From Azonexus hydrophilus (lineage in GTDB: Bacteria > Pseudomonadota > Gammaproteobacteria > Burkholderiales > Rhodocyclaceae), in contig NZ_CAJHOB010000005.1 in the NCBI RefSeq assembly GCF_905120355.1, positions 62,001 through 126,000 of the forward strand: a stretch of 64,000 nt of DNA. Direction: 5' to 3'. Positions 1 through 64,000 of this stretch are shown in pieces (the first letter of the stretch is position 1; every line of letters begins with the position of its first letter). Made by a program: the position numbers and the translations under genes. The notes below the pieces were generated by a model. It was given only the letters and a program-made list of their open reading frames with translations. It was not told the origin of the DNA and ran no database searches.

Positions 1-1332
1 CGGTTCGATGTGCGTTGGCAGCACCGCTCCCGGGTTTATGTGGTAGCTCTTTGTGCGACCTTGTTGGTGCAGTTCTATCGATTTCATGGCACTGATGAGG
101 TGTTGGTTAGTGATGTGGCTTCGGAGGCTTTAGCAGATCCCAAAATATCGAGCTGGACCTTGCAGTGGGCTGATGTTTATCCTGTTAATTTGCCCTTGGC
201 CGTAATACATTTTCGTGAGCATCAGGGCAAGCTGCACGCGCTGCAATCGGGGTTGGCCAGTCGCAGCTTGCAGGCGCAGCAGATGGTGCATGCCCACAGC
301 CCCGAGGTGGTGGTGTTGGTGATTGGTGAGTCGGCCAGCGCCACGCGCTGGGGCTTGCTGGGTTATGGCCGCGACACCACGCCGCAATTGGCGCAGCAGC
401 AAGGGGTGGTGGTTTTTAGCGATGTGGTGGGCCTCTCCGTGCTGACGCGCACTGCAGTGCCGGGGGTGCTGTCGCGCAAACCTGTATTGAAGCCCAGTGG
501 GGATATAGATTTGCAGGCCGAGCCCTCGCTGGTGCAAGCTTTCGCCCAAGTGGGCTACCAGACGCATTGGCTGTCTGCACAATCGCGGATGGGTCGGCAC
601 GACACTTCTATCAGCTTGTATGCCCGCGAGGCCGCCGATGTGCGTTTTGTAAACCCTGGTACCTACCAGCACCGTTTTCACATGGATGAGGCTCTGCTTG
701 CACCTTTGCGCGATGTGCTGGCACAACCGGGGCGACATCTGGTGGTGCTCCACTTGCTGGGCAGCCACTTTGATTACGCTTTGCGCTACCCGTCCAGTTT
801 TGACCACTTCCAGCCGTCGTTGCAGTCGGCCCCTGCTGCGACAGATCCGGCACGTTATGCCGAGCAGGTCAGCAACAGCTACGACAACAGCCTGCGCTAT
901 ACCGACCACATACTGGCCCAGGTACTTAATGCCGTGCAGCAGCGCGGCGGCAATTCAGTGGTGGCCTATTTTTCAGACCACGGCGTTGATCCAGCGCAAG
1001 GGCAGTGCGCCTCGCAAAAGCCCAACCGGCGCAGCGAGGCTGCCTACCGTGTACCTGCATTTGTGTGGCTCAGCGAGCCGATGCGCACGCAGCACCGGGC
1101 GCAATGGCAGCGCTTGCAAAACAACGCCCAGCAGCCCTACACCACCCGCGCGCTGTATGCCACGCTGCTAGGGCTGGCATCGATTAATGTTTCTGGTGGC
1201 TTGCCCGCCGAGAGTTTTTTACAGTCCCCTGCTCAGCCGCTGCCGCCGCGCATGGTGGCAGGTATGACCGGCAACTTGGTGGACTTTGATGCGGCACGAC
1301 AAAAGAGCGCGTGTTCCATCGTGGCTCATTGA
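1..1332 (+). CDS. Phosphoethanolamine transferase, EptA-like, 5'-truncated by window edge
   Basis: Catalytic domain of the lipid A phosphoethanolamine transferase family (alkaline phosphatase superfamily), which acts at the periplasmic face of the inner membrane. Visible marks are VIGESASATRWGLLGYGR about residue 105 (family metal-ligand Glu), a Thr in LTRTAVPGVLS that fits the nucleophile position, HLLGSHFDYALRYP, and the metal-binding YFSDHG near the C-terminus. The frame is open to the left edge and only about 443 residues are seen, against roughly 540 with five N-terminal membrane helices in the family, so most of the membrane part lies outside. The GTG at 10 is probably an internal codon. 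The next gene follows after 12 bp. TTG and TTT codons are frequent, unlike the genes beyond 8.8 kb. The donor/acceptor specificity is inferred from the family. Confidence 0.82.
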   Translation, partial: RFDVRWQHRSRVYVVALCATLLVQFYRFHGTDEVLVSDVASEALADPKISSWTLQWADVYPVNLPLAVIHFREHQGKLHALQSGLASRSLQAQQMVHAHSPEVVVLVIGESASATRWGLLGYGRDTTPQLAQQQGVVVFSDVVGLSVLTRTAVPGVLSRKPVLKPSGDIDLQAEPSLVQAFAQVGYQTHWLSAQSRMGRHDTSISLYAREAADVRFVNPGTYQHRFHMDEALLAPLRDVLAQPGRHLVVLHLLGSHFDYALRYPSSFDHFQPSLQSAPAATDPARYAEQVSNSYDNSLRYTDHILAQVLNAVQQRGGNSVVAYFSDHGVDPAQGQCASQKPNRRSEAAYRVPAFVWLSEPMRTQHRAQWQRLQNNAQQPYTTRALYATLLGLASINVSGGLPAESFLQSPAQPLPPRMVAGMTGNLVDFDAARQKSACSIVAH

Positions 1333-1344
1333 TAAGGAGTAATT

Positions 1345-1986
1345 TTGATCAATACGGTATTGCTACTGAGCTTTTTCATCTCCGGCTGCAGCGCCTTGAT
1401 TTACCAAGTGAGTTGGCAGCGCGCGTTGTACAGCTTGATTGGCGTGGACATGGATTCCATCACCATCATCGTGTCGGTGTTCATGCTGGGCATTGGCTTG
1501 GGCGGCATGTTGGGCGGGTGGCTGTCGGATCGGTTTCCTCTGCGGCGTTTGCAGTGGTATGCGGGTATCGAGCTGTCGATTGCGCTGTACGGCAGTGCCA
1601 GCCTGTGGTTGTTGCGGTTGCTTCAAGCTGGGTTGGCAGACAGTTTTTTGGGCGACGGCGCTGTGGGCAGTGCGGTGGCCAGTTTTGGTTTTTTGCTGCT
1701 GCCCACGGTGCTGATGGGCATGACGCTGCCGCTGCTGACGATGGCTTTTGACGAGCGCACGGCCAATATTGGGGTTTCGGTGGGCACGCTGTATTTCATC
1801 AACACCTTGGGGGCAGCCACCGGTGCTGCGCTGGTGCCTTTTGTGCTGCTGCCGCTGTGGACGTTGCCGCAGGTGGTCTGGGTGGCCGTGGCGGGCAATG
1901 TGGCGGTGGTGCTGTGTGCGGTGCTGGCTGCCCAATTGCTGCCGCGCACTACCGCTGTCACCACAACCACCGGAGCCCCCGCATGA
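1345..1986 (+). CDS. Membrane half of a split MFS/spermidine-synthase-like protein
   Basis: 213-residue polytopic membrane protein with about six hydrophobic segments. Its start (LLSFFISGCSALIYQVSWQR) and VFMLGIGLGGMLGGWLSDR closely follow the N-terminal membrane domain of fused MFS/spermidine synthase proteins. It begins with TTG at 1345, chosen because AAGGAG sits 6-11 bases upstream (1334-1339) and the protein begins at the expected hydrophobic helix. Its stop overlaps the ATG of the next gene (ATGA), so the two are translationally coupled. In many bacteria the two parts are one polypeptide, so here the family is probably split in two. The substrate is unknown; a polyamine-type transfer is only a family-based guess. 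Confidence 0.75.
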   Translation: MINTVLLLSFFISGCSALIYQVSWQRALYSLIGVDMDSITIIVSVFMLGIGLGGMLGGWLSDRFPLRRLQWYAGIELSIALYGSASLWLLRLLQAGLADSFLGDGAVGSAVASFGFLLLPTVLMGMTLPLLTMAFDERTANIGVSVGTLYFINTLGAATGAALVPFVLLPLWTLPQVVWVAVAGNVAVVLCAVLAAQLLPRTTAVTTTTGAPA

Positions 1987-3500
1987 ACTACCCCGCCTTG
2001 CTTTCTTTTGCCTGCGGTTTTGCCAGTTTGAGTTTGGAGATTTTGTGGGTGCGCCTGTATAGCTTTGCCAAGTTGTCCACCCCGGCAGCGTTTGGCTTTG
2101 TGCTCATGGCTTATTTGCTGGGCATTGCGCTGGGTGCACATGCCGGTGCCCGCGCCTGCCGCCGCGCTGATAGTGATGCCCAACTGTGGGAGCACAGCAT
2201 TGCGGCACTGTGGTTGTCGGGGCTACTGACTTTGGTGTTGCCCGCACTATTTGGCGCAATGGCCAGCGTTTGGCTGGAAAGCGCAGTGCTGGACTTGCTG
2301 CTGATGGCTACCGCATCGAGCGTGCTGGCGTTTGTCTTCCCTATTGCCCACCATTTGGGCACGCAAAACTTGGAGGGCCAGCAAGGCCGACGCTTTGCGC
2401 TGGTCTATACCTCGAACGTGGCCGGGGCGGCGTTGGGGCCACTGGTGACGGGCTATGTGCTGCTGCATAGCCTGAGCTTGCAGCAAAGCTTTTTGGTGAT
2501 TTGTGCGGTGCAATGTGCAGCGGCGGTGTTTTTTACGCTGGCGCTCAAAGCCAAGCCGCGCTATGGCGTGCTGGCAGGCGTGGGCACTTTGCTGGCTTTG
2601 GGCGGTGCGCTAGCCAGCACGCTGCAAGACCCCCATGCCTTGGTGCAATCGGTCAATCAAACGGGGACGCGTGCGGGCACAGTGATCGAAAACCGGCACG
2701 GCATCATCACCATCTTCCCTGAGGCTGGCCAAGGCGATGCAGTGTATGGCGGCAATGTGTACGACGGGCGCACCAACCTGAACCCTGAAATCAATAGCAA
2801 CGGCCTGGAGCGCCCGCTGCTGATGGCGGCCCTGCAACCCAAACCCAGCCGGGTGTTGATGGTGGGCTTGTCGATTGGTACTTGGCTGGCGCTGGTGAAC
2901 GAGTTTCCGGGCGTTGAGCAGGTGGATGTGGTGGAAATTAACCCCGGCTATTTGCAGGCCGCACAGGCCTACCCGGCGCAGGCGCGTGCTTTGCAAGACC
3001 CGCGCGTCAACGTGGTGGTGGATGATGCCCGGCGCTGGCTGCGCCAGCACCCGGGCAAGCAATACGACCTCATCATCATGAACACCACGTGGCACTGGCG
3101 CGCCAACATCAGCTTGCTGCTATCCACTGAGTTTTTGCAGTTGATGCAGGCGCACATGGCGCCGGGTGCGGTGCTGTCGTTCAACGCTACCGGCTCGGCG
3201 GATGCTTTTTATACGGCCAGCAAGGTGTTTGCCCATGCTTACCGCTATGTGAATTTTGTTTATGCCGCAGATTTTGATTTTCGTGCCCGCAAAGATACGG
3301 CTGCCACGCGCCAGCTCTACCAAAGCCTGACGCTGGGCGGTGCGCCCTTTTTTGCAGCCAATTCCCCCGCTATTGAGCGTTTTGTGACCCGGCCCTTTGT
3401 GGGCATAGATTCGGTTCAGAAATCAGCGGGACGGCCTTTGGAGCAGATCACCGACTACAACATGGTGACCGAGTTCAAGTATGGAAAATCGCTTTATTAG
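1983..3500 (+). CDS. Membrane-embedded spermidine-synthase-like protein
   Basis: 505 residues: about seven membrane segments followed by a spermidine-synthase-like Rossmann domain from about residue 230. SAM-type binding features are VLMVGLSIGTWLALV, the acidic strand-end DVVEINPGYL, and DDARRWL; YDLIIMNTTWHWR then marks the active-site region. The ATG at 1983 overlaps the preceding stop (ATGA) and is preferred to an upstream start in another gene's coding sequence. Together with the preceding gene it rebuilds the fused MFS/spermidine synthase architecture. It lies in an apparent operon with the phosphoethanolamine transferase, which suggests envelope or polyamine modification, but this is inference. 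Codon use matches its two left neighbours and differs from the core genome to the right. Confidence 0.75.
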   Translation: MNYPALLSFACGFASLSLEILWVRLYSFAKLSTPAAFGFVLMAYLLGIALGAHAGARACRRADSDAQLWEHSIAALWLSGLLTLVLPALFGAMASVWLESAVLDLLLMATASSVLAFVFPIAHHLGTQNLEGQQGRRFALVYTSNVAGAALGPLVTGYVLLHSLSLQQSFLVICAVQCAAAVFFTLALKAKPRYGVLAGVGTLLALGGALASTLQDPHALVQSVNQTGTRAGTVIENRHGIITIFPEAGQGDAVYGGNVYDGRTNLNPEINSNGLERPLLMAALQPKPSRVLMVGLSIGTWLALVNEFPGVEQVDVVEINPGYLQAAQAYPAQARALQDPRVNVVVDDARRWLRQHPGKQYDLIIMNTTWHWRANISLLLSTEFLQLMQAHMAPGAVLSFNATGSADAFYTASKVFAHAYRYVNFVYAADFDFRARKDTAATRQLYQSLTLGGAPFFAANSPAIERFVTRPFVGIDSVQKSAGRPLEQITDYNMVTEFKYGKSLY

Positions 3501-3630
3501 CGTGCTGCAGTTGTTCAACTATTGTTATTTACTGAGCTGACCGTTATGCAATCCGGAAGCCCCTTCTGAGTGCTAGCGCCATTCACTTGGCAATTACCGG
3601 AAAGCGGCATGAGTGGGCTTCCTGGAGGGT

Positions 3631-3645
3631 TTGCCACATTTGTGG
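3631..3645 (+). promoter_or_regulatory. Possible operator/promoter of the ParD/RelE-type module
   Basis: The 188-bp gap 3501-3688 has no gene. It holds the perfect 12-bp palindrome CCACATTTGTGG (3634-3645), overlapping a possible -35 TTGCCA (3631-3636), about 45 bp before the antitoxin start. Type II toxin-antitoxin operons are normally autorepressed at such palindromes; its use here is inferred. Confidence 0.4.
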
Positions 3646-3688
3646 TAGATTGGTTTCAGCTTAGGTTTTGCCCGTCCTGGAGGCCACT

Positions 3689-3934
3689 ATGAGCACATCG
3701 ACATCCATTCGCATCGACCAGACCTTGTACGATCAGGCGCGCTCCGAAGCCGTGAGTGAACACCGCACCATCGCCGGGCAGATCGAGTACTGGGCCAAGA
3801 TCGGCCGCGCCGCCCTGGACAATCCCGACCTACCGGTGAGCTTCGTCGCCGAGTCGCTGGCTTCGCTGACCGAGCCGCGTGGTGAGGCCACGCGCTTCGT
3901 GCCGCGCTCCACACAAAAGCCCGGCCGCGTATGA
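3689..3934 (+). CDS. ParD-like antitoxin
   Basis: 81 residues, matching the ParD-like antitoxin family of type II toxin-antitoxin systems. The N-terminal STSIRIDQTLYDQARSEA looks like a ribbon-helix-helix DNA-binding start, followed by RTIAGQIEYWAKIGRAALDNP, which is typical of this family; the C-terminus is basic and probably the toxin-binding tail. The ATG at 3689 is chosen over an upstream frame start because CTGGAGG lies at 3677-3683. The stop overlaps the toxin start by ATGA, the usual antitoxin-first arrangement. It should neutralise the toxin encoded next and repress the operon through the palindrome at 3634. Assignment is by sequence style and gene order. Confidence 0.75.
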   Translation: MSTSTSIRIDQTLYDQARSEAVSEHRTIAGQIEYWAKIGRAALDNPDLPVSFVAESLASLTEPRGEATRFVPRSTQKPGRV

Positions 3935-4212
3935 GTCACGGCCTGCAGCAAACTCGGCGCTTTGCCCGGGCCTACAAGAAGTTGCACGACAACGTGGCGG
4001 CAGACGTCGATGCCGCCACCGAAGTCGTGGCGGCTGACCCGACGGTGGGCGAGCGCAAGAAAGGCGATCTGGCGCAGTTGCTGGTCTACAAATTCCGCAG
4101 CCAAGATCAGCTCTACCTGCTGGGCTACACCGTTGATGACGCGGTGCGACTGGTCTATCTGGAAGCGGTCGGCCCCCACGAGAACTTCTATCGCAACCTC
4201 GGGCGTTCGTGA
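3931..4212 (+). CDS. RelE/ParE-family toxin
   Basis: 93 residues, the usual size for RelE/ParE-superfamily toxins. The segment RRFARAYKKLHDNVAADVDAA, then DPTVGERKKGDLAQLLVYKF, then DQLYLLGYTVDDAVRLVYLEAVGPHENFY follow the family order of helix pair, beta sheet and C-terminal helix. The internal basic residues (K67/R-rich strand) could serve RNA contact if it is an mRNA interferase, but I cannot tell RelE-type from ParE-type activity by eye. Translation is coupled to the antitoxin through ATGA. A GC hairpin follows at 4235. Confidence 0.72.
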   Translation: MSHGLQQTRRFARAYKKLHDNVAADVDAATEVVAADPTVGERKKGDLAQLLVYKFRSQDQLYLLGYTVDDAVRLVYLEAVGPHENFYRNLGRS

Positions 4213-4234
4213 TGCCCGAGTCGCACGAATCCTC

Positions 4235-4254
4235 CGGCGGTTTTGAATCCGCCG
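4235..4254 (+). terminator. Hairpin after the ParD/RelE-type module
   Basis: CGGCGG (4235-4240) and CCGCCG (4249-4254) form a six-pair stem around an eight-base loop, 22 bp past the toxin stop. There is no T-tract, so it may be only a weak terminator. Confidence 0.4.
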
Positions 4255-4270
4255 CGCTGGGTTGGTTGTC

Positions 4271-4353
4271 GGTTTGCTTGTGGCGGATATCGATCTGGTG
4301 CTCATGGATGTTTGAGGGCGCGAACGCAGTTTCTGGCGAATTGGCTCAACAGG
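4271..4353. repeat. Dispersed 83-bp repeat, copy 1
   Basis: This stretch recurs at 6871-6953 with the same orientation and no gaps; I count 9 mismatches in 83 positions (about 89% identity). It includes the exact shared block TTTCTGGCGAATTGGCTCAA. It is not inside a convincing gene. The second copy abuts a truncated hipA, so the repeat may mark old recombination or deletion junctions in the toxin-antitoxin island. Confidence 0.8.
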
Positions 4354-4359
4354 CAGAAT

Positions 4360-4499
4360 CAGGAAAAACTGGCAGCATGAAACCCAGCCGTCGGCAGACA
4401 AAAAAACGAGGGAAGCTGAGCTAAAGCGGCGTGTTTATGTTGTTTGGCAGGAAAAACTGGTAGCATGAATCTCACCCTTTGGCAGACGAAAAACCGAGG
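4360..4499. repeat. Direct repeat of about 50 bp in tandem (88-bp offset)
   Basis: Copy A (4360-4411) and copy B (4448-4499) both start CAGGAAAAACTGG and end with a GGCAGAC-A-rich-CGAGG block, spaced 88 bp apart. Copy B supplies the GAGGA ribosome-binding site of the DUF4160 gene, while copy A leads into no gene. This looks like duplication of an upstream regulatory segment, or the remains of a lost gene that had the same leader. Confidence 0.65.
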
Positions 4500-4510
4500 A
4501 AATCTCACAT

Positions 4511-4747
4511 ATGCCGACAATTTTGAGAGTGGGTGGATTTCGGTTCTATTTCTATAGCCACGAGCCTAACGAGCCGCCCCATGTGCATATCGACAAAGAC
4601 GTGGCCACCGCCAAAGTGTGGCTGCATGACGCCACTGTGGCACGCAGCATAGGTTCCTCTGCCCAAGATTTAGGCAAAATTCAACAGATGGTGAGAAGTC
4701 ACCAATCTTCATTAAAGGAAGCATGGAATGCATTCTTTGGTACCTGA
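4511..4747 (+). CDS. DUF4160 domain protein (putative toxin-antitoxin component)
   Basis: 78 residues carrying the DUF4160 hallmark: GFRFYFYSHEPNEPPHVHI, followed by a short acidic strand and a helical tail (MVRSHQSSLKEAWNAFF). Its GAGGA ribosome-binding site lies in the repeat copy at 4494-4499. It overlaps the next gene (DUF2442) by 20 bases. DUF4160 and DUF2442 genes are often found as an adjacent pair and have been predicted to be toxin-antitoxin modules; the sequence here gives no catalytic assignment. Location among other toxin-antitoxin genes supports that idea. Confidence 0.75.
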   Translation: MPTILRVGGFRFYFYSHEPNEPPHVHIDKDVATAKVWLHDATVARSIGSSAQDLGKIQQMVRSHQSSLKEAWNAFFGT

Positions 4748-4988
4748 AACCGACGTGCGTGCAATGAACGTTGTCTTGGATGATGCGCGCTTGGTGGTCG
4801 ATTTAATGGACGGGCGCACGATTGCCGTGCCGCTGGCGTGGTACCCCAGATTGGCCAATGCCACTCCCCAGCAGCGCAGCCATTGGCAGCTGGCCGGTGG
4901 TGGCTATGGCATCCATTGGCCCGATATTGACGAAGATCTGAGCACCGAGGGCTTGTTGCGTGGAGCTCATGCACCTCAGTCGCAATGA
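4728..4988 (+). CDS. DUF2442 domain protein
   Basis: 86 residues with the DUF2442 pattern: VVLDDARLVVDLMDGRTIAV, then PLAWYPRLANATPQQRSHW, then GYGIHWPDIDEDLSTEGLL. The start ATG at 4728 lies within the end of the DUF4160 gene, seven bases after AAAGGA (4715-4720). The pair is coupled and is probably one functional unit, with this protein as the usual second component. No enzymatic motif is visible. Biochemical role unknown. Confidence 0.78.
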   Translation: MHSLVPETDVRAMNVVLDDARLVVDLMDGRTIAVPLAWYPRLANATPQQRSHWQLAGGGYGIHWPDIDEDLSTEGLLRGAHAPQSQ

Positions 4989-5023
4989 AGTCCATTTCCT
5001 TTAACACGCGTTCGCTGAAAAAC

Positions 5024-5038
5024 CGAACTTCAAGTTCG
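5024..5038. other. Inverted repeat in the gap after DUF2442
   Basis: CGAACTT, one base, AAGTTCG: a perfect 7-bp stem. It sits in the 197-bp gap (4989-5185) between the DUF2442 gene and the convergent TacT gene. No T-tract follows on either strand, so terminator or operator is open. Nothing else was seen in this gap. Confidence 0.35.
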
Positions 5039-5185
5039 TCGCCTTGAGAACCGCGTTAAGAGTCCGGATGGTTGGATTGCCCCGACTCGACAGCGTGCGA
5101 TAGAGCGTTTCATGTGGTGATGGCGATATGCACTGATGCCATAAGACTCATGCGATTGCCCAGGGAACGATGTTGGACGCGGGTA

Positions 5186-5680
5186 TTACGGCCTGGCATG
5201 CCTCAAGCGCAGCATCAGCACCAACGGATCTGCCGTCGCCGCCTGCAAGCCGTAATGCTCGTAAAACAGCTTGGCGCGCTCGTGCAGGGCATGCACGAGC
5301 AAGGCACGAACGCCAGTGTTCTGCGCAACGTTCACTGCGCGCTTGACGGCATCTTGCAGTAGCGATCCACCCAGCTTGATGCCTTGGGCTTGGTTGTCGA
5401 CCGCAAGTCTGGCCAAGACCATGACGGGCACTGGATCGGGTATGTTTCTACGCACACCGCCTGTTGCGAGTTGATGGGACACGGCACCGGCTGCCATTGC
5501 GTAGTAACCGTAAACGCGGCGTGCACTATCCGCTACGACAAACGTGCGACTGGCTCCGCTGAGCTGATTGGCCATCGCACGACGTTTGAGCCATTCATCC
5601 AGTAGCGGTTCGCCGCAGGAAAAATCGGCGCAGCGATGATCGAGCGTCAATGGCTGTGGCGCGACCAGATCAAGGCTCAT
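5186..5680 (-). CDS. tacT: GNAT-family acetyltransferase toxin, TacT-like
   Basis: 164 residues. GNAT fold signs: start LDLVAPQPLTLDHRCADFSCGE with a DEWLKRRA segment, a core strand VYGYYAMAAGAV, the acetyl-CoA loop region VMVLARLAVDNQAQGIKLGG (Q/R-x-x-G-type loop), and ALHERAKLFYEHYGL. These are typical of TacT/AtaT-type toxins that acetylate aminoacyl-tRNA. I place the start at ATG 5680 because it overlaps the antitoxin stop (ATGA); the longer frame would begin with TTG at 5692. It is downstream of and coupled to a DUF1778 antitoxin, the canonical TacAT order. The tRNA target is inferred from the family. Confidence 0.82.
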   Translation of the reverse strand: MSLDLVAPQPLTLDHRCADFSCGEPLLDEWLKRRAMANQLSGASRTFVVADSARRVYGYYAMAAGAVSHQLATGGVRRNIPDPVPVMVLARLAVDNQAQGIKLGGSLLQDAVKRAVNVAQNTGVRALLVHALHERAKLFYEHYGLQAATADPLVLMLRLRHARP

Positions 5681-5943
5681 GCCTTGTTCCAAACTGGCTT
5701 CAGTGCAAGCAGGCGATCCAGCCCGGCGTTGGGCTTGGGTGGCGCATCCAGCAGTTCAACAAATTGCTGAAATTTGTCGGTATCCAGAGAGAAGTGAACC
5801 TGATCGAGTACAACGGACTGGGCGCGCTCGCAAGCAGCCTCCAGCATGAAGTCCGAACGATTTTTGCCTAGCAGATTGGCGGCGTGATCGATGAGGTCAC
5901 GCTGCTCCGGCAGGGCGCGTAGATTGATGGCGGCGGCACGCAT
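5677..5943 (-). CDS. tacA: DUF1778 antitoxin, TacA-like
   Basis: 88 residues. Ribbon-helix-helix N-terminus (INLRALPEQRDLIDHAANLL), then the family-typical NRSDFMLEAACERAQSVVLDQ, and a C-terminal tail (QFVELLDAPPKPNAGLDRLL) that in TacA proteins covers the toxin. A strong AAGGAG lies just upstream of its ATG. It should neutralise TacT and autorepress the operon. A good sigma-70-like promoter lies at 5980-6008 with ACAACAG/CTGTTGT arms around it. Confidence 0.82.
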   Translation of the reverse strand: MRAAAINLRALPEQRDLIDHAANLLGKNRSDFMLEAACERAQSVVLDQVHFSLDTDKFQQFVELLDAPPKPNAGLDRLLALKPVWNKA

Positions 5944-5964
5944 AGCGAGACTCCTTTTGTAAGC

Positions 5965-6008
5965 ACAACAGATATACGGATGCTAGTGGCGCGTGTAGCT
6001 GTTGTCAA
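5965..6008 (-). promoter_or_regulatory. tacAT promoter with flanking inverted repeat
   Basis: Read on the minus strand: TTGACA (6008-6003), a 17-base spacer, TAGCAT (5985-5980), about 37 bases before the tacA ATG. Arms ACAACAG (5965-5971) and CTGTTGT (5999-6005) flank the -10 and overlap the -35, a layout that suits autorepression by TacA. Confidence 0.55.
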
Positions 6009-6119
6009 TACAGGCGGGGTTGAACCCTGCCCCCACGGGGGGCAAATGGCGGAAACGATGGACTTTAGGCCCCTACCCTTCCATAGGTCAAACCAGGGAC
6101 AGCCCCGGTGTCTGGGCGT

Positions 6120-6713
6120 TCACGAGGGTTCCTTGCTTGTGCTTGAGCTGGCTTCTGGCAAGGATTCGAAGACTTCTGCCGGGGTGGCGAGGAAGTCCAG
6201 GGATTTGAGAACCAGGCCACGTTCGGCATCCCGGGTGGCGAGCAGCCATTCGTCGTTTTCGGTGCGGCGGAAGATTTCGATACGGCGATACAGCGGGTCG
6301 ATGAGGGCATATTCCTGCAGGTCGGAAATTTTCCGGTAGGCCGCGAATTTTTCGCCCCGGTCATAGGCGGCGGTGGAGTCGGAGAGCACTTCGATGATGA
6401 TCTTGGGGTGGTGCAGCACCCGCTCGGCCTGCAGGTCGTCGGGATGGCAGCTGACGAAAACATCCGGGTAGAACACCGCATCGGCTTCATCGACGGCCAG
6501 TTGCATGTCGGCAATGTAGGTGCGGCAGGGACCGCCACGCAGATGGGCCTTGAGGGCGGCGAAGCAGTTGCCGGCCACCAGTACATGCGCTTGGCGGGCG
6601 CCGGTCATGGCGAACACTTCACCTTTCCAGTATTCGTGCTTGTACGGCTGCTCGGCTTCCCAGGCTAGAAAATCATTAAGGCTCATCGAGGTTTGAGGTG
6701 CTGGCAGGGCCAT
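6120..6713 (-). CDS. Uma2 family protein (PD-(D/E)XK nuclease fold)
   Basis: 197 residues of the Uma2/DUF820 family, which has a restriction-endonuclease-like core. Seen are MSLNDFLAWEAEQPYKHEYW, then YPDVFVSCHPDDLQ carrying the metal-site Asp, then IIIEVLSDSTAAYDRGEKF with the Glu and typical LS-x-S-T-x-x-x-DRG motif, and LQEYALIDPL. Start set at ATG 6713, which has GGAGA upstream; the longer open frame to 7106 runs through the hipA remnant and is not believable as one protein. Uma2 genes are common in cyanobacteria and scattered in other phyla, often in mobile regions. The cellular role is not established. Confidence 0.8.
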   Translation of the reverse strand: MALPAPQTSMSLNDFLAWEAEQPYKHEYWKGEVFAMTGARQAHVLVAGNCFAALKAHLRGGPCRTYIADMQLAVDEADAVFYPDVFVSCHPDDLQAERVLHHPKIIIEVLSDSTAAYDRGEKFAAYRKISDLQEYALIDPLYRRIEIFRRTENDEWLLATRDAERGLVLKSLDFLATPAEVFESLPEASSSTSKEPS

Positions 6714-6870
6714 GGTGTTCTCCGGTTGTGCTTTGCCCGTGATGATTGCTTCATGTTGGACGAAGCAATATAGCAGATGCGCTGTGGGGCGGGCTGCTGC
6801 AAGCCTGGTCAGACAATGTGAGTCAGCTTGCCCTATCGAGGGGGGGGCGCACAATCCGGCTTCTTTAACC

Positions 6871-6953
6871 GGTTTTCTTGTGGCCGATGTTGATCTGGTG
6901 CTCATGGACGTTTGAAGGCACGAAAGCAGTTTCTGGCGAATTGGCTCAATAGG
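6871..6953. repeat. Dispersed 83-bp repeat, copy 2
   Basis: Second copy of the element at 4271-4353, same orientation, offset 2600 bp. Its right end (about 6953) falls in the last codons of the truncated hipA reading frame on the minus strand, so the repeat is the likely breakpoint of that gene. Confidence 0.8.
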
Positions 6954-7209
6954 TGTCACGTCCCCAGGCATCTGGCCCCGCATCTCGAAACACCCCGAAA
7001 ATTCCATCCTGTCTAGCCTCCTTGATGACCGAACGTCGAAAACGCAGGCCCATGGGGTCCAAAGAGATCGCCTCCCTCTCTTCCAGATAGCCAGCGTCAT
7101 AGGCAAATTCGCCTACCCGTGTCTCGGGAGACCAGGAGAAGACGCCAGCCCGCACCGGTTTCGTTTCACCCGGACGGTACACCAGGATGGGCGTCGACTT
7201 CTTAGCCAT
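6946..7209 (-). pseudogene. hipA N-terminal fragment
   Basis: 87 residues matching only the start of HipA-type serine/threonine kinase toxins (about 440 residues): ILVYRPGETKPVRAGVFSW, then GEFAYDAGYLEE, EAISLDPMGL, and GIFGVFRDAGPDAWGRD. The frame stops directly after the WGRD motif, where the 83-bp repeat begins, and no kinase domain follows. The remnant therefore lacks ATP-binding and catalytic parts and is very probably inactive. The nearby XRE and AbiEii genes are probably a separate module, not its antitoxin. Confidence 0.72.
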
Positions 7210-7332
7210 TGCGGATTCTCTTCGGTAGTCGGCTGGCCATTAGCCGATGGCTATCAGATTCGAGGACGGCAATCTTGTCCACGTCGTCCAGTACATTCAA
7301 GGCCCACAAGGAAAACACACGAGCTTTTGTGC

Positions 7333-8031
7333 TTATAACCGTTTCAAGGCACGAATCCGCTGCCAAAGCTGGGCTGGCGGAATATCGATGGTCATGGCCT
7401 GCATGCAGCGCTCCAGCCAGCCGTGGCGTTGGTGCATGCGCTCGATGGCGGTGTTCAGGTCGCGCCGGATGGCCTGGCCGTAGGCTGATTCGGCTTTGGC
7501 AAGCGCCTGGCGCAAGCGGGCAAGATCGAGGTTCAGCATGGCCAGGTCGATCAGGTCGCGGCTGAAGATGCCGTCGTCCGCGTGTCTGTCGGCATTGGCC
7601 AGGAGTTTACTGGCGGCGAGGTCGGTCAGGGTCAGGGTGCTGATTGAGCACAGGATGTCGGTAGGGCCGGGGGCGTCGAGCGTGATGCGGGCTTCGCGAA
7701 CGATTTCAAATTTGATGGGCTCGTTATCCATCAGTAGTTGCGTGCGGATTCCGTATTGATCGGCGCGGATCTCCCGCTGGACGATGAGGGGAATGGCGCC
7801 GGCGCGGGTGATTGACGCCATGCCCTGTGCGCTGGTGAGTATTTGCCGGAGTTCGCGATAGCCGGTGGGGTTGGAAATCAGGAAATCCATATCGACCGAT
7901 TCGCGGTATTCGCCAAAACGCAAGGTAATGCAGGTGCCGCCGCCGAAGAGGCAGCCATGTTGCCGCAGTAGATCAGCGTCGAGTGCCTGCAGGACGCGCG
8001 CGATGCGTTGGTGGTGTGGGCGCTCAAACAT
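7333..8031 (-). CDS. Nucleotidyltransferase, AbiEii/AbiGii toxin family
   Basis: 232 residues. The nucleotidyltransferase signature is visible: LFGGGTCITLRFGEYRESVDMDFLI, quoted as GGGTCITL (glycine-rich motif) and VDMDFLI (the D-x-D metal site), with later ISTLTLTDLAASKLLANADR resembling the AbiEii helical region. AbiEii-type enzymes are toxins of type IV toxin-antitoxin or abortive-infection systems, and related MenT enzymes transfer nucleotides to tRNA. Start chosen at ATG 8031, overlapping the XRE gene by eight bases; a TTG at 8070 is possible. The partner here is an XRE protein and not the usual AbiEi winged-helix protein. Confidence 0.75.
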   Translation of the reverse strand: MFERPHHQRIARVLQALDADLLRQHGCLFGGGTCITLRFGEYRESVDMDFLISNPTGYRELRQILTSAQGMASITRAGAIPLIVQREIRADQYGIRTQLLMDNEPIKFEIVREARITLDAPGPTDILCSISTLTLTDLAASKLLANADRHADDGIFSRDLIDLAMLNLDLARLRQALAKAESAYGQAIRRDLNTAIERMHQRHGWLERCMQAMTIDIPPAQLWQRIRALKRL

Positions 8032-8509
8032 GGCGTGGAACGTTGGCGAAAGCCTGGTGGAGCGCTTCAAGCAAATCCTGCTCGGACTGGGTCAGTTTGG
8101 CGCTCTCGAGATGACGTGCATTACGCTCGTAGATGTCGAATGCTTCGACAGGGCTTAACGTATCGATGCCCCTGACGTGCCAGGCGAGTGTTTTGAGTTG
8201 GGGGTAATCGACCAGGGCGATGCGCGCCGGAATCCAGCCTACTTTGTGGTCGGCGGGGGTATCTGGCCTGTCGGTCGGCACGACATGGAAATCCAGCCCC
8301 AGGACAGTCAACGTCTTGCCGTAAGCTCCCATGGCAACGCTGGTTTCGCCTTTTTCAATGCGGTGCAGGGTAACCCGGGAAATGCCAGCGGCTTCAGCCG
8401 TGGCGATGGCGCTGATGCGAAGTTGCTTACGCCGGGTACGAATTTCCTCACCCAGTGTTTTTAGACGTCGGCTGGTGATGTCGTCGGATGGCAAGTCGTT
8501 TGTTCCCAT
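8024..8509 (-). CDS. XRE-family HTH protein, likely antitoxin/repressor of the AbiEii-type gene
   Basis: 161 residues. A helix-turn-helix of the XRE type spans about residues 20-75 (LGEEIRTRRKQLRISAIATA, then ISRVTLHRIEKGETSVAMGA). The C-terminal half (VGWIPARIALVDYPQLKTLAW onwards) is helical and of unknown role, probably partner binding. Start set at ATG 8509: a promoter at 8520-8552 with a 12-bp inverted repeat would place the transcript start about 3-4 bases before it, and both upstream ATGs (8521, 8536) lie inside that promoter. The toxin gene overlaps its 3' end, so the two form an operon. Confidence 0.74.
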   Translation of the reverse strand: MGTNDLPSDDITSRRLKTLGEEIRTRRKQLRISAIATAEAAGISRVTLHRIEKGETSVAMGAYGKTLTVLGLDFHVVPTDRPDTPADHKVGWIPARIALVDYPQLKTLAWHVRGIDTLSPVEAFDIYERNARHLESAKLTQSEQDLLEALHQAFANVPRHV

Positions 8510-8513
8510 AGTG

Positions 8514-8557
8514 TTTCTCATAGTATTCAAAAACAAAAGAATGTCTACTATGAGAAA
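8514..8557 (-). promoter_or_regulatory. Promoter with perfect 12-bp inverted-repeat operator for the XRE/AbiEii operon
   Basis: TTTCTCATAGTA (8514-8525) and TACTATGAGAAA (8546-8557) are perfect 12-bp arms around 20 bases. On the minus strand the arms overlap a -35 TAGACA and a -10 TACTAT spaced 16 bases apart. A repressor bound here would shut the promoter, fitting autoregulation by the XRE protein. Confidence 0.65.
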
Positions 8558-8757
8558 TTATTTCGTGGTCTGACGTGCCGTTGCTCGGTGTCCGGCTGGT
8601 GGCTCAGCCGATGCATACCCAACCTGTAGACGCCCCGCCTGGCTAAACTGCGTGGCCCGTCGGCTTCCGTGTCAGCAAGTCCTGGTGCAGAAGGGTCTCA
8701 GGGTCTGCTGACTTGATGCCGAAGTGAAAAATGATCGAGGGCGCCCCGCGCTTCCCT

Positions 8758-8767
8758 GAATAAGCAA
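8758..8767 (+). promoter_or_regulatory. GAATAAGCAA motif upstream of sbp (candidate CysB-type site)
   Basis: The 287-bp gap 8555-8841 holds no gene. GAATAAGCAA at 8758-8767 lies about 75 bp before sbp in an AT-rich patch. The same ten bases recur at 9893-9902, before the cysTWA leader ORF. Both operons would be expected to answer to CysB, which is encoded downstream, so the shared motif is a candidate binding site. Confidence 0.45.
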
Positions 8768-8841
8768 ATCAGAAATCAATCGTTCCGCGCCATGCTGGCG
8801 CTTTCTAGACTGGCGCTCGTCTTAACGAAACGGAGCGCAGC

Positions 8842-9843
8842 ATGCAACGCAAATCTCTTCTGGTCGGCCTGTTCGCGGCCGGTCTGCTCAATTTTTCCCT
8901 GGCGCAGGCGCAAACGACCCTGCTCAATGTGTCTTACGACCCAACCCGGGAGCTGTATCAGGAATTCAACCCGGCTTTTACCAAGTACTGGAAGGGCAAG
9001 AGTGGCCAGGAGGTAGTGGTTAAACAGTCGCATGGCGGTTCCGGCAAGCAGGCGCGGTCGGTGATTGATGGGGTGGATGCCGATGTGGTGACCCTGGCGC
9101 TGGCGGGGGATATCGATGCCATTGCCGAGAAGGCGCGGTTGTTGCCGGCGGACTGGCAGAAGCGGCTGCCGCTGGCGTCCACGCCTTATACCTCGACCAT
9201 CGTTTTCCTGGTGCGCAAGGGCAATCCGAAAGGCATCAAGGATTGGGGCGATCTGGTCAAGCCCGGGGTGGCGGTGATTACGCCGAATCCGAAGACTTCC
9301 GGCGGTGCACAGTGGAACTATCTGGCTGCCTGGGAATTCGCCAAGCGCACCTATGGCAGCGAGGCGAAGGCGAAGGAATTCGTCGCCAACCTGTACAAAA
9401 ACGTGCCGGTACTGGATTCCGGTGCCCGCGGTTCGACCATCACCTTCGTCGAACGCGGTATTGGCGATGTTTTCCTGTCGTGGGAGAACGAAGCCTTCCT
9501 GGCGGTCAAGGAGCTTGGTCCGGACAAGTTCGACATCATCGTGCCGTCGCTGTCGGTGCTGGCTCAGCCGCCGGTGGCGATTGTCGACAAGAACGTGGAC
9601 AAGAAAGGGACCCGCCAGGTGGCGCAGGCTTATCTCGAGTACCTGTATAGCGAGGCGGGCCAGGAAATTGCGGCCCGCAACTACTACCGGCCGACGCTCG
9701 ACAAGGTGGCGAAGAAGTACGCCAAACAGTTCCCAGCCGTAACCTTGTTCACCGTGGATGAGGCGTTTGGTGGCTGGAGCAAGGCCAAGGAAGTGCATTT
9801 CAAGGACGGCGGGGTGTTCGACCAGATCTTTACGCGTCGCTGA
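8842..9843 (+). CDS. sbp: Periplasmic sulfate/thiosulfate-binding protein
   Basis: 333 residues. Sec signal peptide [24 protein letters not shown] with cleavage after AQA, then family motifs: [41 protein letters not shown] (anion-binding loop), [16 protein letters not shown], and [23 protein letters not shown]. It captures sulfate or thiosulfate for the CysTWA importer encoded next. GGAG-like ribosome-binding site about 10 bases upstream. A hairpin at 9858 separates it from cysT, which usually lets the binding protein be made in excess. Confidence 0.95.
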
Positions 9844-9857
9844 ACGAAGTGGTTGCC

Positions 9858-9881
9858 AAGGCAGGGCAAAGTCCCTGCCTT
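9858..9881 (+). terminator. Hairpin after sbp
   Basis: AAGGCAGGG (9858-9866), six-base loop, CCCTGCCTT (9873-9881): a perfect nine-pair stem 14 bp past the sbp stop, followed by GTTTGACC. Probably a partial terminator or 3' stabiliser between sbp and the permease genes. Confidence 0.65.
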
Positions 9882-9892
9882 GTTTGACCAGG

Positions 9893-9916
9893 GAATAAGC
9901 AATGACCTGTTTATTC
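9893..9916 (+). promoter_or_regulatory. Inverted repeat with GAATAAGCAA motif before the cysTWA leader
   Basis: GAATAA (9893-9898) and TTATTC (9911-9916) form an inverted repeat with 12 bases between, and the first arm extends into the GAATAAGCAA also found before sbp. It lies about 60-80 bp before the leader ORF, a reasonable activator position. Assignment to CysB is inferred. Confidence 0.45.
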
Positions 9917-9972
9917 TTTTTCGTTGAATTCAGAAGCCCTACACTTTTTCACCCCGTGCCCCGGAGAAGCGC

Positions 9973-10041
9973 ATGCCCCTGAAGAAATTTCCTAGCACCC
10001 TGGCGATTCGTCCGGGCGTATTTGCTGTTGTGACACGCTGA
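9973..10041 (+). CDS. Possible 22-residue leader ORF overlapping cysT
   Basis: A short frame MPLKKFPSTLAIRPGVFAVV (plus TR) begins at ATG 9973, three bases after a strong GGAGAAG (9963-9969) ribosome-binding site, and its TGA overlaps the cysT ATG (TGATG at 10039-10043). cysT itself has no good ribosome-binding site of its own, so translation of cysT may depend on reading this ORF. It has no cysteine codon and no hydrophobic helix. It could be a regulatory leader peptide or simply a coupling device; no homologue is known to me. Confidence 0.5.
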   Translation: MPLKKFPSTLAIRPGVFAVVTR

Positions 10042-10877
10042 TGGCGACGCTAAAAAAATCAAGCGTGTTGCCCGGCTTCAACCTGACGCTGGGCTACACC
10101 ATCGGCTATCTGTCGCTGATCGTGCTGATTCCGCTGACGGCGGTGTTCCTGAAAACGGCGAGCATGAGTTTCGACGAGTTCTGGCAGGTGGTCAGTGCCG
10201 ACCGGGTGGTGGCCTCCTACAAACTCTCGTTTGGCGCCTCTTTCCTGGCGGCGGGCATCAATGCTGTGTTTGGCCTGCTGCTGGCCTGGGCGCTGGTGCG
10301 CTACTCCTTTCCCGGCAAGAAGCTGGTCGATGCCCTGGTCGATCTGCCGTTCGCCCTGCCGACGGCGGTGGCCGGCATTGCCTTGACCGCGCTCTATGCC
10401 CGCAATGGCTGGCTTGGCCAGTATCTTGAGCCGCTCGGCATCAAGGTGGCGTTTACGCCGCTCGGCGTGCTGGTGGCGCTGGTGTTCATTGGCTTGCCCT
10501 TCGTTGTCCGCACGGTGCAGCCGATTCTGGAAGATCTTGATACCGAACTGGAAGAAGCGGCGGCCAGCCTCGGCGCGCAGCGCTGGCAGACCTTTCGCCA
10601 CGTGACCCTGCCGATCCTCCTGCCGGCGTTGCTGACCGGTTTTGCACTGGCGTTTGCCCGCGCTGTCGGCGAGTACGGTTCGGTCATCTTCATCGCCGGC
10701 AATCTGCCGATGGTGTCGGAGATCACGCCGCTGATGATTATCACCAAGCTGGAGCAGTACGACTATGTCGGGGCGACGGCGATTGCGTCGGTCATGCTCG
10801 TCTTTTCCTTCGTCCTGCTGCTGATCATCAATGGCTTGCAGGCTTGGACCGCCAAACGTACCGGGAGGGATCGCTGA
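10041..10877 (+). CDS. cysT: Sulfate/thiosulfate ABC transporter permease CysT (CysU)
   Basis: 278 residues with six hydrophobic segments and the inner-membrane permease EAA loop ([19 protein letters not shown]) near residue 175, where the CysA ATPase docks. [21 protein letters not shown] at the start is typical of CysT. Start codon overlaps the stop of a 22-residue leader ORF; the stop overlaps the cysW ATG (TGATG). It forms the channel with CysW. Confidence 0.94.
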
Positions 10878-11791
10878 TGGCTGGCGCTGTGGCACTGCAT
10901 GTGGGCGGCGACCATGCCGCCCGTTTCGAGGGCAAGGCGGCGACGCGCGAAACCCCGCTGGTCAAATGGACGATCATCGGCCTCGCGCTGACTTTCTTCG
11001 CCATTTTCCTGCTGCTGCCTCTGCTGGCAGTCTTTGTCGAAGCCTTCCGCAAGGGGTGGGAAACCTATCTGACGGCCCTGACCGATCCGGATGCCTTGTC
11101 GGCGGTCCGGCTGACCCTGCTGGCGGCGCTGATTTCGGTACCGCTCAACCTGGTGTTCGGGGTGGCGGCAGCCTGGGCGATTGCCAAGTTTGAATTTCGC
11201 GGCAAGCACTTCCTCATTACCCTGATCGATCTGCCGTTTTCGGTGTCGCCGGTGATTGCCGGTCTGGTCTTTGTGCTGATTTTCGGGGCCCAGGGCTGGT
11301 TGGGGCCGTGGTTGTTCGACAACGACATCAAGATCATCTTCGCCGTGCCCGGCATCGTGCTGGCCACCGTGTTCGTCACCTTTCCCTTCGTTGCCCGCGA
11401 GCTGATCCCGCTGATGCAGGCGCAGGGCAAGGAAGAGGAAGAAGCGGCGGTGGTGCTGGGTGCCAATGGCTGGCAGACCTTCTGGTATGTCACCCTGCCC
11501 AATATCAAGTGGGGGCTGCTCTATGGCGTGATCCTCACCAACGCCCGGGCGGTGGGCGAGTTTGGTGCCGTCAGCGTGGTTTCGGGGCATATACGCGGCC
11601 AGACCAACACCCTGCCGCTGCACGTCGAAATCCTCTACAACGAATACATGTTTTCGGCGGCGTTTGCCGTGGCTTCGCTGCTGGCCATGCTGGCGCTGGT
11701 CACCCTGGTCATCAAGAACTGGATCGAATATCAGGCGGCACGCAGTTACCGCACCACCTATGGCACATCCCAGCAGGAATCCGCATCATGA
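10877..11791 (+). CDS. cysW: Sulfate/thiosulfate ABC transporter permease CysW
   Basis: 304 residues, six membrane segments, EAA loop [20 protein letters not shown] around residue 195, and the CysW-typical [19 protein letters not shown]. The ATG at 10877 overlaps the cysT stop; an upstream in-frame start at 10844 would overlap cysT by 33 bases and is not favoured. The N-terminal 30 residues before the first membrane segment ([14 protein letters not shown]) are polar and cytoplasmic. The stop overlaps the cysA ATG (ATGA). Confidence 0.94.
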
Positions 11792-12873
11792 GCATTGAAG
11801 TCAAGAACATTCACAAGTCCTTCGGCAATTTTGTCGCGCTCGACAATATCAGCCTCGACTTTCCGACTGGTGAACTGGTTGCCCTGCTCGGTCCCTCCGG
11901 TTGCGGGAAGACCACCCTGCTGCGCATCATTGCCGGACTGGAGCAGGCTGATTCCGGCCAGGTGCTGCTTGAAGGCGAAGATGCTTCCGCGACCCATGTG
12001 CGCGAGCGTCAGGTGGGGTTTGTGTTCCAGCACTACGCGCTGTTCAAGCACATGACGGTGTTTGATAACGTCGCCTTTGGCATGCGCATGAAGCCGCGTG
12101 CTCAGCGGCCGTCGGCGGCGAAAATCCGGGACAAGGTGCATGAATTGCTCAATCTGGTGCAGCTGGATTGGCTGGCCGACCGTTTCCCGGCGCAGTTGTC
12201 CGGGGGGCAGCGCCAGCGGATCGCGCTGGCCCGGGCGTTGGCGGTGGAACCCCGTGTGCTCCTGCTCGACGAGCCGTTTGGCGCGCTCGATGCCAAAGTG
12301 CGCAAGGAACTGCGGCGCTGGCTGCGGCGTCTGCACGACGAGCTGCATATCACCTCGATCTTCGTCACCCACGATCAGGAAGAGGCGCTGGAAGTGGCGG
12401 ACCGGGTGGTGCTGATGGATCACGGTCATGTCGAGCAGATCGGTACGCCGGAAGAGGTGTATCGGCATCCGGCGACGCCTTTTGTGTACAGTTTTCTGGG
12501 GGCGGTGAATCATTTCCACGGTCGCACCGAGGATGGCCTGATCCGCGTCGGTGAGGATGTGTTGCAGCGCCAGCCGGACGATTTTGCCCAGACCCTGGCG
12601 CAGGGCGCGTCGGTGGTGGCTTTTGCACGCCCGCACGAACTGATGATTCTGCCCGACGTCGGCGCGGGTGAAGGGGTGGCGGCAAAAATATCGCGCATCC
12701 TGGCTTTTGGTGTGACCGCCCGGATCGAGCTCGATGGCGTCAATGGCGCCAGCGGTCAGCATTTCGAGGTCGAACTGACGCGGGAGCAAGTGTTGCAGCA
12801 GGGGCCGGCCGAGGGCCAGCAAGTGCGCCTGGTGCCGTCGCGGCTCAAGGTGTTCGAGCACACGGGAGTCTGA
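11788..12873 (+). CDS. cysA: Sulfate/thiosulfate ABC transporter ATPase CysA
   Basis: 361 residues. Walker [10 protein letters not shown] about residue 35, Q-loop [13 protein letters not shown], signature [15 protein letters not shown], Walker [16 protein letters not shown], switch His in [18 protein letters not shown]-terminal regulatory TOBE-type domain follows from about residue 235 ([11 protein letters not shown] onwards). ATG 11788 overlaps the cysW stop; a longer open frame upstream belongs to the cysW coding sequence. Energises the CysTW channel. cysB follows after one base. Confidence 0.95.
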
Positions 12874-12874
12874 G

Positions 12875-13816
12875 ATGAACTTGCAACAACTGCGCATCGT
12901 GCGCGAAGCCATTCGCCAGGATTTCAATCTGACGGAAGTGGCCAACGCCTTATTTACCTCTCAGCCGGGGGTGTCCAAGCACATCAAGGATCTTGAGGAC
13001 GAACTGGGGGTGGAGATTTTCGAGCGTCGTGGCAAGCGCCTGCTTGGCCTGACGGGCCCCGGTCAGGAACTGGCTGGAGTGGTTGAACGCATTCTGCTCG
13101 ACACCCAGAACCTGCGCCGCATCGCCGACCAGTTTGCCAGCCGGGAAACCGGCCATTTCGTGGTGGCGACCACGCACACTCAGGCGCGTTACGCCCTGCC
13201 CAAGGTGATCAAGTGGTTCAAGCAGGATTACCCCAAGGTGCACCTGACGCTGCTGCAGGGCAGCCCGCGCGAGATCGGCGAAATGCTGGCTGCCGGTGAA
13301 GCCGATGTTGGGATCGCCACCGAAGGGCTGGAGGGCAATGACGATCTGGCGACATTTCCCTGCTATCAGTGGCGGCATGCGGTGATCGTGCCACAAGGGC
13401 ATCCGCTGCAGCAGGTCGACAAGCTGACGCTGGATGTCCTGAGTGACTACCCCATCATCACCTACCACGCGGGTTTTACCGGCCGCTCCCATATCGACCA
13501 GGCGTTTGCCAGTGCCGGCATCGTGCCCGATGTGGTGCTGTCGGCCATCGACGCCGATGTGATCAAGACCTATGTCGGTCTGGGGCTGGGCGTGGGGCTA
13601 GTGGCCTCCATGGCCTTTGACCCGGAGCATGATCGCGGTCTGGCGTTGTTGCAGGCGGAAGACCTGTTTCCGCTCAACACGACTCGCCTGGCCGTGCGTA
13701 AAGGGGCCTGGTTGCGCAGCTACACCTATGCCTTTATCGAGAAGGTATCGCCGGACTTGTCCGAAGCCGTGGTCAAGGAGGCCATCCGCCAGAATGGCCG
13801 GGGCGAACAAGGGTGA
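12875..13816 (+). CDS. cysB: LysR-type regulator CysB
   Basis: 313 residues. N-terminal winged HTH (NLQQLRIVREAIRQDFNLTE and TSQPGVSKHIKDLEDELGVE), then an effector domain with CysB-typical TTHTQARYALPKVIKWFKQD, LLQGSPREIGEML, ADVGIATEGL and YHAGFTGRSHIDQAF. These match CysB/Cbl, which senses O-acetylserine/N-acetylserine or sulfate and activates sulfur assimilation. It is unusual only in being the fifth cistron of the transporter operon, making likely an autoregulatory loop through the GAATAAGCAA motifs upstream. Its stop overlaps the start of the EAL gene. Confidence 0.93.
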   Translation: MNLQQLRIVREAIRQDFNLTEVANALFTSQPGVSKHIKDLEDELGVEIFERRGKRLLGLTGPGQELAGVVERILLDTQNLRRIADQFASRETGHFVVATTHTQARYALPKVIKWFKQDYPKVHLTLLQGSPREIGEMLAAGEADVGIATEGLEGNDDLATFPCYQWRHAVIVPQGHPLQQVDKLTLDVLSDYPIITYHAGFTGRSHIDQAFASAGIVPDVVLSAIDADVIKTYVGLGLGVGLVASMAFDPEHDRGLALLQAEDLFPLNTTRLAVRKGAWLRSYTYAFIEKVSPDLSEAVVKEAIRQNGRGEQG

Positions 13817-14691
13817 GCATGGAGGTTGCCGCTGCAGTGAATACCCTGTTGCACTATTTTGATGCGCTCCGTGGCGCCGAGGACGATGATTCCTGCCTGC
13901 GTCTGCAGGCGGGCGAGATCAGCGGTCATTTTCGCGGGCTGGCGCTGAAAAGCGTCTTTCAGCCTCTGTTCTCCAGCCATTCCGGGCAGCCGGTCGCGCA
14001 CGAGGCACTGCTGCGGGCGGCCGATTGCCAGGGACGGTCACTGCTGCCCGGCGAGGTATTTGCTTTTCCCTGCAATGCGCAGGAAATGCTGTTTCTCGAC
14101 CGGTTGTGCCGGGTGGTTCATGCGGGCAATTTCGTGCGGCAGGCGCCGTCGGGTGACCTCTTCCTGAATATTGAAGGGCGTCACCTGCTGGCAGCTTCCA
14201 ACCATGGTCAGACGTTTGAATCCCTGCTCAAGGTGTGTGGCCTGACCCCGGAGCGCGTCGTGCTGGAAATCCTGGAAGCGCGCATCGATGATCTGGGATG
14301 TTTGCAGGAAGCGGTGAGCGGTTATCGCAGCCGGGGGTATCGGGTGGCGATCGACGATTTTGGTTGCGCGCATTCCAATTTCGATCGCCTCTGGCAGCTC
14401 AGCCCGGACATCGTCAAGCTGGATCGCTCGCTGATGGTGCAGGCGGAAGCTAATTCCCGGGCGCGGCGGGTGCTGCCGAAACTGGTGGAGATCATCCACG
14501 AACTCGGTGCCACGGTGGTATGCGAAGGTATAGAGAACCGGACGCAGCACCAGCTGGCGGTCGATGCCGGGGCCGACTGGTTGCAGGGCTATTTCTACGC
14601 CCGTCCTGCTGCCGCACTGTGGCGTGCTCCAGCACAGGCCGCTACGGCATCGCATGCATTTTCGTTTGATCCGGAATGGGCGATACCATGA
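13813..14691 (+). CDS. EAL-domain protein, likely c-di-GMP phosphodiesterase
   Basis: 292 residues, a single EAL domain with no sensor domain beyond about 45 N-terminal residues. Catalytic residues of active EAL enzymes all appear in place: EALLR, the Asn in FLNIEGR, the Glu in LEILEAR, the DD of IDDFG, the Lys in VKLDRSL, EGIEN, and QGYFYARP. Starts either with GTG 13813 (overlapping the cysB stop, GTGA) or ATG 13819. Its stop overlaps the next gene by ATGA. A cytoplasmic c-di-GMP hydrolase locked into a sulfate/thiosulfate uptake operon is unusual. A degenerate paralogue lies at 21909. Confidence 0.86.
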   Translation: MSMEVAAAVNTLLHYFDALRGAEDDDSCLRLQAGEISGHFRGLALKSVFQPLFSSHSGQPVAHEALLRAADCQGRSLLPGEVFAFPCNAQEMLFLDRLCRVVHAGNFVRQAPSGDLFLNIEGRHLLAASNHGQTFESLLKVCGLTPERVVLEILEARIDDLGCLQEAVSGYRSRGYRVAIDDFGCAHSNFDRLWQLSPDIVKLDRSLMVQAEANSRARRVLPKLVEIIHELGATVVCEGIENRTQHQLAVDAGADWLQGYFYARPAAALWRAPAQAATASHAFSFDPEWAIP

Positions 14692-15146
14692 TTATCGACT
14701 GGCCGCACTTCACGCCGTGGTCGGCGCTGGCCGGTGGGGGGCTGATTGGTCTGGCCGCTGCCCTGCTGTTGACCGGCCTGGGCCGGATTGCCGGGATCAG
14801 CGGCATATTTGCCGGCTTGTTGCAGCCATTTGCGGCAGAAAATCGCTGGCGCTGGGCTTTTTTTCTCGGCCTGTTGTTCAGCCCCTGGTTGCTGCGGACC
14901 TTGCGTCCCGGGCAGCCAGCGTTCCCTGACGCTGACATTACTGCGCCAGGACAGTGGCTGCTGTTGCTGGTGGCGGGTGTGCTGGTGGGTTACGGCACCC
15001 GCATGGCCAACGGGTGTACCAGCGGCCACGGTGTCTGCGGCCTGGCACGCTTGTCGCCCCGCTCCCTGGTGGCGGTGCTGGTGTTCATGGGTAGCGCCAT
15101 GCTGACTGTGGCGCTGCTGCGCCATCTGCCGGGAGGCGTGTCATGA
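14688..15146 (+). CDS. YeeE/YedE family half-protein, first (thiosulfate/sulfur transport)
   Basis: 152 residues with about four membrane segments and the YeeE/YedE (DUF395) signature GTRMANGCTSGHGVCGLARL, whose cysteines correspond to the sulfur-relay cysteines of thiosulfate transporter TsuA. This is the short, half-size form, normally encoded as a pair. Start ATG 14688 overlaps the EAL stop and its own stop overlaps the next half. It should move thiosulfate or another sulfur compound across the inner membrane; substrate is inferred. Confidence 0.85.
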   Translation: MIIDWPHFTPWSALAGGGLIGLAAALLLTGLGRIAGISGIFAGLLQPFAAENRWRWAFFLGLLFSPWLLRTLRPGQPAFPDADITAPGQWLLLLVAGVLVGYGTRMANGCTSGHGVCGLARLSPRSLVAVLVFMGSAMLTVALLRHLPGGVS

Positions 15147-15565
15147 GCTTGCTGCTAGCGTGCTTGAGTGGACTCATTTTCGGCCTGGGACTGCTGCTGT
15201 CGGGCATGAGCAATCCGGCCAAGGTGCAGGGGTTTCTGGACATTTCCGGGGCCTGGGACCCTTCGCTGGCGTTCACCATGGCGGGGGCGATCGGCGTCGC
15301 CATGCCCTTTTTCTTCTGGGCCCGGCAGCGATCCCGAACCTGGTTGGGTTTGCCGCTGGCCCTGCCGGTCAGCGCCCGGGTGGACCGCCGGCTGGTGTTC
15401 GGTAGTGTGCTGTTTGGTATTGGCTGGGGACTGTCCGGCATTTGCCCCGGCCCTGCCCTGGTTGGGCTGGGAGGTGGATTTTTGCCGGCCATGGTGTTTG
15501 TCGCCGGTTTTTGTGGCGGCATCCTCGCCTTCAATCGGCGTTCCCGATCGACAGGGGACGCCTGA
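15143..15565 (+). CDS. YeeE/YedE family half-protein, second
   Basis: 140 residues, about four membrane segments, with GLLLSGMSNPAKVQGFLDI and GWGLSGICPGPALVGLG, the second-half motifs of the YeeE/YedE family including the conserved Cys. Coupled by ATGA to the first half; the two together equal one full-length transporter. It is last in the operon that began at sbp or the leader ORF, and a bidirectional hairpin follows. Confidence 0.85.
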   Translation: MSLLLACLSGLIFGLGLLLSGMSNPAKVQGFLDISGAWDPSLAFTMAGAIGVAMPFFFWARQRSRTWLGLPLALPVSARVDRRLVFGSVLFGIGWGLSGICPGPALVGLGGGFLPAMVFVAGFCGGILAFNRRSRSTGDA

Positions 15566-15575
15566 ACGTTTCGCT

Positions 15576-15601
15576 CCCGCCGGCTAATGGCTGCCGGCGG
15601 G
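15576..15601. terminator. Hairpin between convergent yeeE and fccB operons
   Basis: CCCGCCGGC (15576-15584), eight-base loop, GCCGGCGGG (15593-15601). It lies between the stops of two convergent operons and can serve both. No T-tract is seen. Confidence 0.6.
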
Positions 15602-15617
15602 GCTCCGCACGGGAGGG

Positions 15618-16907
15618 TCAGCCGAGCACGTCCTTCCAGATGGTGGTGGCCCAGGCCCGGGTGTAGATGCCTTCTTCCACCGACGCTTCCTTGGAGACGC
15701 CGCCGGAACCTTCGACCACCAGGGGCACCTTCTTTTCCGGGTGGTAGCGGTGCACCGAATCGACATGGATGGCCCGCTTGCCATCGACCATGGAATAACA
15801 GGTGTTGGCCATCAGGGTGGGTTGCGGTTCCCGGCCGGAGAAGATTTCCACAATGGCGGCGGCCACGGCCTTGCCGTGCTGGTTGGCCATGTGGCCCGAC
15901 TTGGGCATCAGGGGCGCGGCGGAGAGGGTGTCGCCCAGTACATGCACCTTCGGCACGGCGGTGGATTCCAGGGTGATCCAGTTCACCTCGGCCCAGCGGT
16001 CGTTCACATTGACTACGCCGATCTTGCGGGCGATGTCGGCGGCGCGTTGCTGGGGCAGGATGTTGAGCACGTCCCCCGTCACCTTTTCCCCCAGCTCACT
16101 GGTGACCGTGCGGCTGGCCGCGTCCAGGGCCACTACGTTCCACTTGGGCCGGTACTCGATGATCTCCTTGTAGTCTTTCTCCCAGACGCTGAGGAAGAGC
16201 TTTTCCTTGGAGATGATCTTGTCGTTGGCGTCCAGCACCAGTACCTTGGATTTGGGCTTGTGCTCCTTGAAGTAGGAGGCGATCAGGCTGGCCCGCTCAT
16301 AGGGGCCGGGGGGGCAGCGGTAGGGAGCCTTGGGGATGGAGAGCACATAGGTGCCGCCGTCCGGCAGGTCTTCCAGTTGTTTGCGCAGCGCCAGGGTCTG
16401 GGGGCCGGCTTTCCAGGCGTGCAGCACGGTTTCCCGGGCCTTCTCGTCGTAGCCGGCGATGCTGTCGTAGTTGAAGTCGAAGCCGGGGGAAAGCACCAGC
16501 CGGTCGTAGCTGAAATCCCCGGCCTTGTCAGTCTTGACGACGCGCTTCTCCGTATCCACATCGGTGACGCTGGCGGTCACCACCTTGATGCCCCAGTGCT
16601 TCTTCAGGTTGTAGTAGCTGTGCACCGTGGTTTCGAACTTGCGGTGTCCTGCCAGCACTTCGTTGGAGGTGGGGCAGGAGATGAATTCCTTCTGGCGTTC
16701 GATCAGCACCACCTCGATGGCGCCATGGCTCCACTTGCGCAGGTATTTGGCGGCGGTGGCGCCGCCGAAACCGGCGCCGATCACCACCACCCGGCCCACG
16801 GGCTTCTTGCCCTTGGCGGCCAGGGCGGTGCCAGGGACGGCAGCAAAGGCAGCGCTGGCGCCGATGCCTTGCAGCAGGCGGCGACGTTCAGGATTGAATT
16901 TGTTCAT
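15618..16907 (-). CDS. fccB: Flavocytochrome c sulfide dehydrogenase, flavoprotein subunit
   Basis: 429 residues. A twin-arginine-type leader (ERRRLLQGIGASAAFAAVPG) exports the folded flavoprotein. The FAD motif RVVVIGAGFGGATAAKYLRK follows at about residue 38. Redox cysteines fit SCPTSNEVLAG and YRCPPGPYERA; HVLGDTLSAAPLMPKSGHMA binds the flavin; the C-terminal FCSD flavin-binding domain ends the protein. It oxidises sulfide to sulfur or polysulfide in the periplasm and passes electrons to the cytochrome subunit encoded immediately upstream. Good AAGGGAGA ribosome-binding site. Confidence 0.93.
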   Translation of the reverse strand: MNKFNPERRRLLQGIGASAAFAAVPGTALAAKGKKPVGRVVVIGAGFGGATAAKYLRKWSHGAIEVVLIERQKEFISCPTSNEVLAGHRKFETTVHSYYNLKKHWGIKVVTASVTDVDTEKRVVKTDKAGDFSYDRLVLSPGFDFNYDSIAGYDEKARETVLHAWKAGPQTLALRKQLEDLPDGGTYVLSIPKAPYRCPPGPYERASLIASYFKEHKPKSKVLVLDANDKIISKEKLFLSVWEKDYKEIIEYRPKWNVVALDAASRTVTSELGEKVTGDVLNILPQQRAADIARKIGVVNVNDRWAEVNWITLESTAVPKVHVLGDTLSAAPLMPKSGHMANQHGKAVAAAIVEIFSGREPQPTLMANTCYSMVDGKRAIHVDSVHRYHPEKKVPLVVEGSGGVSKEASVEEGIYTRAWATTIWKDVLG

Positions 16908-16919
16908 GGCGGGTCTCCC

Positions 16920-17228
16920 TTATTTCTGCCTGGAAAAGTAGTCCGCCAGGATGGCGATTTCTTCGTCGGTATAGCCCTTGGCCAGCTGGTGCATGATGGT
17001 GGCGGGGCGGGTGCCTTGCTTGTAGGCCTTCAGGACTTCTTCCAGCCAGTCCTTGTCCTTGCCGGCGATACCGGGAATGGCGGCGGTGGATTTGCCGTCG
17101 GTGCCGTGGCAGTTGGCGCAATTGGCGGCAAAGTAGGGCGGCGGGGTCTGGGGCAGGCCGCTGGCCTGGGCCAGGCCCGCACTGCTTGCCAGCAGGGCCA
17201 GGGTGAGGGGGATGGTGCGGATTTTCAT
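16920..17228 (-). CDS. Mono-haem c-type cytochrome, likely FccA/SoxE-like subunit
   Basis: 102 residues: signal peptide ending about AQASG, then a single CANCH haem motif and a downstream Met in TIMHQLAKGYTDEEIAIL that can be the sixth ligand. Class I cytochrome of about 80 mature residues. A strong AAGGAGGT ribosome-binding site precedes it. Placement directly before fccB indicates that it is the haem subunit of the sulfide dehydrogenase; some FccA subunits have two haems, this has one. Haem attachment would need the Ccm system at 23027-29689. Confidence 0.88.
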   Translation of the reverse strand: MKIRTIPLTLALLASSAGLAQASGLPQTPPPYFAANCANCHGTDGKSTAAIPGIAGKDKDWLEEVLKAYKQGTRPATIMHQLAKGYTDEEIAILADYFSRQK

Positions 17229-17252
17229 GGGACCTCCTTCAGGAATGGCGCC

Positions 17253-17576
17253 TTACTGCGCCGTCGTTTCAAAAGACTGTTGCTGGCCCTGGTTGTCCAG
17301 CCAGGCGATGCCGACCTTGTCGCCCGCCTTGACGCCCTTGAGGCGCCAGCCGAACAGGGGATCGGCGGCAATGCCGGAGCCGGTCTGTACCCGGGCCACC
17401 GGCTGCCCGTTCAGGGAAAGCTCGATTTCGGTGATGAAGTGGGCCGGCCGGGGGCGTCCCTGCTCGTCCTTGCTCAGGCCAGTGAGCATGGGGTGGTTGA
17501 GCAGCACCTTGATCAGGGCCGTGTGGTCCGGGTCGTTTTGCAGGCTGGCGCGCATGCGAATGGGGAATTTATTCAT
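17253..17576 (-). CDS. soxZ: Thiosulfate oxidation carrier protein SoxZ
   Basis: 107 residues, the usual length. Shows the SoxZ immunoglobulin-like pattern: IRMRASLQNDPDHTALIKVL, LNHPMLTGLSKDEQGRPRPA, HFITEIELSLNGQPV, and DKVGIAWLDNQGQQQSFE. It has no signal peptide and is normally exported bound to SoxY, whose Tat leader serves both. soxY is eight bases upstream. Confidence 0.94.
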   Translation of the reverse strand: MNKFPIRMRASLQNDPDHTALIKVLLNHPMLTGLSKDEQGRPRPAHFITEIELSLNGQPVARVQTGSGIAADPLFGWRLKGVKAGDKVGIAWLDNQGQQQSFETTAQ

Positions 17577-17584
17577 GGTTTACC

Positions 17585-18040
17585 TCACCCGGGCAGGCAG
17601 CCGCCGAGAATGACGCGCACTGTCCTGCTGTTGCTGTAGAGCTGGCCGTTGGCCTGGACCAGGACGTGCAGCTTCGAGGTTTCCGCCAGCTTGATCCGGG
17701 CTTCGAACCAGGGCTGCAGGCGGGGATTGAAGCTAGCATCGGCCAGGAGCGGGAATAGATTGCGCTCGCCGATCAGGAGAATCCGCTCCACCTGCGGCAG
17801 GTCGGTCTGGATTTCCACCGGGATATTGGCGCCGTTTTCCGCCACATCGGGCGCAACGATGCGGATTGCATCGCTGTCCCGGGGCGGCTTGAGGCCCAGG
17901 GCGGCGTAGACCGAGGCCGGGCTGCGGGCGTTGAAGGCGTTGCTGTTGCGGCTGGCGGGGCTGTTGGCCCAGGCCCCGCCCGGCGCCAGATAGGCGCTGA
18001 GCAGGGCGAGACCGCCGGCGAGGAAGTGGCGACGTTGCAA
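17585..18040 (-). CDS. soxY: Sulfur carrier protein SoxY
   Basis: 151 residues. Tat-type leader (QRRHFLAGGLALLSAYLAPG), SoxY body (IPVEIQTDLPQVERILLIGE, FEARIKLAETSKLHVLVQ), and a C-terminal swinging arm carrying the substrate-binding Cys: VILGGCLPG. The usual ending is GGCGG, so this arm is slightly longer and bears Leu-Pro after the cysteine. The start is TTG at 18040, preceded by GAGGAAA. Forms the SoxYZ carrier to which sulfur intermediates attach. No soxAX, soxB or soxCD lies in the window. Confidence 0.93.
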   Translation of the reverse strand: MQRRHFLAGGLALLSAYLAPGGAWANSPASRNSNAFNARSPASVYAALGLKPPRDSDAIRIVAPDVAENGANIPVEIQTDLPQVERILLIGERNLFPLLADASFNPRLQPWFEARIKLAETSKLHVLVQANGQLYSNSRTVRVILGGCLPG

Positions 18041-18055
18041 GACCGTTTCCTCCGC

Positions 18056-19048
18056 TCAATAGCTCTGGCCGGACTTCTCGCCCGGCAGGCCGCTGCCCAC
18101 CTGGGCTGCCGCCCGGAAGAAGGCCGCCAGGGTCTGCGGAGTGACGCTCTGGAACAGGGCCGCGATGACCTGGGGGTCGCTCATGGCCTGCACCCAGCGT
18201 CCGGAGAGGCGGGCGTCCGCCAGCTGGGTCAGGGCCTGGATCAGTTCCGGATTGACCATGGCGTTGGCCCAGGCCACCAGGCTCTCCGGCTCCAGGTTTT
18301 TGGCGATGAAATCGGTCTGCAGCAGGGTGGTGCTCGCCGTCAGCCATTTTTCCAGCAGGGCGGGTTGGCCTAGGCGCAGCAGACCATTGACGGTCTCGGT
18401 GCGGGTCAGGGTGCGCACCCAGGCATTCACCAGGCGGGGGTTGCCCAACTTACCCAGGGCGGTGATCAGCTTGGGGTTGGCGGCCACGTTCAGCCACTTT
18501 TCCACCACCACCGGGTCGGAGAGCTTGAGGCCCACGGCGATGGTGTTGGGGTTGATGAGGGTTTCCACATAGCGCTGCAGCAGGTTGTCCTGGGCGTTGC
18601 GGCCGATCAGGTTTGCAAACACCGGCGGGTAGAAGCCGGCTTCCACCCAGCGCACCAGCAGCTTGTCGTCGGCCAGCCGGGCCAGGGTGTCGGCCAGGCG
18701 CGGGTCCGTGAAGGCGGTGGCCCAGCTGTTGAGCAGCACGGGATCGGCGGATTGCAGGGCGGCATCGATCAGGCGCGGGTCGGTGATGAGCTGCAGCCAG
18801 CCGTCCACATAGGCCTTGTCCTGGCCCAGCAGAGCCTTGGCCAGCGAAGCTGGAGAGGTGAGTTCCTTGATCCATTGCTGCGCTTGTTGAGTGGTAACGA
18901 CCTTGCCCGCATCGGGTGAGGCCAGCTGGCCGACGATGGCCTGAACCTGGGCCGGATCGGCCAGATTGTTCTGCGCCAGGGCCGGTTGTCCGGCGAGCAG
19001 GGCGGCGCCGACGGCGGCCGCGAACAGGGATTGCTTGAAGGGAGTCAT
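18056..19048 (-). CDS. Secreted 25-residue-repeat protein B (10 repeats), unknown function
   Basis: About 330 residues with a Sec signal peptide ending ALAQ. From about residue 59 to 309 it is ten consecutive repeats of 25 residues (one of 26), each opening with Trp or Tyr and carrying two Asp/Asn-Pro turns 12 residues apart, for example WLQLITDPRLIDAALQSADP. This pattern predicts paired short helices stacking into a periplasmic solenoid. No catalytic motif or cysteine is evident. ATG 19048 is preferred to 19054 since AAGG is seven bases before it. A longer paralogue lies two genes upstream and soxY 15 bases downstream. I do not recognise the family; a scaffold for the sulfur-oxidation proteins is a guess. 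Confidence 0.85.
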   Translation of the reverse strand: MTPFKQSLFAAAVGAALLAGQPALAQNNLADPAQVQAIVGQLASPDAGKVVTTQQAQQWIKELTSPASLAKALLGQDKAYVDGWLQLITDPRLIDAALQSADPVLLNSWATAFTDPRLADTLARLADDKLLVRWVEAGFYPPVFANLIGRNAQDNLLQRYVETLINPNTIAVGLKLSDPVVVEKWLNVAANPKLITALGKLGNPRLVNAWVRTLTRTETVNGLLRLGQPALLEKWLTASTTLLQTDFIAKNLEPESLVAWANAMVNPELIQALTQLADARLSGRWVQAMSDPQVIAALFQSVTPQTLAAFFRAAAQVGSGLPGEKSGQSY

Positions 19049-19057
19049 GGTCATTCC

Positions 19058-19762
19058 TTACAGATCGCCGTTGGCACCGGCCTGGATGATGTCCGCCAGG
19101 CCCTGGCGCAGCTGGATGGCGCCCTGGCGCAGGGCGTCGGGAATACGGTCGGGGTTGGGCAGGTCATCCACCCAGCGCACGTCCCAGTCGAGCATCACCA
19201 GCCAGATCTTCTGGTTGGCGTCTTCCACCACGGCGATGCGGCAGGGCAGGAAGATCACGAATTCCAGGCTGTAATCGAGCAGTTCCCGGGCGATGTTGGC
19301 GTCGCAGAAGTTGAAGATTTCCACCCGCGGCGTGGGCTTGCCGGTGGTGGCGGCCACGTCCTTCCAGATGGCGTTCACGCCGACGAACTTGAAGTTGATC
19401 TTGTTGGCCCGGGCCTTCATGGAGGCCACCACGTCGTCGTAGCTGAGGCCGGGCTTGGCCTCCACCTTGTAGGCCAGCAGGTTGATCAGGTCCCGCAGCG
19501 ACAGGGGCGACAGGGCCAGGCTGCTCTGCACGAAGCGGTTGCGGGCTTCTGGGGTGATCGGGTCGAGCATGGTGTTGGGCGTGTGCCGGCGGGCTTCCGG
19601 CACGGGCACCGGGTATTTGTCCGGCAGGGTGTAACTGCCTTTGCCGGTTTGCTGCTGGGGGGCGCCGCTGCCGTACTGGGCCAGGGCGGAACCGCTGGCC
19701 AGGGTGAAGGCCAGGGCGAGGGCCGTGGCCAGGGAACGCGGGGGGATGGAATGCCGGGTCAT
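19058..19762 (-). CDS. Secreted DUF302 domain protein
   Basis: 234 residues: signal peptide ending SALAQ, a proline-rich linker, then a DUF302 domain from about residue 105 (SYDDVVASMKARANKINFKF, then TPRVEIFNFCDANIARELLD and FVIFLPCRIAVVEDANQK). The two cysteines (FCDA and LPCR) are typical of the domain and could hold sulfur or redox chemistry. The C-terminal 40 residues are helical (DALRQGAIQLRQGLADIIQ). It sits between the two repeat-protein genes with gaps of one and three to nine bases, so the three are surely co-expressed. DUF302 function is not established. Confidence 0.85.
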   Translation of the reverse strand: MTRHSIPPRSLATALALAFTLASGSALAQYGSGAPQQQTGKGSYTLPDKYPVPVPEARRHTPNTMLDPITPEARNRFVQSSLALSPLSLRDLINLLAYKVEAKPGLSYDDVVASMKARANKINFKFVGVNAIWKDVAATTGKPTPRVEIFNFCDANIARELLDYSLEFVIFLPCRIAVVEDANQKIWLVMLDWDVRWVDDLPNPDRIPDALRQGAIQLRQGLADIIQAGANGDL

Positions 19763-19763
19763 G

Positions 19764-20975
19764 TCATTTCCCTTTCTTCTGGGTGTTCTGGGCAGCGGCC
19801 CGTTGCTGCAGGCCGTGGGCGCTCTGGGCGGAAGCCCGCAGCCCCTGGGCCAGGGCGCGCAGGCTGGTGTCGAGCAGCTTGGGGTCGGCGGACAGCATCA
19901 GGGCGTTGAGCACCCGGGGCTGGGTCAGGGCGTTCAGGTAGGGGGCGCTGATGCGCGGGTCGCTCCAGGCCAGCACGCTGTCGATGAAGGCGGGCTGGGT
20001 CAGGGAGAGGATCCACTGGTTGATCAGCACCGGGTCGGTGGTCTGGACGATGGCATCCACCACCTTGGGCTGGGTCAGGGTGGCGATCCACGGGCCCAGC
20101 AGTTTCGGGTCGGCAAAGCGCAGCAGGGCATCCACCAGGCGCGGGTCGGTGGCGAGCTTGAGCCAGGCGCGCACTGCCTCCGGCTCGGCGAAGCGGATCA
20201 GGGCGTCGAGGAAGCGGGGATCGGTGAAGGCGCTCACGTAGGCGGCAATGGCCTTGTCGTCGGCGACCTTGAGGAAGGCATCCACCACCTTGGGATTGGC
20301 GGCGGCCAGCAGCCACTGGCTCCAGAGCTTGGCGTCCGCCACCCTGGCCAGGGGTTCGATGATCTTCGGGTCGGTGAACACCAGGGCCAGCTGGCTGATG
20401 TATTTGGGATCAGCCCAGCTCAGGCTGGCTTCGATCAGTTTCGGATTGCCGAGCAGGCTGATCCAGGCGTTGGTCAGTTTCGGGTCGCCCAGCTTCAGGG
20501 CGGCATTGAGCAGGCGGGGATCGGTGAAGGTCTTCAGCCACTGTTCCAGCACCCGTTTGTCGGCCAGGCCGAGGGCGGCGTCGACAAATTTCGGGTCGGT
20601 AAAGCCCGTCACCCACTGCTGTGCCAGGGTCGGGTCGGCCGCCTTGAGCACGTTGGCCACCAGGGCCGGGTTGGTCATGATGTCCACCCAGCGGTTGATG
20701 TTTTCCGCATTGCCCTGCTTGAGCAGGGCTTCAATGGTTTCGGCGCGGGTCAGCACTCTGACCCAGCCGGCCAGGGTCTGCGGGTCCACCAGGCGGGCGA
20801 ATTCGCCGATGGAATCCGGGGCGGCCAGGGCGCTGGCGGCTGTATCGGCCATCTTGCCGGCAGTCTTGCCGTCCAAGGCGTACTGGGCCAGCGCCGGCTG
20901 GGCCAGGGTCAACGCCGTGGCGATGGCCAGGGGGCGTAACGTGGCGCGCCACGGGTTGCGGGGTGAAACGGGCAT
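19764..20975 (-). CDS. Secreted 25-residue-repeat protein A (12 repeats), unknown function
   Basis: 403 residues with a basic start and Sec signal peptide ending PALAQ. Residues 71-370 are exactly twelve 25-residue repeats without an indel, consensus W-[VIL]-x-x-[FLA]-T-[DQN]-P-[KR]-[LVF]-[VLI]-[DN]-A-[LA]-[LI]-[KR]-[LF]-[AG]-[DE]-P, for example WLKLATDPRLVDALLRFADP. A basic, Gln-rich tail of 33 residues follows. Predicted periplasmic alpha-solenoid. First gene of the seven-gene operon that runs through DUF302, repeat protein B, SoxYZ, cytochrome and FccB. AAGGAG precedes the ATG. Because the repeat DNA lacks stops, a long spurious frame exists on the other strand. Confidence 0.87.
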   Translation of the reverse strand: MPVSPRNPWRATLRPLAIATALTLAQPALAQYALDGKTAGKMADTAASALAAPDSIGEFARLVDPQTLAGWVRVLTRAETIEALLKQGNAENINRWVDIMTNPALVANVLKAADPTLAQQWVTGFTDPKFVDAALGLADKRVLEQWLKTFTDPRLLNAALKLGDPKLTNAWISLLGNPKLIEASLSWADPKYISQLALVFTDPKIIEPLARVADAKLWSQWLLAAANPKVVDAFLKVADDKAIAAYVSAFTDPRFLDALIRFAEPEAVRAWLKLATDPRLVDALLRFADPKLLGPWIATLTQPKVVDAIVQTTDPVLINQWILSLTQPAFIDSVLAWSDPRISAPYLNALTQPRVLNALMLSADPKLLDTSLRALAQGLRASAQSAHGLQQRAAAQNTQKKGK

Positions 20976-21160
20976 GTTCTCTCCTTGTCGTCAGGGGTGG
21001 CGCCTGAATGCCAGCGCCAGAGGCTGCGCATGTTCGGGCGCCGGTGCTGCGGAGAGAACGATTTATTTTCGATAAGCATATCTGCGTTGGCGCAGGTGCT
21101 TCTGCAGGTGCCCGCAGGCGCCTCGTGCCGGCCTGGAGAGTGTTGCGTGGTCGGGGCCGG

Positions 21161-21176
21161 CGTATATCCATATACG
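21161..21176. promoter_or_regulatory. 16-bp palindrome in the divergent promoter region of the sox-type operon
   Basis: CGTATAT, CC, ATATACG: perfect seven-base arms. It lies in the 274-bp gap between the repeat-protein A start (20975) and the rightward small gene (21250), the only AT-rich patch there. Likely operator for a dimeric regulator; which one is unknown. Confidence 0.5.
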
Positions 21177-21249
21177 GATTCCGTCGTTAATTTGCACCGG
21201 CGCTTGCCTTACGCTCCGGGCATCACGACATGACCCGGAGCCGTTAACC

Positions 21250-21468
21250 ATGACTTGCCAGATCGCCACTGTACTTTCCGCCTTGCTGGCGGCCAGCCCT
21301 GTTCCGGTGCCGGACGGGCGCTCCGGGGTGGAATTGCGCAAGCCCGTGCCCGTCACGGTGAGCGTCCGCGCCGAGAAACCGCCGGTGCGACGTGATGGCC
21401 AGAAGCGGGCCCAGCTTGAGCGGCCTCCAGTGGTGGAGGCGGTACTGGGCACGGGAGCGGGTTCCTGA
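21250..21468 (+). CDS. Small hypothetical protein
   Basis: 72 residues starting MTCQIATVLSALLAASPVPV, a weakly hydrophobic start followed by a basic, proline-rich body. A CGGAG ribosome-binding site lies about ten bases upstream. No family is recognised. It may be real because it is followed within a few bases by another frame in the same direction and is divergent from the sox-type operon, but codon evidence is limited. Confidence 0.4.
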   Translation: MTCQIATVLSALLAASPVPVPDGRSGVELRKPVPVTVSVRAEKPPVRRDGQKRAQLERPPVVEAVLGTGAGS

Positions 21469-21471
21469 GTA

Positions 21472-21834
21472 TTGGCGGTGACGGTGATGGCAGTAGATGT
21501 TGATCGGGCAGCTGGCGGCGGTCCTCACGAAAAACGCCCTGCTTGCCTGCCGACCAAGCAGCGCAACGCTTTGAGCAAGCTCTTTGAGCGTCCCGACTTC
21601 ACGCCAGAGGAGGTGCATGCCCTGGGTCATGCGCGCTTGCTCAAGGTGAGTGGTCTCGGGCCCCGGGGGCTCGACATCATTGCCGACTGGCTGGCGGCCC
21701 ATGGCCTGCTGCTGACCAGCCAGCAGGAAGCGAGCCGGCTTGGGCGGCAGGCCCGGCGGGTCGACCAGGCCATCCGCTTTCTTCAGCGCTGCGGCTACGA
21801 AATCAGGCCGCCGGCATCCCTGACCGGAGATTGA
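21472..21834 (+). CDS. Small helix-hairpin-helix protein resembling the RNA polymerase alpha C-terminal domain
   Basis: About 115-120 residues. The centre (HARLLKVSGLGPRGLDIIAD then WLAAHGL) follows the alpha-CTD/helix-hairpin-helix spacing LLK-x3-LG-x3-L-x2-I-x3-LA-x2-GL, a DNA-backbone or protein-binding fold. It is preceded by LSKLFERPDFTPEEVHAL and followed by a basic helical region (QARRVDQAIRFLQRCGYEI). Start uncertain: TTG 21472 or ATG 21487. Stand-alone alpha-CTD-like proteins are not common, and function is unknown; a DNA-binding role is inferred. Confidence 0.6.
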   Translation: MAVTVMAVDVDRAAGGGPHEKRPACLPTKQRNALSKLFERPDFTPEEVHALGHARLLKVSGLGPRGLDIIADWLAAHGLLLTSQQEASRLGRQARRVDQAIRFLQRCGYEIRPPASLTGD

Positions 21835-21871
21835 CCGGCGGCAAACGCAAAAACTCAAGCGGGAGACCAAT

Positions 21872-21901
21872 GCGTCCCGGACCTCGCGAGGTCCGGGACG
21901 C
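21872..21901. terminator. Perfect 30-bp palindrome between convergent genes
   Basis: Two 15-base arms (GCGTCCCGGACCTCG and its reverse complement) with no unpaired centre, placed between the stops of the small HhH gene and the degenerate EAL gene. A bidirectional terminator by position, though no T-tract follows. Its exact symmetry would also suit a protein-binding site. Confidence 0.6.
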
Positions 21902-21908
21902 TGCTATT

Positions 21909-22727
21909 TCAGGCGGCGGGCCGGAGTCCGTTCAGCCTGGCAGCTTCGCTGCGGGCCTGCGGCAGCGCTGTGTTGCAAGCCTCCGGTCGGGCTTGCCGTA
22001 GCTCGCCGGTGCCGTGCGGGGTGTCATGCGGCGTAGCGCCGTCCTCTAGCAGGAGGCGGGCACCGATGGCCCGGGTTTTTCGGGCGATGTCACGTAGTCG
22101 CTGCGGCGACTCGAGTTGGCTGGCGTCGAGGCGCACGATGTCCGGCCGCAACTGTTCGAGCAGGGCGTCATTCGGATCGCCACGGCCAAAACGGTGAATG
22201 GCGAGGTGATAGCCCTGCGCCTGGTAATTGGTGATGGCTCGCTGCACCGGGTCGCCCGGAAGCAGGCCGCCGACTTCAAGTTCGAGGGTGACTTGCTGCG
22301 GGCTCAGGCCGCAGGTGCGCAGCAAGGCGGCAAAAACCTGGCCATGGTTGGCCGGCACGTTGAGTACGTGGCGAGGGTGGACCTTGAGCAGCAAGTTGCT
22401 GCGTTCCGGATGGTGCAGGTAATTGAGGGCATGCAAGGTGCGCACCAGGCGGTCCAGGTAGATGAATTCCTCATCATCGTAGGGCAGCACGAAAACGCTG
22501 TGCGGGTCGAGTGGTGTGCCGTGCCGCAGGCTGACGGCCTGCAGGTGCGCGGCATGGCCGTAGATCTGGCCGGTGGTGGTATCGACGATGGGCAGGAATT
22601 GCGAACTCAGTTGCAGGTTGGCGAAATGGGCCAGCACCCTGCCCTGTGCCGTGCTGAAGGTGGTCGGGCCGGCGGGTTTGGCGGTGCGGCCGGCGTTGAG
22701 GTAATGCACAAGATCGGTGAACGGCAT
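21909..22727 (-). CDS. Degenerate EAL-domain protein
   Basis: 272 residues from ATG 22727 (AAGGA upstream); the frame continues to 22988 but without support. It aligns by eye with the EAL protein at 13813 (shared LDRL-x-R-x2-HA-x-N, NHGQ-x-F-x2-LL-x2-CGL) yet the catalytic set is lost: HAAHLQ in place of EALLR, LKVHPR for the Asn motif, IHRFGRG for DDFG, no EG-x-E and no QGY at the end. It should not hydrolyse c-di-GMP and may bind it or a protein partner. The C-terminal 45 residues are unrelated and Pro/Arg-rich. Confidence 0.78.
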   Translation of the reverse strand: MPFTDLVHYLNAGRTAKPAGPTTFSTAQGRVLAHFANLQLSSQFLPIVDTTTGQIYGHAAHLQAVSLRHGTPLDPHSVFVLPYDDEEFIYLDRLVRTLHALNYLHHPERSNLLLKVHPRHVLNVPANHGQVFAALLRTCGLSPQQVTLELEVGGLLPGDPVQRAITNYQAQGYHLAIHRFGRGDPNDALLEQLRPDIVRLDASQLESPQRLRDIARKTRAIGARLLLEDGATPHDTPHGTGELRQARPEACNTALPQARSEAARLNGLRPAA

Positions 22728-23026
22728 GACGAAATTCCTTCGCGGGGAGCTGAATGACGCGGGCAGTGTGCCGGGCGTGCCGCGCCGCGAGAACGAAGAA
22801 ATACGTATGAGCATATGCCTGGCCTCGGGCGGAAAATGGGCTATCGGCCTGGGGTGTTGCGGGAGTGCGGGCGTGATGCTCGGCAGGCGCGAGGAGATTT
22901 CTGTGCTGGAAGTACCAGGAGGCATGCGCCGGGGCGATATTTTTGCGGTTTGATTCGCCTCAATCTGCCGGTACACTGGCGCCTCCATAATTTGCCCACC
23001 CTGATCCGGGCACTTGCCCTTCTGCC
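22728..23026. other. Divergent intergenic region before ccmA
   Basis: About 300 bases without a convincing gene between the divergent degenerate EAL gene and ccmA. It contains two eight-base palindromes close together, ATACGTAT (22801-22808) and GCATATGC (22812-22819), which may be operator or promoter elements. Confidence 0.4.
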
Positions 23027-23641
23027 ATGCTCGAAGCTGACAATCTGGAATGCCTGCGCGGTGACAACCGCCTGTTTGCCGGGCTCGGCTTTACCCTGGC
23101 CCCGGGCGAACTGATTTATCTGCAGGGGCGCAATGGCGCCGGCAAGACCAGCCTGCTGCGCATGCTGATCGGGCTGCTGCCGCCGGAGAGCGGCGACATT
23201 CGCTGGCAGGGAGAATCGATTGGCAAACAGCGCGACGAATACCATGCCGCGCTGTGCTATCTCGGCCATCACAATGCAATCAAGGAAGAATTGACGCCGC
23301 TGGAGAACTTTCACCATGCGGCGCGCTTTGCCGGCCAGGACATGGACGAGGATGCCGCGCTTGACGCGCTGGCACAGGTGGGGCTGGCCGGGCGCGAGGA
23401 TCTGCCCTGCCGCTACCTGTCGCAAGGGCAGAAACGACGGGTGGCGCTGGCCCGGCTGGTGGTGGATCGGCGGCCCCTGTGGGTGCTCGACGAACCTTTC
23501 GTGGCGCTCGATGTGGCGGCGGTGGACTGGCTGGCGCAGATCATTTCCGCCCATTTGCAGCGCGGTGGCATGGCGATCATGACCACGCACCAGGCGGTGG
23601 AGATTCCCGCCGGTGCCGTGCGGGAGTTGCGCATTGGCTGA
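23027..23641 (+). CDS. ccmA: Haem exporter ATPase CcmA
   Basis: 204 residues. Walker A GRNGAGKTSLLR, signature YLSQGQKRRVALARL, Walker B LWVLDEPFVALD, switch His MTTHQAVEI. Short ABC ATPase typical of CcmA. With CcmB and CcmC it drives release of haem-loaded CcmE in system I cytochrome c maturation. First gene of the ccmABCDEFGHI operon, which is needed for the cytochrome of the sulfide dehydrogenase upstream among others. Confidence 0.95.
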   Translation: MLEADNLECLRGDNRLFAGLGFTLAPGELIYLQGRNGAGKTSLLRMLIGLLPPESGDIRWQGESIGKQRDEYHAALCYLGHHNAIKEELTPLENFHHAARFAGQDMDEDAALDALAQVGLAGREDLPCRYLSQGQKRRVALARLVVDRRPLWVLDEPFVALDVAAVDWLAQIISAHLQRGGMAIMTTHQAVEIPAGAVRELRIG

Positions 23642-23684
23642 GTCGATGCTGCACAAGAACATTTAAGGACGACCAGGACACAGC

Positions 23685-24353
23685 GTGCTCAAGATCATTT
23701 TTTCCGTGATAGCCCGTGATTTGCAGCTGGCCATGCGCCGGCAGGCGGATATCGTGTCGGCGCTGTTCTTTTTCGTCATCGTCGTCAGCCTGTTTCCGCT
23801 CGGGATCGGCCCGGAAACCGACCTGCTGCGCAAACTCGCGCCCGGCGTGCTGTGGGTGGCGGCATTGCTGGCCACCATGCTGTCCCTGCCGCGTCTGTTT
23901 GCCGACGATCATCGCGACGGCACACTGGAGCAGCTGGCACTTTCGCCCTATCCGCTGGGCTTGATCGTGACTGGAAAAACCATCGCTCACTGGCTGGTGT
24001 CCGGTCTGCCGCTGGCCCTGATTGCGCCAATTCTCGGGGTGCAGTTCGATCTTGCGGCCGATGCCTTGTGGGTGCTGACCCTGACCATCCTGATCGGCAC
24101 GCCGGCCCTGTCCGGTATCGGCGCCATCGGTGCGGCGCTGACGCTGGGCTTGCGTGGCGGCGGCGTCCTTCTCTCGCTCCTGGTTCTCCCCCTCTACATT
24201 CCGGTGTTAATATTCGGCGCTGGCGCAGTTGAAGCCACGGTGTCCGGTCTCGGGGGGGATGGACATCTATCGTTGCTCGCTGCCATGACCACCGCCGCCA
24301 TCGGCTTTGCCCCCTGGGCATCGGCCGCGGCCTTGAAAATTGCCCTCGAATGA
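23685..24353 (+). CDS. ccmB: Haem exporter permease CcmB
   Basis: 222 residues, six membrane segments, with the CcmB marks RQADIVSALFFFVIVVSLFP near the start and DDHRDGTLEQLALSPYPL in the first cytoplasmic loop. Begins with GTG at 23685, 43 bases after ccmA; AAGGA lies about 15 bases before. Its stop overlaps the ccmC ATG (ATGA). Confidence 0.95.
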   Translation: MLKIIFSVIARDLQLAMRRQADIVSALFFFVIVVSLFPLGIGPETDLLRKLAPGVLWVAALLATMLSLPRLFADDHRDGTLEQLALSPYPLGLIVTGKTIAHWLVSGLPLALIAPILGVQFDLAADALWVLTLTILIGTPALSGIGAIGAALTLGLRGGGVLLSLLVLPLYIPVLIFGAGAVEATVSGLGGDGHLSLLAAMTTAAIGFAPWASAAALKIALE

Positions 24354-25096
24354 TCGATCGCTTCAACCTCTACCGTTTCGCTTCCCCCGCCACCTTTTAT
24401 CCCCTTGCCGGCAAGCTGATTCCCTGGTTTGCTGCGGCAGGCGTGCTGTTCGGGCTGGTCGGCCTGTATATCGGCATGCTGGTGGCACCCACCGATTTCC
24501 AGCAGGGCGAGGGCTACCGCATCATCTTCATCCACGTCCCAACCTCATGGATGAGCATGTTCATCTATCTGGTGATGGCTTTCTGGGCCGCCATCGGGCT
24601 GGCCTTCAATACCCGCCTGTCGGGCATGATGGCGCAGGCGCTGGCGCCGACCGGCGCGCTGATGGCCTTTCTCTCGTTGTGGACCGGCGCCCTGTGGGGC
24701 AAGCCGATGTGGGGGACCTGGTGGGTCTGGGATGCCCGCCTGACCTCCGAACTGATCCTGCTCTTTCTCTACATCGGCTACATGGCGCTGGTGGCGGCGA
24801 TTGACGATCCGCGCCGGGCTGACAAGGCCGGCGGCATCCTGCTGCTGGTTGGCGTGGTCAATATTCCGATCATCTACTTCTCGGTGAAGTGGTGGAACAC
24901 CCTGCACCAGGGCTCCAGCGTCAACCTGACCAAATCGTCGATGGCCGAAATCATGCTCTGGGGCATGCTGCTGATGGCGCTGGCGTTCTGGATGTATGCC
25001 ATCGCCGTGGCGCTGGCCCGGGTGCGCACCCTGATGCTGGAGCGCGAGCGCAACGCCGAATGGGTGCGGAAGATGCTGAGCGAGGAAAACGCATGA
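24350..25096 (+). CDS. ccmC: Haem transporter CcmC
   Basis: 248 residues, six membrane segments. The haem-handling WWD motif is visible as WGTWWVWDARLTSEL about residue 125, with HVPTSWMSMF before and KWWNTLHQGSSVN after it, containing the two family His residues. It loads haem onto CcmE. Overlaps ccmB and ccmD by four bases each. Confidence 0.96.
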   Translation: MIDRFNLYRFASPATFYPLAGKLIPWFAAAGVLFGLVGLYIGMLVAPTDFQQGEGYRIIFIHVPTSWMSMFIYLVMAFWAAIGLAFNTRLSGMMAQALAPTGALMAFLSLWTGALWGKPMWGTWWVWDARLTSELILLFLYIGYMALVAAIDDPRRADKAGGILLLVGVVNIPIIYFSVKWWNTLHQGSSVNLTKSSMAEIMLWGMLLMALAFWMYAIAVALARVRTLMLERERNAEWVRKMLSEENA

Positions 25097-25293
25097 TTTA
25101 CTGGAACAGTTTTGCCGACTTTCTTGCCATGGGGGGGTACGGGCTCTACGTCTGGGGTTCGTTCGGCGTTACCGCCCTGGTCATGGTGGCCGAACCCATC
25201 CTCGTCGCCCGCAACCAGCGGGCAAGTGTGGCGCGTCTCAAGCGCCAGTTGCGTGCCGAACAGCGCGCTGAATCACGGAGTCCTGCTGCATGA
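25093..25293 (+). CDS. ccmD: Haem exporter protein CcmD
   Basis: 66 residues with a single membrane segment ([20 protein letters not shown]) preceded by [13 protein letters not shown], the CcmD signature, and a basic cytoplasmic tail. Start ATG 25093 overlaps the ccmC stop; the longer frame to the left is a shadow of ccmC. Stabilises the CcmC-CcmE complex. Overlaps ccmE by ATGA. Confidence 0.93.
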
Positions 25294-25802
25294 AGCTGCG
25301 TCACAAGAAACTTGCCCTGATCGGTGGGGCGCTCGCCCTGCTCGGCATCATCGCTGCCCTGGTGCTGAACGCGTTGAACAGCAATATTGCCCTCTACATT
25401 TCGCCGACTGACGTGAAAAACGGCAAGGCGCCGGCCGACAAGCTGTTCCGCATCGGCGGTCTGGTCAAGGAAGCCAGTATTCAGCGGCAGGCCGATGGGG
25501 TGACGATCCGCTTCATCATCACCGATACCGAGAATGATATTCCGGTCGATTACGTGGGCATCCTGCCCGATCTGTTCATGGAAGGAAAAGGCGCGGTGGC
25601 GCAGGGACGGATGCTGGAGAGCGGGGTATTCAAGGCGCAGGAAGTGCTGGCCAAACACGACGAAAACTACATGCCGCCGGAAGCAGCGCAGGCCCTGAAC
25701 GAAGCGCATGTGCGCGGGGTGGAGAAAGCCGCAGAAAAAGCGGCGGCGGAAGCTGCTTCGGCAGCAAGCACCGCCGAAACTGCGCCGAAAGCGAGTAACT
25801 GA
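25290..25802 (+). CDS. ccmE: Haem chaperone CcmE
   Basis: 170 residues: N-terminal membrane anchor ([19 protein letters not shown]), beta-barrel OB-fold, and the covalent haem-binding His in [14 protein letters not shown]. The tail from about residue 140 is Ala/Glu-rich and flexible, longer than the minimum for the family. Carries haem from CcmC to CcmF. Confidence 0.95.
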
Positions 25803-25804
25803 GC

Positions 25805-27793
25805 ATGATTCCTGAACTTGGACATTTTTCCCTCATCCTCGCGGCCCTGGTCAGTCTGCTGCTCGGCACCCTGCCCCTGATCGGCGCCCATCGCGGCCAT
25901 GCGGCCTGGATTGCGCTGGCTCGCCCGGCGACATCGGCCTATGCCCTGCTGACGACGTTTTCTTTCCTGTGCCTGACCTGGGCTTTTGCCGCCAACGATT
26001 TCTCGGTGGTGTATGTGGCGCAGCACTCGAATTCGCTGCTGCCCATGGCCTACCGCATTTCCGCCGTGTGGGGCGGGCATGAAGGTTCTCTGCTGCTGTG
26101 GATGCTGATGATGTCGTGGTGGGCGCTCGGCGTGCGCATCTTCTCCCGGCAATTGCCGGAAGTGATGCTGGCGCGGGTACTCGGCACGCTGGGTCTGGTC
26201 TCCTTCGGCTTCCTGCTGTTCATCCTGTTCACCTCCAACCCGTTCGAGCGTCTGCTGCCGGCAGTGGCGGAAGGGCGCGATCTGAATCCGCTGTTGCAGG
26301 ATCCCGGCCTGATCATCCATCCGCCGTTGCTCTACATGGGTTACGTCGGTTTCTCGGTCGCCTACGCCTTTGCCATCGCCGCCCTGCTCTCGGGCAAGCT
26401 CGATGCCGCCTGGGCGCGCTGGTCGCGGCCATGGACGACGGCGGCCTGGGTCTTTCTGACGCTGGGCATCGCCATGGGTTCGTGGTGGGCGTATTACGAA
26501 CTGGGCTGGGGTGGCTGGTGGTTCTGGGACCCGGTCGAGAACGCTTCGTTCATGCCCTGGCTGGTCGGCACGGCGCTGATCCACTCGCTGGCGGTTACGG
26601 AAAAGCGCGGCAGTTTCAAGAACTGGACGGTGCTGCTCGCCATTTCGGCCTTCTCGCTGTCGCTGCTTGGTACCTTCCTGGTGCGTTCCGGCGTGCTCAC
26701 TTCAGTACATGCCTTTGCCACTGATCCGACGCGCGGTGTCTTCATCCTGATCTTCCTGGTTGCGGTGATCGGTTCGTCGCTTGCGTTGTTTGCCTGGCGC
26801 GCCCCGTCGGTCGGGCTTGGTGGCCGCTTTGCCCTGGTGTCGCGGGAGTCGCTGCTGCTGACCAATAACGTGCTGCTGGTCGTGGCGTGCGCCACCGTGC
26901 TGCTGGGGACACTGTATCCGCTGCTGATCGATGCCTTGGGCGTGGGCAAGATTTCCGTTGGCCAGCCTTATTTCGACGCAGTGTTTGTGCCGGTGATGAC
27001 GCCGGTGCTGTTCCTGATCGGCATCACGCCGTTTGCGCGCTGGAAATCGGCGTCATTCACCGAAATACTGCGCACCGGGCGCTGGGCGCTGGCCTGTGCT
27101 GCCGTAGTGGCGATTGCCCTACCCTTGATCTACGGCCAGTGGAAGGCGATGACGGCGCTGGGGTTGTTGCTGGCCGCCTGGATCGCCTTTACTGCCCTAC
27201 TCAATTTTGCCCAGCGGGTACGGGCGACGCGGGGCGAGCGTGGTGTGGTTGCCGCCATCCTGGCGCAGCCCGGTGCGTTTGCCGGCATGCATCTGGCGCA
27301 TATCGGTGTGGCGGTGTTCGTGGTCGGCGTCACCATGGTGACGAGTTTCGAGCAGGAAAAGGACGTCAAGCTTGGCCCGGGTGAAAGCGTCGATGTCGGC
27401 GGTTACCACTTCACCTTCAAGGGCGTGCGCTCGGTGGAAGGGCCGAATTACAACGCCGCACAAGGCGAATTCGAGCTTAGTGAAAATGGTCGCGTGCTAC
27501 GTACCCTGCATCCGGAAAAGCGCAATTATTTCTCGTCCATGATGCCGATGACCGAAGCGGCAATCGATGCTGGATTGCTGCGCGATGTGTATGTGTCGCT
27601 CGGCGAACCGATCAACCCGGATCAGCCGGAAGGGGATTGGGCCGTACGTGTGTATTACAAGCCGTTTGTCGACTGGATCTGGGGGGGGAGCGTCCTGATG
27701 TCCCTGGGCGGGCTGCTGGCCATGCTCGATCGTCGTTACCGCACCCGCCGCCAGGCAGTGTCGTCCGGACAGCAAGGGGAGCAGGGGGAATGA
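25805..27793 (+). CDS. ccmF: Cytochrome c haem lyase subunit CcmF
   Basis: 662 residues, about 14-15 membrane segments. The WWD motif is GWGGWWFWDPVENASFMPW about residue 235; haem-ligand His residues fit SNSLLPMAYRISAVWGGHEGS (quoted in part as WGGHEGS) and HPPLLYMGY, and AGMHLAHIGVA. Works with CcmH and CcmI to join haem to apocytochrome. The stop overlaps the ccmG ATG. Confidence 0.96.
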   Translation: MIPELGHFSLILAALVSLLLGTLPLIGAHRGHAAWIALARPATSAYALLTTFSFLCLTWAFAANDFSVVYVAQHSNSLLPMAYRISAVWGGHEGSLLLWMLMMSWWALGVRIFSRQLPEVMLARVLGTLGLVSFGFLLFILFTSNPFERLLPAVAEGRDLNPLLQDPGLIIHPPLLYMGYVGFSVAYAFAIAALLSGKLDAAWARWSRPWTTAAWVFLTLGIAMGSWWAYYELGWGGWWFWDPVENASFMPWLVGTALIHSLAVTEKRGSFKNWTVLLAISAFSLSLLGTFLVRSGVLTSVHAFATDPTRGVFILIFLVAVIGSSLALFAWRAPSVGLGGRFALVSRESLLLTNNVLLVVACATVLLGTLYPLLIDALGVGKISVGQPYFDAVFVPVMTPVLFLIGITPFARWKSASFTEILRTGRWALACAAVVAIALPLIYGQWKAMTALGLLLAAWIAFTALLNFAQRVRATRGERGVVAAILAQPGAFAGMHLAHIGVAVFVVGVTMVTSFEQEKDVKLGPGESVDVGGYHFTFKGVRSVEGPNYNAAQGEFELSENGRVLRTLHPEKRNYFSSMMPMTEAAIDAGLLRDVYVSLGEPINPDQPEGDWAVRVYYKPFVDWIWGGSVLMSLGGLLAMLDRRYRTRRQAVSSGQQGEQGE

Positions 27794-28377
27794 ACCGTTA
27801 TTTCTGGATTCTCGGCGCCTTCATCGCCCTTGCGGCGTTGCTGGCTGTGGGGTTAGGGCTCAATCCGCGCGAGGTGCCTTCGCCGCTGGTGGGCAAGCCG
27901 GCGCCGGCCTTCAATCTGGCCGTGCTGGGCAAGGAGGGCGAAACCATGGGGCCGGAGGCGATGCGCGGCAAGGTGTGGTTGCTCAATGTCTGGGCCAGTT
28001 GGTGCGTATCCTGCCGGCAGGAACATCCGGTGCTGGTGGAGTTCTCGCGGCGCGGCAACGGCACCCCGATTGTCGGCCTGAATTACAAGGAGCTGCGCGG
28101 TGATGGTGAAATCGACATGCGCCGCGTCGTGCCGGAGCAGGAAGCACCACTGGCGCGCGAACGGGCGGCTGGCTGGCTGAAGCAGCATGGCGATCCCTAC
28201 CTGCTGACGGTGATGGATATCGATGGCCGGGTCGGCATCGATTATGGCGTGTATGGCGTGCCGGAAACCTACGTCATCGACAAGGAAGGCGTGATCCGCA
28301 TGAAGCACACTGGCCCGGTGTCGCCGCAGATACTCAATGACAAGATCCTGCCGCTGGTGGCGGAGTTGAGCCGATGA
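27790..28377 (+). CDS. ccmG: Thiol:disulfide interchange protein CcmG (DsbE)
   Basis: 195 residues: one N-terminal membrane anchor, then a periplasmic thioredoxin domain with active site WASWCVSCRQEH (WCVSC) about residue 78 and the cis-Pro loop YGVYGVPETYVID. Keeps apocytochrome CXXCH cysteines reduced. ATG 27790 overlaps the ccmF stop; a longer upstream frame is a ccmF shadow. Confidence 0.94.
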   Translation: MNRYFWILGAFIALAALLAVGLGLNPREVPSPLVGKPAPAFNLAVLGKEGETMGPEAMRGKVWLLNVWASWCVSCRQEHPVLVEFSRRGNGTPIVGLNYKELRGDGEIDMRRVVPEQEAPLARERAAGWLKQHGDPYLLTVMDIDGRVGIDYGVYGVPETYVIDKEGVIRMKHTGPVSPQILNDKILPLVAELSR

Positions 28378-28853
28378 AAGCACTTTATATTGCGGGCCTG
28401 CTGGTGAGCTTGTGCATCCTGCCGGCACAGGCATCGTCCACCTACGAAGCGGCCGTGGCGACTGATCCGGTGGCAGAGAAGCGTCTGCAGGCATTGTCGC
28501 GGGAACTGCGTTGCCTGGTGTGCCAGAACGAAACCATTGCCGACTCCAACGCCGAGCTGGCGGTTGATTTGCGGCGTGAAATCCGCGGCATGATTCAGGA
28601 AGGTCGTTCCGACAACGAAATTCTCGAATTCATGGTCACCCGCTATGGCGATTTCGTGCTCTACCGGCCGCCGGTCAAGGCCATCACCCTGCTGCTCTGG
28701 GGTGGGCCGATTGCCTTGCTGCTGATCGCCGTGCTGTCGCTGCGCAGCTATCTGAAGCGGCGCAGCATCCTGGTGGCGAAAACGGACAAACCCCTGAGTG
28801 CCGAGGAAGCCCGCCGCGCCGAGGCCTTACTGAAGGAACTTGACTCAAAATGA
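28374..28853 (+). CDS. ccmH: Cytochrome c maturation protein CcmH (CcmL-type)
   Basis: 159 residues: signal peptide ending AQAS, then the family thiol motif LRCLVCQNETIADSNA about residue 43, LRREIRGMIQEGRSD, FMVTRYGDFVLYRPP, and a C-terminal membrane helix. This is the short form lacking the TPR part, which is encoded separately as ccmI. Overlaps both neighbours by four bases. Confidence 0.95.
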   Translation: MKALYIAGLLVSLCILPAQASSTYEAAVATDPVAEKRLQALSRELRCLVCQNETIADSNAELAVDLRREIRGMIQEGRSDNEILEFMVTRYGDFVLYRPPVKAITLLLWGGPIALLLIAVLSLRSYLKRRSILVAKTDKPLSAEEARRAEALLKELDSK

Positions 28854-29689
28854 CCCCATTTGCCGTTTTTGCCTTCCTTCTCCTCCTGACCACGCTGGCG
28901 CTGCTTTTTCCCGCCTTGTGGTTCGGTCAGCGGCGCCGCGCCGTCGACGCCGACCGCAAACGTACCAACCTGGCCATCTATCGCGACCAGCTGGCCGAAC
29001 TGGAGCGCGAGCATGCCGAGGGCAGTCTGGCGACCGATGATTTCGAGCAGGCCAGGACGGAACTGCAGCGGCGCATGCTGGAAGAGGTCGGCCCACAGGA
29101 TGAGGCGCTTGTCAGTACGACGCAGCGTAGCCGGCCAACGGCTATCGCGCTGCTGTTTGCCCTGCCCTTGCTGGCCGTTGCCGGTTACGCCCTGCTTGGC
29201 AATCCGCTTGCCCTGAATCCGGAAAAAGCGGTGGCGCAGCCGCAGATGACGGCAGAGGATATCAATGCCATGGTCGAAAAGCTGGCCGCCCGCATGCAGG
29301 AAAATCCGGACGACACCAATGGCTGGCTGATGCTTGCCCGCTCCTACAAGATGCTGGGTCGTTACGATGAAGCTGTGGCGGCTTTTGGCAAGGCGGAAAA
29401 GGCAGTGGCTGAAGATCCGGAGCAGCTTGCCAGCTATGCCGAAACACTGGCCATGGCCAGCGGCAAGGGCCTGAGCGGCAAGGCGCTGGAACTGGTCAAT
29501 CAGGCCCTGAAACTGAATCCGCAACACGCACATGCCCTGTTCCTCGCCGGCATGGCGGCCATGGAGCGCGGCGACCGCAGTGCCGCCATCGGCTACTGGG
29601 AAACGCTGCTGAGCCAGGTCGAACCCGGCTCCGAGCTCGACCAGATGCTGCGCCAAGGAATCGAGCAGATGAAGCAGAAGGCGAACTAG
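28850..29689 (+). CDS. ccmI: Cytochrome c biogenesis factor CcmI (CycH)
   Basis: 279 residues: two membrane helices (residues 2-22 and about 92-110) around a cytoplasmic loop with a leucine-zipper-like helix (NLAIYRDQLAELEREHAEG), then a periplasmic TPR region (NGWLMLARSYKMLGRYDEAV, NPQHAHALFLAGMAAMERGD). It holds apocytochrome for the haem lyase. Final gene of the ccm operon; a strong terminator follows. Confidence 0.93.
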   Translation: MTPFAVFAFLLLLTTLALLFPALWFGQRRRAVDADRKRTNLAIYRDQLAELEREHAEGSLATDDFEQARTELQRRMLEEVGPQDEALVSTTQRSRPTAIALLFALPLLAVAGYALLGNPLALNPEKAVAQPQMTAEDINAMVEKLAARMQENPDDTNGWLMLARSYKMLGRYDEAVAAFGKAEKAVAEDPEQLASYAETLAMASGKGLSGKALELVNQALKLNPQHAHALFLAGMAAMERGDRSAAIGYWETLLSQVEPGSELDQMLRQGIEQMKQKAN

Positions 29690-29710
29690 CCGCTCAGCTG
29701 GTCAAGAAAA

Positions 29711-29747
29711 ATCCCCCGCAGTTTGCAGACTGCGGGGGATTTTTTTT
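29711..29747 (+). terminator. Rho-independent terminator of the ccm operon
   Basis: ATCCCCCGCAGT (29711-29722), six-base loop, ACTGCGGGGGAT (29729-29740), then seven T. Lies 22 bp past ccmI and between convergent genes; the A-run on the left lets it serve the lipoprotein gene also. Confidence 0.93.
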
Positions 29748-29777
29748 GCCTCTTCGGGTAGGGCCTGCTGCGTGCAG

Positions 29778-29996
29778 CTACTCCTTTTGTTTGCCGCTGT
29801 CGTCCTCGTCATCGTCGCTCACCACCGCGTTGATACCAGCAGCCGCGACATCCACCGTGGTGCCAACAACCGTCGCTCCCACCTTGACGGTCGTGGCGAC
29901 GACACTGACGGCAGCGTCCGCGACAGTCACGACAGCGCAGGCGCTGTTGAGTGCAGCAGCTGCGGCGAACAGGAAGATTCGGGCAAGTTTGGGCAT
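29778..29996 (-). CDS. Small putative lipoprotein
   Basis: 72 residues. Basic start, hydrophobic stretch and a lipobox-like LNSAC at about residue 20, then a Val/Thr/Ala-rich repetitive body (VADAAVSVVATTVKVGATVV) and a highly acidic tail (DDDEDDSG). Probably an outer- or inner-membrane lipoprotein. Small lipoproteins of this valine-rich, DDE-tailed type occur in other betaproteobacteria, function unknown. It has its own position after the carboxylase-operon terminator. Confidence 0.65.
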   Translation of the reverse strand: MPKLARIFLFAAAAALNSACAVVTVADAAVSVVATTVKVGATVVGTTVDVAAAGINAVVSDDDEDDSGKQKE

Positions 29997-30012
29997 GGCC
30001 TGGAATGAAATA

Positions 30013-30046
30013 AACCCCCGTTTCGATCAGCGGCGAAACGGGGGTT
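30013..30046 (-). terminator. Terminator of the mutase/carboxylase operon
   Basis: AACCCCCGTTTCG (30013-30025), eight-base loop, CGAAACGGGGGTT (30034-30046): 13 perfect pairs, 50 bp past the pccA stop. On the minus strand the stem is followed by TTATTTCATT. Confidence 0.85.
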
Positions 30047-30095
30047 ACGGTATCCGGTGCTGCGCCGCCGGGAAGGCGTGCAGCGGTGGGTGTGG

Positions 30096-32108
30096 TTACT
30101 CGAACTCGATGATGACCTGATCCACCGACAGGCTTTCACCCACGGCAGCGGCAATCTTCTTGACCTTGCAGTCCTGATCGGCCTTGAGGATGTTTTCCAT
30201 CTTCATTGCTTCGATCACGGCGAGCTTCTCGCCGGCCTTCACTTCCTGACCGACCTGTACCGATACTTCGCGCAGCAGGCCAGGCATTGGCGAGAGCAGG
30301 AACTTGGACAGGTCTGGTGCCGGTTTTTCCGGCATCAGGGCGAGGAGTTCGGCAGCACGGGCGCTCATCACCATGAAATCGGCGCGCGCGCCCCAGTGGA
30401 ACAGGGAGTACTTGGTCTTGTGCCGCTCCACCTGCAGGGTGAATGGCTTGCCGTTGCAGGTGCCGATGAACAGGGTCTCGCCGAGTTTCCAGTCAGACAG
30501 GATCTCGTACGGCTTGCCTTCGTATTCAACGTAGTAGCCACCGTCGATGGGACGGGCGATGACCGGGTGGTTTTCCTTCTCTTCACCATTCAGGCGGACC
30601 ACCATCCAGTGATCGCCGACGATGCGTTCGTGCCCTTGCAGCTGGCCGCTGATGGAGGCCGAGCGATCGGTGAAGGCGCGATACACGTAGGCAGCGACCG
30701 ACACCAGCAGCGCCGGGTTGTCGTGCGGCACCATCGAGGAGTCGAAGCCCGTCGGGTATTCCTTGGCGATGAAGCTGGTGTCGAAAATGCCGGACTGGAA
30801 GCGCGGATGCTGCATCAGCGCTGCCTGGAACGGAATGTTCGAGGAGATGCCACGAATCACGAAGCTGTTCAGTGCCTGACGCATGCGGGCAATGGCGGCG
30901 TTACGATCCTTGCCGTGCACGATCAGCTTGGCGATCATCGAGTCGTAGAACATCGAGATTTCGCCACCGTCGTACACGCCGGTATCGACACGGGTGCTGC
31001 CGTCGCTGTCGGTTTCTTCCACCGGCGGCAGGAATTTGACCAGACGGCCCGTCGACGGCAGGAAACCGCGGAAGGGGTCTTCGGCGTTGATCCGGCATTC
31101 CATCGACCAGCCATTGATCTTGACGTCGGCCTGGGTGATGGGCAGCTTTTCGCCGTAGGCGACGCGGATCATCTGCTCGACCAGGTCGAGGCCGGTGATC
31201 AGTTCGGTGACCGGGTGTTCCACCTGCAGGCGGGTGTTCATTTCCAGGAAGTAGAACTCCTTGGTCGCGCCAGAGACGACGAATTCGACCGTGCCGGCCG
31301 ATTCGTAATTCACCGCACGGGCCAGGGCCACGGCCTGTTCGCCCATCGCCTTGCGCATTTCCGGATCGACGAAGGGGCTCGGTGCCTCTTCGATGACCTT
31401 CTGGTGGCGGCGCTGGATCGAGCAATCGCGCTCGTTCAGGTACACGTAGTTGCCATGGCTGTCGCCGAGCACCTGGATTTCGATGTGGCGCGGTTCCAGC
31501 ACGTACTTTTCGATGAAGACGCGGTCGTCACCGAAGGAGTTGCGCGCTTCGTTGACGCAGGAGGAGAAGCCTTCGTGCGCTTCGGCATCGTTGTAGGCCA
31601 CGCGCAGACCCTTGCCGCCGCCGCCGGCGGAGGCCTTGATCATCACCGGATAGCCGATCTTCTTGGCGATCTCGACCGCTTCGTCGGGGCCGGCGATGGC
31701 ATCGTTGTAGCCGGGAATGGTGTTGACCTTGGCTTCGATGGCCAGCTTCTTCGACTCGATCTTGTCGCCCATCTTGGCCACGGAGTAGTGCTTCGGGCCG
31801 ATGAACTTGATGCCTTCTTCTTCCAGGCGACGCGAGAACTCGGCGTTCTCCGACAGGAAGCCGTAGCCGGGATGCACTGCCTCAGCGCCGGTCTGCTTGC
31901 AGGCGGCGATGATCTTGTCCATGACCAGGTAGGATTCCTTCGAGGCGGCCGGGCCGATGCAGACGGCTTCGTCGGCCTCGATCACGTGCAGGGAGTCCTT
32001 GTCGGCCTCGGAATAGACTGCCACGGTGGCAATGCCCATCTTGCGGGCAGTCTTGATGACGCGGCAGGCGATTTCACCGCGGTTGGCGATCAGAATTTTC
32101 TTGAACAT
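30096..32108 (-). CDS. pccA: Propionyl-CoA carboxylase, biotin carboxylase/carrier subunit
   Basis: 670 residues. Biotin carboxylase domain (KILIANRGEIACRVIKTARK; ATP loop KASAGGGGKGLR; catalytic EMNTRLQVEHPVTE) to about residue 450, then a linker/BT region typical of propionyl-CoA carboxylase, then a biotinyl domain with EAMKMEN near residue 635. Fixes CO2 onto biotin and hands it to PccB to make methylmalonyl-CoA. Downstream of the mutase, meaB and pccB on the same strand, completing the propionyl-CoA to succinyl-CoA route. Confidence 0.94.
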   Translation of the reverse strand: MFKKILIANRGEIACRVIKTARKMGIATVAVYSEADKDSLHVIEADEAVCIGPAASKESYLVMDKIIAACKQTGAEAVHPGYGFLSENAEFSRRLEEEGIKFIGPKHYSVAKMGDKIESKKLAIEAKVNTIPGYNDAIAGPDEAVEIAKKIGYPVMIKASAGGGGKGLRVAYNDAEAHEGFSSCVNEARNSFGDDRVFIEKYVLEPRHIEIQVLGDSHGNYVYLNERDCSIQRRHQKVIEEAPSPFVDPEMRKAMGEQAVALARAVNYESAGTVEFVVSGATKEFYFLEMNTRLQVEHPVTELITGLDLVEQMIRVAYGEKLPITQADVKINGWSMECRINAEDPFRGFLPSTGRLVKFLPPVEETDSDGSTRVDTGVYDGGEISMFYDSMIAKLIVHGKDRNAAIARMRQALNSFVIRGISSNIPFQAALMQHPRFQSGIFDTSFIAKEYPTGFDSSMVPHDNPALLVSVAAYVYRAFTDRSASISGQLQGHERIVGDHWMVVRLNGEEKENHPVIARPIDGGYYVEYEGKPYEILSDWKLGETLFIGTCNGKPFTLQVERHKTKYSLFHWGARADFMVMSARAAELLALMPEKPAPDLSKFLLSPMPGLLREVSVQVGQEVKAGEKLAVIEAMKMENILKADQDCKVKKIAAAVGESLSVDQVIIEFE

Positions 32109-32129
32109 GTTCCTTTTTCTCCCTGACGC

Positions 32130-33665
<1,536 letters not shown>

Positions 33666-33712
33666 AAAAACTCCCTCAGAAAATCGGCTAACTTGGAAAT
33701 GAGTGTCGGAAA

Positions 33713-34720
33713 TCAGTGGTTCAGGTAGCCCAGCAGTGTATAGGCTGCGGCGGCCGGTGTCGTGCGTCCTGTTTCGACCGCAGCCGCTAGCGCCGGCAGG
33801 TTGCGGCGTACTGCCGGGTGCTGGCGGAAATGCTGGCGCAGCCCGGCGTCGATCATCTGCCACATCCAGGCCAGCGCCTGATGCTGACGCTTGCTGGCAA
33901 ACTCGCCGCTGGCCTCGAGTGCGGCACGGAATTTTTCCACCTCGGCCCAGAACTCTGCAATACCCGCCTTGCGCAAGGCCGACAATGAAATCACCGGCGG
34001 TGCCCAGTGTTGCGAGGCGGGTCGCAGCATGTGCAGGGCATTGCGCCACTGGGCACGGACCACGGCGGTGGCCTGCGGGTCGATATCGGCCTTGTTGATC
34101 ACCACCATGTCGGCGATTTCGACAATGCCCTTCTTGATCGCTTGCAGGTCATCGCCGGCATTCGGCAGTTGCAGCAGGCAGAACATGTCGACCATGCCGG
34201 CGACGGTGGTTTCGCTCTGGCCGACGCCGACGGTCTCGACGATGATGACGTCGTATCCGGCGGCTTCGCAGAGCAACATGGCCTCACGCGTTTTTTCGGC
34301 GACGCCGCCGAGCGAACCGGCAGACGGGCTGGGGCGGATGAAGGCTTCTTCCCGCTGGCTGAGCAGTTCCATCCGGGTCTTGTCGCCCAGAATGGAGCCG
34401 CCAGTGACGGAGGAGGACGGGTCGATGGCCAGCACGGCGAGTTTCTTGCCCTGCTCGATCAGCCAGACGCCGAGCGCCTCGATGAAGGTCGACTTGCCGG
34501 CGCCGGGAACGCCGGAAATACCGATGCGGATGGCCCCCCCGGTGTGCGGCAGCAGGGCATTGAGCACAGCATGTGCGCGTGTCTGATGGTCGCCACGGGT
34601 CGATTCGATCAGGGTGATCGACTTGGCCAGCGCGCGCCGCTGGCCCGCCAGCACACCGCTGACCAGTTGCTGGTCAGCGGCTGACAGGTCTGCGCCCGGT
34701 ACGGAGGTTACGTCTGTCAC
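33713..34720 (-). CDS. meaB: Methylmalonyl-CoA mutase-associated GTPase MeaB
   Basis: 335 residues of the ArgK/MeaB G3E GTPase family. P-loop [15 protein letters not shown] about residue 62, the VDPSSS-like switch [29 protein letters not shown] (G3), and NKAD (G4). Starts with GTG. It gates and protects the B12 cofactor of methylmalonyl-CoA mutase, whose gene ends 12 bases upstream. Confidence 0.94.
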
Positions 34721-34732
34721 GCAAACGCCGTT

Positions 34733-36883
<2,151 letters not shown>

Positions 36884-37069
36884 GAAAGACCTTTCGCCGG
36901 TTGGATTTAACCCAGCCCATGCTGGATGCAAAAAATCGCATCTTTGGGATTGGCTAGAAATGATTAGCCGGACATAATACGTTATCCATAATTACGGAAC
37001 AAGCCGCTCGCGCGCGTATACTTTTTGTCACGTGGCGGTAGGCCGCCGGATGAAAACACAACAACGACA

Positions 37070-37735
37070 ATGACTCGAATCGCTTCCACCGCCCTCTACC
37101 AGCAAGTTGCCGAACGTTTGCGGCAGCAGATTTTTGCGCACGAACTGACCCCTGGCGACTGGGTGGATGAACAGAAACTGGCCGAGCAGTATGGTATTTC
37201 CCGCACGCCCCTGCGCGAAGCGCTCAAGGTGCTGGCGGCGGAAGGTCTGGTGGAACTGAAGCCGCGCCGGGGCTGCTATGTGACGGAAATTTCCCGCCAG
37301 GATATTGACGATATTTTTCCGCTGATCGCTTTGCTCGAAGGGCGTTGCACGTTCGATGCCGTGCAGCGCGCGACGGAAGCCGATCTCGCTGAGTTGGCGA
37401 CCATTCATGACCAACTCGAGCGTGCAGCGGCGGCCCAGCAGATCGCCCTTTTCTTTGAGGCCAATCAGGAGTTTCATCGCAAGCTTCAGGCCATGTCCGG
37501 CAACCGCTGGCTGTTGTCGGTCATCCAGGATCTGCGCAAGGTGCTCAAACTCTCACGTTTGCACTCCCTGTCGCTGGAAGGGCGTCTGCAGCAGTCGCTG
37601 GCAGAGCATCGCAGCATCCTCCAGCATGTTCAGGCGCACGATGCGGCGGCCGCGGAGCGGGCGATGTACGCCCACATCATTTCCGGGCGCGAGGCATTGG
37701 CGCGGATGGAAGCGCAGGCAGCAAAAAACAGCTGA
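37070..37735 (+). CDS. GntR/FCD-family transcriptional regulator
   Basis: 221 residues from ATG 37070. Winged HTH of the GntR type at residues 5-70 (YQQVAERLRQQIFAHELTPG, YGISRTPLREALKVLAAEGL, LKPRRGCYVTEIS), then an FCD ligand domain (DIFPLIALLEGRCTFDAV, FHRKLQAMSGNRWLLSVI, EHRSILQHVQAHDAAAAERA with metal-type His residues). Divergent from the methylmalonyl-CoA mutase operon across a 186-bp region that includes a TATACT -10-like box at 37017. Likely its regulator, answering a short organic acid; this is inferred from position. Confidence 0.85.
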   Translation: MTRIASTALYQQVAERLRQQIFAHELTPGDWVDEQKLAEQYGISRTPLREALKVLAAEGLVELKPRRGCYVTEISRQDIDDIFPLIALLEGRCTFDAVQRATEADLAELATIHDQLERAAAAQQIALFFEANQEFHRKLQAMSGNRWLLSVIQDLRKVLKLSRLHSLSLEGRLQQSLAEHRSILQHVQAHDAAAAERAMYAHIISGREALARMEAQAAKNS

Positions 37736-37781
37736 AAAAAGAGCCGGGGCATCGGTTGTCGATGCACAAGTGCCGCACAAG

Positions 37782-37820
37782 AAAAACCCCCTGGCAGTCT
37801 GACTGCGCAGGGGGTTTTTT
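37782..37820. terminator. Bidirectional terminator between gntR and actP
   Basis: AAAAACCCCCTG paired with CAGGGGGTTTTT, with an inner GCAGTC/GACTGC stem. A-run on one side and T-run on the other allow termination in both directions between the convergent genes. Confidence 0.92.
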
Positions 37821-37840
37821 GTACTCCAGTTGGAGGTTGC

Positions 37841-39502
37841 TTAGTGCTTGGCGGCACCTGCTGCGCCGTAACCCGTCTGGGCACGGACGTACTGGTCGTC
37901 AAAGGCTTCGATTTCCGACTTGCCGCGAGCGCTGCTGTCGGTGGTCGAACCAAACCAGGCCAGGAAGAAGGCGATCGGCATGGCGAACAGTGCCGGCTGG
38001 GTGTAGGGGAAGAGCGGAGCTGCATTGCCCAGCACATCGACCCATACCGACTTCGAGAAGAGCACGAAGCAGACGGCGGAAACCAGGCCACCGTAGCCGC
38101 CCCACAGAGCGCCACGGGTGGTCAGGCCCTTCCAGTACATGGAGAGGATGAGCACCGGGAAGTTGGCGGCTGCGGCAACACCGAAGGCCAGACCCACCAT
38201 GAAGGCGATGTTCATCTTCTCGAACATGATGCCGAGGACGATGGCCACGAAGCCGAGGATGATGGTGGCGATCCGGGATACACGGATTTCGGAGGCTTCC
38301 GAGGCCGTACCCTTCTTGATGACGCGGGCGTAGATGTCATGCGAGATGGCCGAGGCACCCGCCAGCGCCAGGCCGGATACCACCGCCAGGATGGTGGCGA
38401 AGGCTACCGCAGCCAGGAAGCCGAGCAGCATGTTGCCGCCAACTGCTTTGGCCAGGTGCATGGCAACCATGTTGCCGCCGCCGATCAGCTTGCTGCTGAT
38501 GTCGCCGCCTTCGAAGTATTCAGGATTCTGACCCACGATGATGATCGCAGCCAGGCCCATGAAGAAGATGACGTTGAAGAAGTAGGCCACGAAACCGGAT
38601 GCGTAGAGCACCGATTTGCGGGCTTCCTTGGCGTCGGTGACGGTGAAGAAGCGCATCAGGATGTGCGGCAGGCCGGCGGTACCGAACATCAGGCCCAGAC
38701 CGAGCGAGATGGCGGTGATCGGGTCGGCGAGCAGGGAGCCCGGGTGCATCATGCGTTCCCCCAGCTTGTGCACCGACATGGCCTGGTCGACCATCTTTTC
38801 GTACGAGAAACCGAACTCGTTCATGGCCAGCAGCATGACCAGCGTGCCACCGGACAGCAGCATGACGGCCTTGATGATCTGCACCCAGGTGGTGGCAACC
38901 ATGCCGCCGAAGGTGACGTAGACCATCATCAGGATGCCGACCACGAAGATGGCGACGTTGTAGTCCAGACCGAACAGCAGCTTGATCAGCTGACCGGCAC
39001 CGACCATCTGCGCAATCAGGTAGAAGCAGACCACGGTCCGCGAGGAAATCGCGGCCATGGTACGCACCCGGCCTTGATCGAGGCGGTAGGCGGTGATGTC
39101 GGAGAAGGTGAACTTGCCCAGATTGCGCAGGCGTTCAGCCATCAGGAACAGGATGATCGGCCAGCCGGCGAAGAAGCACAGCATGTAGATGTAGCCGTCA
39201 TAGCCCGAGGTGTACACCATGGCGGTGAGACCGAGCAGGGTGGCTGCCGACATGTAGTCACCGGCAATGGCCAGGCCATTCTGGAAGCCGGTGATGCCGC
39301 CGCCCGCAGTGTAGAAGTCAGAGGTCGACTTGGTGCGGCTGGCTGCCCAGTAGGTGATCCCCATGGTCAGGGCCACGAAGATGCAGAACATGATGATGGC
39401 GTGCCAGTTGGTCGCCTGTTTTTCCGTGGCACCGACGGCGTCGGCAGCAACGGCAAGGGCGCACAGGCTGAAAAGGCCGAGTGCAGTCAGAAGCTTGCGC
39501 AT
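37841..39502 (-). CDS. actP: Acetate/short-chain carboxylate:cation symporter ActP
   Basis: 553 residues of the sodium:solute symporter family, about 13 membrane segments after a cleavable-looking start ([20 protein letters not shown]). Diagnostic are [52 protein letters not shown], and [23 protein letters not shown] 39502 is preceded by GGAGG; the preceding DUF485 gene ends one base into it (TAATG). Takes up acetate and related acids, possibly propionate, feeding the carbon routes encoded nearby. Confidence 0.93.
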
Positions 39503-39822
39503 TATTTTTCCTCCTTCCAGGCGTCGCGGACGATTTCCTGCGACAGGGTGTCGAATTCCGTATTGGCACGGCGGACATAAATCACCGTGGTCACCCAGAA
39601 AAAGACGAAGAGGAACAGCTCCAAGGTGACACCGACTGTCCACCGCGAACCTTCGGCAATCGGATTGCCGAGGGATTCAGGGGCAAAAGCCACTATCAGC
39701 ACGAAGCCGTAGAACAGGGTTAACACGATCGCGGCCAAGGTCCAGGCAAATCGTCCCCGCTTGTTAACCAACTCCTGGAATTTGGGATTGTCCCGCATCC
39801 TTTCGTACATTGCGCTGCTCAT
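39502..39822 (-). CDS. yjcH: DUF485 membrane protein, ActP partner (YjcH-like)
   Basis: 106 residues with two membrane helices ([20 protein letters not shown] and [20 protein letters not shown]). DUF485 members nearly always precede actP. Start set at ATG 39822, seven bases after AAGGAG; ATG 39828 is only one base from that site. Coupled to actP by a one-base overlap. Biochemical role in the symporter is not known. Confidence 0.88.
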
Positions 39823-39942
39823 AACCATTCTCCTTATTCATAATTATAAAAAACAGCGGGCGCATTGTAGCTTATATAAGAGGCATTAACCTTACAGGCG
39901 ATGTAAGCTTCAGCCTTCTTTTTACACCTCACCGCACAATTC

Positions 39943-40719
39943 ATGAGCAGCATAGACCTACAGCGCACGGGTGCAGTCGCTACCCTGATCCTTTCCAATC
40001 CGGGAAAACTCAACGCCATCGACCTGTCCATGTGGCAGGCACTCAAACAGCGCATGGCAGAACTGGTAGCCCAGCCGGATGTACGTTGCGTCGTCGTGCG
40101 TGGTGCAGGCGACGAGGCTTTTGCTGCCGGGGGAGACCTGGAAGAGTTCGTCACCGCCCGGGCGACGCTGGAACAAGCCCTGCATTACCACGGCGAAGTC
40201 GCGGCGGCACTGCAGGCGATTGCTGATTTTCCACATCCCACCATCGCCATGATTCGCGGCGCCTGCGTCGGTGGAGGTCTGGAAATCGCGGCTGCCTGCG
40301 ATTTGCGCATCGCCAGCAACAACGCCCGCTTTGGCGCGCCGATCAACAAGCTTGGGTTTTCCATGTATCCCGGAGAAATGGAAGGCTTGCTGCAACTGGT
40401 CGGACCGGCGGTGGTCAAGGAAATCCTGCTCGAGGGACGTATCCTGACGGCGACGGAGGCCTACGAGAAAGGGCTGCTGACCCGGGTGGTGGCGGGCGAG
40501 GAATTGGCTGCGGAAGTCGCCGCCAGTGTCGAACGAATCTGCCAGGGGGCGCCGCTGGTCGCCGGCTGGCACAAGCAGTGGATCAAGCGCCTGCAGAGCG
40601 GAGCACCCTTGAGCGAGGAAGAAAAGGCCGCTTCCTTTGCCTTTCTTGCGACAGAAGACTACCGCGAAGGGCTGGCGGCCTTTCTCGAAAAGCGCAAGCC
40701 GCAGTTCAAGGCGCGCTGA
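39943..40719 (+). CDS. Enoyl-CoA hydratase/isomerase family protein
   Basis: 258 residues, crotonase fold. Oxyanion-hole segments AFAAGGDLEEF and GACVGGGLEIAAACDLRI; the two catalytic acidic positions of hydratases are partly replaced (MYPGEMEGLLQLVG and LVGPAVVKEIL), so hydratase versus isomerase or another reaction cannot be read off. Stands alone, divergent from the actP pair and convergent with the TauE gene. Confidence 0.84.
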   Translation: MSSIDLQRTGAVATLILSNPGKLNAIDLSMWQALKQRMAELVAQPDVRCVVVRGAGDEAFAAGGDLEEFVTARATLEQALHYHGEVAAALQAIADFPHPTIAMIRGACVGGGLEIAAACDLRIASNNARFGAPINKLGFSMYPGEMEGLLQLVGPAVVKEILLEGRILTATEAYEKGLLTRVVAGEELAAEVAASVERICQGAPLVAGWHKQWIKRLQSGAPLSEEEKAASFAFLATEDYREGLAAFLEKRKPQFKAR

Positions 40720-41526
40720 CTATCCACCCAGGACGGTGTGCAGCATCTTGGCGGAGAGCAGGAGCAGTACACCGGCAAAAATCTTCTTCAGGGTAGGCAC
40801 CGGCAAGCGGTGGGCCATGCGCGCACCGAACGGGGCGGTGAAGGTCGATACCAGACTGATCAGCAGCAAGGCTGGCAGATAGACGTAGCCGATGCTGCCC
40901 GTGGGCAGTCCCTGGCTGTGCCAGCCATTGAGCAGATACCCTGCGGCGCCGGCCAGGGCAATGGGCAGTCCGATCGCGGCGGAGGTGCCGATGGCTTCCT
41001 GCATCCTGACGTTGCACCAGGTCATGAACGGTACCGACAAGGTGCCGCCACCAATCGCCACCAGCGAGGAAATACCGCCGATGACGCTACCCGTGGCAAA
41101 GAGGCCGACGCGGCCGGGCAACTCGCGCGCCGGTTTGGGTTTGATGTTGAGCACCATCTGCAGTGAGACGTACACCATGAAGCAGGCGAAAAACAGTGCC
41201 AGGCTGCTGCTGTCGGCGCGGGTTGCGAAAAAAGTGCCGGAGAAGGTGCCGAGCAAGACGCCCGGGGTGACGCCGCGGACGATTTCCCAGCGCACCGCGC
41301 CGTGTCGGTGATGGGCGCGCAGACTGGCGATCGAGGTGAGTACGATGGCGGCCATCGAAGTTCCTAGTGCCAGATGCACCAGTTGTTCAGCCGGAAAGCC
41401 TTGGGCGGCGAACAGGGTGATCAGCATCGGCACCATGATGCCACCGCCGCCCACGCCCAGCAGGCCGGCAAAGAACCCGACGAAAGCGCCCAGGACAAGA
41501 TAGGCGGCAAGCCATTCGATAGCCAT
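40720..41526 (-). CDS. TauE/SafE family (DUF81) anion exporter
   Basis: 268 residues with about eight membrane segments. Duplicated signature GFFAGLLGVGGGGIMVPMLI and GGISSLVAIGGGTLSVPFMT, typical of TauE/SafE permeases implicated in export of sulfite, sulfoacetate or other organic sulfur anions. Its stop overlaps none of its neighbours and abuts the enoyl-CoA hydratase stop. With the several YeeE genes it adds to the sulfur theme, but its substrate is inferred only. Confidence 0.86.
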   Translation of the reverse strand: MAIEWLAAYLVLGAFVGFFAGLLGVGGGGIMVPMLITLFAAQGFPAEQLVHLALGTSMAAIVLTSIASLRAHHRHGAVRWEIVRGVTPGVLLGTFSGTFFATRADSSSLALFFACFMVYVSLQMVLNIKPKPARELPGRVGLFATGSVIGGISSLVAIGGGTLSVPFMTWCNVRMQEAIGTSAAIGLPIALAGAAGYLLNGWHSQGLPTGSIGYVYLPALLLISLVSTFTAPFGARMAHRLPVPTLKKIFAGVLLLLSAKMLHTVLGG

Positions 41527-41589
41527 TACGATGATCCGCGATGTTGCGTAAACGAAAACAGGTGGCAGAAGTGTCTGCCACCTGTTGAA

Positions 41590-41772
41590 TAAAGTCCCCG
41601 CGGGTGCCGTCAGGCCGGCATCCTGAACCGGAGTTCAGAGTGGCTGCTTCCCTTTCGCATCAGGTGCGTTCGCGGGGAACGCGCACAACAGCGACATCGT
41701 GGTCAGCAACCGATGCCAATCAGCATTGGTTCAAGGAATTATGGCCTTAACAAACACCGCAGGGAGCAATCG
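41590..41772 (-). ncRNA. ssrS: 6S RNA
   Basis: Lies directly downstream of zapA on the same strand, the conserved ssrS position in proteobacteria. The transcript folds end to end: CCCUGCGG (41764-41757) pairs with CCGCGGGG (41603-41596); CCUUGAACC (about 41730) pairs with GGUUCAGG (about 41628) with one bulge; AGGCC pairs with GGCCU. This long hairpin with an open centre is the 6S fold that mimics an open promoter and traps sigma-70 RNA polymerase. The ends are approximate, giving about 183 nt, near the known length. Confidence 0.82.
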
Positions 41773-41797
41773 GCGGGCTTTCCGTGCGTCACTGGTA

Positions 41798-42124
41798 TCA
41801 GATATCCAGTGGTTGCTGGGAAACCAGCACGGTATCCAACCGTGCGCCCATGTCCTGGATTCTACCCTTCAGGTCCGGCGATGCAAGCACTGTTGCACTT
41901 TCTTCGCCCCCCTTCTCGCTCAGTCGCTCGTGGGCGATGTTCAGGGCGGCCATGACGGCGACGCGCTCGGCAATCGTGTTCTTGGTTTTCTGTGCGATTT
42001 CGCGCATCTTGCTGTCGACCAGTTCGACCGCCGCCAGCAGTGCCGGACGTTCTTCGCTATGGCAGGCCACACGGTATTCGCGGCCCATGATCTTGACGTC
42101 GAGAAAATTTCCTTCGTTACCCAT
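41798..42124 (-). CDS. zapA: Cell division protein ZapA
   Basis: 108 residues. N-terminal LDVKIMGREYRVACHSEERP and AAVELVDSKMREIAQKTKNT, ERVAVMAALNIAHERL are the ZapA globular domain; the C-terminal part is a coiled coil. Binds and bundles FtsZ at the Z-ring. Precedes 6S RNA; the ZapB-like gene is one base upstream. Confidence 0.93.
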   Translation of the reverse strand: MGNEGNFLDVKIMGREYRVACHSEERPALLAAVELVDSKMREIAQKTKNTIAERVAVMAALNIAHERLSEKGGEESATVLASPDLKGRIQDMGARLDTVLVSQQPLDI

Positions 42125-42125
42125 G

Positions 42126-42323
42126 TCAGGCCTCCTCGGGCAGTTGCTCGACCAGGCCGGCCAGGCGATCGCGTGCGGTGTCCATGGCCGCGCGCAGGTT
42201 GAGGCGTTCGTGGTCGGCAGTGGCGAGCTGATTTTTCAGCACGTCATTTTCGGCACGCAGTTGTTTGACCAGGGCAAGAACCTGTTCGATTTTCTCTTCG
42301 AGCGCAGTGAGTTCGGCATTCAT
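42126..42323 (-). CDS. ZapB-like coiled-coil protein
   Basis: 65 residues from ATG 42323, entirely heptad-patterned (LTALEEKIEQVLALVKQLRA, ENDVLKNQLATADHERLNLR). Small coiled-coil genes of this type (cell division protein ZapB/TIGR02449-like) precede zapA across beta- and gammaproteobacteria. Expected at the divisome with ZapA. One-base gap to zapA shows cotranscription. Confidence 0.85.
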   Translation of the reverse strand: MNAELTALEEKIEQVLALVKQLRAENDVLKNQLATADHERLNLRAAMDTARDRLAGLVEQLPEEA

Positions 42324-42484
42324 GGCGCGCACTATAGAGGGGTAAAGATAAACGAGTCAAGGACTAAGCGGCTATTTTCAAAGTGTTTTATCGCACGGTG
42401 ACTGGCTTTGCCACGCCGTGTGCAGCACGCCGGGGACAAGGCCGGTAGAATGCTGCCTCCACTGTCCTGCGCCCTATCCTGCCC

Positions 42485-43462
42485 ATGCCTTCACCGCGCC
42501 GCGCTGCGCTGATTCTCGTGCTGCTTGCCCTGCTGGTGTTGCTGTCCATTGTATTGGCGCTGCTGGTAGGTAGTCTGCAGGTGACGCCGGCCGAACTGTG
42601 GGCTGCCGTGACTGGAAGTGCGAGCGGATCGGGAGGGCTGGTGCTAGAGCTGCGCCTGCCGCGCGCGCTGGCTGCCTTTGCCTGTGGCGCCTTGCTGGCG
42701 CTGGCCGGCGCGCTGATGCAGGTATTGCTGCGCAATCCCTTGGCTGACCCTTACGTGCTCGGCATTTCCGGTGGTGCCGGGGTCGGAGCCATGAGTGGTC
42801 TGTTTTTTGGCTTATCTTTATGGGCGGTTGATGCGCTGGCATTTGCCGGGGCCCTGCTGGCGATGCTGACGGTGTTTGGTCTGGCACGCGGCGATGGTAG
42901 CTGGACGCAGACCCGGCTGCTGCTGACCGGGGTAATCGTTGCCGCAGGCTGCGGCGCCTTGATCGCGCTGATGCTGTCGCTGGCGGAAGATGGTCGGGTG
43001 CACGGCATGTTGTTCTGGCTGATGGGCGATCTCGGACAAACCTTCATCTGGTGGCCGGCCATGCTGGTGCTGGTGGTGGCGTTGCTGTGCAGCCTGCCCT
43101 TTGCCCGTGAGCTGAATCTCCTGGCACGGGGCCTGCTGCAGGCGCAGGCTTTTGGCGTTGCGGTCGGACGCCTGCGCTTCATTGTGTATGTGCTGGCGTC
43201 GCTGGCCACGGCGGCGGCGGTGACCACTGCCGGCTCGATTGGCTTTGTCGGTCTGGTGGTGCCACATCTGGTGCGGCTGGCGATCGGCAACGACCAGCGC
43301 GTGCTGCTGCCGGGCGCCGCGCTTGCGGGGGGAGCTTTGCTGGTGCTGGCCGATACGGCGGCGCGCACACTGATTGCGCCACAACAATTGCCGGTCGGCG
43401 TGCTGACCGCGCTGATCGGCGTGCCGGTATTCTTGTTCCTGCTGGCGAGGCAGCCGCGATGA
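42485..43462 (+). CDS. btuC: BtuC/FecCD-type ABC permease, probably cobalamin
   Basis: 325 residues, about ten membrane segments. Family marks: RLPRALAAFACGALLALAGA, LRNPLADPYVLGISGGAGVG, and SIGFVGLVVPHLVRLAIGND. Co-operon with an ATPase and cobalamin adenosyltransferase favours cobalamin over iron-siderophore. The 152-bp gap upstream has hairpin potential but no clear B12-riboswitch box. No periplasmic binding protein or TonB receptor gene is adjacent. Confidence 0.84.
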   Translation: MPSPRRAALILVLLALLVLLSIVLALLVGSLQVTPAELWAAVTGSASGSGGLVLELRLPRALAAFACGALLALAGALMQVLLRNPLADPYVLGISGGAGVGAMSGLFFGLSLWAVDALAFAGALLAMLTVFGLARGDGSWTQTRLLLTGVIVAAGCGALIALMLSLAEDGRVHGMLFWLMGDLGQTFIWWPAMLVLVVALLCSLPFARELNLLARGLLQAQAFGVAVGRLRFIVYVLASLATAAAVTTAGSIGFVGLVVPHLVRLAIGNDQRVLLPGAALAGGALLVLADTAARTLIAPQQLPVGVLTALIGVPVFLFLLARQPR

Positions 43463-44241
43463 GCGGCCCATATGTGGCGCCGCTGGCTGCCCGGCAACTG
43501 GTGGTTGAAGTGGGCGGCCGGCGGGTGATCGATGGGCTTGACCTGAACGTGGCGGCGGGCGAATGCCTGGGCATTCTGGGACGTAATGGCGCGGGGAAAT
43601 CAACCCTGCTGACCACCTTGGCGGGGTTGCGGCCCCCTGCGCAGGGCGAGGTTCTGCTGGCCGGGACGCCTTATCCGCAGCTCAACCCGCGTGCTGCTGC
43701 CCTGCAGCGAGGCTGGCTCGGGCAATTCCAGCAAGACCCTTTCGGTGCCAGCGTGCTGGAGACGGCACTTGCCGGCCGGCATCCGCATCTCGGGCGCTGG
43801 GACTGGGAATCTGCCGCCGATGGTGCCAAGGTGCGTGAGGCCTTGAGCCTGCTTGGCCTGGCCGGCATGGAGCAGCGGCAGGTGCATACCCTGTCTGGGG
43901 GGGAGCGCCAGCGTCTGGCACTGGCGACCTTGCTGGTGCAGGCACCAGGCGTGTACCTGCTCGATGAACCTTTGTCGCATCTCGACCTCAACCACCAGAT
44001 GGCCGTGTTGCGCTTGTTCTCTCAGCTTGCCCACACGCAGGGGGCAGCGGTAGTCATGGTGTTGCATGAACCGGCACTGGCGCATCGTTTTTGCGACCGG
44101 GCCCTGCTCATTCACGGCGACGGCCGGTGCGTACAGGGTACGGCAGATGAAACCCTGACGGCGGCGAAGTTGTCCGAGCTTTACGCTTACCGGCTGCGCC
44201 AGATCAGCGACGGTGACCAACGTTGTTTCATTCCGGAGTGA
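43459..44241 (+). CDS. btuD: BtuD/FecE-type ABC ATPase, probably cobalamin
   Basis: 260 residues. Walker A GRNGAGKSTLLTTLA, signature LSGGERQRLALATLL, Walker B VYLLDEPLSHLDLN, switch VLHEPALAHRF. Overlaps btuC by ATGA. A C-terminal ~40 residues (TADETLTAAKLSELYAYRLR) matches the family helper segment. cobO begins five bases on. Confidence 0.86.
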   Translation: MSGPYVAPLAARQLVVEVGGRRVIDGLDLNVAAGECLGILGRNGAGKSTLLTTLAGLRPPAQGEVLLAGTPYPQLNPRAAALQRGWLGQFQQDPFGASVLETALAGRHPHLGRWDWESAADGAKVREALSLLGLAGMEQRQVHTLSGGERQRLALATLLVQAPGVYLLDEPLSHLDLNHQMAVLRLFSQLAHTQGAAVVMVLHEPALAHRFCDRALLIHGDGRCVQGTADETLTAAKLSELYAYRLRQISDGDQRCFIPE

Positions 44242-44246
44242 CTTTC

Positions 44247-44837
44247 ATGAGCATCAGCCATCAGCAGCGCATGCAGAAAAAGAAAGCCGTGATCGATGAC
44301 AAGATCGAGGCTGCCACCGTTGCCCGTGGTGTGCTGGTCGTTCACACCGGTAACGGCAAGGGCAAGTCGACTGCGGCTTTTGGTGTTCTGGCGCGGGCGC
44401 TGGGACATGGTCAGCGGGCGGCCGTGGTGCAATTTGTGAAGGGCCGTAGCGATACCGGGGAAGAAGCTTTCTTCCGCCAGCAGCCAGGTGTCACCTGGCA
44501 TACCGGCGGTGCCGGCTTTACCTGGGAGACCCAGGATCAGGGACGCGATGCCGCCGCGGCTCAGGCCGCCTGGGGCGTCGCTTGCCAGCATCTAGCCGAT
44601 CCCGGCATCGATCTGGTGATTCTTGATGAATTCACCTATGCCTTCAAATATCAGTGGCTCGACCTGGATGCGGTCTGCGCTGTGCTGCGCGCGCGTCCGC
44701 CCATGCAGCACGTGATCATTACCGGGCGTGGGGCACCGCCTGCCCTGCGCGAGCTGGCGGATACGGTGAGCGACATTGGCATGGAAAAACACGCTTTCCA
44801 GGCAGGAATCCAGGCCATGCCCGGGCTCGAGTGGTAA
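44247..44837 (+). CDS. cobO: Cob(I)alamin adenosyltransferase, CobO/BtuR type
   Basis: 196 residues. ATP-binding P-loop VHTGNGKGKSTAAFGVLARA about residue 35, FVKGRSDTGEEAFF, AAWGVACQHLADPGIDLVIL, LDEFTYAFKYQWLD, HVIITGRGAPPALRELAD: full CobO/BtuR/CobP pattern. Start ATG 44247 with CGGAG upstream. Makes adenosylcobalamin, the cofactor of the mutase encoded at 34733, so import and activation of B12 are linked in one operon. Confidence 0.94.
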   Translation: MSISHQQRMQKKKAVIDDKIEAATVARGVLVVHTGNGKGKSTAAFGVLARALGHGQRAAVVQFVKGRSDTGEEAFFRQQPGVTWHTGGAGFTWETQDQGRDAAAAQAAWGVACQHLADPGIDLVILDEFTYAFKYQWLDLDAVCAVLRARPPMQHVIITGRGAPPALRELADTVSDIGMEKHAFQAGIQAMPGLEW

Positions 44838-45015
44838 CGACACTGCTGGCTTCGGCGTGACTTCAGGCCCGGATGTCGCGCAGCGTCAGGGTTGCCATTG
44901 TCACGTGGTGGAGTGCCTATCTTCCGTATTTCCGAAGTTTACCTGCGTTCATCGCTGGTTTTTTAGAAACAGAAAGGCCACGTACAATGGCCGCTGTTTT
45001 TTCCTGGAGACAAGT

Positions 45016-45891
45016 ATGAACAAATTTCTTGCCCTTGTGGCCGCTGTGGTCGTCGGTTTCACCCTCAACATCAGCGATGCCGAAGCCAAGCGCATGGGGG
45101 GCGGTGGTTCCCTCGGCATGAAGCGGCAGATGACGCCGCCGGCCAAGAACAATACCGCCCAGCAGGCGCCCAATCGCCAGCAGGCGGGTACGCCGGGCCA
45201 GCAAGCGCAGCCGAAACGTTCCTGGATGGGACCGCTGGCGGGTCTGGCCGCAGGTCTGGGGCTGGCGGCACTGGCCTCGCACCTCGGTTTCGGTGAGGAA
45301 ATGGCCAACATCATGATGATTGCCCTGCTGGCCATCGCTGCGTTCATGCTGTTCCGCTTCTTCACGCGCAACAAGGCAGCGCCGGCGCAAGGCATGCAAT
45401 ATGCTGCAGCGGGTCAGGGCGGTGGCCAGATCGCACGTCCGGAATTTACCCCGGCTGCGGGTGGCACGGCGACGGCTGCGGCCGCACAGGCGGTGGCGGC
45501 CGATGGCAGCAGCGGCAACATTCCGGCGGATTTCGATACGGCCGCCTTCGTGCGCAATGCCAAAGTCAACTTCATCCGTCTGCAGGCCGCGAATGATTCG
45601 GGCAATCTTGACGACATTCGCGAATTCACCAGTCCGGAAGTCTTCGCCGAAGTGAAGCTGGCAATTGAAGAACGCAACGGCGCCGCTCAGGAAACCGACG
45701 TGGTGCATCTGGATGCGGAAGTGATTGATGTGACCGAGGAAGAGCGCCGCTACATCGTCAGCGTGCATTTCAGCGGCCAGATCCGCGAGGAGCGTGATGG
45801 ACCGGCGGAAAGTTTCTCCGAAGTCTGGCACATGACCAAGCCGGTCGACGGTAGCCGGGGTTGGGTCATCGCCGGGATCGAACAGGCGTAA
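45016..45891 (+). CDS. Tim44-like domain protein
   Basis: 291 residues: signal peptide ending DAEAKRMGGGGS (cleavage probably after EA), a low-complexity Gln/Pro linker, two short membrane segments (LAGLAAGLGLAALASHLGF, IMMIALLAIAAFMLFRFFTR), and a C-terminal Tim44-like domain (FVRNAKVNFIRLQAANDSGN to the end). The start ATG 45016 has CTGGAGA upstream; the frame is open further left without need. Tim44-like bacterial proteins are membrane-associated with unclear role. A TACAAT -10-like box lies at about 44984. Terminator follows. Confidence 0.88.
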   Translation: MNKFLALVAAVVVGFTLNISDAEAKRMGGGGSLGMKRQMTPPAKNNTAQQAPNRQQAGTPGQQAQPKRSWMGPLAGLAAGLGLAALASHLGFGEEMANIMMIALLAIAAFMLFRFFTRNKAAPAQGMQYAAAGQGGGQIARPEFTPAAGGTATAAAAQAVAADGSSGNIPADFDTAAFVRNAKVNFIRLQAANDSGNLDDIREFTSPEVFAEVKLAIEERNGAAQETDVVHLDAEVIDVTEEERRYIVSVHFSGQIREERDGPAESFSEVWHMTKPVDGSRGWVIAGIEQA

Positions 45892-45905
45892 ATCTGCCCA
45901 ACCAG

Positions 45906-45936
45906 AAAAACGGCCGCGTTGTAGCGGCCGTTTTTT
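45906..45936 (+). terminator. Rho-independent terminator after the Tim44-like gene
   Basis: AAAAACGGCCGC, six-base loop, GCGGCCGTTTTTT. Between convergent genes; usable on both strands. Confidence 0.93.
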
Positions 45937-45950
45937 ATTCCCCGGCGCTT

Positions 45951-47324
45951 TCAGCCATGCACTTCCATGGCCCATTGCAGGGCGGCAAGGTGGCTGTCGG
46001 TGGCTTGTTCCGGGCTGATGCCGCAACGTTCGGCGGCTTGCTGCAGACGTTCCGGTTCCTTGAAACCATGTTCGCAGGCGATGGTGAGGTCGAGGAACGG
46101 AAAGTAAGGGCCGCTGTGGTCGAGGAGTGCGGCGCGCACTTCGTCGGCCAGCGAGAGTGGCGCGATGGCCTTGGCCAGGGGTACTTGCAGCACGATGTCG
46201 GCGAGTGACAGCAGGCCGACCAGGAACAGCGATTCGCTCTGTCCGGGCGCTTTTTCGGCCCCGAGAAGTTCGAGCATGCGGGCGCGGACCAGAGCAATTT
46301 CCAGCGCGGCCGAGGTGCGGCCATTGTTGGCGTCAGGGGCGCAGGCGAGGAGGATCAGCCAGCGGTAGAGCCGTTCGCGGCCGAACATGAGCAGGGCGTG
46401 CTCGATCGAGGTGACCGGTTCCTGCGGCTGGTAGGCGGCGGAATTGACGTAGCGCAGCAGGCGCAGCGAGAGCGCGGCATCCTGTTTGAGCAGGTTGGCG
46501 ATTTCCCTTGTTTCGCCATCGGCGCGCAGTTTGGCGATCAAGGTGGCGATGCGCAGGGTGTCCGGGCCGGGCTCGTGTTTACCCCACTCTTCCCGGCTGG
46601 TGACAAAAGCGCCATGAAACAGGGCCGCGCCCATTTTGTGCGCAAAGCGGAAATCTTCCAGCGCCGGCAGATCACGCACGAACCAGCGCGCCGTGCTGCC
46701 CTGCTCGAGTTGCAGCTGGCGCAGGCGGGTGCAGTGATTGGGATAGAGCGTCGGTGCCTGCAGGGCAATGAATTCCGCCAGCGGCAGGGCCGCGCCGTAT
46801 TCCTCAATGACTAATGGATCGGGCAGGCCGATGCGGAAGCCGTCAGCCTGGCGCTGGCGCAGGGCCGCCTGCAGGGCTGCCGGTGCCAGGCTTCCTGCAT
46901 CGGATAGCGGTGGCGCCAGTAGCAGCATGATCTGGTGGGCCGGGAGTTGGTCGAGTAACGGATGCGTCAGGAAGGAATCGGGAATTTCGATGCAGGCCAG
47001 CCGTTGTCCGAGCAGGCGGTCAATGCGCGCATCCAGTAGATGGCCGATGAGGATTTCAGTGTACAAATGCCGCAGCCGCCGGCTGCTGTGGCGGATATTG
47101 TGATGAGCTGCTTCCTGCAGGGCAAACAGGTAGGCAACGATACGCTGGTCCTCGCCGAGAATGGGCTCGCGGCAGAGGTAAGTGGCGGCTGTTTCAGTCT
47201 GCTGCGCTGACGGGGCGCGGGCGGCGGCGGGCGATTCCGCGGCCGGCGCAGGGGGATGGGTAGGTTGCGGGGGCGTGGCAACGTGCGTTTCGCCCAGCAG
47301 GCGGCCAAAAATTTTCTTGAACAC
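45951..47324 (-). CDS. HDOD-domain signalling protein with degenerate EAL-like N-terminus
   Basis: 457 residues, GTG start with GGAGG upstream. After a Pro/Ala-rich N-terminus, residues 50-240 look like a relic EAL fold (LCREPILGEDQRIVAYLFAL, LPAHQIMLLLAPPL) without catalytic residues; residues about 250-430 form an HDOD domain (IANLLKQDAALSLRLLRYVN, SIEHALLMFGRERLYRWLIL, LFLVGLLSLADIVLQVPLAK). This YuxH-type architecture occurs in c-di-GMP-linked and chemotaxis-type signalling but has no known enzymatic activity. Confidence 0.85.
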   Translation of the reverse strand: MFKKIFGRLLGETHVATPPQPTHPPAPAAESPAAARAPSAQQTETAATYLCREPILGEDQRIVAYLFALQEAAHHNIRHSSRRLRHLYTEILIGHLLDARIDRLLGQRLACIEIPDSFLTHPLLDQLPAHQIMLLLAPPLSDAGSLAPAALQAALRQRQADGFRIGLPDPLVIEEYGAALPLAEFIALQAPTLYPNHCTRLRQLQLEQGSTARWFVRDLPALEDFRFAHKMGAALFHGAFVTSREEWGKHEPGPDTLRIATLIAKLRADGETREIANLLKQDAALSLRLLRYVNSAAYQPQEPVTSIEHALLMFGRERLYRWLILLACAPDANNGRTSAALEIALVRARMLELLGAEKAPGQSESLFLVGLLSLADIVLQVPLAKAIAPLSLADEVRAALLDHSGPYFPFLDLTIACEHGFKEPERLQQAAERCGISPEQATDSHLAALQWAMEVHG

Positions 47325-47410
47325 GATGCCTCCAGCGGCTTGGGTTTATGCCTTGATTATAAGAGACGCCCGCCTGCAAGGTGCATTCAGTATGGCCACA
47401 GCCGTGCCGA

Positions 47411-48511
47411 TCACGCTTCGCGCATGATGCGCCAGTACTGGAATTTCAGGGCGGCCACGGCGCCGGCAATAATCGCAGCCAGGGCGAGGAAGGACCCCAG
47501 TGCCAGGGTGGATACACCGCTCAACCCCTGGCCGATGGTGCAGCCGAGGGCGGTGACGCCGCCAAATCCCATCAGGGCGGCACCGATCAGGTGGTTGGCC
47601 GTATCCTCCACACCGCTAAACCCCTCCCAGCGAAAACTGCGGGTGGCCAGCGACCAGAGCAGCGAACCCGCCAACAGGCCGAGGACAGTGGTGATGCCCA
47701 CGGTCAGGACGCGGCTGCTATCGGACCACAGCATCAGCCACTCCAGGGTATAGGCAACCGGCCCGACAAAAGTGAATGCTTCCATACGCCCGCTATTGGT
47801 GGCGAGAAACGCTTCCTGCAGGGTTTCCGGGTGTTCCGCAACATAGCCCAGATGGCCGCTGACATACCAGGCAGCAACAATGACCAGGCCGCTGCCAAGA
47901 CCGCCGACGAGGTTGTCGATCGTCCAGAAATCACGCCGGGCCAGACTCCAGGCCACCAGCGCCCCGCCGCAGCCATACACCGCCAGCCCGCGGGCGAGGC
48001 TGCCGTCCACCCCGGCCTGGCGCAGCAGGCTGGTGAGGTCAGCGCCTTGCGGCAGGGGAATCGACCAAGGGTCAAGCAGGTTGACGCGCCACACGCCAAA
48101 TAGGCCGCGCATGGTCATGTAGGCCGTCAGGCCCAGGACCAGGAGCACCACCAGCGACTTCAGATTGCCACCGCCAATGCGGAGCAATGTTTTCGAGCCG
48201 CAGCCGGACGCCAGCACCATGCCGAACCCGAAGCAGAAGCCGCCTAGGGTGAAAGACAACCAAGGCAGACTGCCGCTGCGGTAGAGCGATTTGTTCAGGT
48301 CGATCAGGCCGGCCAACTCCAGTGAACCAGCCCCCAGTATGGCCACGCCGATCGCCAGCAGCCACATCCGCATGCGGCTCCAGTCGCCCATGTTCACAAT
48401 GTCGGCAACGGCGCCCATGGTACAGAAATGGGTTTTCTGGCCGATCAGGGCAAAAATGAAGGCGAGCGCAAAGCTCAGGCCGAGAATCAGGTCGGGTGAC
48501 AGCGCGTTCAT
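47411..48511 (-). CDS. Full-length YeeE/YedE family transporter
   Basis: 366 residues, about nine to ten membrane segments. Conserved sulfur-relay type cysteines in IGQKTHFCTMGAVAD, MVLASGCGSKTLLRIGGGN, and VTALGCTIGQGLSGVS, as in thiosulfate transporter TsuA. Start ATG 48511, one base before the queC stop, giving normal family length. This is the third YeeE/YedE locus in the window besides the split pair at 14688. Substrate is probably thiosulfate or another reduced sulfur species; inferred. Confidence 0.88.
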   Translation of the reverse strand: MNALSPDLILGLSFALAFIFALIGQKTHFCTMGAVADIVNMGDWSRMRMWLLAIGVAILGAGSLELAGLIDLNKSLYRSGSLPWLSFTLGGFCFGFGMVLASGCGSKTLLRIGGGNLKSLVVLLVLGLTAYMTMRGLFGVWRVNLLDPWSIPLPQGADLTSLLRQAGVDGSLARGLAVYGCGGALVAWSLARRDFWTIDNLVGGLGSGLVIVAAWYVSGHLGYVAEHPETLQEAFLATNSGRMEAFTFVGPVAYTLEWLMLWSDSSRVLTVGITTVLGLLAGSLLWSLATRSFRWEGFSGVEDTANHLIGAALMGFGGVTALGCTIGQGLSGVSTLALGSFLALAAIIAGAVAALKFQYWRIMREA

Positions 48512-48512
48512 G

Positions 48513-49190
48513 TCAGCATTGGTAGCGGGTGGGGTCGGTGATGCCGGCGGCGGCAAATCCGGCGGCGCGCAGGCGGCAGGAATCGCATACGCCGCAGGCG
48601 CGCCCTTCGGCATCCGCCTGGTAGCAGGATACGGTGAGACCGTAATCGACGCCGAGGCGCACGCCCTGCCGGATGATGTCGGCCTTGGACAGGTCGATCA
48701 ACGGCGCGTGGATATGCACCCCTTGTCCTTCCACGCCAGCCCTGGTGGCGAGATTGGCCATTTTTTCAAAGGCGGCGATGTACTCCGGGCGGCAATCCGG
48801 ATAGCCGGAATAATCCACCGCATTGACGCCGACGAAAATATCGCGGCTGCCCAGCACTTCCGCCCAGGCCAGCGCCAAGGACAACATGATGGTGTTGCGC
48901 GCCGGGACGTAGGTGATGGGGATACCGCCCTGGGCGCCGTCAACCGGCACTGCCAGGGAGGTATCGGTCAGCGCCGAGCCGCCGAATTGCGCCAAGCCGA
49001 AGTCGATCACGCGTTGTTCGCTGGCGCCCAGCGCGGCAGCCACCCGCTGCGCTGCGGCCAGTTCGGCACGATGACGCTGGCCATAATCGAAGGACAGGCA
49101 ATAGGTGGCGAATCCCTGCTGTTTTGCCAGAGCCAGACAGGTGGCCGAATCGAGGCCGCCGGAAAGGAGAACGACTGCTTTTTTCATCAT
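48513..49190 (-). CDS. queC: 7-cyano-7-deazaguanine synthase QueC
   Basis: 225 residues. PP-loop ATPase motif [17 protein letters not shown] at the start, [50 protein letters not shown], and four Zn-binding cysteines in [18 protein letters not shown]. Makes preQ0 for queuosine tRNA modification. Two adjacent ATGs (49190, 49187) are possible starts. A longer frame to the left is the neighbouring regulator's shadow. Confidence 0.95.
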
Positions 49191-49273
49191 GGGGCGCGAA
49201 TATACCCGAATTTGGCGATGGCCAATTTGTACGCCATTCTGGCGTGGTTGGGGCGGCGGCTTGCACAGGCCGG

Positions 49274-49954
49274 TTACACATTTTCCCCGAAGTGCTGCAG
49301 GCCATCGAGATCGATGACGTGGATGCCGCCATATTCGCAGCGCACCAGCCCGGCTTCTTCCAGCGCCTTGATCCCCTGGTTGGCCCGCTGGCGGGAGACC
49401 CCGGCGAGATAACCAAGCTCTTCCTGCGAGATTTGCAGCAGGCGCTGGGTGCCGGGGTACAACACCGGGTTGAACAGGGCGGCCAGCACACGGGCGATGC
49501 GGGTGTCGATGCCGAGCATGCGCTCGTTTTCCATCATGCCGATGAACTGGCCCAGGCGTTCGTTCAACTGGGTGATCATGTAGCGGTTGAAGGGAATGCT
49601 GTGGTCCAGTAGCCACAGAAAGGTGGCGCGGTTCATGAATGCCACTCGTGTTTCGCGGATGGCCATCACATCGTAGCGGCGCGGTTCTTCCTTGAGCAGG
49701 GAACCTTCGCCGAACCAGCCGCCCGTGCTGATGCCGGTCAGCGAGGTGGTCTTGCCGCTGGTCCAGTGGCTGGCCATCTTGCCCAGGCCATCGATGATGC
49801 CCATCCAGTGGGTGACCGGTTCGCCTTTCATGCAGATGAAGGCGTTGGCGGGGAAGCGTCGTTCCACCGTGCCGGCCAGGGCGCGCTGGAACGCGTCCGC
49901 GCTCAGTGCCTGCCCCCAAAGGGAGTTGCGCAGCAATGTTTCGATGGTGTTCAA
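49274..49954 (-). CDS. Crp/Fnr-family transcriptional regulator
   Basis: 226 residues. Cyclic-nucleotide-type beta barrel ([38 protein letters not shown]), a dimer helix, and a C-terminal HTH ([20 protein letters not shown]). No FNR-type cysteine cluster. TTG at 49954 is taken as start because AGGGA precedes it and no ATG fits the family length. Divergent from the rhodanese gene across about 330 bp (49955-50283), in which I see no other gene. Effector unknown. Confidence 0.84.
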
Positions 49955-50283
49955 CGTTCGTTTCCCTGTGCCGTGTCGAGGCTGATTATAGGGGGTGGAG
50001 TTTGTTCCGGGGATGCGCGTGTCGAGAGTCGGCATGACGCATGCTGTAAACGTAACGGTCGATTCCGGGTGGATGGCAACGTTTCGTAAAGCACCTGTGG
50101 CTGGCCTTTTCCAGGATTGTGGTTGACTTTCATGTCGGGGACAACATAGCCTGCAGCCGACAGCCGCACAGAACGTAGGGGTATTTGGCACTCCGGGTTG
50201 CAGGCGTTGTGCGCCTCTGTCATCGACTGACCACTCATAAAAAACAAGATTCTGCAACCGTGCAGGCGGTGGAAGAAACCCCG

Positions 50284-50646
50284 ATGACGATCCCGGGCGG
50301 GACCTATGTCACCACGGCACAGGCCAAGGCGCAGTTCGACAAGGGCGCCGTGTTCATCGATTCGCGCGTGCCGGCCGAATACGCCGAAGAGCACATCAAG
50401 GGGGCCACCAGCGTTGTTTACCGGGAAAAGCACAGCAAGGTGTCGACGATTGATCCGGAGGACAAGATGGACTTGGCCAAATTGCCGGCCGATAAGGCCA
50501 AGCCGCTGGTCTTCTACTGTAACGGTTCGCCTTGCTGGCGCGCCTACAAGGGCGCTGTGATGGCGATCAAGGCCGGCTACAGCAAGGTGAATTGGTACCG
50601 TGACGGGCTGCCGGCCTGGAAAGCTGCCGGTCATCCGGTCGAGTAA
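50284..50646 (+). CDS. Rhodanese-like domain protein
   Basis: 120 residues, a single rhodanese domain: FDKGAVFIDSRVPAEYAEEH and the active-site loop VFYCNGSPCWRAYKGAVMA, with Cys as expected for sulfurtransferase activity and a second Cys four residues on. A longer TTG start at 50185 would add 33 basic residues with no support. No signal peptide from this start, so cytoplasmic. Near the YeeE and Crp/Fnr genes, in keeping with sulfur trafficking. Confidence 0.84.
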   Translation: MTIPGGTYVTTAQAKAQFDKGAVFIDSRVPAEYAEEHIKGATSVVYREKHSKVSTIDPEDKMDLAKLPADKAKPLVFYCNGSPCWRAYKGAVMAIKAGYSKVNWYRDGLPAWKAAGHPVE

Positions 50647-50742
50647 TCGGAGTAATTCTGCAGGCGCTTGCCCTTGGCGGGGCAAGCGCCTGTTTGCCTG
50701 ATTGCCCTTCTTCTCGACAAACCCTCACTTTCCCCTAGCGAC

Positions 50743-52362
50743 ATGCAACTGACCATCGGCAAAAAACTCTATCTTTTCGCCGCCATTGCCCTGCTGATGT
50801 TGATCGCCCTGACCACGATCAACCTGTTCGGTGGCCGTCAGGCCAACGCGGACATGCAGAACATGGTGGAGCATGAAGTCAAAACCCTTCTTCTGACGCA
50901 GGCCATAGACCGCGATCTGCTTGAAATCCGTTTCCGCGTCGCCGGCGTCGTGCTCGATCAATTACCGAGTGTTGGCGCCCAGAATCACCTGAAGCAGGCG
51001 CGCCAGGCGATCGAAAGCAACTGGCAGGCGTTTGCGGCGATCTTCGTTGCCCATTCCACAGAAGAAAGCGAACTGGCGGCGCAGATTGCCGAAGGCATCA
51101 AGGCCCTGCCGCCGATCTTCAGTACGATTGATAGCCTCTACGGCGCCAACGATAACGAGGCGTTGAAGATGGTGCTGGAAGATGATTGGCCAATTGTCAT
51201 CACCAAGGTGCAGAAACCCCTGGCTCAACTGGTCAAACTGCGCGAGGACAGCCTTGCCCAGTTGCAGGCGCAGAGCCTGCAGGACGGTCAGCGCCGTACC
51301 ACTCTGACCCTGGGTATTTCGGTGCTGGCAGCGGTTTTGCTGCTGGCGATTGCGACATTCATCATTCGCTCCATTACGCGGCCGTTGGCCAGTTTGCAGG
51401 ACACCATCGTGCAGGTCGAGCGCAGTGGTGACTGCACCCTGCGTGTCGGGATCCAGGCGCAGGATGAAATCGGCCACACTGCCGCGGCCTTTGACGGCAT
51501 GCTGGCCCGCATTGCGGCCTTGATCGGCGAGACCCGTGGCTCGGCGACGGCCATTGCCGCAGCGGCGCAGGAAATGTCCGCGGCCGGGGTACAGGTGGCG
51601 CGCGGTTCCGGTGAGCAGTCAGCAGCGGCTTCGGCGGTGGCGGCGGCGATTGAGCAGACCTCGGTCAGCATGTCGGAAACGGCGCACAACGCGCAGCTGG
51701 CCGACGAAACGGCGACCCGCGCGCGCAACAATATCGAGACGACGCTGGCGACCGTACGTGATGCCGCTGACAACGTCGACAACCTGGCCGCCATGATCTC
51801 CGAAGCCAGCGGCGACATTGCCCGTCTGGCGGAAAGCTCACGGCAGATTGACGGCATTGTGCGCACCATCAAGGACATTGCCGACCAGACCAATCTGCTC
51901 GCCCTGAATGCGGCCATTGAAGCAGCCCGTGCCGGTGAGCAGGGACGTGGTTTTGCAGTGGTGGCCGACGAGGTGCGCAAGCTGGCTGAAAATACCGCGC
52001 ATGCCACCAACGAAATCTCCGGTTTGATCAGTGGTGTTCAGTCTCAGGTCGATGCTGCGGTATACCGCATGCAGGCCGCCAACGAGAAGGCTGGCACGGC
52101 GCGCGAGCGGGTGGTGGCCTCGACCGATACCCTGGACAGCGCAAACGCCGAAACGCACCGGGTGACGGAGTCGGTGCGCACTATCGCTGACGCGATGCGC
52201 GAGCAGGATTCGGCGGTACAGCAGGTTTCCCAGCGCATCGAGCAGATTGCCCAGATGACCGAAGAGAACACGGCGGCCGCCGATGCCGCTGCGCGCACGG
52301 CGCAGCATCTCGACGAATTGGCCGACGGTTTGCGCCAGTCGGTAGCCAAGTTCAAGGTCTGA
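50743..52362 (+). CDS. Methyl-accepting chemotaxis protein
   Basis: 539 residues: membrane helix 1 ([20 protein letters not shown]), a periplasmic four-helix-type sensor of about 155 residues, helix 2 ([20 protein letters not shown]), a HAMP domain ([20 protein letters not shown]), and the signalling hairpin with tip [20 protein letters not shown] then [20 protein letters not shown]. No C-terminal CheR-docking pentapeptide is visible. Ribosome-binding site weak. Ligand unknown. Terminator follows. Confidence 0.93.
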
Positions 52363-52401
52363 ACAGACACCAGCGGCGGTTAGCAGGTCGCTACTGCCAG
52401 C

Positions 52402-52437
52402 AAAAACGGCGGAACAGCACAATGTTCCGCCGTTTTT
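52402..52437 (+). terminator. Rho-independent terminator after the chemoreceptor gene
   Basis: AAAAACGGCGGAACA, six-base loop, TGTTCCGCCGTTTTT: 15 perfect pairs ending in T5. Confidence 0.92.
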
Positions 52438-52645
52438 CGTCGACCCTGCCGAGCGTATCGGCCCATGCTGTGGCGCCCTCTTTCTCCAACAATGTCCCCC
52501 GGATGACATTCACGCTCCGCGGCAGGGCCTAGACTGTCCTGCATGGGCCCTTTCCCTCCTGCAAGTTTGCTGTAAGGCAGCCGGGACAGAATGACCCGCA
52601 CCCAGACAGATCGCAAACAAAGAGTTGCGGCGGAGGAGACAATTT

Positions 52646-54607
52646 ATGCAGGCAAAGTATTCGGCGCCGGATGGGCAGCACACCTTCCCGCGTCTGTTGA
52701 TGCACCATGCAGCGACCCGTGGGCAGGCGCCTGCCATGCGCGAGAAGGATCTCGGCATCTGGCAGACCTGGACTTGGGCTGCTGTCGCCGAACGTGTGCG
52801 CGCCCTGGCCTGCGGCCTGGCCGAGCTGGGGTTTCGGCGGGGTGACAATCTGGCCATCGTGGGTGACAACCGGCCGCATCTTTACATGATGATGACCGCC
52901 GCCCAGTGTCTGGGCGGCATACCTGTGCCGCTCTATCAGGATGCGGTGGCTGAGGAAATGCTGTTCGTCATGCAGGATGCCGGCGTTCGCTTCGTGGTGG
53001 TCGAAGACCAGGAGCAGGTCGACAAGATGCTGGAGATCCGGGGGCAGATTCCGCACCTGGAGCACATCATTTATGACGACCCGCGCGGCATGCGCCACTA
53101 CACCGAGAGTTTCCTGCACGATGTCGAGGCCTTGATGGAGCTGGGGCGCGTCCATGACCGCAACCATCCCGATTTTCTTGACGGCGAGATCGAGCGGGGG
53201 CATTTCGATGATGTCTCGGTCATGCTCTATACCTCCGGCACCACGGGCAAGCCGAAGGGCGTCTGCCAGACACACGCCGCCTTCATCGCGGCGGCGCGGG
53301 GAGGCATCGAGGTTGACCGCATGACGGCCGACGGTGACATCCTGTCCTACCTGCCCATGGCCTGGGTCGGCGACCACCTGTTTTCCTTCGCCCAGGCGAT
53401 GGTCGCCGGCTTCACCATCAACTGCCCGGAGTCCGGCGATACGGTGATGACCGACTTGCGCGAGATCGGGCCGACCTACTACTTTGCCCCGCCGCGTGTT
53501 TTCGAGAGCCTGCTGACGTCGGTGATGATCCGCATGGAAGATGCCGGCAAACTGAAGCAGCTCCTGTTCCAGCACTTCATGGCGGTGGCGCAGCGTTGCG
53601 GCGCCGACATTCTCGACCGCAAACCGGTACCTCTGGCGGATCGTCTGCAGTACTGGCTGGGCAACCTGTTCATTTATGGGCCCTTGTGCAATGTACTCGG
53701 GATGAGCCGCATCCGTGTCGCCTATACCGCGGGAGCGGCGATCGGACCGGATCTGTTCCGGTTCTATCGCTCCATCGGCATCAATCTCAAACAGTTCTAT
53801 GGTCAGACGGAAACCTGCGCCTATGTCTGCCTGCAGCACGATGGCCAGATCAAGTTCGATTCAGTGGGGCGGGCGGCACCCGGCGTGCAGCTGAAGATTG
53901 CCGATAACGGCGAAGTTCTGGTCAAGGGGCCGATGCTGCTCAAGGAATACTACAAGCGCCCGGAAGCTACAGCCGAAGCCTGCGATGACGAGGGCTGGTT
54001 CCTCACCGGCGATGCCGGTTTCCTGGATGCGGATGGCGATCTGAAGATCATCGACCGGGCCAAGGATGTCGGCAAGCTGGCCAATGGTGCGATGTTCGCT
54101 CCCAACTACATCGAGAACAAACTGAAATTCTTCCAGTACGTCAAGGAAGCGGTCTGCTTCGGCGCCGACCGCGAGATGGTGACCGCCTTCATCAATATTG
54201 ACGTCGGCGCTGTCGGTAACTGGGCTGAACGTCGCGGTATCGCCTACGCCGGCTATACCGATCTGGCTGCCAAGACCGAGGTGTACGAGTTGATCAAGAG
54301 CTGTCTGGAAGAGGTCAATGCGACGCTGGCCAGCGACAGCATGGTTGCCGACTCGCAGGTGCATCGTTTCCTCATCCTGCACAAGGAACTCGATCCCGAC
54401 GACGACGAGTTGACCCGCACGCGCAAGGTCCGCCGCAACTTCGTTTCCGAGAAATACAAGGTGTTGATCGACGCGCTCTACGGCGGCCTGCCGTCGCAAT
54501 TCATCGAAACCGAGGTCAAATTCGAGGACGGTCGTCGCGGCAAGGTGTCCGCCGACTTGCGCATCGTCGATTGCAAGACCTTCCCGATTGCACGAAAGGC
54601 GGCATGA
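52646..54607 (+). CDS. Long-chain-type acyl-CoA synthetase (AMP-binding)
   Basis: 653 residues. ANL superfamily: P-loop VMLYTSGTTGKPKGVCQTHA about residue 195, FYGQTETCAYVCLQ, GWFLTGDAGFLDADGDLKII, and DRAKDVGKLANGAMFAPNYI before the hinge, with a long C-terminal domain as in Faa1/FadD15-type enzymes. Activates a carboxylic acid to its CoA thioester through an acyl-adenylate. CGGAGGAGA ribosome-binding site. One base separates it from livG; the operon with a Liv importer and PaaK-like ligase suggests an imported aromatic or branched acid, inferred. Confidence 0.9.
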   Translation: MQAKYSAPDGQHTFPRLLMHHAATRGQAPAMREKDLGIWQTWTWAAVAERVRALACGLAELGFRRGDNLAIVGDNRPHLYMMMTAAQCLGGIPVPLYQDAVAEEMLFVMQDAGVRFVVVEDQEQVDKMLEIRGQIPHLEHIIYDDPRGMRHYTESFLHDVEALMELGRVHDRNHPDFLDGEIERGHFDDVSVMLYTSGTTGKPKGVCQTHAAFIAAARGGIEVDRMTADGDILSYLPMAWVGDHLFSFAQAMVAGFTINCPESGDTVMTDLREIGPTYYFAPPRVFESLLTSVMIRMEDAGKLKQLLFQHFMAVAQRCGADILDRKPVPLADRLQYWLGNLFIYGPLCNVLGMSRIRVAYTAGAAIGPDLFRFYRSIGINLKQFYGQTETCAYVCLQHDGQIKFDSVGRAAPGVQLKIADNGEVLVKGPMLLKEYYKRPEATAEACDDEGWFLTGDAGFLDADGDLKIIDRAKDVGKLANGAMFAPNYIENKLKFFQYVKEAVCFGADREMVTAFINIDVGAVGNWAERRGIAYAGYTDLAAKTEVYELIKSCLEEVNATLASDSMVADSQVHRFLILHKELDPDDDELTRTRKVRRNFVSEKYKVLIDALYGGLPSQFIETEVKFEDGRRGKVSADLRIVDCKTFPIARKAA

Positions 54608-54608
54608 G

Positions 54609-55389
54609 ATGGCCAAGAAAATCGGCGACGTCATTCTCGATCTGCAGAACATTTCCCTGCGCTTCGGCGGCGTCAAGGCGCTGACCGACATTTCCTTCGA
54701 CGTCCGCGAACACGAGATCCGCGCCATCATCGGCCCGAACGGCGCGGGCAAGAGCTCGATGCTCAATGTGATCAACGGCGTTTACCACCCGCAGGAAGGC
54801 AAGGTGTTCTGGCGCGGCAGCGAGCGCAAGAAAATGGAACCGCACATGGCGGCGCAGCAGAACATCGCCCGCACCTTCCAGAACATCGCGTTGTTCAAGG
54901 GTATGAGCGTGCTCGACAACATCATGACCGGGCGCATCACCAAGATGAAATCGACCTTCCTCGAGCACGCGCTGTGGTTCGGCCGGGCCAAGAACGAGGA
55001 GCTGGAGCACCGCAAGAAGGTCGAGGAGGTGATCGACTTCCTCGAAATCCAGCACATCCGCAAAACGCCGGTCGGGCGGCTGCCCTACGGTCTGCAGAAG
55101 CGCGTTGAGCTCGGCCGGGCGCTTGCCGCCGAGCCGTCGATGCTGCTCCTCGACGAGCCGATGGCGGGCATGAACGTCGAGGAAAAGCAGGACATGTGCC
55201 GTTTCATCCTCGACGTGAACGACCAGTTCGGCACCACCATCGTCCTCATCGAGCACGACATGGGTGGTGATGGACATCTCCGACCGGGTGGTGGTGCTCG
55301 ACTACGGCAAGAAGATCGGCGACGGCTCGCCGGACGACGTGAAGAACAACGAAGACGTGATCAAGGCCTATCTGGGCCAGGGTCACTGA
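54609..55389 (+). pseudogene. livG: LivG-type ABC ATPase with frameshift near its 3' end
   Basis: Walker A GPNGAGKSSMLNVI, signature LPYGLQKRVELGRALA, Walker B MLLLDEPMAGMNVEEK and switch TTIVLIEHDMG are intact, but at about 55262 the frame slips by one (one base too many or two too few). In the corrected frame it reads VVMDISDRVVVLDYGKKIGD and ends at TGA 55387-55389, normal for LivG. As given, the ATPase frame instead runs 46 codons of nonsense and fuses in frame to livH. All catalytic motifs precede the slip. Could be a true mutation or a sequence error (GGG run at 55262-55265). Confidence 0.85.
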
Positions 55390-55400
55390 GGAGACGGAAG

Positions 55401-56315
55401 ATGGAATTCTTTTTTGAAGTTCTCATCGGCGGTTTGCTCAGCGGCGTCATGTACGCACTGGTCGCCCTCGGTTTCGTGTTGATCTACAAGGCCTCCGGCG
55501 TGTTCAACTTCGCCCAGGGGGCGATGGTCTATCTTGCTGCGTTGTCGGTGGTCGGCATCATGGAATGGGGGGCGCCGTTGTGGCTGGCGGTGATTCTGGC
55601 CTTTGGCATCATGACCGCCTTCGGTATCGGCACCGAGAAGTTCGTGCTCAGGAAGCTGGTGAACCAGCCGCCGATCGCGTTGTTCATGGCCACCATCGGC
55701 CTGACTTTCTTCATCGAGGGGCTGGCGCCGATGATCTTCGGCTCCGATCCGCGCGCTCTTGATATCGGCATCGTCGACGAGCCGATCCCCTACATCCTCG
55801 ACAACTGGAACATGGTCATCTCCAAGTTCGACTTGATCGCGGCCGGTGTCGCCGCCTTGCTGGTCACCGTGCTCGCCCTGTTCTTCCAGTACACGCGGAT
55901 CGGCCGCGCCCTGCGCGCGGTCGCCGACGACCACCAGGCGGCGCTGTCGATCGGCATTCCACTGCAGCACATCTGGGCCATCGTCTGGGGCGTTGCCGGC
56001 TTCGTCGCGCTGGTTGCCGGCATGATGTGGGGCGCGAGAAACGGCGTGCAGTTTGCGCTCACTTTCACGGCATTGAAGGCGCTGCCGGTGCTCATTCTCG
56101 GCGGCTTCACCTCGGTGCCGGGCGCCATCGTTGGTGGTCTGATCATCGGTGCTTCGGAAAAGCTCGCCGAAATCTACATCCCGCCGGTGATGCAGGACCT
56201 CTTCGGTGGCAACTTCGGCGGCATCGAAGGCTGGTTCCCCTATGTGCTGGCCCTGTTGTTCCTGCTGGTACGGCCGGAAGGGCTGTTCGGCGAAAAACAC
56301 ATCGACCGGGTCTAA
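55401..56315 (+). CDS. livH: LivH-type ABC permease
   Basis: 304 residues, about eight to nine membrane segments. MYALVALGFVLIYKASGVFN and FAQGAMVYLAAL open the protein as in LivH; GARNGVQFALTFTALKALPV, ILGGFTSVPGAIVGGLIIGA and FPYVLALLFLLVRPEGLFGE end it. GGAGACGGAAG precedes ATG 55401, which is why livH is called separately despite the chance in-frame fusion to the shifted livG. Forms the channel with LivM. Confidence 0.93.
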   Translation: MEFFFEVLIGGLLSGVMYALVALGFVLIYKASGVFNFAQGAMVYLAALSVVGIMEWGAPLWLAVILAFGIMTAFGIGTEKFVLRKLVNQPPIALFMATIGLTFFIEGLAPMIFGSDPRALDIGIVDEPIPYILDNWNMVISKFDLIAAGVAALLVTVLALFFQYTRIGRALRAVADDHQAALSIGIPLQHIWAIVWGVAGFVALVAGMMWGARNGVQFALTFTALKALPVLILGGFTSVPGAIVGGLIIGASEKLAEIYIPPVMQDLFGGNFGGIEGWFPYVLALLFLLVRPEGLFGEKHIDRV

Positions 56316-56327
56316 GGAGAAAACGCG

Positions 56328-57404
56328 ATGCTTTACCGTGAAGCCGGTCAGTTCAAGACTACTTACGCCGCCGATCAGCAGCTGTTTCCGATCCGTCAGG
56401 ATCGCATCGGCGTCCTGTTGTTGCTTGCCGTGGCCTTTTTCGGCGTGCCGCTGTTTGCCAGTGAATACTGGTTCTCGGCCATCCTCATTCCTTTCCTGAT
56501 CTTCTCGCTGGCGGCGCTCGGGCTCAATATCCTGACCGGTTACGCCGGCCAGTTGTCGCTTGGCACCGCCGCCTTCATGGCGGTCGGCGCCTACGCCGCC
56601 TACAACTTCCAGTTGCGCATCGAAGGCATCCCGATCCTGGTGTCCTTCATCGGTGCCGGTCTGGTTGCAGCCGGCGTCGGCATCCTGTTCGGCCTGCCCA
56701 GCCTGCGCATCAAGGGTTTTTACCTGGCCGTGGCGACGCTGGCGGCGCAGTTCTTCATCGTCTGGTGCCTGACCAAGTTTCCCTGGTTGTCGAACAATTC
56801 CTCGTCGGGTGTGATTTCGGCGCAGAACATCGAGATTCTGGGTTTTGCCTTCAATACGCCGGTGAGCAAGTATTTGCTGGTGCTGGCGATTGTCGTCGTC
56901 ATGGCGCTGGCGGCCAAGAACATGGTGCGCTCATCGACCGGGCGGGCCTGGATGGCGGTACGTGACATGGACGTCGCCGCTTCGGTGATCGGTATCCGTC
57001 TGATGCGTACCAAACTGCTCGCCTTTGCCGTCAGTTCTTTCTACTGCGGTGTGGCCGGCGCTCTCTACGCCTACTGCTACCTCGGCTCGGTCGAGCCGGA
57101 CGGTTTCTCGCTCGACATGTCCTTCCGCATCCTGTTCATGATCATCATCGGCGGCGTCGGTTCGATTCTTGGTTCCTTCCTCGGTGCCGCCTTCATCCTG
57201 CTCCTGCCCATTTTCCTGGACATCACCCTGCCTGCTCTGGCCGGGGTGTTCGGCTTACCCTTCTCCAGCGCCACCGTGTCGCACATCCAGATCCTGGTGT
57301 TCGGGGCGCTGATCATGTTCTTCCTGATCGTCGAGCCGCACGGGTTGGCCCGTCTGTGGCAGATCGCCAAGGAGAAGCTGCGCCTGTGGCCATTCCCGCA
57401 CTGA
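56328..57404 (+). CDS. livM: LivM-type ABC permease
   Basis: 358 residues, about ten membrane segments. ALGLNILTGYAGQLSLGTAA then FMAVGAYAAYNF, GLPSLRIKGFYLAVATLAAQ, VRDMDVAASVIGIRLMRTK, and GGVGSILGSFLGAAFILLLP are the LivM pattern. AAGGAGAA precedes the start. 40 bp further lies livK. Confidence 0.93.
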   Translation: MLYREAGQFKTTYAADQQLFPIRQDRIGVLLLLAVAFFGVPLFASEYWFSAILIPFLIFSLAALGLNILTGYAGQLSLGTAAFMAVGAYAAYNFQLRIEGIPILVSFIGAGLVAAGVGILFGLPSLRIKGFYLAVATLAAQFFIVWCLTKFPWLSNNSSSGVISAQNIEILGFAFNTPVSKYLLVLAIVVVMALAAKNMVRSSTGRAWMAVRDMDVAASVIGIRLMRTKLLAFAVSSFYCGVAGALYAYCYLGSVEPDGFSLDMSFRILFMIIIGGVGSILGSFLGAAFILLLPIFLDITLPALAGVFGLPFSSATVSHIQILVFGALIMFFLIVEPHGLARLWQIAKEKLRLWPFPH

Positions 57405-57444
57405 GAACCGGCCTTTTTTTGTAACACTGGAAGGAGACATACAC

Positions 57445-58764
57445 ATGAAAATAAATTTCAAGCCCGCTGTTGCCGCTGCCGCGGTTTCCCTGGCCCTGAT
57501 CGCACCGCAGACTTTCGCTGCCGAGCAGTTCTTCCCCATCCCGAGTTACCGCGTCGGCGCCTATGGTGCCAACGGCCAGGCTTTCTACGGTGGCTTCATC
57601 GATTACCTGAACTACGTCAATACCAAGGAAGGCGGTGTCAACGGCGTGACCCTGACCTGGGAAGAGTGTGAAACGGAATACAACAACGCCAAGGGCGTCG
57701 AGTGTTACGAGCGCCTCAAACGCAAGGCCGGTGAATCGGCGGGGCCGATCCACACCATGTCCACCGGCATTTCCTATGCGCTGATCGACAAGTCGGCACA
57801 GGACAAGCTGCCGCTGGCGATGATGGGCTACGGTCGCACCGATGCGGTGGATGGTTCCGTCTTCCCCTACGCCTTCCCGCTGGTCACCACCTATCAGATG
57901 CAGGCTTCGGCCATCGTCAGGTTCGTCAAGGAAAAACTGGGCGGCAGCCTGGAGGGCAAGAAGATCGTCTACCTCTACCATGATTCGGCCTATGGCAAGG
58001 AGGCCATCATCGCCATGGAGGCGGAGGCGGCGCTCAACAAGTTCAAACTGGTGCAGATTCCGGTGGCCCACCCGGGGAATGAGCAGAATGCGCAATGGCT
58101 GCGCATCCGTCAGGAGCGGCCGGACTATGTCGTGTTCTGGGGCTGGGGCGTGATGAACCAGACGGCGCTGAAGGCGGCGCAGAAGGTCGGTTTCCCGCGC
58201 GACAAGATGATCGGCTCGTGGTGGACCGGATCGGAAGAAGACGTGGTGCCGGCGGGCGATGCCGCCAAGGGCTACATGGCGGCAACCTGGAATCTGGCCG
58301 GCAAGCACATTCCGCTGATCGCCGATATGGAAAAAGTGATCTATGGCGCCGGCAAGGGCAACCTGCAGGACACCTCGAAGATCGGCACGGTGCTCTATAA
58401 CCGCGGCGTGTCGGCGGCGGTGCTGTCGGTCGAGGCGATCCGCAAGGGACAGGAGAAGTACGGCAAGGGCAAGCCGCTCAACGGCGAGCAGACGCGCTGG
58501 GCGCTGGAAAACCTCAACATCACCGATGCCCGCATCAAGCAACTGGGGGCCACCGATCTGCTGCCGGAAATCAAGACCTCCTGCAACAATCACGAGGGCT
58601 CCGGCAAGGTGAAGATCCAGCAATGGGATGGTGCCAAGTGGGTGCCGGTATCTGGCTGGATCGAGGGCAACAAGGCGCTGATCCACCCGCTGTTCCAGGC
58701 GTCCGCCAAGCAGTATGCCAAGGAAAAGGGCATCACGCCGCGTGACTGCAGCAAGGAAAAATAA
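57445..58764 (+). CDS. livK: Liv-type periplasmic substrate-binding protein
   Basis: 439 residues, signal peptide ending QTFAAEQ. Type I periplasmic binding protein: YGANGQAFYGGFIDYLNYVN, ECETEYNNAKGVECYERLKR, KKIVYLYHDSAYGKEAIIAM, NEQNAQWLRIRQERPDYVVF. It is longer than amino-acid-specific LivK (about 370) and resembles the group that binds aromatic or other carboxylates in operons with acyl-CoA ligases. GGAAGGAGA ribosome-binding site. A hairpin follows, in keeping with higher expression of the binding protein. Confidence 0.9.
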   Translation: MKINFKPAVAAAAVSLALIAPQTFAAEQFFPIPSYRVGAYGANGQAFYGGFIDYLNYVNTKEGGVNGVTLTWEECETEYNNAKGVECYERLKRKAGESAGPIHTMSTGISYALIDKSAQDKLPLAMMGYGRTDAVDGSVFPYAFPLVTTYQMQASAIVRFVKEKLGGSLEGKKIVYLYHDSAYGKEAIIAMEAEAALNKFKLVQIPVAHPGNEQNAQWLRIRQERPDYVVFWGWGVMNQTALKAAQKVGFPRDKMIGSWWTGSEEDVVPAGDAAKGYMAATWNLAGKHIPLIADMEKVIYGAGKGNLQDTSKIGTVLYNRGVSAAVLSVEAIRKGQEKYGKGKPLNGEQTRWALENLNITDARIKQLGATDLLPEIKTSCNNHEGSGKVKIQQWDGAKWVPVSGWIEGNKALIHPLFQASAKQYAKEKGITPRDCSKEK

Positions 58765-58774
58765 GGCGGCAGCG

Positions 58775-58815
58775 AGTGGCCGGGTGTGGGCGCATCCACC
58801 CCGCATCCGGCCACT
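58775..58815 (+). terminator. Hairpin between livK and livF
   Basis: AGTGGCCGG (58775-58783) and CCGGCCACT (58807-58815), nine perfect pairs with a partly paired GGTG/CACC interior. No T-tract: partial terminator or mRNA 3' stabiliser for livK. Confidence 0.55.
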
Positions 58816-58836
58816 GCGCACATGACGGGATACGAC

Positions 58837-59685
58837 ATGAATACACAAGCTGCGACCCAGGAAACGCACGCCGCTGCCGGCGTCGCCAACTACCTGAGCA
58901 TCAACAACATCGAGGTCATCTACGACCACGTGATCCTGGTCCTCAAGGGCGTCTCGCTGGCTGTTCCCAAGGGCAAGATCGTCGCCCTGCTGGGGGCCAA
59001 TGGCGCCGGCAAGTCGACCACGCTGAAGGCGATTTCCAACCTGCTGCACGCCGAGCGCGGCGATGTGACCAAGGGATCGGTCGAGTACAAGGGCCAGCGT
59101 GTTGATCAGCTGTCGCCCAACGAACTGGTCAAGCGCGGCGTCATCCAGGTCATGGAAGGGCGCCACTGCTTTGCCCACCTGAGCATCGAGGAAAACCTGC
59201 TGACCGGGGCTTATACGCGCAACATTTCGCGGGCCGAGCTGAAGGACAGTCTGGACAGGGTTTATCACTATTTCCCGCGCCTCAAGACGCGGCGCAGCTC
59301 GCAGGCCGGCTACACCTCCGGCGGCGAACAGCAGATGTGCGCCATTGGCCGGGCGCTGATGGCCAGGCCGGAGATGATCCTGCTCGATGAGCCGTCCATG
59401 GGCCTGGCACCACAGATCGTGGAAGAAATCTTCGAAATCGTGCGCGATCTGAACAGCCGCGAACAGGTCAGCTTCCTGCTGGCCGAGCAGAACACCATGG
59501 TCGCGCTCAAGTACGCCGATTTTGGCTACATCCTGGAGAACGGGCGGGTGGTGATGGAGGGCGAAGCGGAAGCACTGCGCACCAACGAGGACGTCAAGGA
59601 GTTCTACCTCGGGCTCAGTTCGGCCGGGCGGAAGTCGTTCAAGGACGTCAAGCATTACCGCCGCCGCAAGCGCTGGCTTTCGTAA
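58837..59685 (+). CDS. livF: LivF-type ABC ATPase
   Basis: 282 residues. Walker A GANGAGKSTTLKAIS, signature YTSGGEQQMCAIGRALM, Walker B MILLDEPSMGLAPQIV, switch LLAEQNTMVALKYAD. Start at ATG 58837 is preferred; ATG 58822 is possible. The C-terminus has a basic tail (KHYRRRKRWLS) about 30 residues longer than typical LivF. Pairs with LivG; since livG is frameshifted only after its catalytic motifs, the importer might still work. Confidence 0.92.
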   Translation: MNTQAATQETHAAAGVANYLSINNIEVIYDHVILVLKGVSLAVPKGKIVALLGANGAGKSTTLKAISNLLHAERGDVTKGSVEYKGQRVDQLSPNELVKRGVIQVMEGRHCFAHLSIEENLLTGAYTRNISRAELKDSLDRVYHYFPRLKTRRSSQAGYTSGGEQQMCAIGRALMARPEMILLDEPSMGLAPQIVEEIFEIVRDLNSREQVSFLLAEQNTMVALKYADFGYILENGRVVMEGEAEALRTNEDVKEFYLGLSSAGRKSFKDVKHYRRRKRWLS

Positions 59686-59694
59686 CGGCAGTGC

Positions 59695-59770
59695 GTCGCT
59701 CAGGGCGGCGTTGTCGGCCGGCTTGTTTGCAGGAGCAAACGGCGCCGGCCTCCGCCTTGCCCTGAGCGAC
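59695..59770. repeat. 76-bp nearly perfect inverted repeat between livF and the PaaK-like gene
   Basis: Outer arms GTCGCTCAGGGC (59695-59706) and GCCCTGAGCGAC (59759-59770) are exact; inner GGCCGG/CCGGCC and TTTGC/GCAAA pair around an AGGA loop. It can form one long cruciform or RNA hairpin. No T-tract. Either a strong transcriptional punctuation or a REP/MITE-like element; other copies would have to be sought elsewhere in the genome. Confidence 0.7.
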
Positions 59771-59846
59771 TACTTTGCCGTTCCGGCATCCTTCCTTTAT
59801 AGAACCCAATGGTTACGGCCGACCGTGAAAAACGGAGAAAAATGAA

Positions 59847-61076
59847 ATGAGCTACTACGATTCGCTCGAAACCCGTGATCCGGCGGTGCGCGAGGCCGAT
59901 CTGATGGACAAGTTGCGCCGCCAGCTGGCGCATGCCAAGCAGGCGAGCACTTACTACGCACACGTGCTGGCCGGGATTGATCCGGCGGCCTGCGACTCAC
60001 GCCAGGCGCTGGCAGCACTGCCGCTGACGCGCAAGCGCGAGTTGATCGAATTGCAGAAGGCGACCCCGCCGTTTGGCGGCCTCAACGCGCTGGCCAAGGG
60101 AGAGGTGCGCCGGGTCTTCGCGTCGCCCGGGCCGATCTTCGAATTGCAGGGGGCCGAGGTCGATCACTGGCGCATGGTGCGGGCGCTTTATGCGGCGGGT
60201 TTTCGCCGTGGCGAGTTGATCCACAACTGTTTTTCCTACCATTTCACGCCCGGCGCTTTCCTCATGGAAGGGGGCGCCCGCAAGCTGGGTTGCGCGGTTT
60301 TTCCCGGTGGTGTCGGGCAGACCGAGCAGCAGGTGCAGGCCATGGTGAACCTGCGCCCGGACGGGTATGTGGGGACGCCCTCCTTCCTCAAGCTCATCAT
60401 CGACAAGGCGGATGAGCTGGGTGCCGATATTTCGTCGCTGCGTAAAGCGTTGGTGTCCGGTGAAGCACTGCCCGGCGTGACCCGGACCTGCCTGGCTGAG
60501 CGCGGCATCGTCGTGCGGCAGTGCTACGCCACGGCCGATATCGGCGCCATTGCCTACGAATCCGAGATCGACGCCGGCATGGTGGTTGAGGAAGATCTGC
60601 TGCTGGAGATCGTACGTCCCGGCACCGGCGACCCAGTGCCGGCGGGCGAAGTGGGTGAAGTCGTCGTCACCACCTTCAACCGTGATTACCCGCTGATCCG
60701 TTTTGCCACCGGCGACCTGTCAGCGCTTCTGCCCGGAATGTCTGCCTGCGGCCGTACCAATCAACGCCTCAAGGGCTGGCTCGGGCGGGCGGACCAGACC
60801 ACCAAGATCAAGGGCATGTTCGTGCACCCCGAGCAGGTGGCAGAAATTCAGGCGCGCTTTCCGGAAATTTCCCGCATGCGCCTGGTGGTCGACAATCCGC
60901 AGGCACAGGACCGCATGGTGTTGCAGTGCGAGCTTGAGCAGGCGCCGGATGCTTTGGTGCTGCGCCTGCGGGAAGTGCTGCGCGAACAGACCAAGTTGCG
61001 TGGCGAAGTGGCTTTCGTGGCGCGCGGGGGCTTGCCCAATGACGGGAAAGTGATCGAAGATAGGCGGGTGTATTGA
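59847..61076 (+). CDS. paaK: PaaK-like (phenylacetate-CoA ligase family) acyl-CoA ligase
   Basis: 409 residues of the phenylacetate-CoA ligase branch of the ANL superfamily, shorter than the AMP ligase at 52646. YYDSLETRDPAVREADL opens the protein; RRVFASPGPIFELQGA replaces the classic STSGTTG P-loop, FSYHFTPGAFLMEGGARKLG and VPAGEVGEVVVTTFNRDYPL then RFATGDLSA match the family. The weak P-loop resemblance raises the possibility of a specialised substrate. AAAAATG spacing shows a modest ribosome-binding site (GGAGAAA). Confidence 0.84.
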   Translation: MSYYDSLETRDPAVREADLMDKLRRQLAHAKQASTYYAHVLAGIDPAACDSRQALAALPLTRKRELIELQKATPPFGGLNALAKGEVRRVFASPGPIFELQGAEVDHWRMVRALYAAGFRRGELIHNCFSYHFTPGAFLMEGGARKLGCAVFPGGVGQTEQQVQAMVNLRPDGYVGTPSFLKLIIDKADELGADISSLRKALVSGEALPGVTRTCLAERGIVVRQCYATADIGAIAYESEIDAGMVVEEDLLLEIVRPGTGDPVPAGEVGEVVVTTFNRDYPLIRFATGDLSALLPGMSACGRTNQRLKGWLGRADQTTKIKGMFVHPEQVAEIQARFPEISRMRLVVDNPQAQDRMVLQCELEQAPDALVLRLREVLREQTKLRGEVAFVARGGLPNDGKVIEDRRVY

Positions 61077-61091
61077 TTTCAGGAAATCGCC

Positions 61092-61607
61092 ATGCGCCGT
61101 CTGGCTGCCATTCTGGCCTGTTTGCTCCTGCCGCCAGCCTCTGCGCTGGCCGAAAGCGCTGCCCTGCGGCCTTCGGCCAGTCTGTTGTTCAAGTATCCCG
61201 AACTGTTGCAGCCCGGCACTTGCGTCATGTATCGGGAAGGTGGGGCTGGCTGGGTATTGACCGAGCCGCTGTATTACCTGAAAGCGCATGTCATTGCGGC
61301 GGCTGTCAGTACCCGGCAGCTGCCACACTGTCCGCAGGTACCCGGGAAGTTGCCGGAGCAGTACAACCGTGCCGAAGCGATTCGCCACTTCCAGGCCACG
61401 CCTTGTCTGGCGGCGCATGAAGGCGAGCGCAGCGAGCAGATCGGCCTGGTGCAACTGCGCGTCGCCAGCTGGGAAACGCCTTACGAGCGCAAGATGGAAA
61501 ACGCCGGCCGCCTGTACCGCGGCTATTTCCTCGATCAGCGTCTGCGCAAGGATCTGGAAATCGAACTCGAAGCCGACCTGCTAGCGCCCTGCCCGGCCGG
61601 AGAGTAA
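61092..61607 (+). CDS. Conserved-looking periplasmic protein of unknown function
   Basis: 171 residues: signal peptide RRLAAILACLLLPPASALAE, then a mature part with four cysteines (GTCVMY, PHCPQV, TPCLAA, APCPAG) that could make two disulfides. No family recognised. It lies 15 bases after the PaaK-like gene on the same strand, so it may belong to the same operon, which ends here; the next gene is convergent. Confidence 0.72.
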   Translation: MRRLAAILACLLLPPASALAESAALRPSASLLFKYPELLQPGTCVMYREGGAGWVLTEPLYYLKAHVIAAAVSTRQLPHCPQVPGKLPEQYNRAEAIRHFQATPCLAAHEGERSEQIGLVQLRVASWETPYERKMENAGRLYRGYFLDQRLRKDLEIELEADLLAPCPAGE

Positions 61608-61652
61608 GCAAGCGACAGGAGACCACGCTGGGTGGCTACCTGTAGCGGCTAC

Positions 61653-62837
61653 TCAAGTGCTGCGCATGAGGGACACTGCGCCGAGTGCCACCAGACGCTC
61701 GATTTCCACCGCCGTCAGTCCCAGGGCTTGCAGGCGTTCCACTGTGTGTTCGCCGAGCACGGGCGGCGCTTCCTGAACCTGTGCCGGGGTGCGCGACAGC
61801 CGGGGGGCCGGCGCCGGTTGCGCTACGCCGGCCAGTTCGATGAAGCTGGCGCGCGCCTGGTGATGCGGGTGCTGTCGTGCCTGCGCCATGGTCAGCACTG
61901 GCCAGACACAGTCATCGGTGTCCGCAAAAACATTCTCCCAGTGGGCGCGCGGCTGGCTGGCAAAGAGCGTCGTGAGGCGTGCCTTCATGCGCGGCCAGCG
62001 TGCCGTGTCGTACTGCGCCCCTTGAAAGTCAGGATCCTCGGTCAGTTGCAGGCGGGCGAGGAAGCTGGCATAGAACTGCGGCTCCAGCGGGCAGACCGAC
62101 AGCCACAGGCCATCGGCGCAGGCGTAAACATCGTAGAACGGTGCGCTCGAATCGATGGCGCACTGGCCCTGCCATTCGCCCAGCGCCTCCAGATTGAACA
62201 GCCCATGTCCGAGCAGGGCAGCGCCCTCGCACATGGCCGCATCAATGACCTGCCCCTGGCCACTTTTCTGCGCTTCGATCAGCGCGCAGGCAATTCCCCA
62301 GGCCAGCAGTAGACCGCCGCCGCCCATGTCACCCACCAGCGTGGGGGGCGCCCAGGGGGCGCCGCCATGGCGGCGGCCACTATCCAGCATGCCGGCCAGC
62401 GCCGCGTAATTGGCGTCATGCCCGGCGCGGGCAGCGAGTGGTCCGCTCTGCCCCCAGCCGGTCATGCGGCCATAGACCAGGCGCGGGTTGGCCTGCAGGC
62501 AGATCTCCGGGCCAAAGCCCAGGCGCTCCATCACGCCGGGGCGGAACCCTTCGAGCAAGACATCGGTTTCGGCGATCATGCGCAGTACGAGAGGGCGTAT
62601 CTCCGGATTCTTGAGATCAATGCAGATGGATTTCTTGCCACGGTTGGCCACTGCCTTGCGTCCACCGCCAAACAGCTGTGAGGCGAAGGTGCCGCCCGCC
62701 CGTTCGAGCAGTGTCACTTCCGCCCCCATGTCGGCGAGCAGCATGCCGCAGAAGGGGCCGGGGCCGATGCCGGCGAATTCGAGCACTTTGAGGCCGCTGA
62801 GCGGACCGGTTTGGGTTGAGCTGGTGCGGGTGTTCAT
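61653..62837 (-). CDS. CaiB/BaiF-type CoA-transferase, AMACR-like
   Basis: 394 residues, family III CoA-transferase. LKVLEFAGIGPGPFCGMLLA, ADMGAEVTLLERAGG, NRGKKSICIDLKNPE, GFRPGVMERLGFGPE, RMTGWGQSGPLAARAGHDAN and PPTLVGDMGGGG (catalytic Asp) all match, especially alpha-methylacyl-CoA racemase/formyl-CoA transferase types. ATG 62837 gives the family length. A racemase role in branched-chain acyl-CoA breakdown would suit the ligases next door. Confidence 0.9.
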   Translation of the reverse strand: MNTRTSSTQTGPLSGLKVLEFAGIGPGPFCGMLLADMGAEVTLLERAGGTFASQLFGGGRKAVANRGKKSICIDLKNPEIRPLVLRMIAETDVLLEGFRPGVMERLGFGPEICLQANPRLVYGRMTGWGQSGPLAARAGHDANYAALAGMLDSGRRHGGAPWAPPTLVGDMGGGGLLLAWGIACALIEAQKSGQGQVIDAAMCEGAALLGHGLFNLEALGEWQGQCAIDSSAPFYDVYACADGLWLSVCPLEPQFYASFLARLQLTEDPDFQGAQYDTARWPRMKARLTTLFASQPRAHWENVFADTDDCVWPVLTMAQARQHPHHQARASFIELAGVAQPAPAPRLSRTPAQVQEAPPVLGEHTVERLQALGLTAVEIERLVALGAVSLMRST

Positions 62838-62934
62838 GCGTGAATGGAGTGAGTTGAAGCGGTCCGCAGTATCGCATGTGTTTGCCGGCGGCATCGTGCT
62901 TCGGGCATGATCGCGAATTGACCGGAGGGACGCG

Positions 62935-63528
62935 ATGAAAAGTAAGATTGATGAATTACTCGGGCGAATTGCCGCTCTGCAGGACGAACTCGACGGCGAG
63001 TACCGCCGGGCGCGTGAGGACTGGGCACGCAAGAAGGCCGAATTGGCCGACGAATTCGCCCGTCAGCAGCGGCGGTACAAGACCGGCTTGTTCCGTTTCC
63101 TGATCCGCTCCCGTTTTTTGGTGCTGCTGACCGCGCCGGTTATCTACGCGGGCTGGATTCCTTTTGTGCTGATGGATCTGTTCGTCTCGGTTTATCAGCA
63201 CATCTGCTTTCGCGTCTATCGCATCCCGCGCGTGCGCCGGGCCGATTACATCGTCTTCGATCGGGCCGACCTGCCCTATCTGAATCTGGTCGAAAAATTC
63301 AACTGCTTCTACTGCTCGTACGGCAACGGTGTCGCTGCCTACACCCGCGAGATTGCCGCACGTACCGAGCAATACTGGTGCCCGATCAAGCACGCCCGCC
63401 GTATTCGGGCCGCACACGACCGCTATCCGAAATTCTTCGACTATGGCGATGCGGAAGCTTTCCAGCAGGGCTTGAACCGGCTGCGCAAGCAATACGATGA
63501 TACGGATCCGCCGGCACCGCCGAGGTGA
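62935..63528 (+). CDS. Membrane-anchored protein with coiled-coil start and Cys motif, unknown
   Basis: 197 residues. N-terminal 50 residues are a charged coiled coil (LLGRIAALQDELDGEYRRAR), followed by one or two membrane segments (FLVLLTAPVIYAGWIPFVLM, DLFVSVYQHICFRVY) and a soluble part with KFNCFYCSYGNGVAAYTREI and EQYWCPIKHARRIRAAHDRY. The C-x2-C and C-P-x-x-H residues could bind a metal. I do not recognise a named family. GGAGGGACG ribosome-binding site. Divergent from the CoA-transferase. Confidence 0.78.
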   Translation: MKSKIDELLGRIAALQDELDGEYRRAREDWARKKAELADEFARQQRRYKTGLFRFLIRSRFLVLLTAPVIYAGWIPFVLMDLFVSVYQHICFRVYRIPRVRRADYIVFDRADLPYLNLVEKFNCFYCSYGNGVAAYTREIAARTEQYWCPIKHARRIRAAHDRYPKFFDYGDAEAFQQGLNRLRKQYDDTDPPAPPR

Positions 63529-63612
63529 GAGGCGCTAGGGCGGCAAGTATCATTTTTTCCAGCAGGGAGCCGGAGTTCAGCCGGCGGCTCAAAGTACTGC
63601 GGGTGGTGGATT

Positions 63613-64000
63613 TCAGGCCTTGCGTCCGAACAGGCCTTTGACCGCTTCCTGCAGGTCGGCTGGCAACACGACCAGCTTGGCGTTGTCTTTCTCGCCCAGG
63701 CGTTCCATCGCCGCGATGTATTTCTCGCCGAGCAGGTAAGCCATCGGTGTGGAGTGGTCGCCAATGGCGGAAGTGACGCGGCGGATGGCTTCGGCGGAGG
63801 CTTCGGCCAGCATTACCTGGGCGTCGGCGTCGCGCTTGGCTGACTCCAGACGGGCTTCGGCTTCCAGAATGGCGGACTGCTTGGCGCCTTCGGAGCGGGT
63901 GACCACCGCCTTGCGTTCGCGCTCGGCTGCGGCCTGCATTTCCATGGCTTTCTGCATCGATTGCGACGGCTTGATGTCCTGGATTTCCACTGACTTCACC
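63613..64000 (-). CDS. SPFH/band 7 (stomatin-like) protein, C-terminal part
   Basis: About 128 residues visible; the gene enters from the right edge. VEIQDIKPSQSMQKAMEMQA then AAERERKAVVTRSEGAKQSA is the end of the SPFH domain and start of the coiled coil of stomatin/QmcA-type proteins, and the tail is NAKLVVLPADLQEAVKGLFG. The apparent start at 63999 is an internal GTG codon. Such proteins form membrane-bound rings that organise proteases. Confidence 0.85.
   Translation of the reverse strand, partial: VKSVEIQDIKPSQSMQKAMEMQAAAERERKAVVTRSEGAKQSAILEAEARLESAKRDADAQVMLAEASAEAIRRVTSAIGDHSTPMAYLLGEKYIAAMERLGEKDNAKLVVLPADLQEAVKGLFGRKA

Follow-up and report, generated by a model that had tools for sequence, protein, structure and literature searches.

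The window, a stretch of 64,000 nucleotides from Azonexus hydrophilus, contains a tight operon of seven genes, all of them on the minus strand, in the order repeat protein A, DUF302 protein, repeat protein B, SoxY, SoxZ, mono-haem cytochrome and FccB (Table 1). The open reading frames confirm the place and order that an earlier note on this DNA had given for these genes, with intergenic gaps of 1, 3, 15, 8, 24 and 12 bases; the second gap becomes 9 if B uses its second ATG. A promoter and terminator scan returned no promoter-like site, terminators were at chance level (9 versus 7.8 expected), and the GC content over 14-21 kb ranges from 0.62 to 0.68 with no clear island. We also considered mobile DNA and defence systems: relatives of A were absent from viral contigs and plasmids, relatives of the DUF302 subfamily were absent from viral contigs, and PADLOC matches none of A, DUF302 and B.

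Table 1. Genes of the operon and its flanks, with positions in the window.
Feature	Position	Strand	Remarks
Repeat protein A	19764-20975	-	heads the operon; 403 aa with 12 Asp/Asn-Pro units of 25 residues; likely Sec signal (by eye)
DUF302 protein	19058-19762	-	234 aa; likely Sec signal (by eye)
Repeat protein B	18056-19054	-	332 aa; about ten looser 25-residue units
SoxY sulfur carrier	17585-18040	-	TTG start; unusual C-terminus GGCLPG
SoxZ	17253-17576	-	Pfam domain over cut-off
Mono-haem cytochrome c, exported (SoxE/FccA-like)	16920-17228	-	Pfam domain
FccB/SoxF flavoprotein of flavocytochrome c sulfide dehydrogenase	15618-16907	-	FCSD domains
YeeE/YedE half protein (DUF6691; N-terminal part of Sulf_transp, PmpB-like)	15143-15565	+	convergent with the operon
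YeeE/YedE half protein (C-terminal half of Sulf_transp, PmpA-like)	14676-15146	+	Pfam
Divergent neighbour gene	21472-21834	+	outside the module; marks the apparent insertion site (same-genus comparison)

The SoxY, SoxZ, DUF302, cytochrome c and FCSD domains pass their Pfam cut-offs. The SoxYZ carrier is present (PF13501, 93.4 bits; PF08770, 90.9 bits), its SoxY scores under the NCBIfam cut-off for a true SoxY (112.1 versus 125), and the terminal GGCLPG is found in SoxY of all five operons of this kind and in none of the 20 other SoxYs surveyed. The parts of the flavocytochrome c sulfide dehydrogenase score 153.8 (PF21706), 66.5 (PF09242) and 34.5 bits (PF00034), and FccB shares 75% identity with its counterpart in Azospira sp. 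I13; the known FccAB/SoxEF systems have the same cytochrome and FCSD-domain FccB, but here the pair is encoded together with A, DUF302, B and SoxYZ in a single operon. The DUF302 protein (41.8 bits versus a cut-off of 23) has a fold close to 1j3m, 1q9u and 7tj1 (structural Z 14.0-15.6), and its Cys153 and Cys174 are invariant in 41 of 41 aligned rows. Both YeeE/YedE half proteins match PF04143 (35.7 and 27.9 bits versus a cut-off of 27); in two of the other four operons the DUF6691 half follows downstream, with the same orientation as the operon. DUF302 genes within sox clusters have been described for Thermithiobacillus, Acidithiobacillus and Sulfitobacter, in the last together with YeeE/YedE (PMC5037610, PMC5248467, PMC11034169), and trithionate oxidation has been proposed as a role (PMC5037610); the excerpts of these accounts mention no repeat proteins.

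Repeat protein A consists of 12 units of exactly 25 residues, free of indels, plus a partial 13th, so that the 12 exact repeats announced in the earlier note stand as regards length, but the sequence has diverged between units. In B the units are looser and number about ten, with a shift of one residue, in line with the ten claimed for it. Self-similarity of A (BLOSUM62, signal removed) peaks at offsets 25, 50, 75, 100 and 125 at 1.1-1.4 per residue, whereas none of 200 shuffles exceeds -0.34; for B the peak at offset 25 is 0.47, against at most -0.23. Tandem Repeats Finder detected no DNA array in the operon stretch, which indicates that the units have diverged at the DNA level. The prolines are regularly spaced, at 25 and 12-13 residues, and each unit comprises two amphipathic half-units. 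All five operons have an A of 12 indel-free units, and B is 41-45% identical to B of the four others. No Pfam or NCBIfam family above cut-off covers A or B, so that the family is without a name, and the profile searches placed the repeats in no well-characterised family with another role. Sequence searches of the PDB returned weak single-stretch matches only, taken as chance (styrene monooxygenase, 0.2; spore germination protein, 0.0088; macrodomain Ter protein, 0.26).

An alpha-solenoid had been predicted for these proteins, and the AlphaFold2 model of A, of moderate confidence (pLDDT 75.6, pTM 0.67), is compatible with this: it is an all-helix array in which the half-units are modelled as short helices. 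Structurally it comes nearest to designed helical repeats and to proteins of the armadillo/HEAT type (Z up to 13.5, generic only), and the structure libraries yielded no specific relative. The model of A has tandem short helices, as have HEAT/armadillo proteins and designed alpha-solenoids; HEAT and ARM units, however, are longer than 25 residues, and the alphaRep designs give summed weak profile matches to A with no stretch that matches alone.

The length of the repeat proteins depends on the lineage and lies between about 200 and 480 aa, apart from two longer frames (L058, L087) whose starts or frames are unsure. Eight of 13 proteins score 31-496 bits with the A/B profile, versus at most 8.8 for shuffled decoys; the other five, the Met/Asn-Pro proteins P0012, P0017, P0023, P0025 and P0026, encoded at DUF302 loci, do not score above the decoys and are therefore not called homologues. 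A further profile match, in genome G338, looks like a cytoplasmic HEAT-type protein and was treated as false. Methionine makes up 17.5-30.2% of five relatives and 1.0% of A. At the 60 columns that hold Met in at least four of these five, the residues of A-type members are 84% hydrophobic and 1% Met, in A mostly Leu, Val, Phe, Ala and Ile; the shared trait would thus be a hydrophobic face and not methionine.

The whole operon occurs in the same order in four named genomes, those of Azospira (Betaproteobacteria) and of Phaeospirillum, Rhodoblastus and a Rhodospirillales MAG (Alphaproteobacteria), and A-DUF302-B-SoxYZ-cytochrome-FccB is a conserved module. Sulfuricella, Sulfuritalea and their relatives have the genes in another layout, YeeE/YedE–repeat–DUF302, whose units are Met-rich. 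Our survey of 80 DUF302 loci identified 29 repeat genes within 3 kb (22 loci) versus 2 farther away, a 26-fold difference per base, when a match to the repeat profile is required. A looser count gives 40 within 3 kb versus 2 (30 loci); it includes non-profile Met/Asn-Pro proteins, an overlapping pair in L087, and L114, which looks spurious, overlooks a Met-rich gene that adjoins DUF302 in L074, and falls to 39 without overlaps and to 38 without L114. One antisense open frame (L060) was dropped before all counts. Most DUF302 loci have no repeat gene within 3 kb (50 of 80 by the loose count, 58 by the strict one).

A sulfur marker lies within 8 kb at 16 of the 22 strict loci, SoxY with FccB at four and YeeE at the others; 18 show neither SoxY nor FccB over that distance, and six no SoxY, YeeE or FccB, five of these being contigs under 12 kb. 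At 13 of the 22 loci the sequence on a side ends short of 8 kb. The association with DUF302, in many cases with YeeE as well, is seen repeatedly in separate clades of DUF302, and DUF302-SoxYZ-FccAB with no repeat gene found occurs at four loci (L097, L103, L116, L118). The tightest partner of the repeat genes is DUF302, not SoxYZ. These results bear out a recurrent association of the repeat genes with DUF302 and sulfur genes; the contrary possibility raised in the earlier note, a pair mostly outside sulfur-oxidation loci, does not hold overall, but it does in part, as SoxY and FccB account for only 4 of 22 loci, most others have YeeE/YedE, and at six no sulfur marker was found. Among the profile-positive genomes SoxY is present in 14 of 15, or in 13 of 14 once the false match is set aside, which is weak support because 190 of 369 genomes of the class carry it anyway. 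Five genomes of one genus have 5-9 scattered profile matches each.

Within the genus of the window's organism, A-DUF302-B-SoxY-SoxZ is absent from all ten fetched loci that hold cytochrome-FccB, and a relative of the divergent neighbour gene adjoins cytochrome-FccB there. Since these loci have cytochrome-FccB alone, the five genes look inserted in the window. The profile search of the window's genome (G000, 99.99% complete) returned no match for SoxB or SoxA, both of which were matched over cut-off in 5 of 5 other genomes as a positive control, nor for DsrA, which control genomes matched only below cut-off. Given these missing matches, thiosulfate oxidation by Sox is unlikely, and sulfide should end as zero-valent sulfur and not as sulfate by way of Sox.

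We tentatively favour, at somewhat under an even chance, a reading in which A and B bind or coat the zero-valent sulfur formed by sulfide oxidation, the operon being a periplasmic sulfide-oxidising module whose product would stay zero-valent. Cytochrome-FccB would oxidise sulfide, a reaction established for its family, and the sulfur would be loaded on the cysteine of the variant SoxY in SoxYZ or released as polysulfide; A and B, as long helical arrays, might then act as a coat or sponge that binds the hydrophobic sulfur and keeps it contained, and DUF302, through its two invariant cysteines, might shuttle it between carrier, store and YeeE/YedE importer. We count in favour of this reading the conserved operon order in four other alpha- and betaproteobacterial genomes, the clustering of repeat genes by DUF302 with a sulfur marker at 16 of 22 loci, the absence of the five genes from the ten same-genus loci, the missing SoxB, SoxA and DsrA matches, the amphipathic half-units with a hydrophobic face apparently common to relatives, and, by analogy, sulfur import by the YeeE-like SoxT1A of Hyphomicrobium (PMC11582611). 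A further analogy is offered by Sgp of Allochromatium and ALG67575.1 of Beggiatoa, envelope proteins of sulfur globules, which as described in excerpts have in common with A and B an export signal (by eye in A and B), no known domain, regularly spaced prolines and a link to periplasmic sulfur oxidation (PMC10386293, PMC7356093). Compared by description only, A and B differ from Sgp in being larger, strictly 25-residue periodic and modelled as all-helical. Sgp is also called extremely hydrophobic (PMC10386293), whereas A and B are mildly so (GRAVY 0.08 and 0.06), which we count against a sulfur coat. The same holds for the many DUF302 loci lacking a repeat gene, for DUF302 genes away from sulfur genes, such as the one beside fixG in Bradyrhizobium (PMC6515984), for PmpAB of Hyphomicrobium, half proteins to which PMC11582611 denies a relation with sulfur oxidation, and for Azospira suillum PS, where perchlorate-coupled sulfide oxidation was no slower after deletion of soxEF and omics gave no sign that these genes take part (PMC5358917). 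The operon around Dsui_1540/1541 in A. suillum may be the one described here.

It is conceivable, if rather doubtful, that these Asp/Asn-Pro solenoids form a second class of periplasmic proteins for sulfur storage, distinct in structure, whose hydrophobic or methionine face solubilises or coats zero-valent sulfur. Such proteins would be dedicated to DUF302, one branch also to a special SoxY, and carried as a movable cassette between alpha- and betaproteobacteria. If the repeat proteins do bind sulfur, they would be a new material for handling it in the zero-valent state. The module gives studies of periplasmic elemental sulfur storage outside purple sulfur bacteria a defined gene set to address and makes both that storage and the role of DUF302 in sulfur clusters directly testable; Azospira is a genus with cultured members, and the same-genus loci provide a natural comparison with and without it at one site.

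The main rival, a minority prospect, is a scaffold: SoxYZ, DUF302 and cytochrome-FccB would dock on each solenoid and pass sulfur along without releasing it. Helical solenoids commonly bind proteins, the model of A comes nearest to designed helical repeats and armadillo/HEAT-type proteins, 12 indel-free units across five operons suit fixed docking sites, and the seemingly inserted genes carry SoxYZ together with A, B and DUF302; on the other hand, SoxY and FccB are missing nearby at the 18 strict loci noted above, protein length varies between lineages, and four loci have the supposed clients with no repeat gene found. Rather improbable is a role as general structural proteins of the envelope, spacers of the cell wall or outer membrane with an indirect sulfur link only. 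The six loci without a sulfur marker and the scattered copies in one genus would suit such spacers, but the DUF302 linkage, often with YeeE, is repeated in separate clades, and SoxY occurs in 13 of 14 profile-positive genomes against a background of about half.

Similarly improbable are periplasmic chaperones for hydrophobic protein segments. They would resemble the STI1/DP domains of eukaryotic co-chaperones (Sti1/Hop, ubiquilin, Sgt2), whose hydrophobic groove binds hydrophobic clients and which, like this repeat family, have helix-breaking prolines and short amphipathic helices, Met-rich in the relatives; Asp/Asn-Pro breaks with Met-rich amphipathic helices recall the methionine-rich helical hand of Sgt2 and the DP domains of Sti1 (PMC8010706). 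With Pfam UBQLN1, the Met-rich relative P0019 reaches 7e-14 and three of ten A-type members give a match at E up to 1, but no single stretch of P0019 passes alone, and Pfam at E up to 1 lists no STI1/UBQLN1 family for A or B, so the likeness may be one of composition. Moreover, STI1/DP domains are small and five-helical, in contrast to the long regular array of A with its 1% Met, and the partners, sought among sulfur markers and DUF302 only, comprise DUF302 and sulfur genes and do not make up a set for secretion or folding. Very unlikely is a sacrificial role of the Met-rich members as scavengers of oxidants, on the model of the Met-rich periplasmic peptide that a reference title in PMC5358917 reports for Azospira: the five Met-rich relatives would fit, but scavenging is already disfavoured for A and B, as the hydrophobic residues of A at the Met-equivalent positions indicate that methionine is not the family's shared trait.

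Our analysis upheld the tight seven-gene order that the earlier note had described in the window, with the exported Asp/Asn-Pro repeat proteins A and B on either side of DUF302 and with SoxY, SoxZ, a cytochrome c and FccB following them, and the same complete order was found elsewhere. A scan of genome contigs with an alignment of the DUF302 subfamily returned 190 relatives; in a neighbourhood survey of the best 80 of them, the full module is present at four loci (L058, Azospira sp. I13; L059, Phaeospirillum; L060, Rhodoblastus; and L063, Rhodospirillales), three of which also have the YeeE pair. Their proteins are 50-57% (A), 61-69% (DUF302), 41-45% (B) and 68-75% (FccB) identical to those of the window. 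The C-terminus of SoxY is GGCLPG in the window, L058, L059 and L063, and in L060 the same motif is followed by an unreadable codon; the survey's 20 other SoxY rows have GGCGG (16), GGCV (three) or GGCG (one) at this end.

Features of the window and second gene copies in its genome (G000)
Feature	Coordinates	Strand	Remarks
Seven-gene operon	20975 down to 15618	minus	gaps of 1-24 bases
A	19764-20975	minus	
DUF302	19058-19762	minus	
B	18056-19054	minus	
YeeE/YedE half proteins, two	14676-15565		convergent to operon
EAL-domain-like gene	13813-14691		one side of region; named by eye
CysB-like regulator	12875-13816		named by eye; adjoins EAL-domain-like gene 13813-14691
Flanking gene	21472-21834		relatives (42-49% identical) in the genus
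EAL-domain-like gene	21909-22988		other side of region; passes Pfam
6S RNA	41591-41768	minus	Rfam RF00013, 61 bits
Second SoxYZ pair	G000:C1:252812-253096		L055
Second FccB	G000:C9:9502-10770		

The adjacency of repeat genes to DUF302 was checked with a control in which the loci were picked by DUF302 and not by the repeats. The strict count, which required a profile match and left out overlaps and the doubtful locus L114, found 29 repeat genes, spread over 22 loci, no more than 3 kb from DUF302 (in 432 kb of sequence) versus two beyond that distance (in 786 kb), a 26-fold enrichment per base; a looser first count gave 40 repeat genes at 30 loci versus two farther away. SoxY and FccB lie within 8 kb at four of the 22 strict loci and YeeE at 12 further ones, while none of the three was found within that distance at the other six, five of which are on contigs shorter than 12 kb. 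On the DUF302 tree, the loose repeat label changes 7 times versus 25.6 in shuffles, a contrast inflated by near-copies, and it is thus clustered in clades. Among the same best 80 relatives, nine loci (L061, L062, L064-L070) have a YeeE-repeat-DUF302 layout and nine alphaproteobacterial ones (L078, L082, L084-L087, L090, L091, L125) a repeat-DUF302 layout. Four loci (L097, L103, L116, L118) carry cytochrome-FccB-SoxY-SoxZ-DUF302 with no detected repeat gene; one of them belongs to the Olavius algarvensis Gamma 3 symbiont. In Gammaproteobacteria, the DUF302 subfamily is often near soxYZ and YeeE, together with Met/Pro-rich proteins, some bearing CxxCH, that are at most possible kin of A.

Protein A consists, as had been claimed, of 12 units of 25 residues (approximately DPKLLxxWLxxFTDPRLVDALLRFA), each made of two amphipathic half-units of 12-13 residues that start with Asp/Asn-Pro in most copies. 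The roughly ten units assigned to B were also found, weaker than those of A; aligned as two rows, the proteins share 31% identity. For neither of them was there a Pfam or NCBIfam match above a family's cut-off. An AlphaFold2 model of A, built with ten A-type sequences (mean pLDDT 75.6, pTM 0.67), has short helices, mostly of 8-12 residues, across the repeat region and longer ones at both ends; this all-helix region agrees with the earlier prediction of an alpha-solenoid. In structure the model resembles designed helical repeats and proteins of the armadillo and HEAT types, with Z of at most 13.5, a level common among helical repeats, so that a solenoid, of whatever curvature, is likely. The DUF302 model (41 sequences, pLDDT 85.2) adopts the known fold (1q9u, 1j3m and 7tj1 at Z 14.0-15.6), with Cys153 and Cys174 invariant in all 41 aligned rows, namely the window and 40 hand-picked from the 80 surveyed loci. 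At 60 columns that are mostly Met in relatives, A-type residues are 84% hydrophobic and 1% Met, so the constant trait is a hydrophobic face. Such a face fits a non-polar ligand and speaks against a role of methionine in binding metal or scavenging oxidants.

The periplasmic product of FccAB is zero-valent sulfur, for which SoxYZ can serve as a carrier. The holding of this sulfur is the one gap in the pathway that A and B would fill, a role suggested by their genomic context; the YeeE-like SoxT1A is described as a sulfur importer in PMC11582611. Export, lack of a domain and periodic prolines, the criteria by which others recognized a globule envelope protein (PMC7356093; compare PMC10386293), are traits that A and B share with such proteins. 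A reading in which they act as a protein scaffold fits almost as well, and two observations count against sulfur holding: the hydrophobicity of A and B is only mild, and deletion of soxEF in Azospira suillum PS, whose cultures contained sulfur globules, left the rate of perchlorate-coupled sulfide oxidation without a clear change (0.40 versus 0.42 mM per hour; PMC5358917). The abstract of that paper credits the activity to perchlorate reductase, and the module may therefore matter when conditions differ; that these soxEF genes are part of the same operon type is our guess. DUF302 inside sox clusters has already been published (PMC5037610, PMC5248467, PMC11034169), and repeat proteins of the A/B type are not described among the matches listed in open PubMed Central text. 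The solenoid component of this sulfide-oxidation operon appears to be undescribed.

The genome of the window (completeness 99.99%) has two SoxY and two FccB and gave no SoxB, SoxA or DsrA match; SoxA and SoxB controls were over the cut-off in all five other genomes, and DsrA controls gave matches below it only. From these searches, the organism seems to lack both the canonical pathway of thiosulfate oxidation and the reverse-Dsr pathway that oxidizes stored sulfur. SoxA and SoxB do occur in five genomes that encode relatives of A or of the Met-rich kin of A, so the repeat family does not depend on this absence.

An FccB 68-73% identical to that of the window (66.5-71.6% in a second comparison) is found in 10 of the 75 other genomes of the genus, and in all ten cytochrome-FccB adjoins a relative of the flanking gene. 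In the window, A, DUF302, B, SoxY and SoxZ sit between the two; none of the five has a tblastn match at 1e-5 in the ten same-genus stretches of 8.5-15 kb. The simple reading is a gain in the window's lineage, and loss in the other genomes is possible. The five genes may have arrived alone or together with cytochrome-FccB; the window's FccB is nearest to that of Azospira (75%).

A single-protein search with A found no relative in 99 other genomes, 59 of the same genus, and a profile built from the units of both A and B matched 8 of the 368 other genomes of the class, one of them (G338) taken as false, and 7 of the 398 of the order. Eight of 13 repeat-like proteins score 31-496 bits with this profile versus at most 8.8 for shuffled decoys; the other five do no better than decoys. 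In two of the genomes matched by the profile, G610 and G753 (L065 and L066 in the survey), YeeE is followed by a long Met-rich repeat protein and then DUF302. Exported Met/Asn-Pro proteins, mostly beside DUF302 (L048:11578-14090, L012:1616-2221, L071, L074, L077, L080), have MNPAAYxxW units, or NPMMGM tracts and one CxxCH motif, and are at most candidate homologues of A. In five genomes of genus g337 (L022-L045; G513, G552, G624, G713, G742), the profile has 5-9 matches apiece, at scattered positions, to exported Asp/Asn-Pro repeat proteins.
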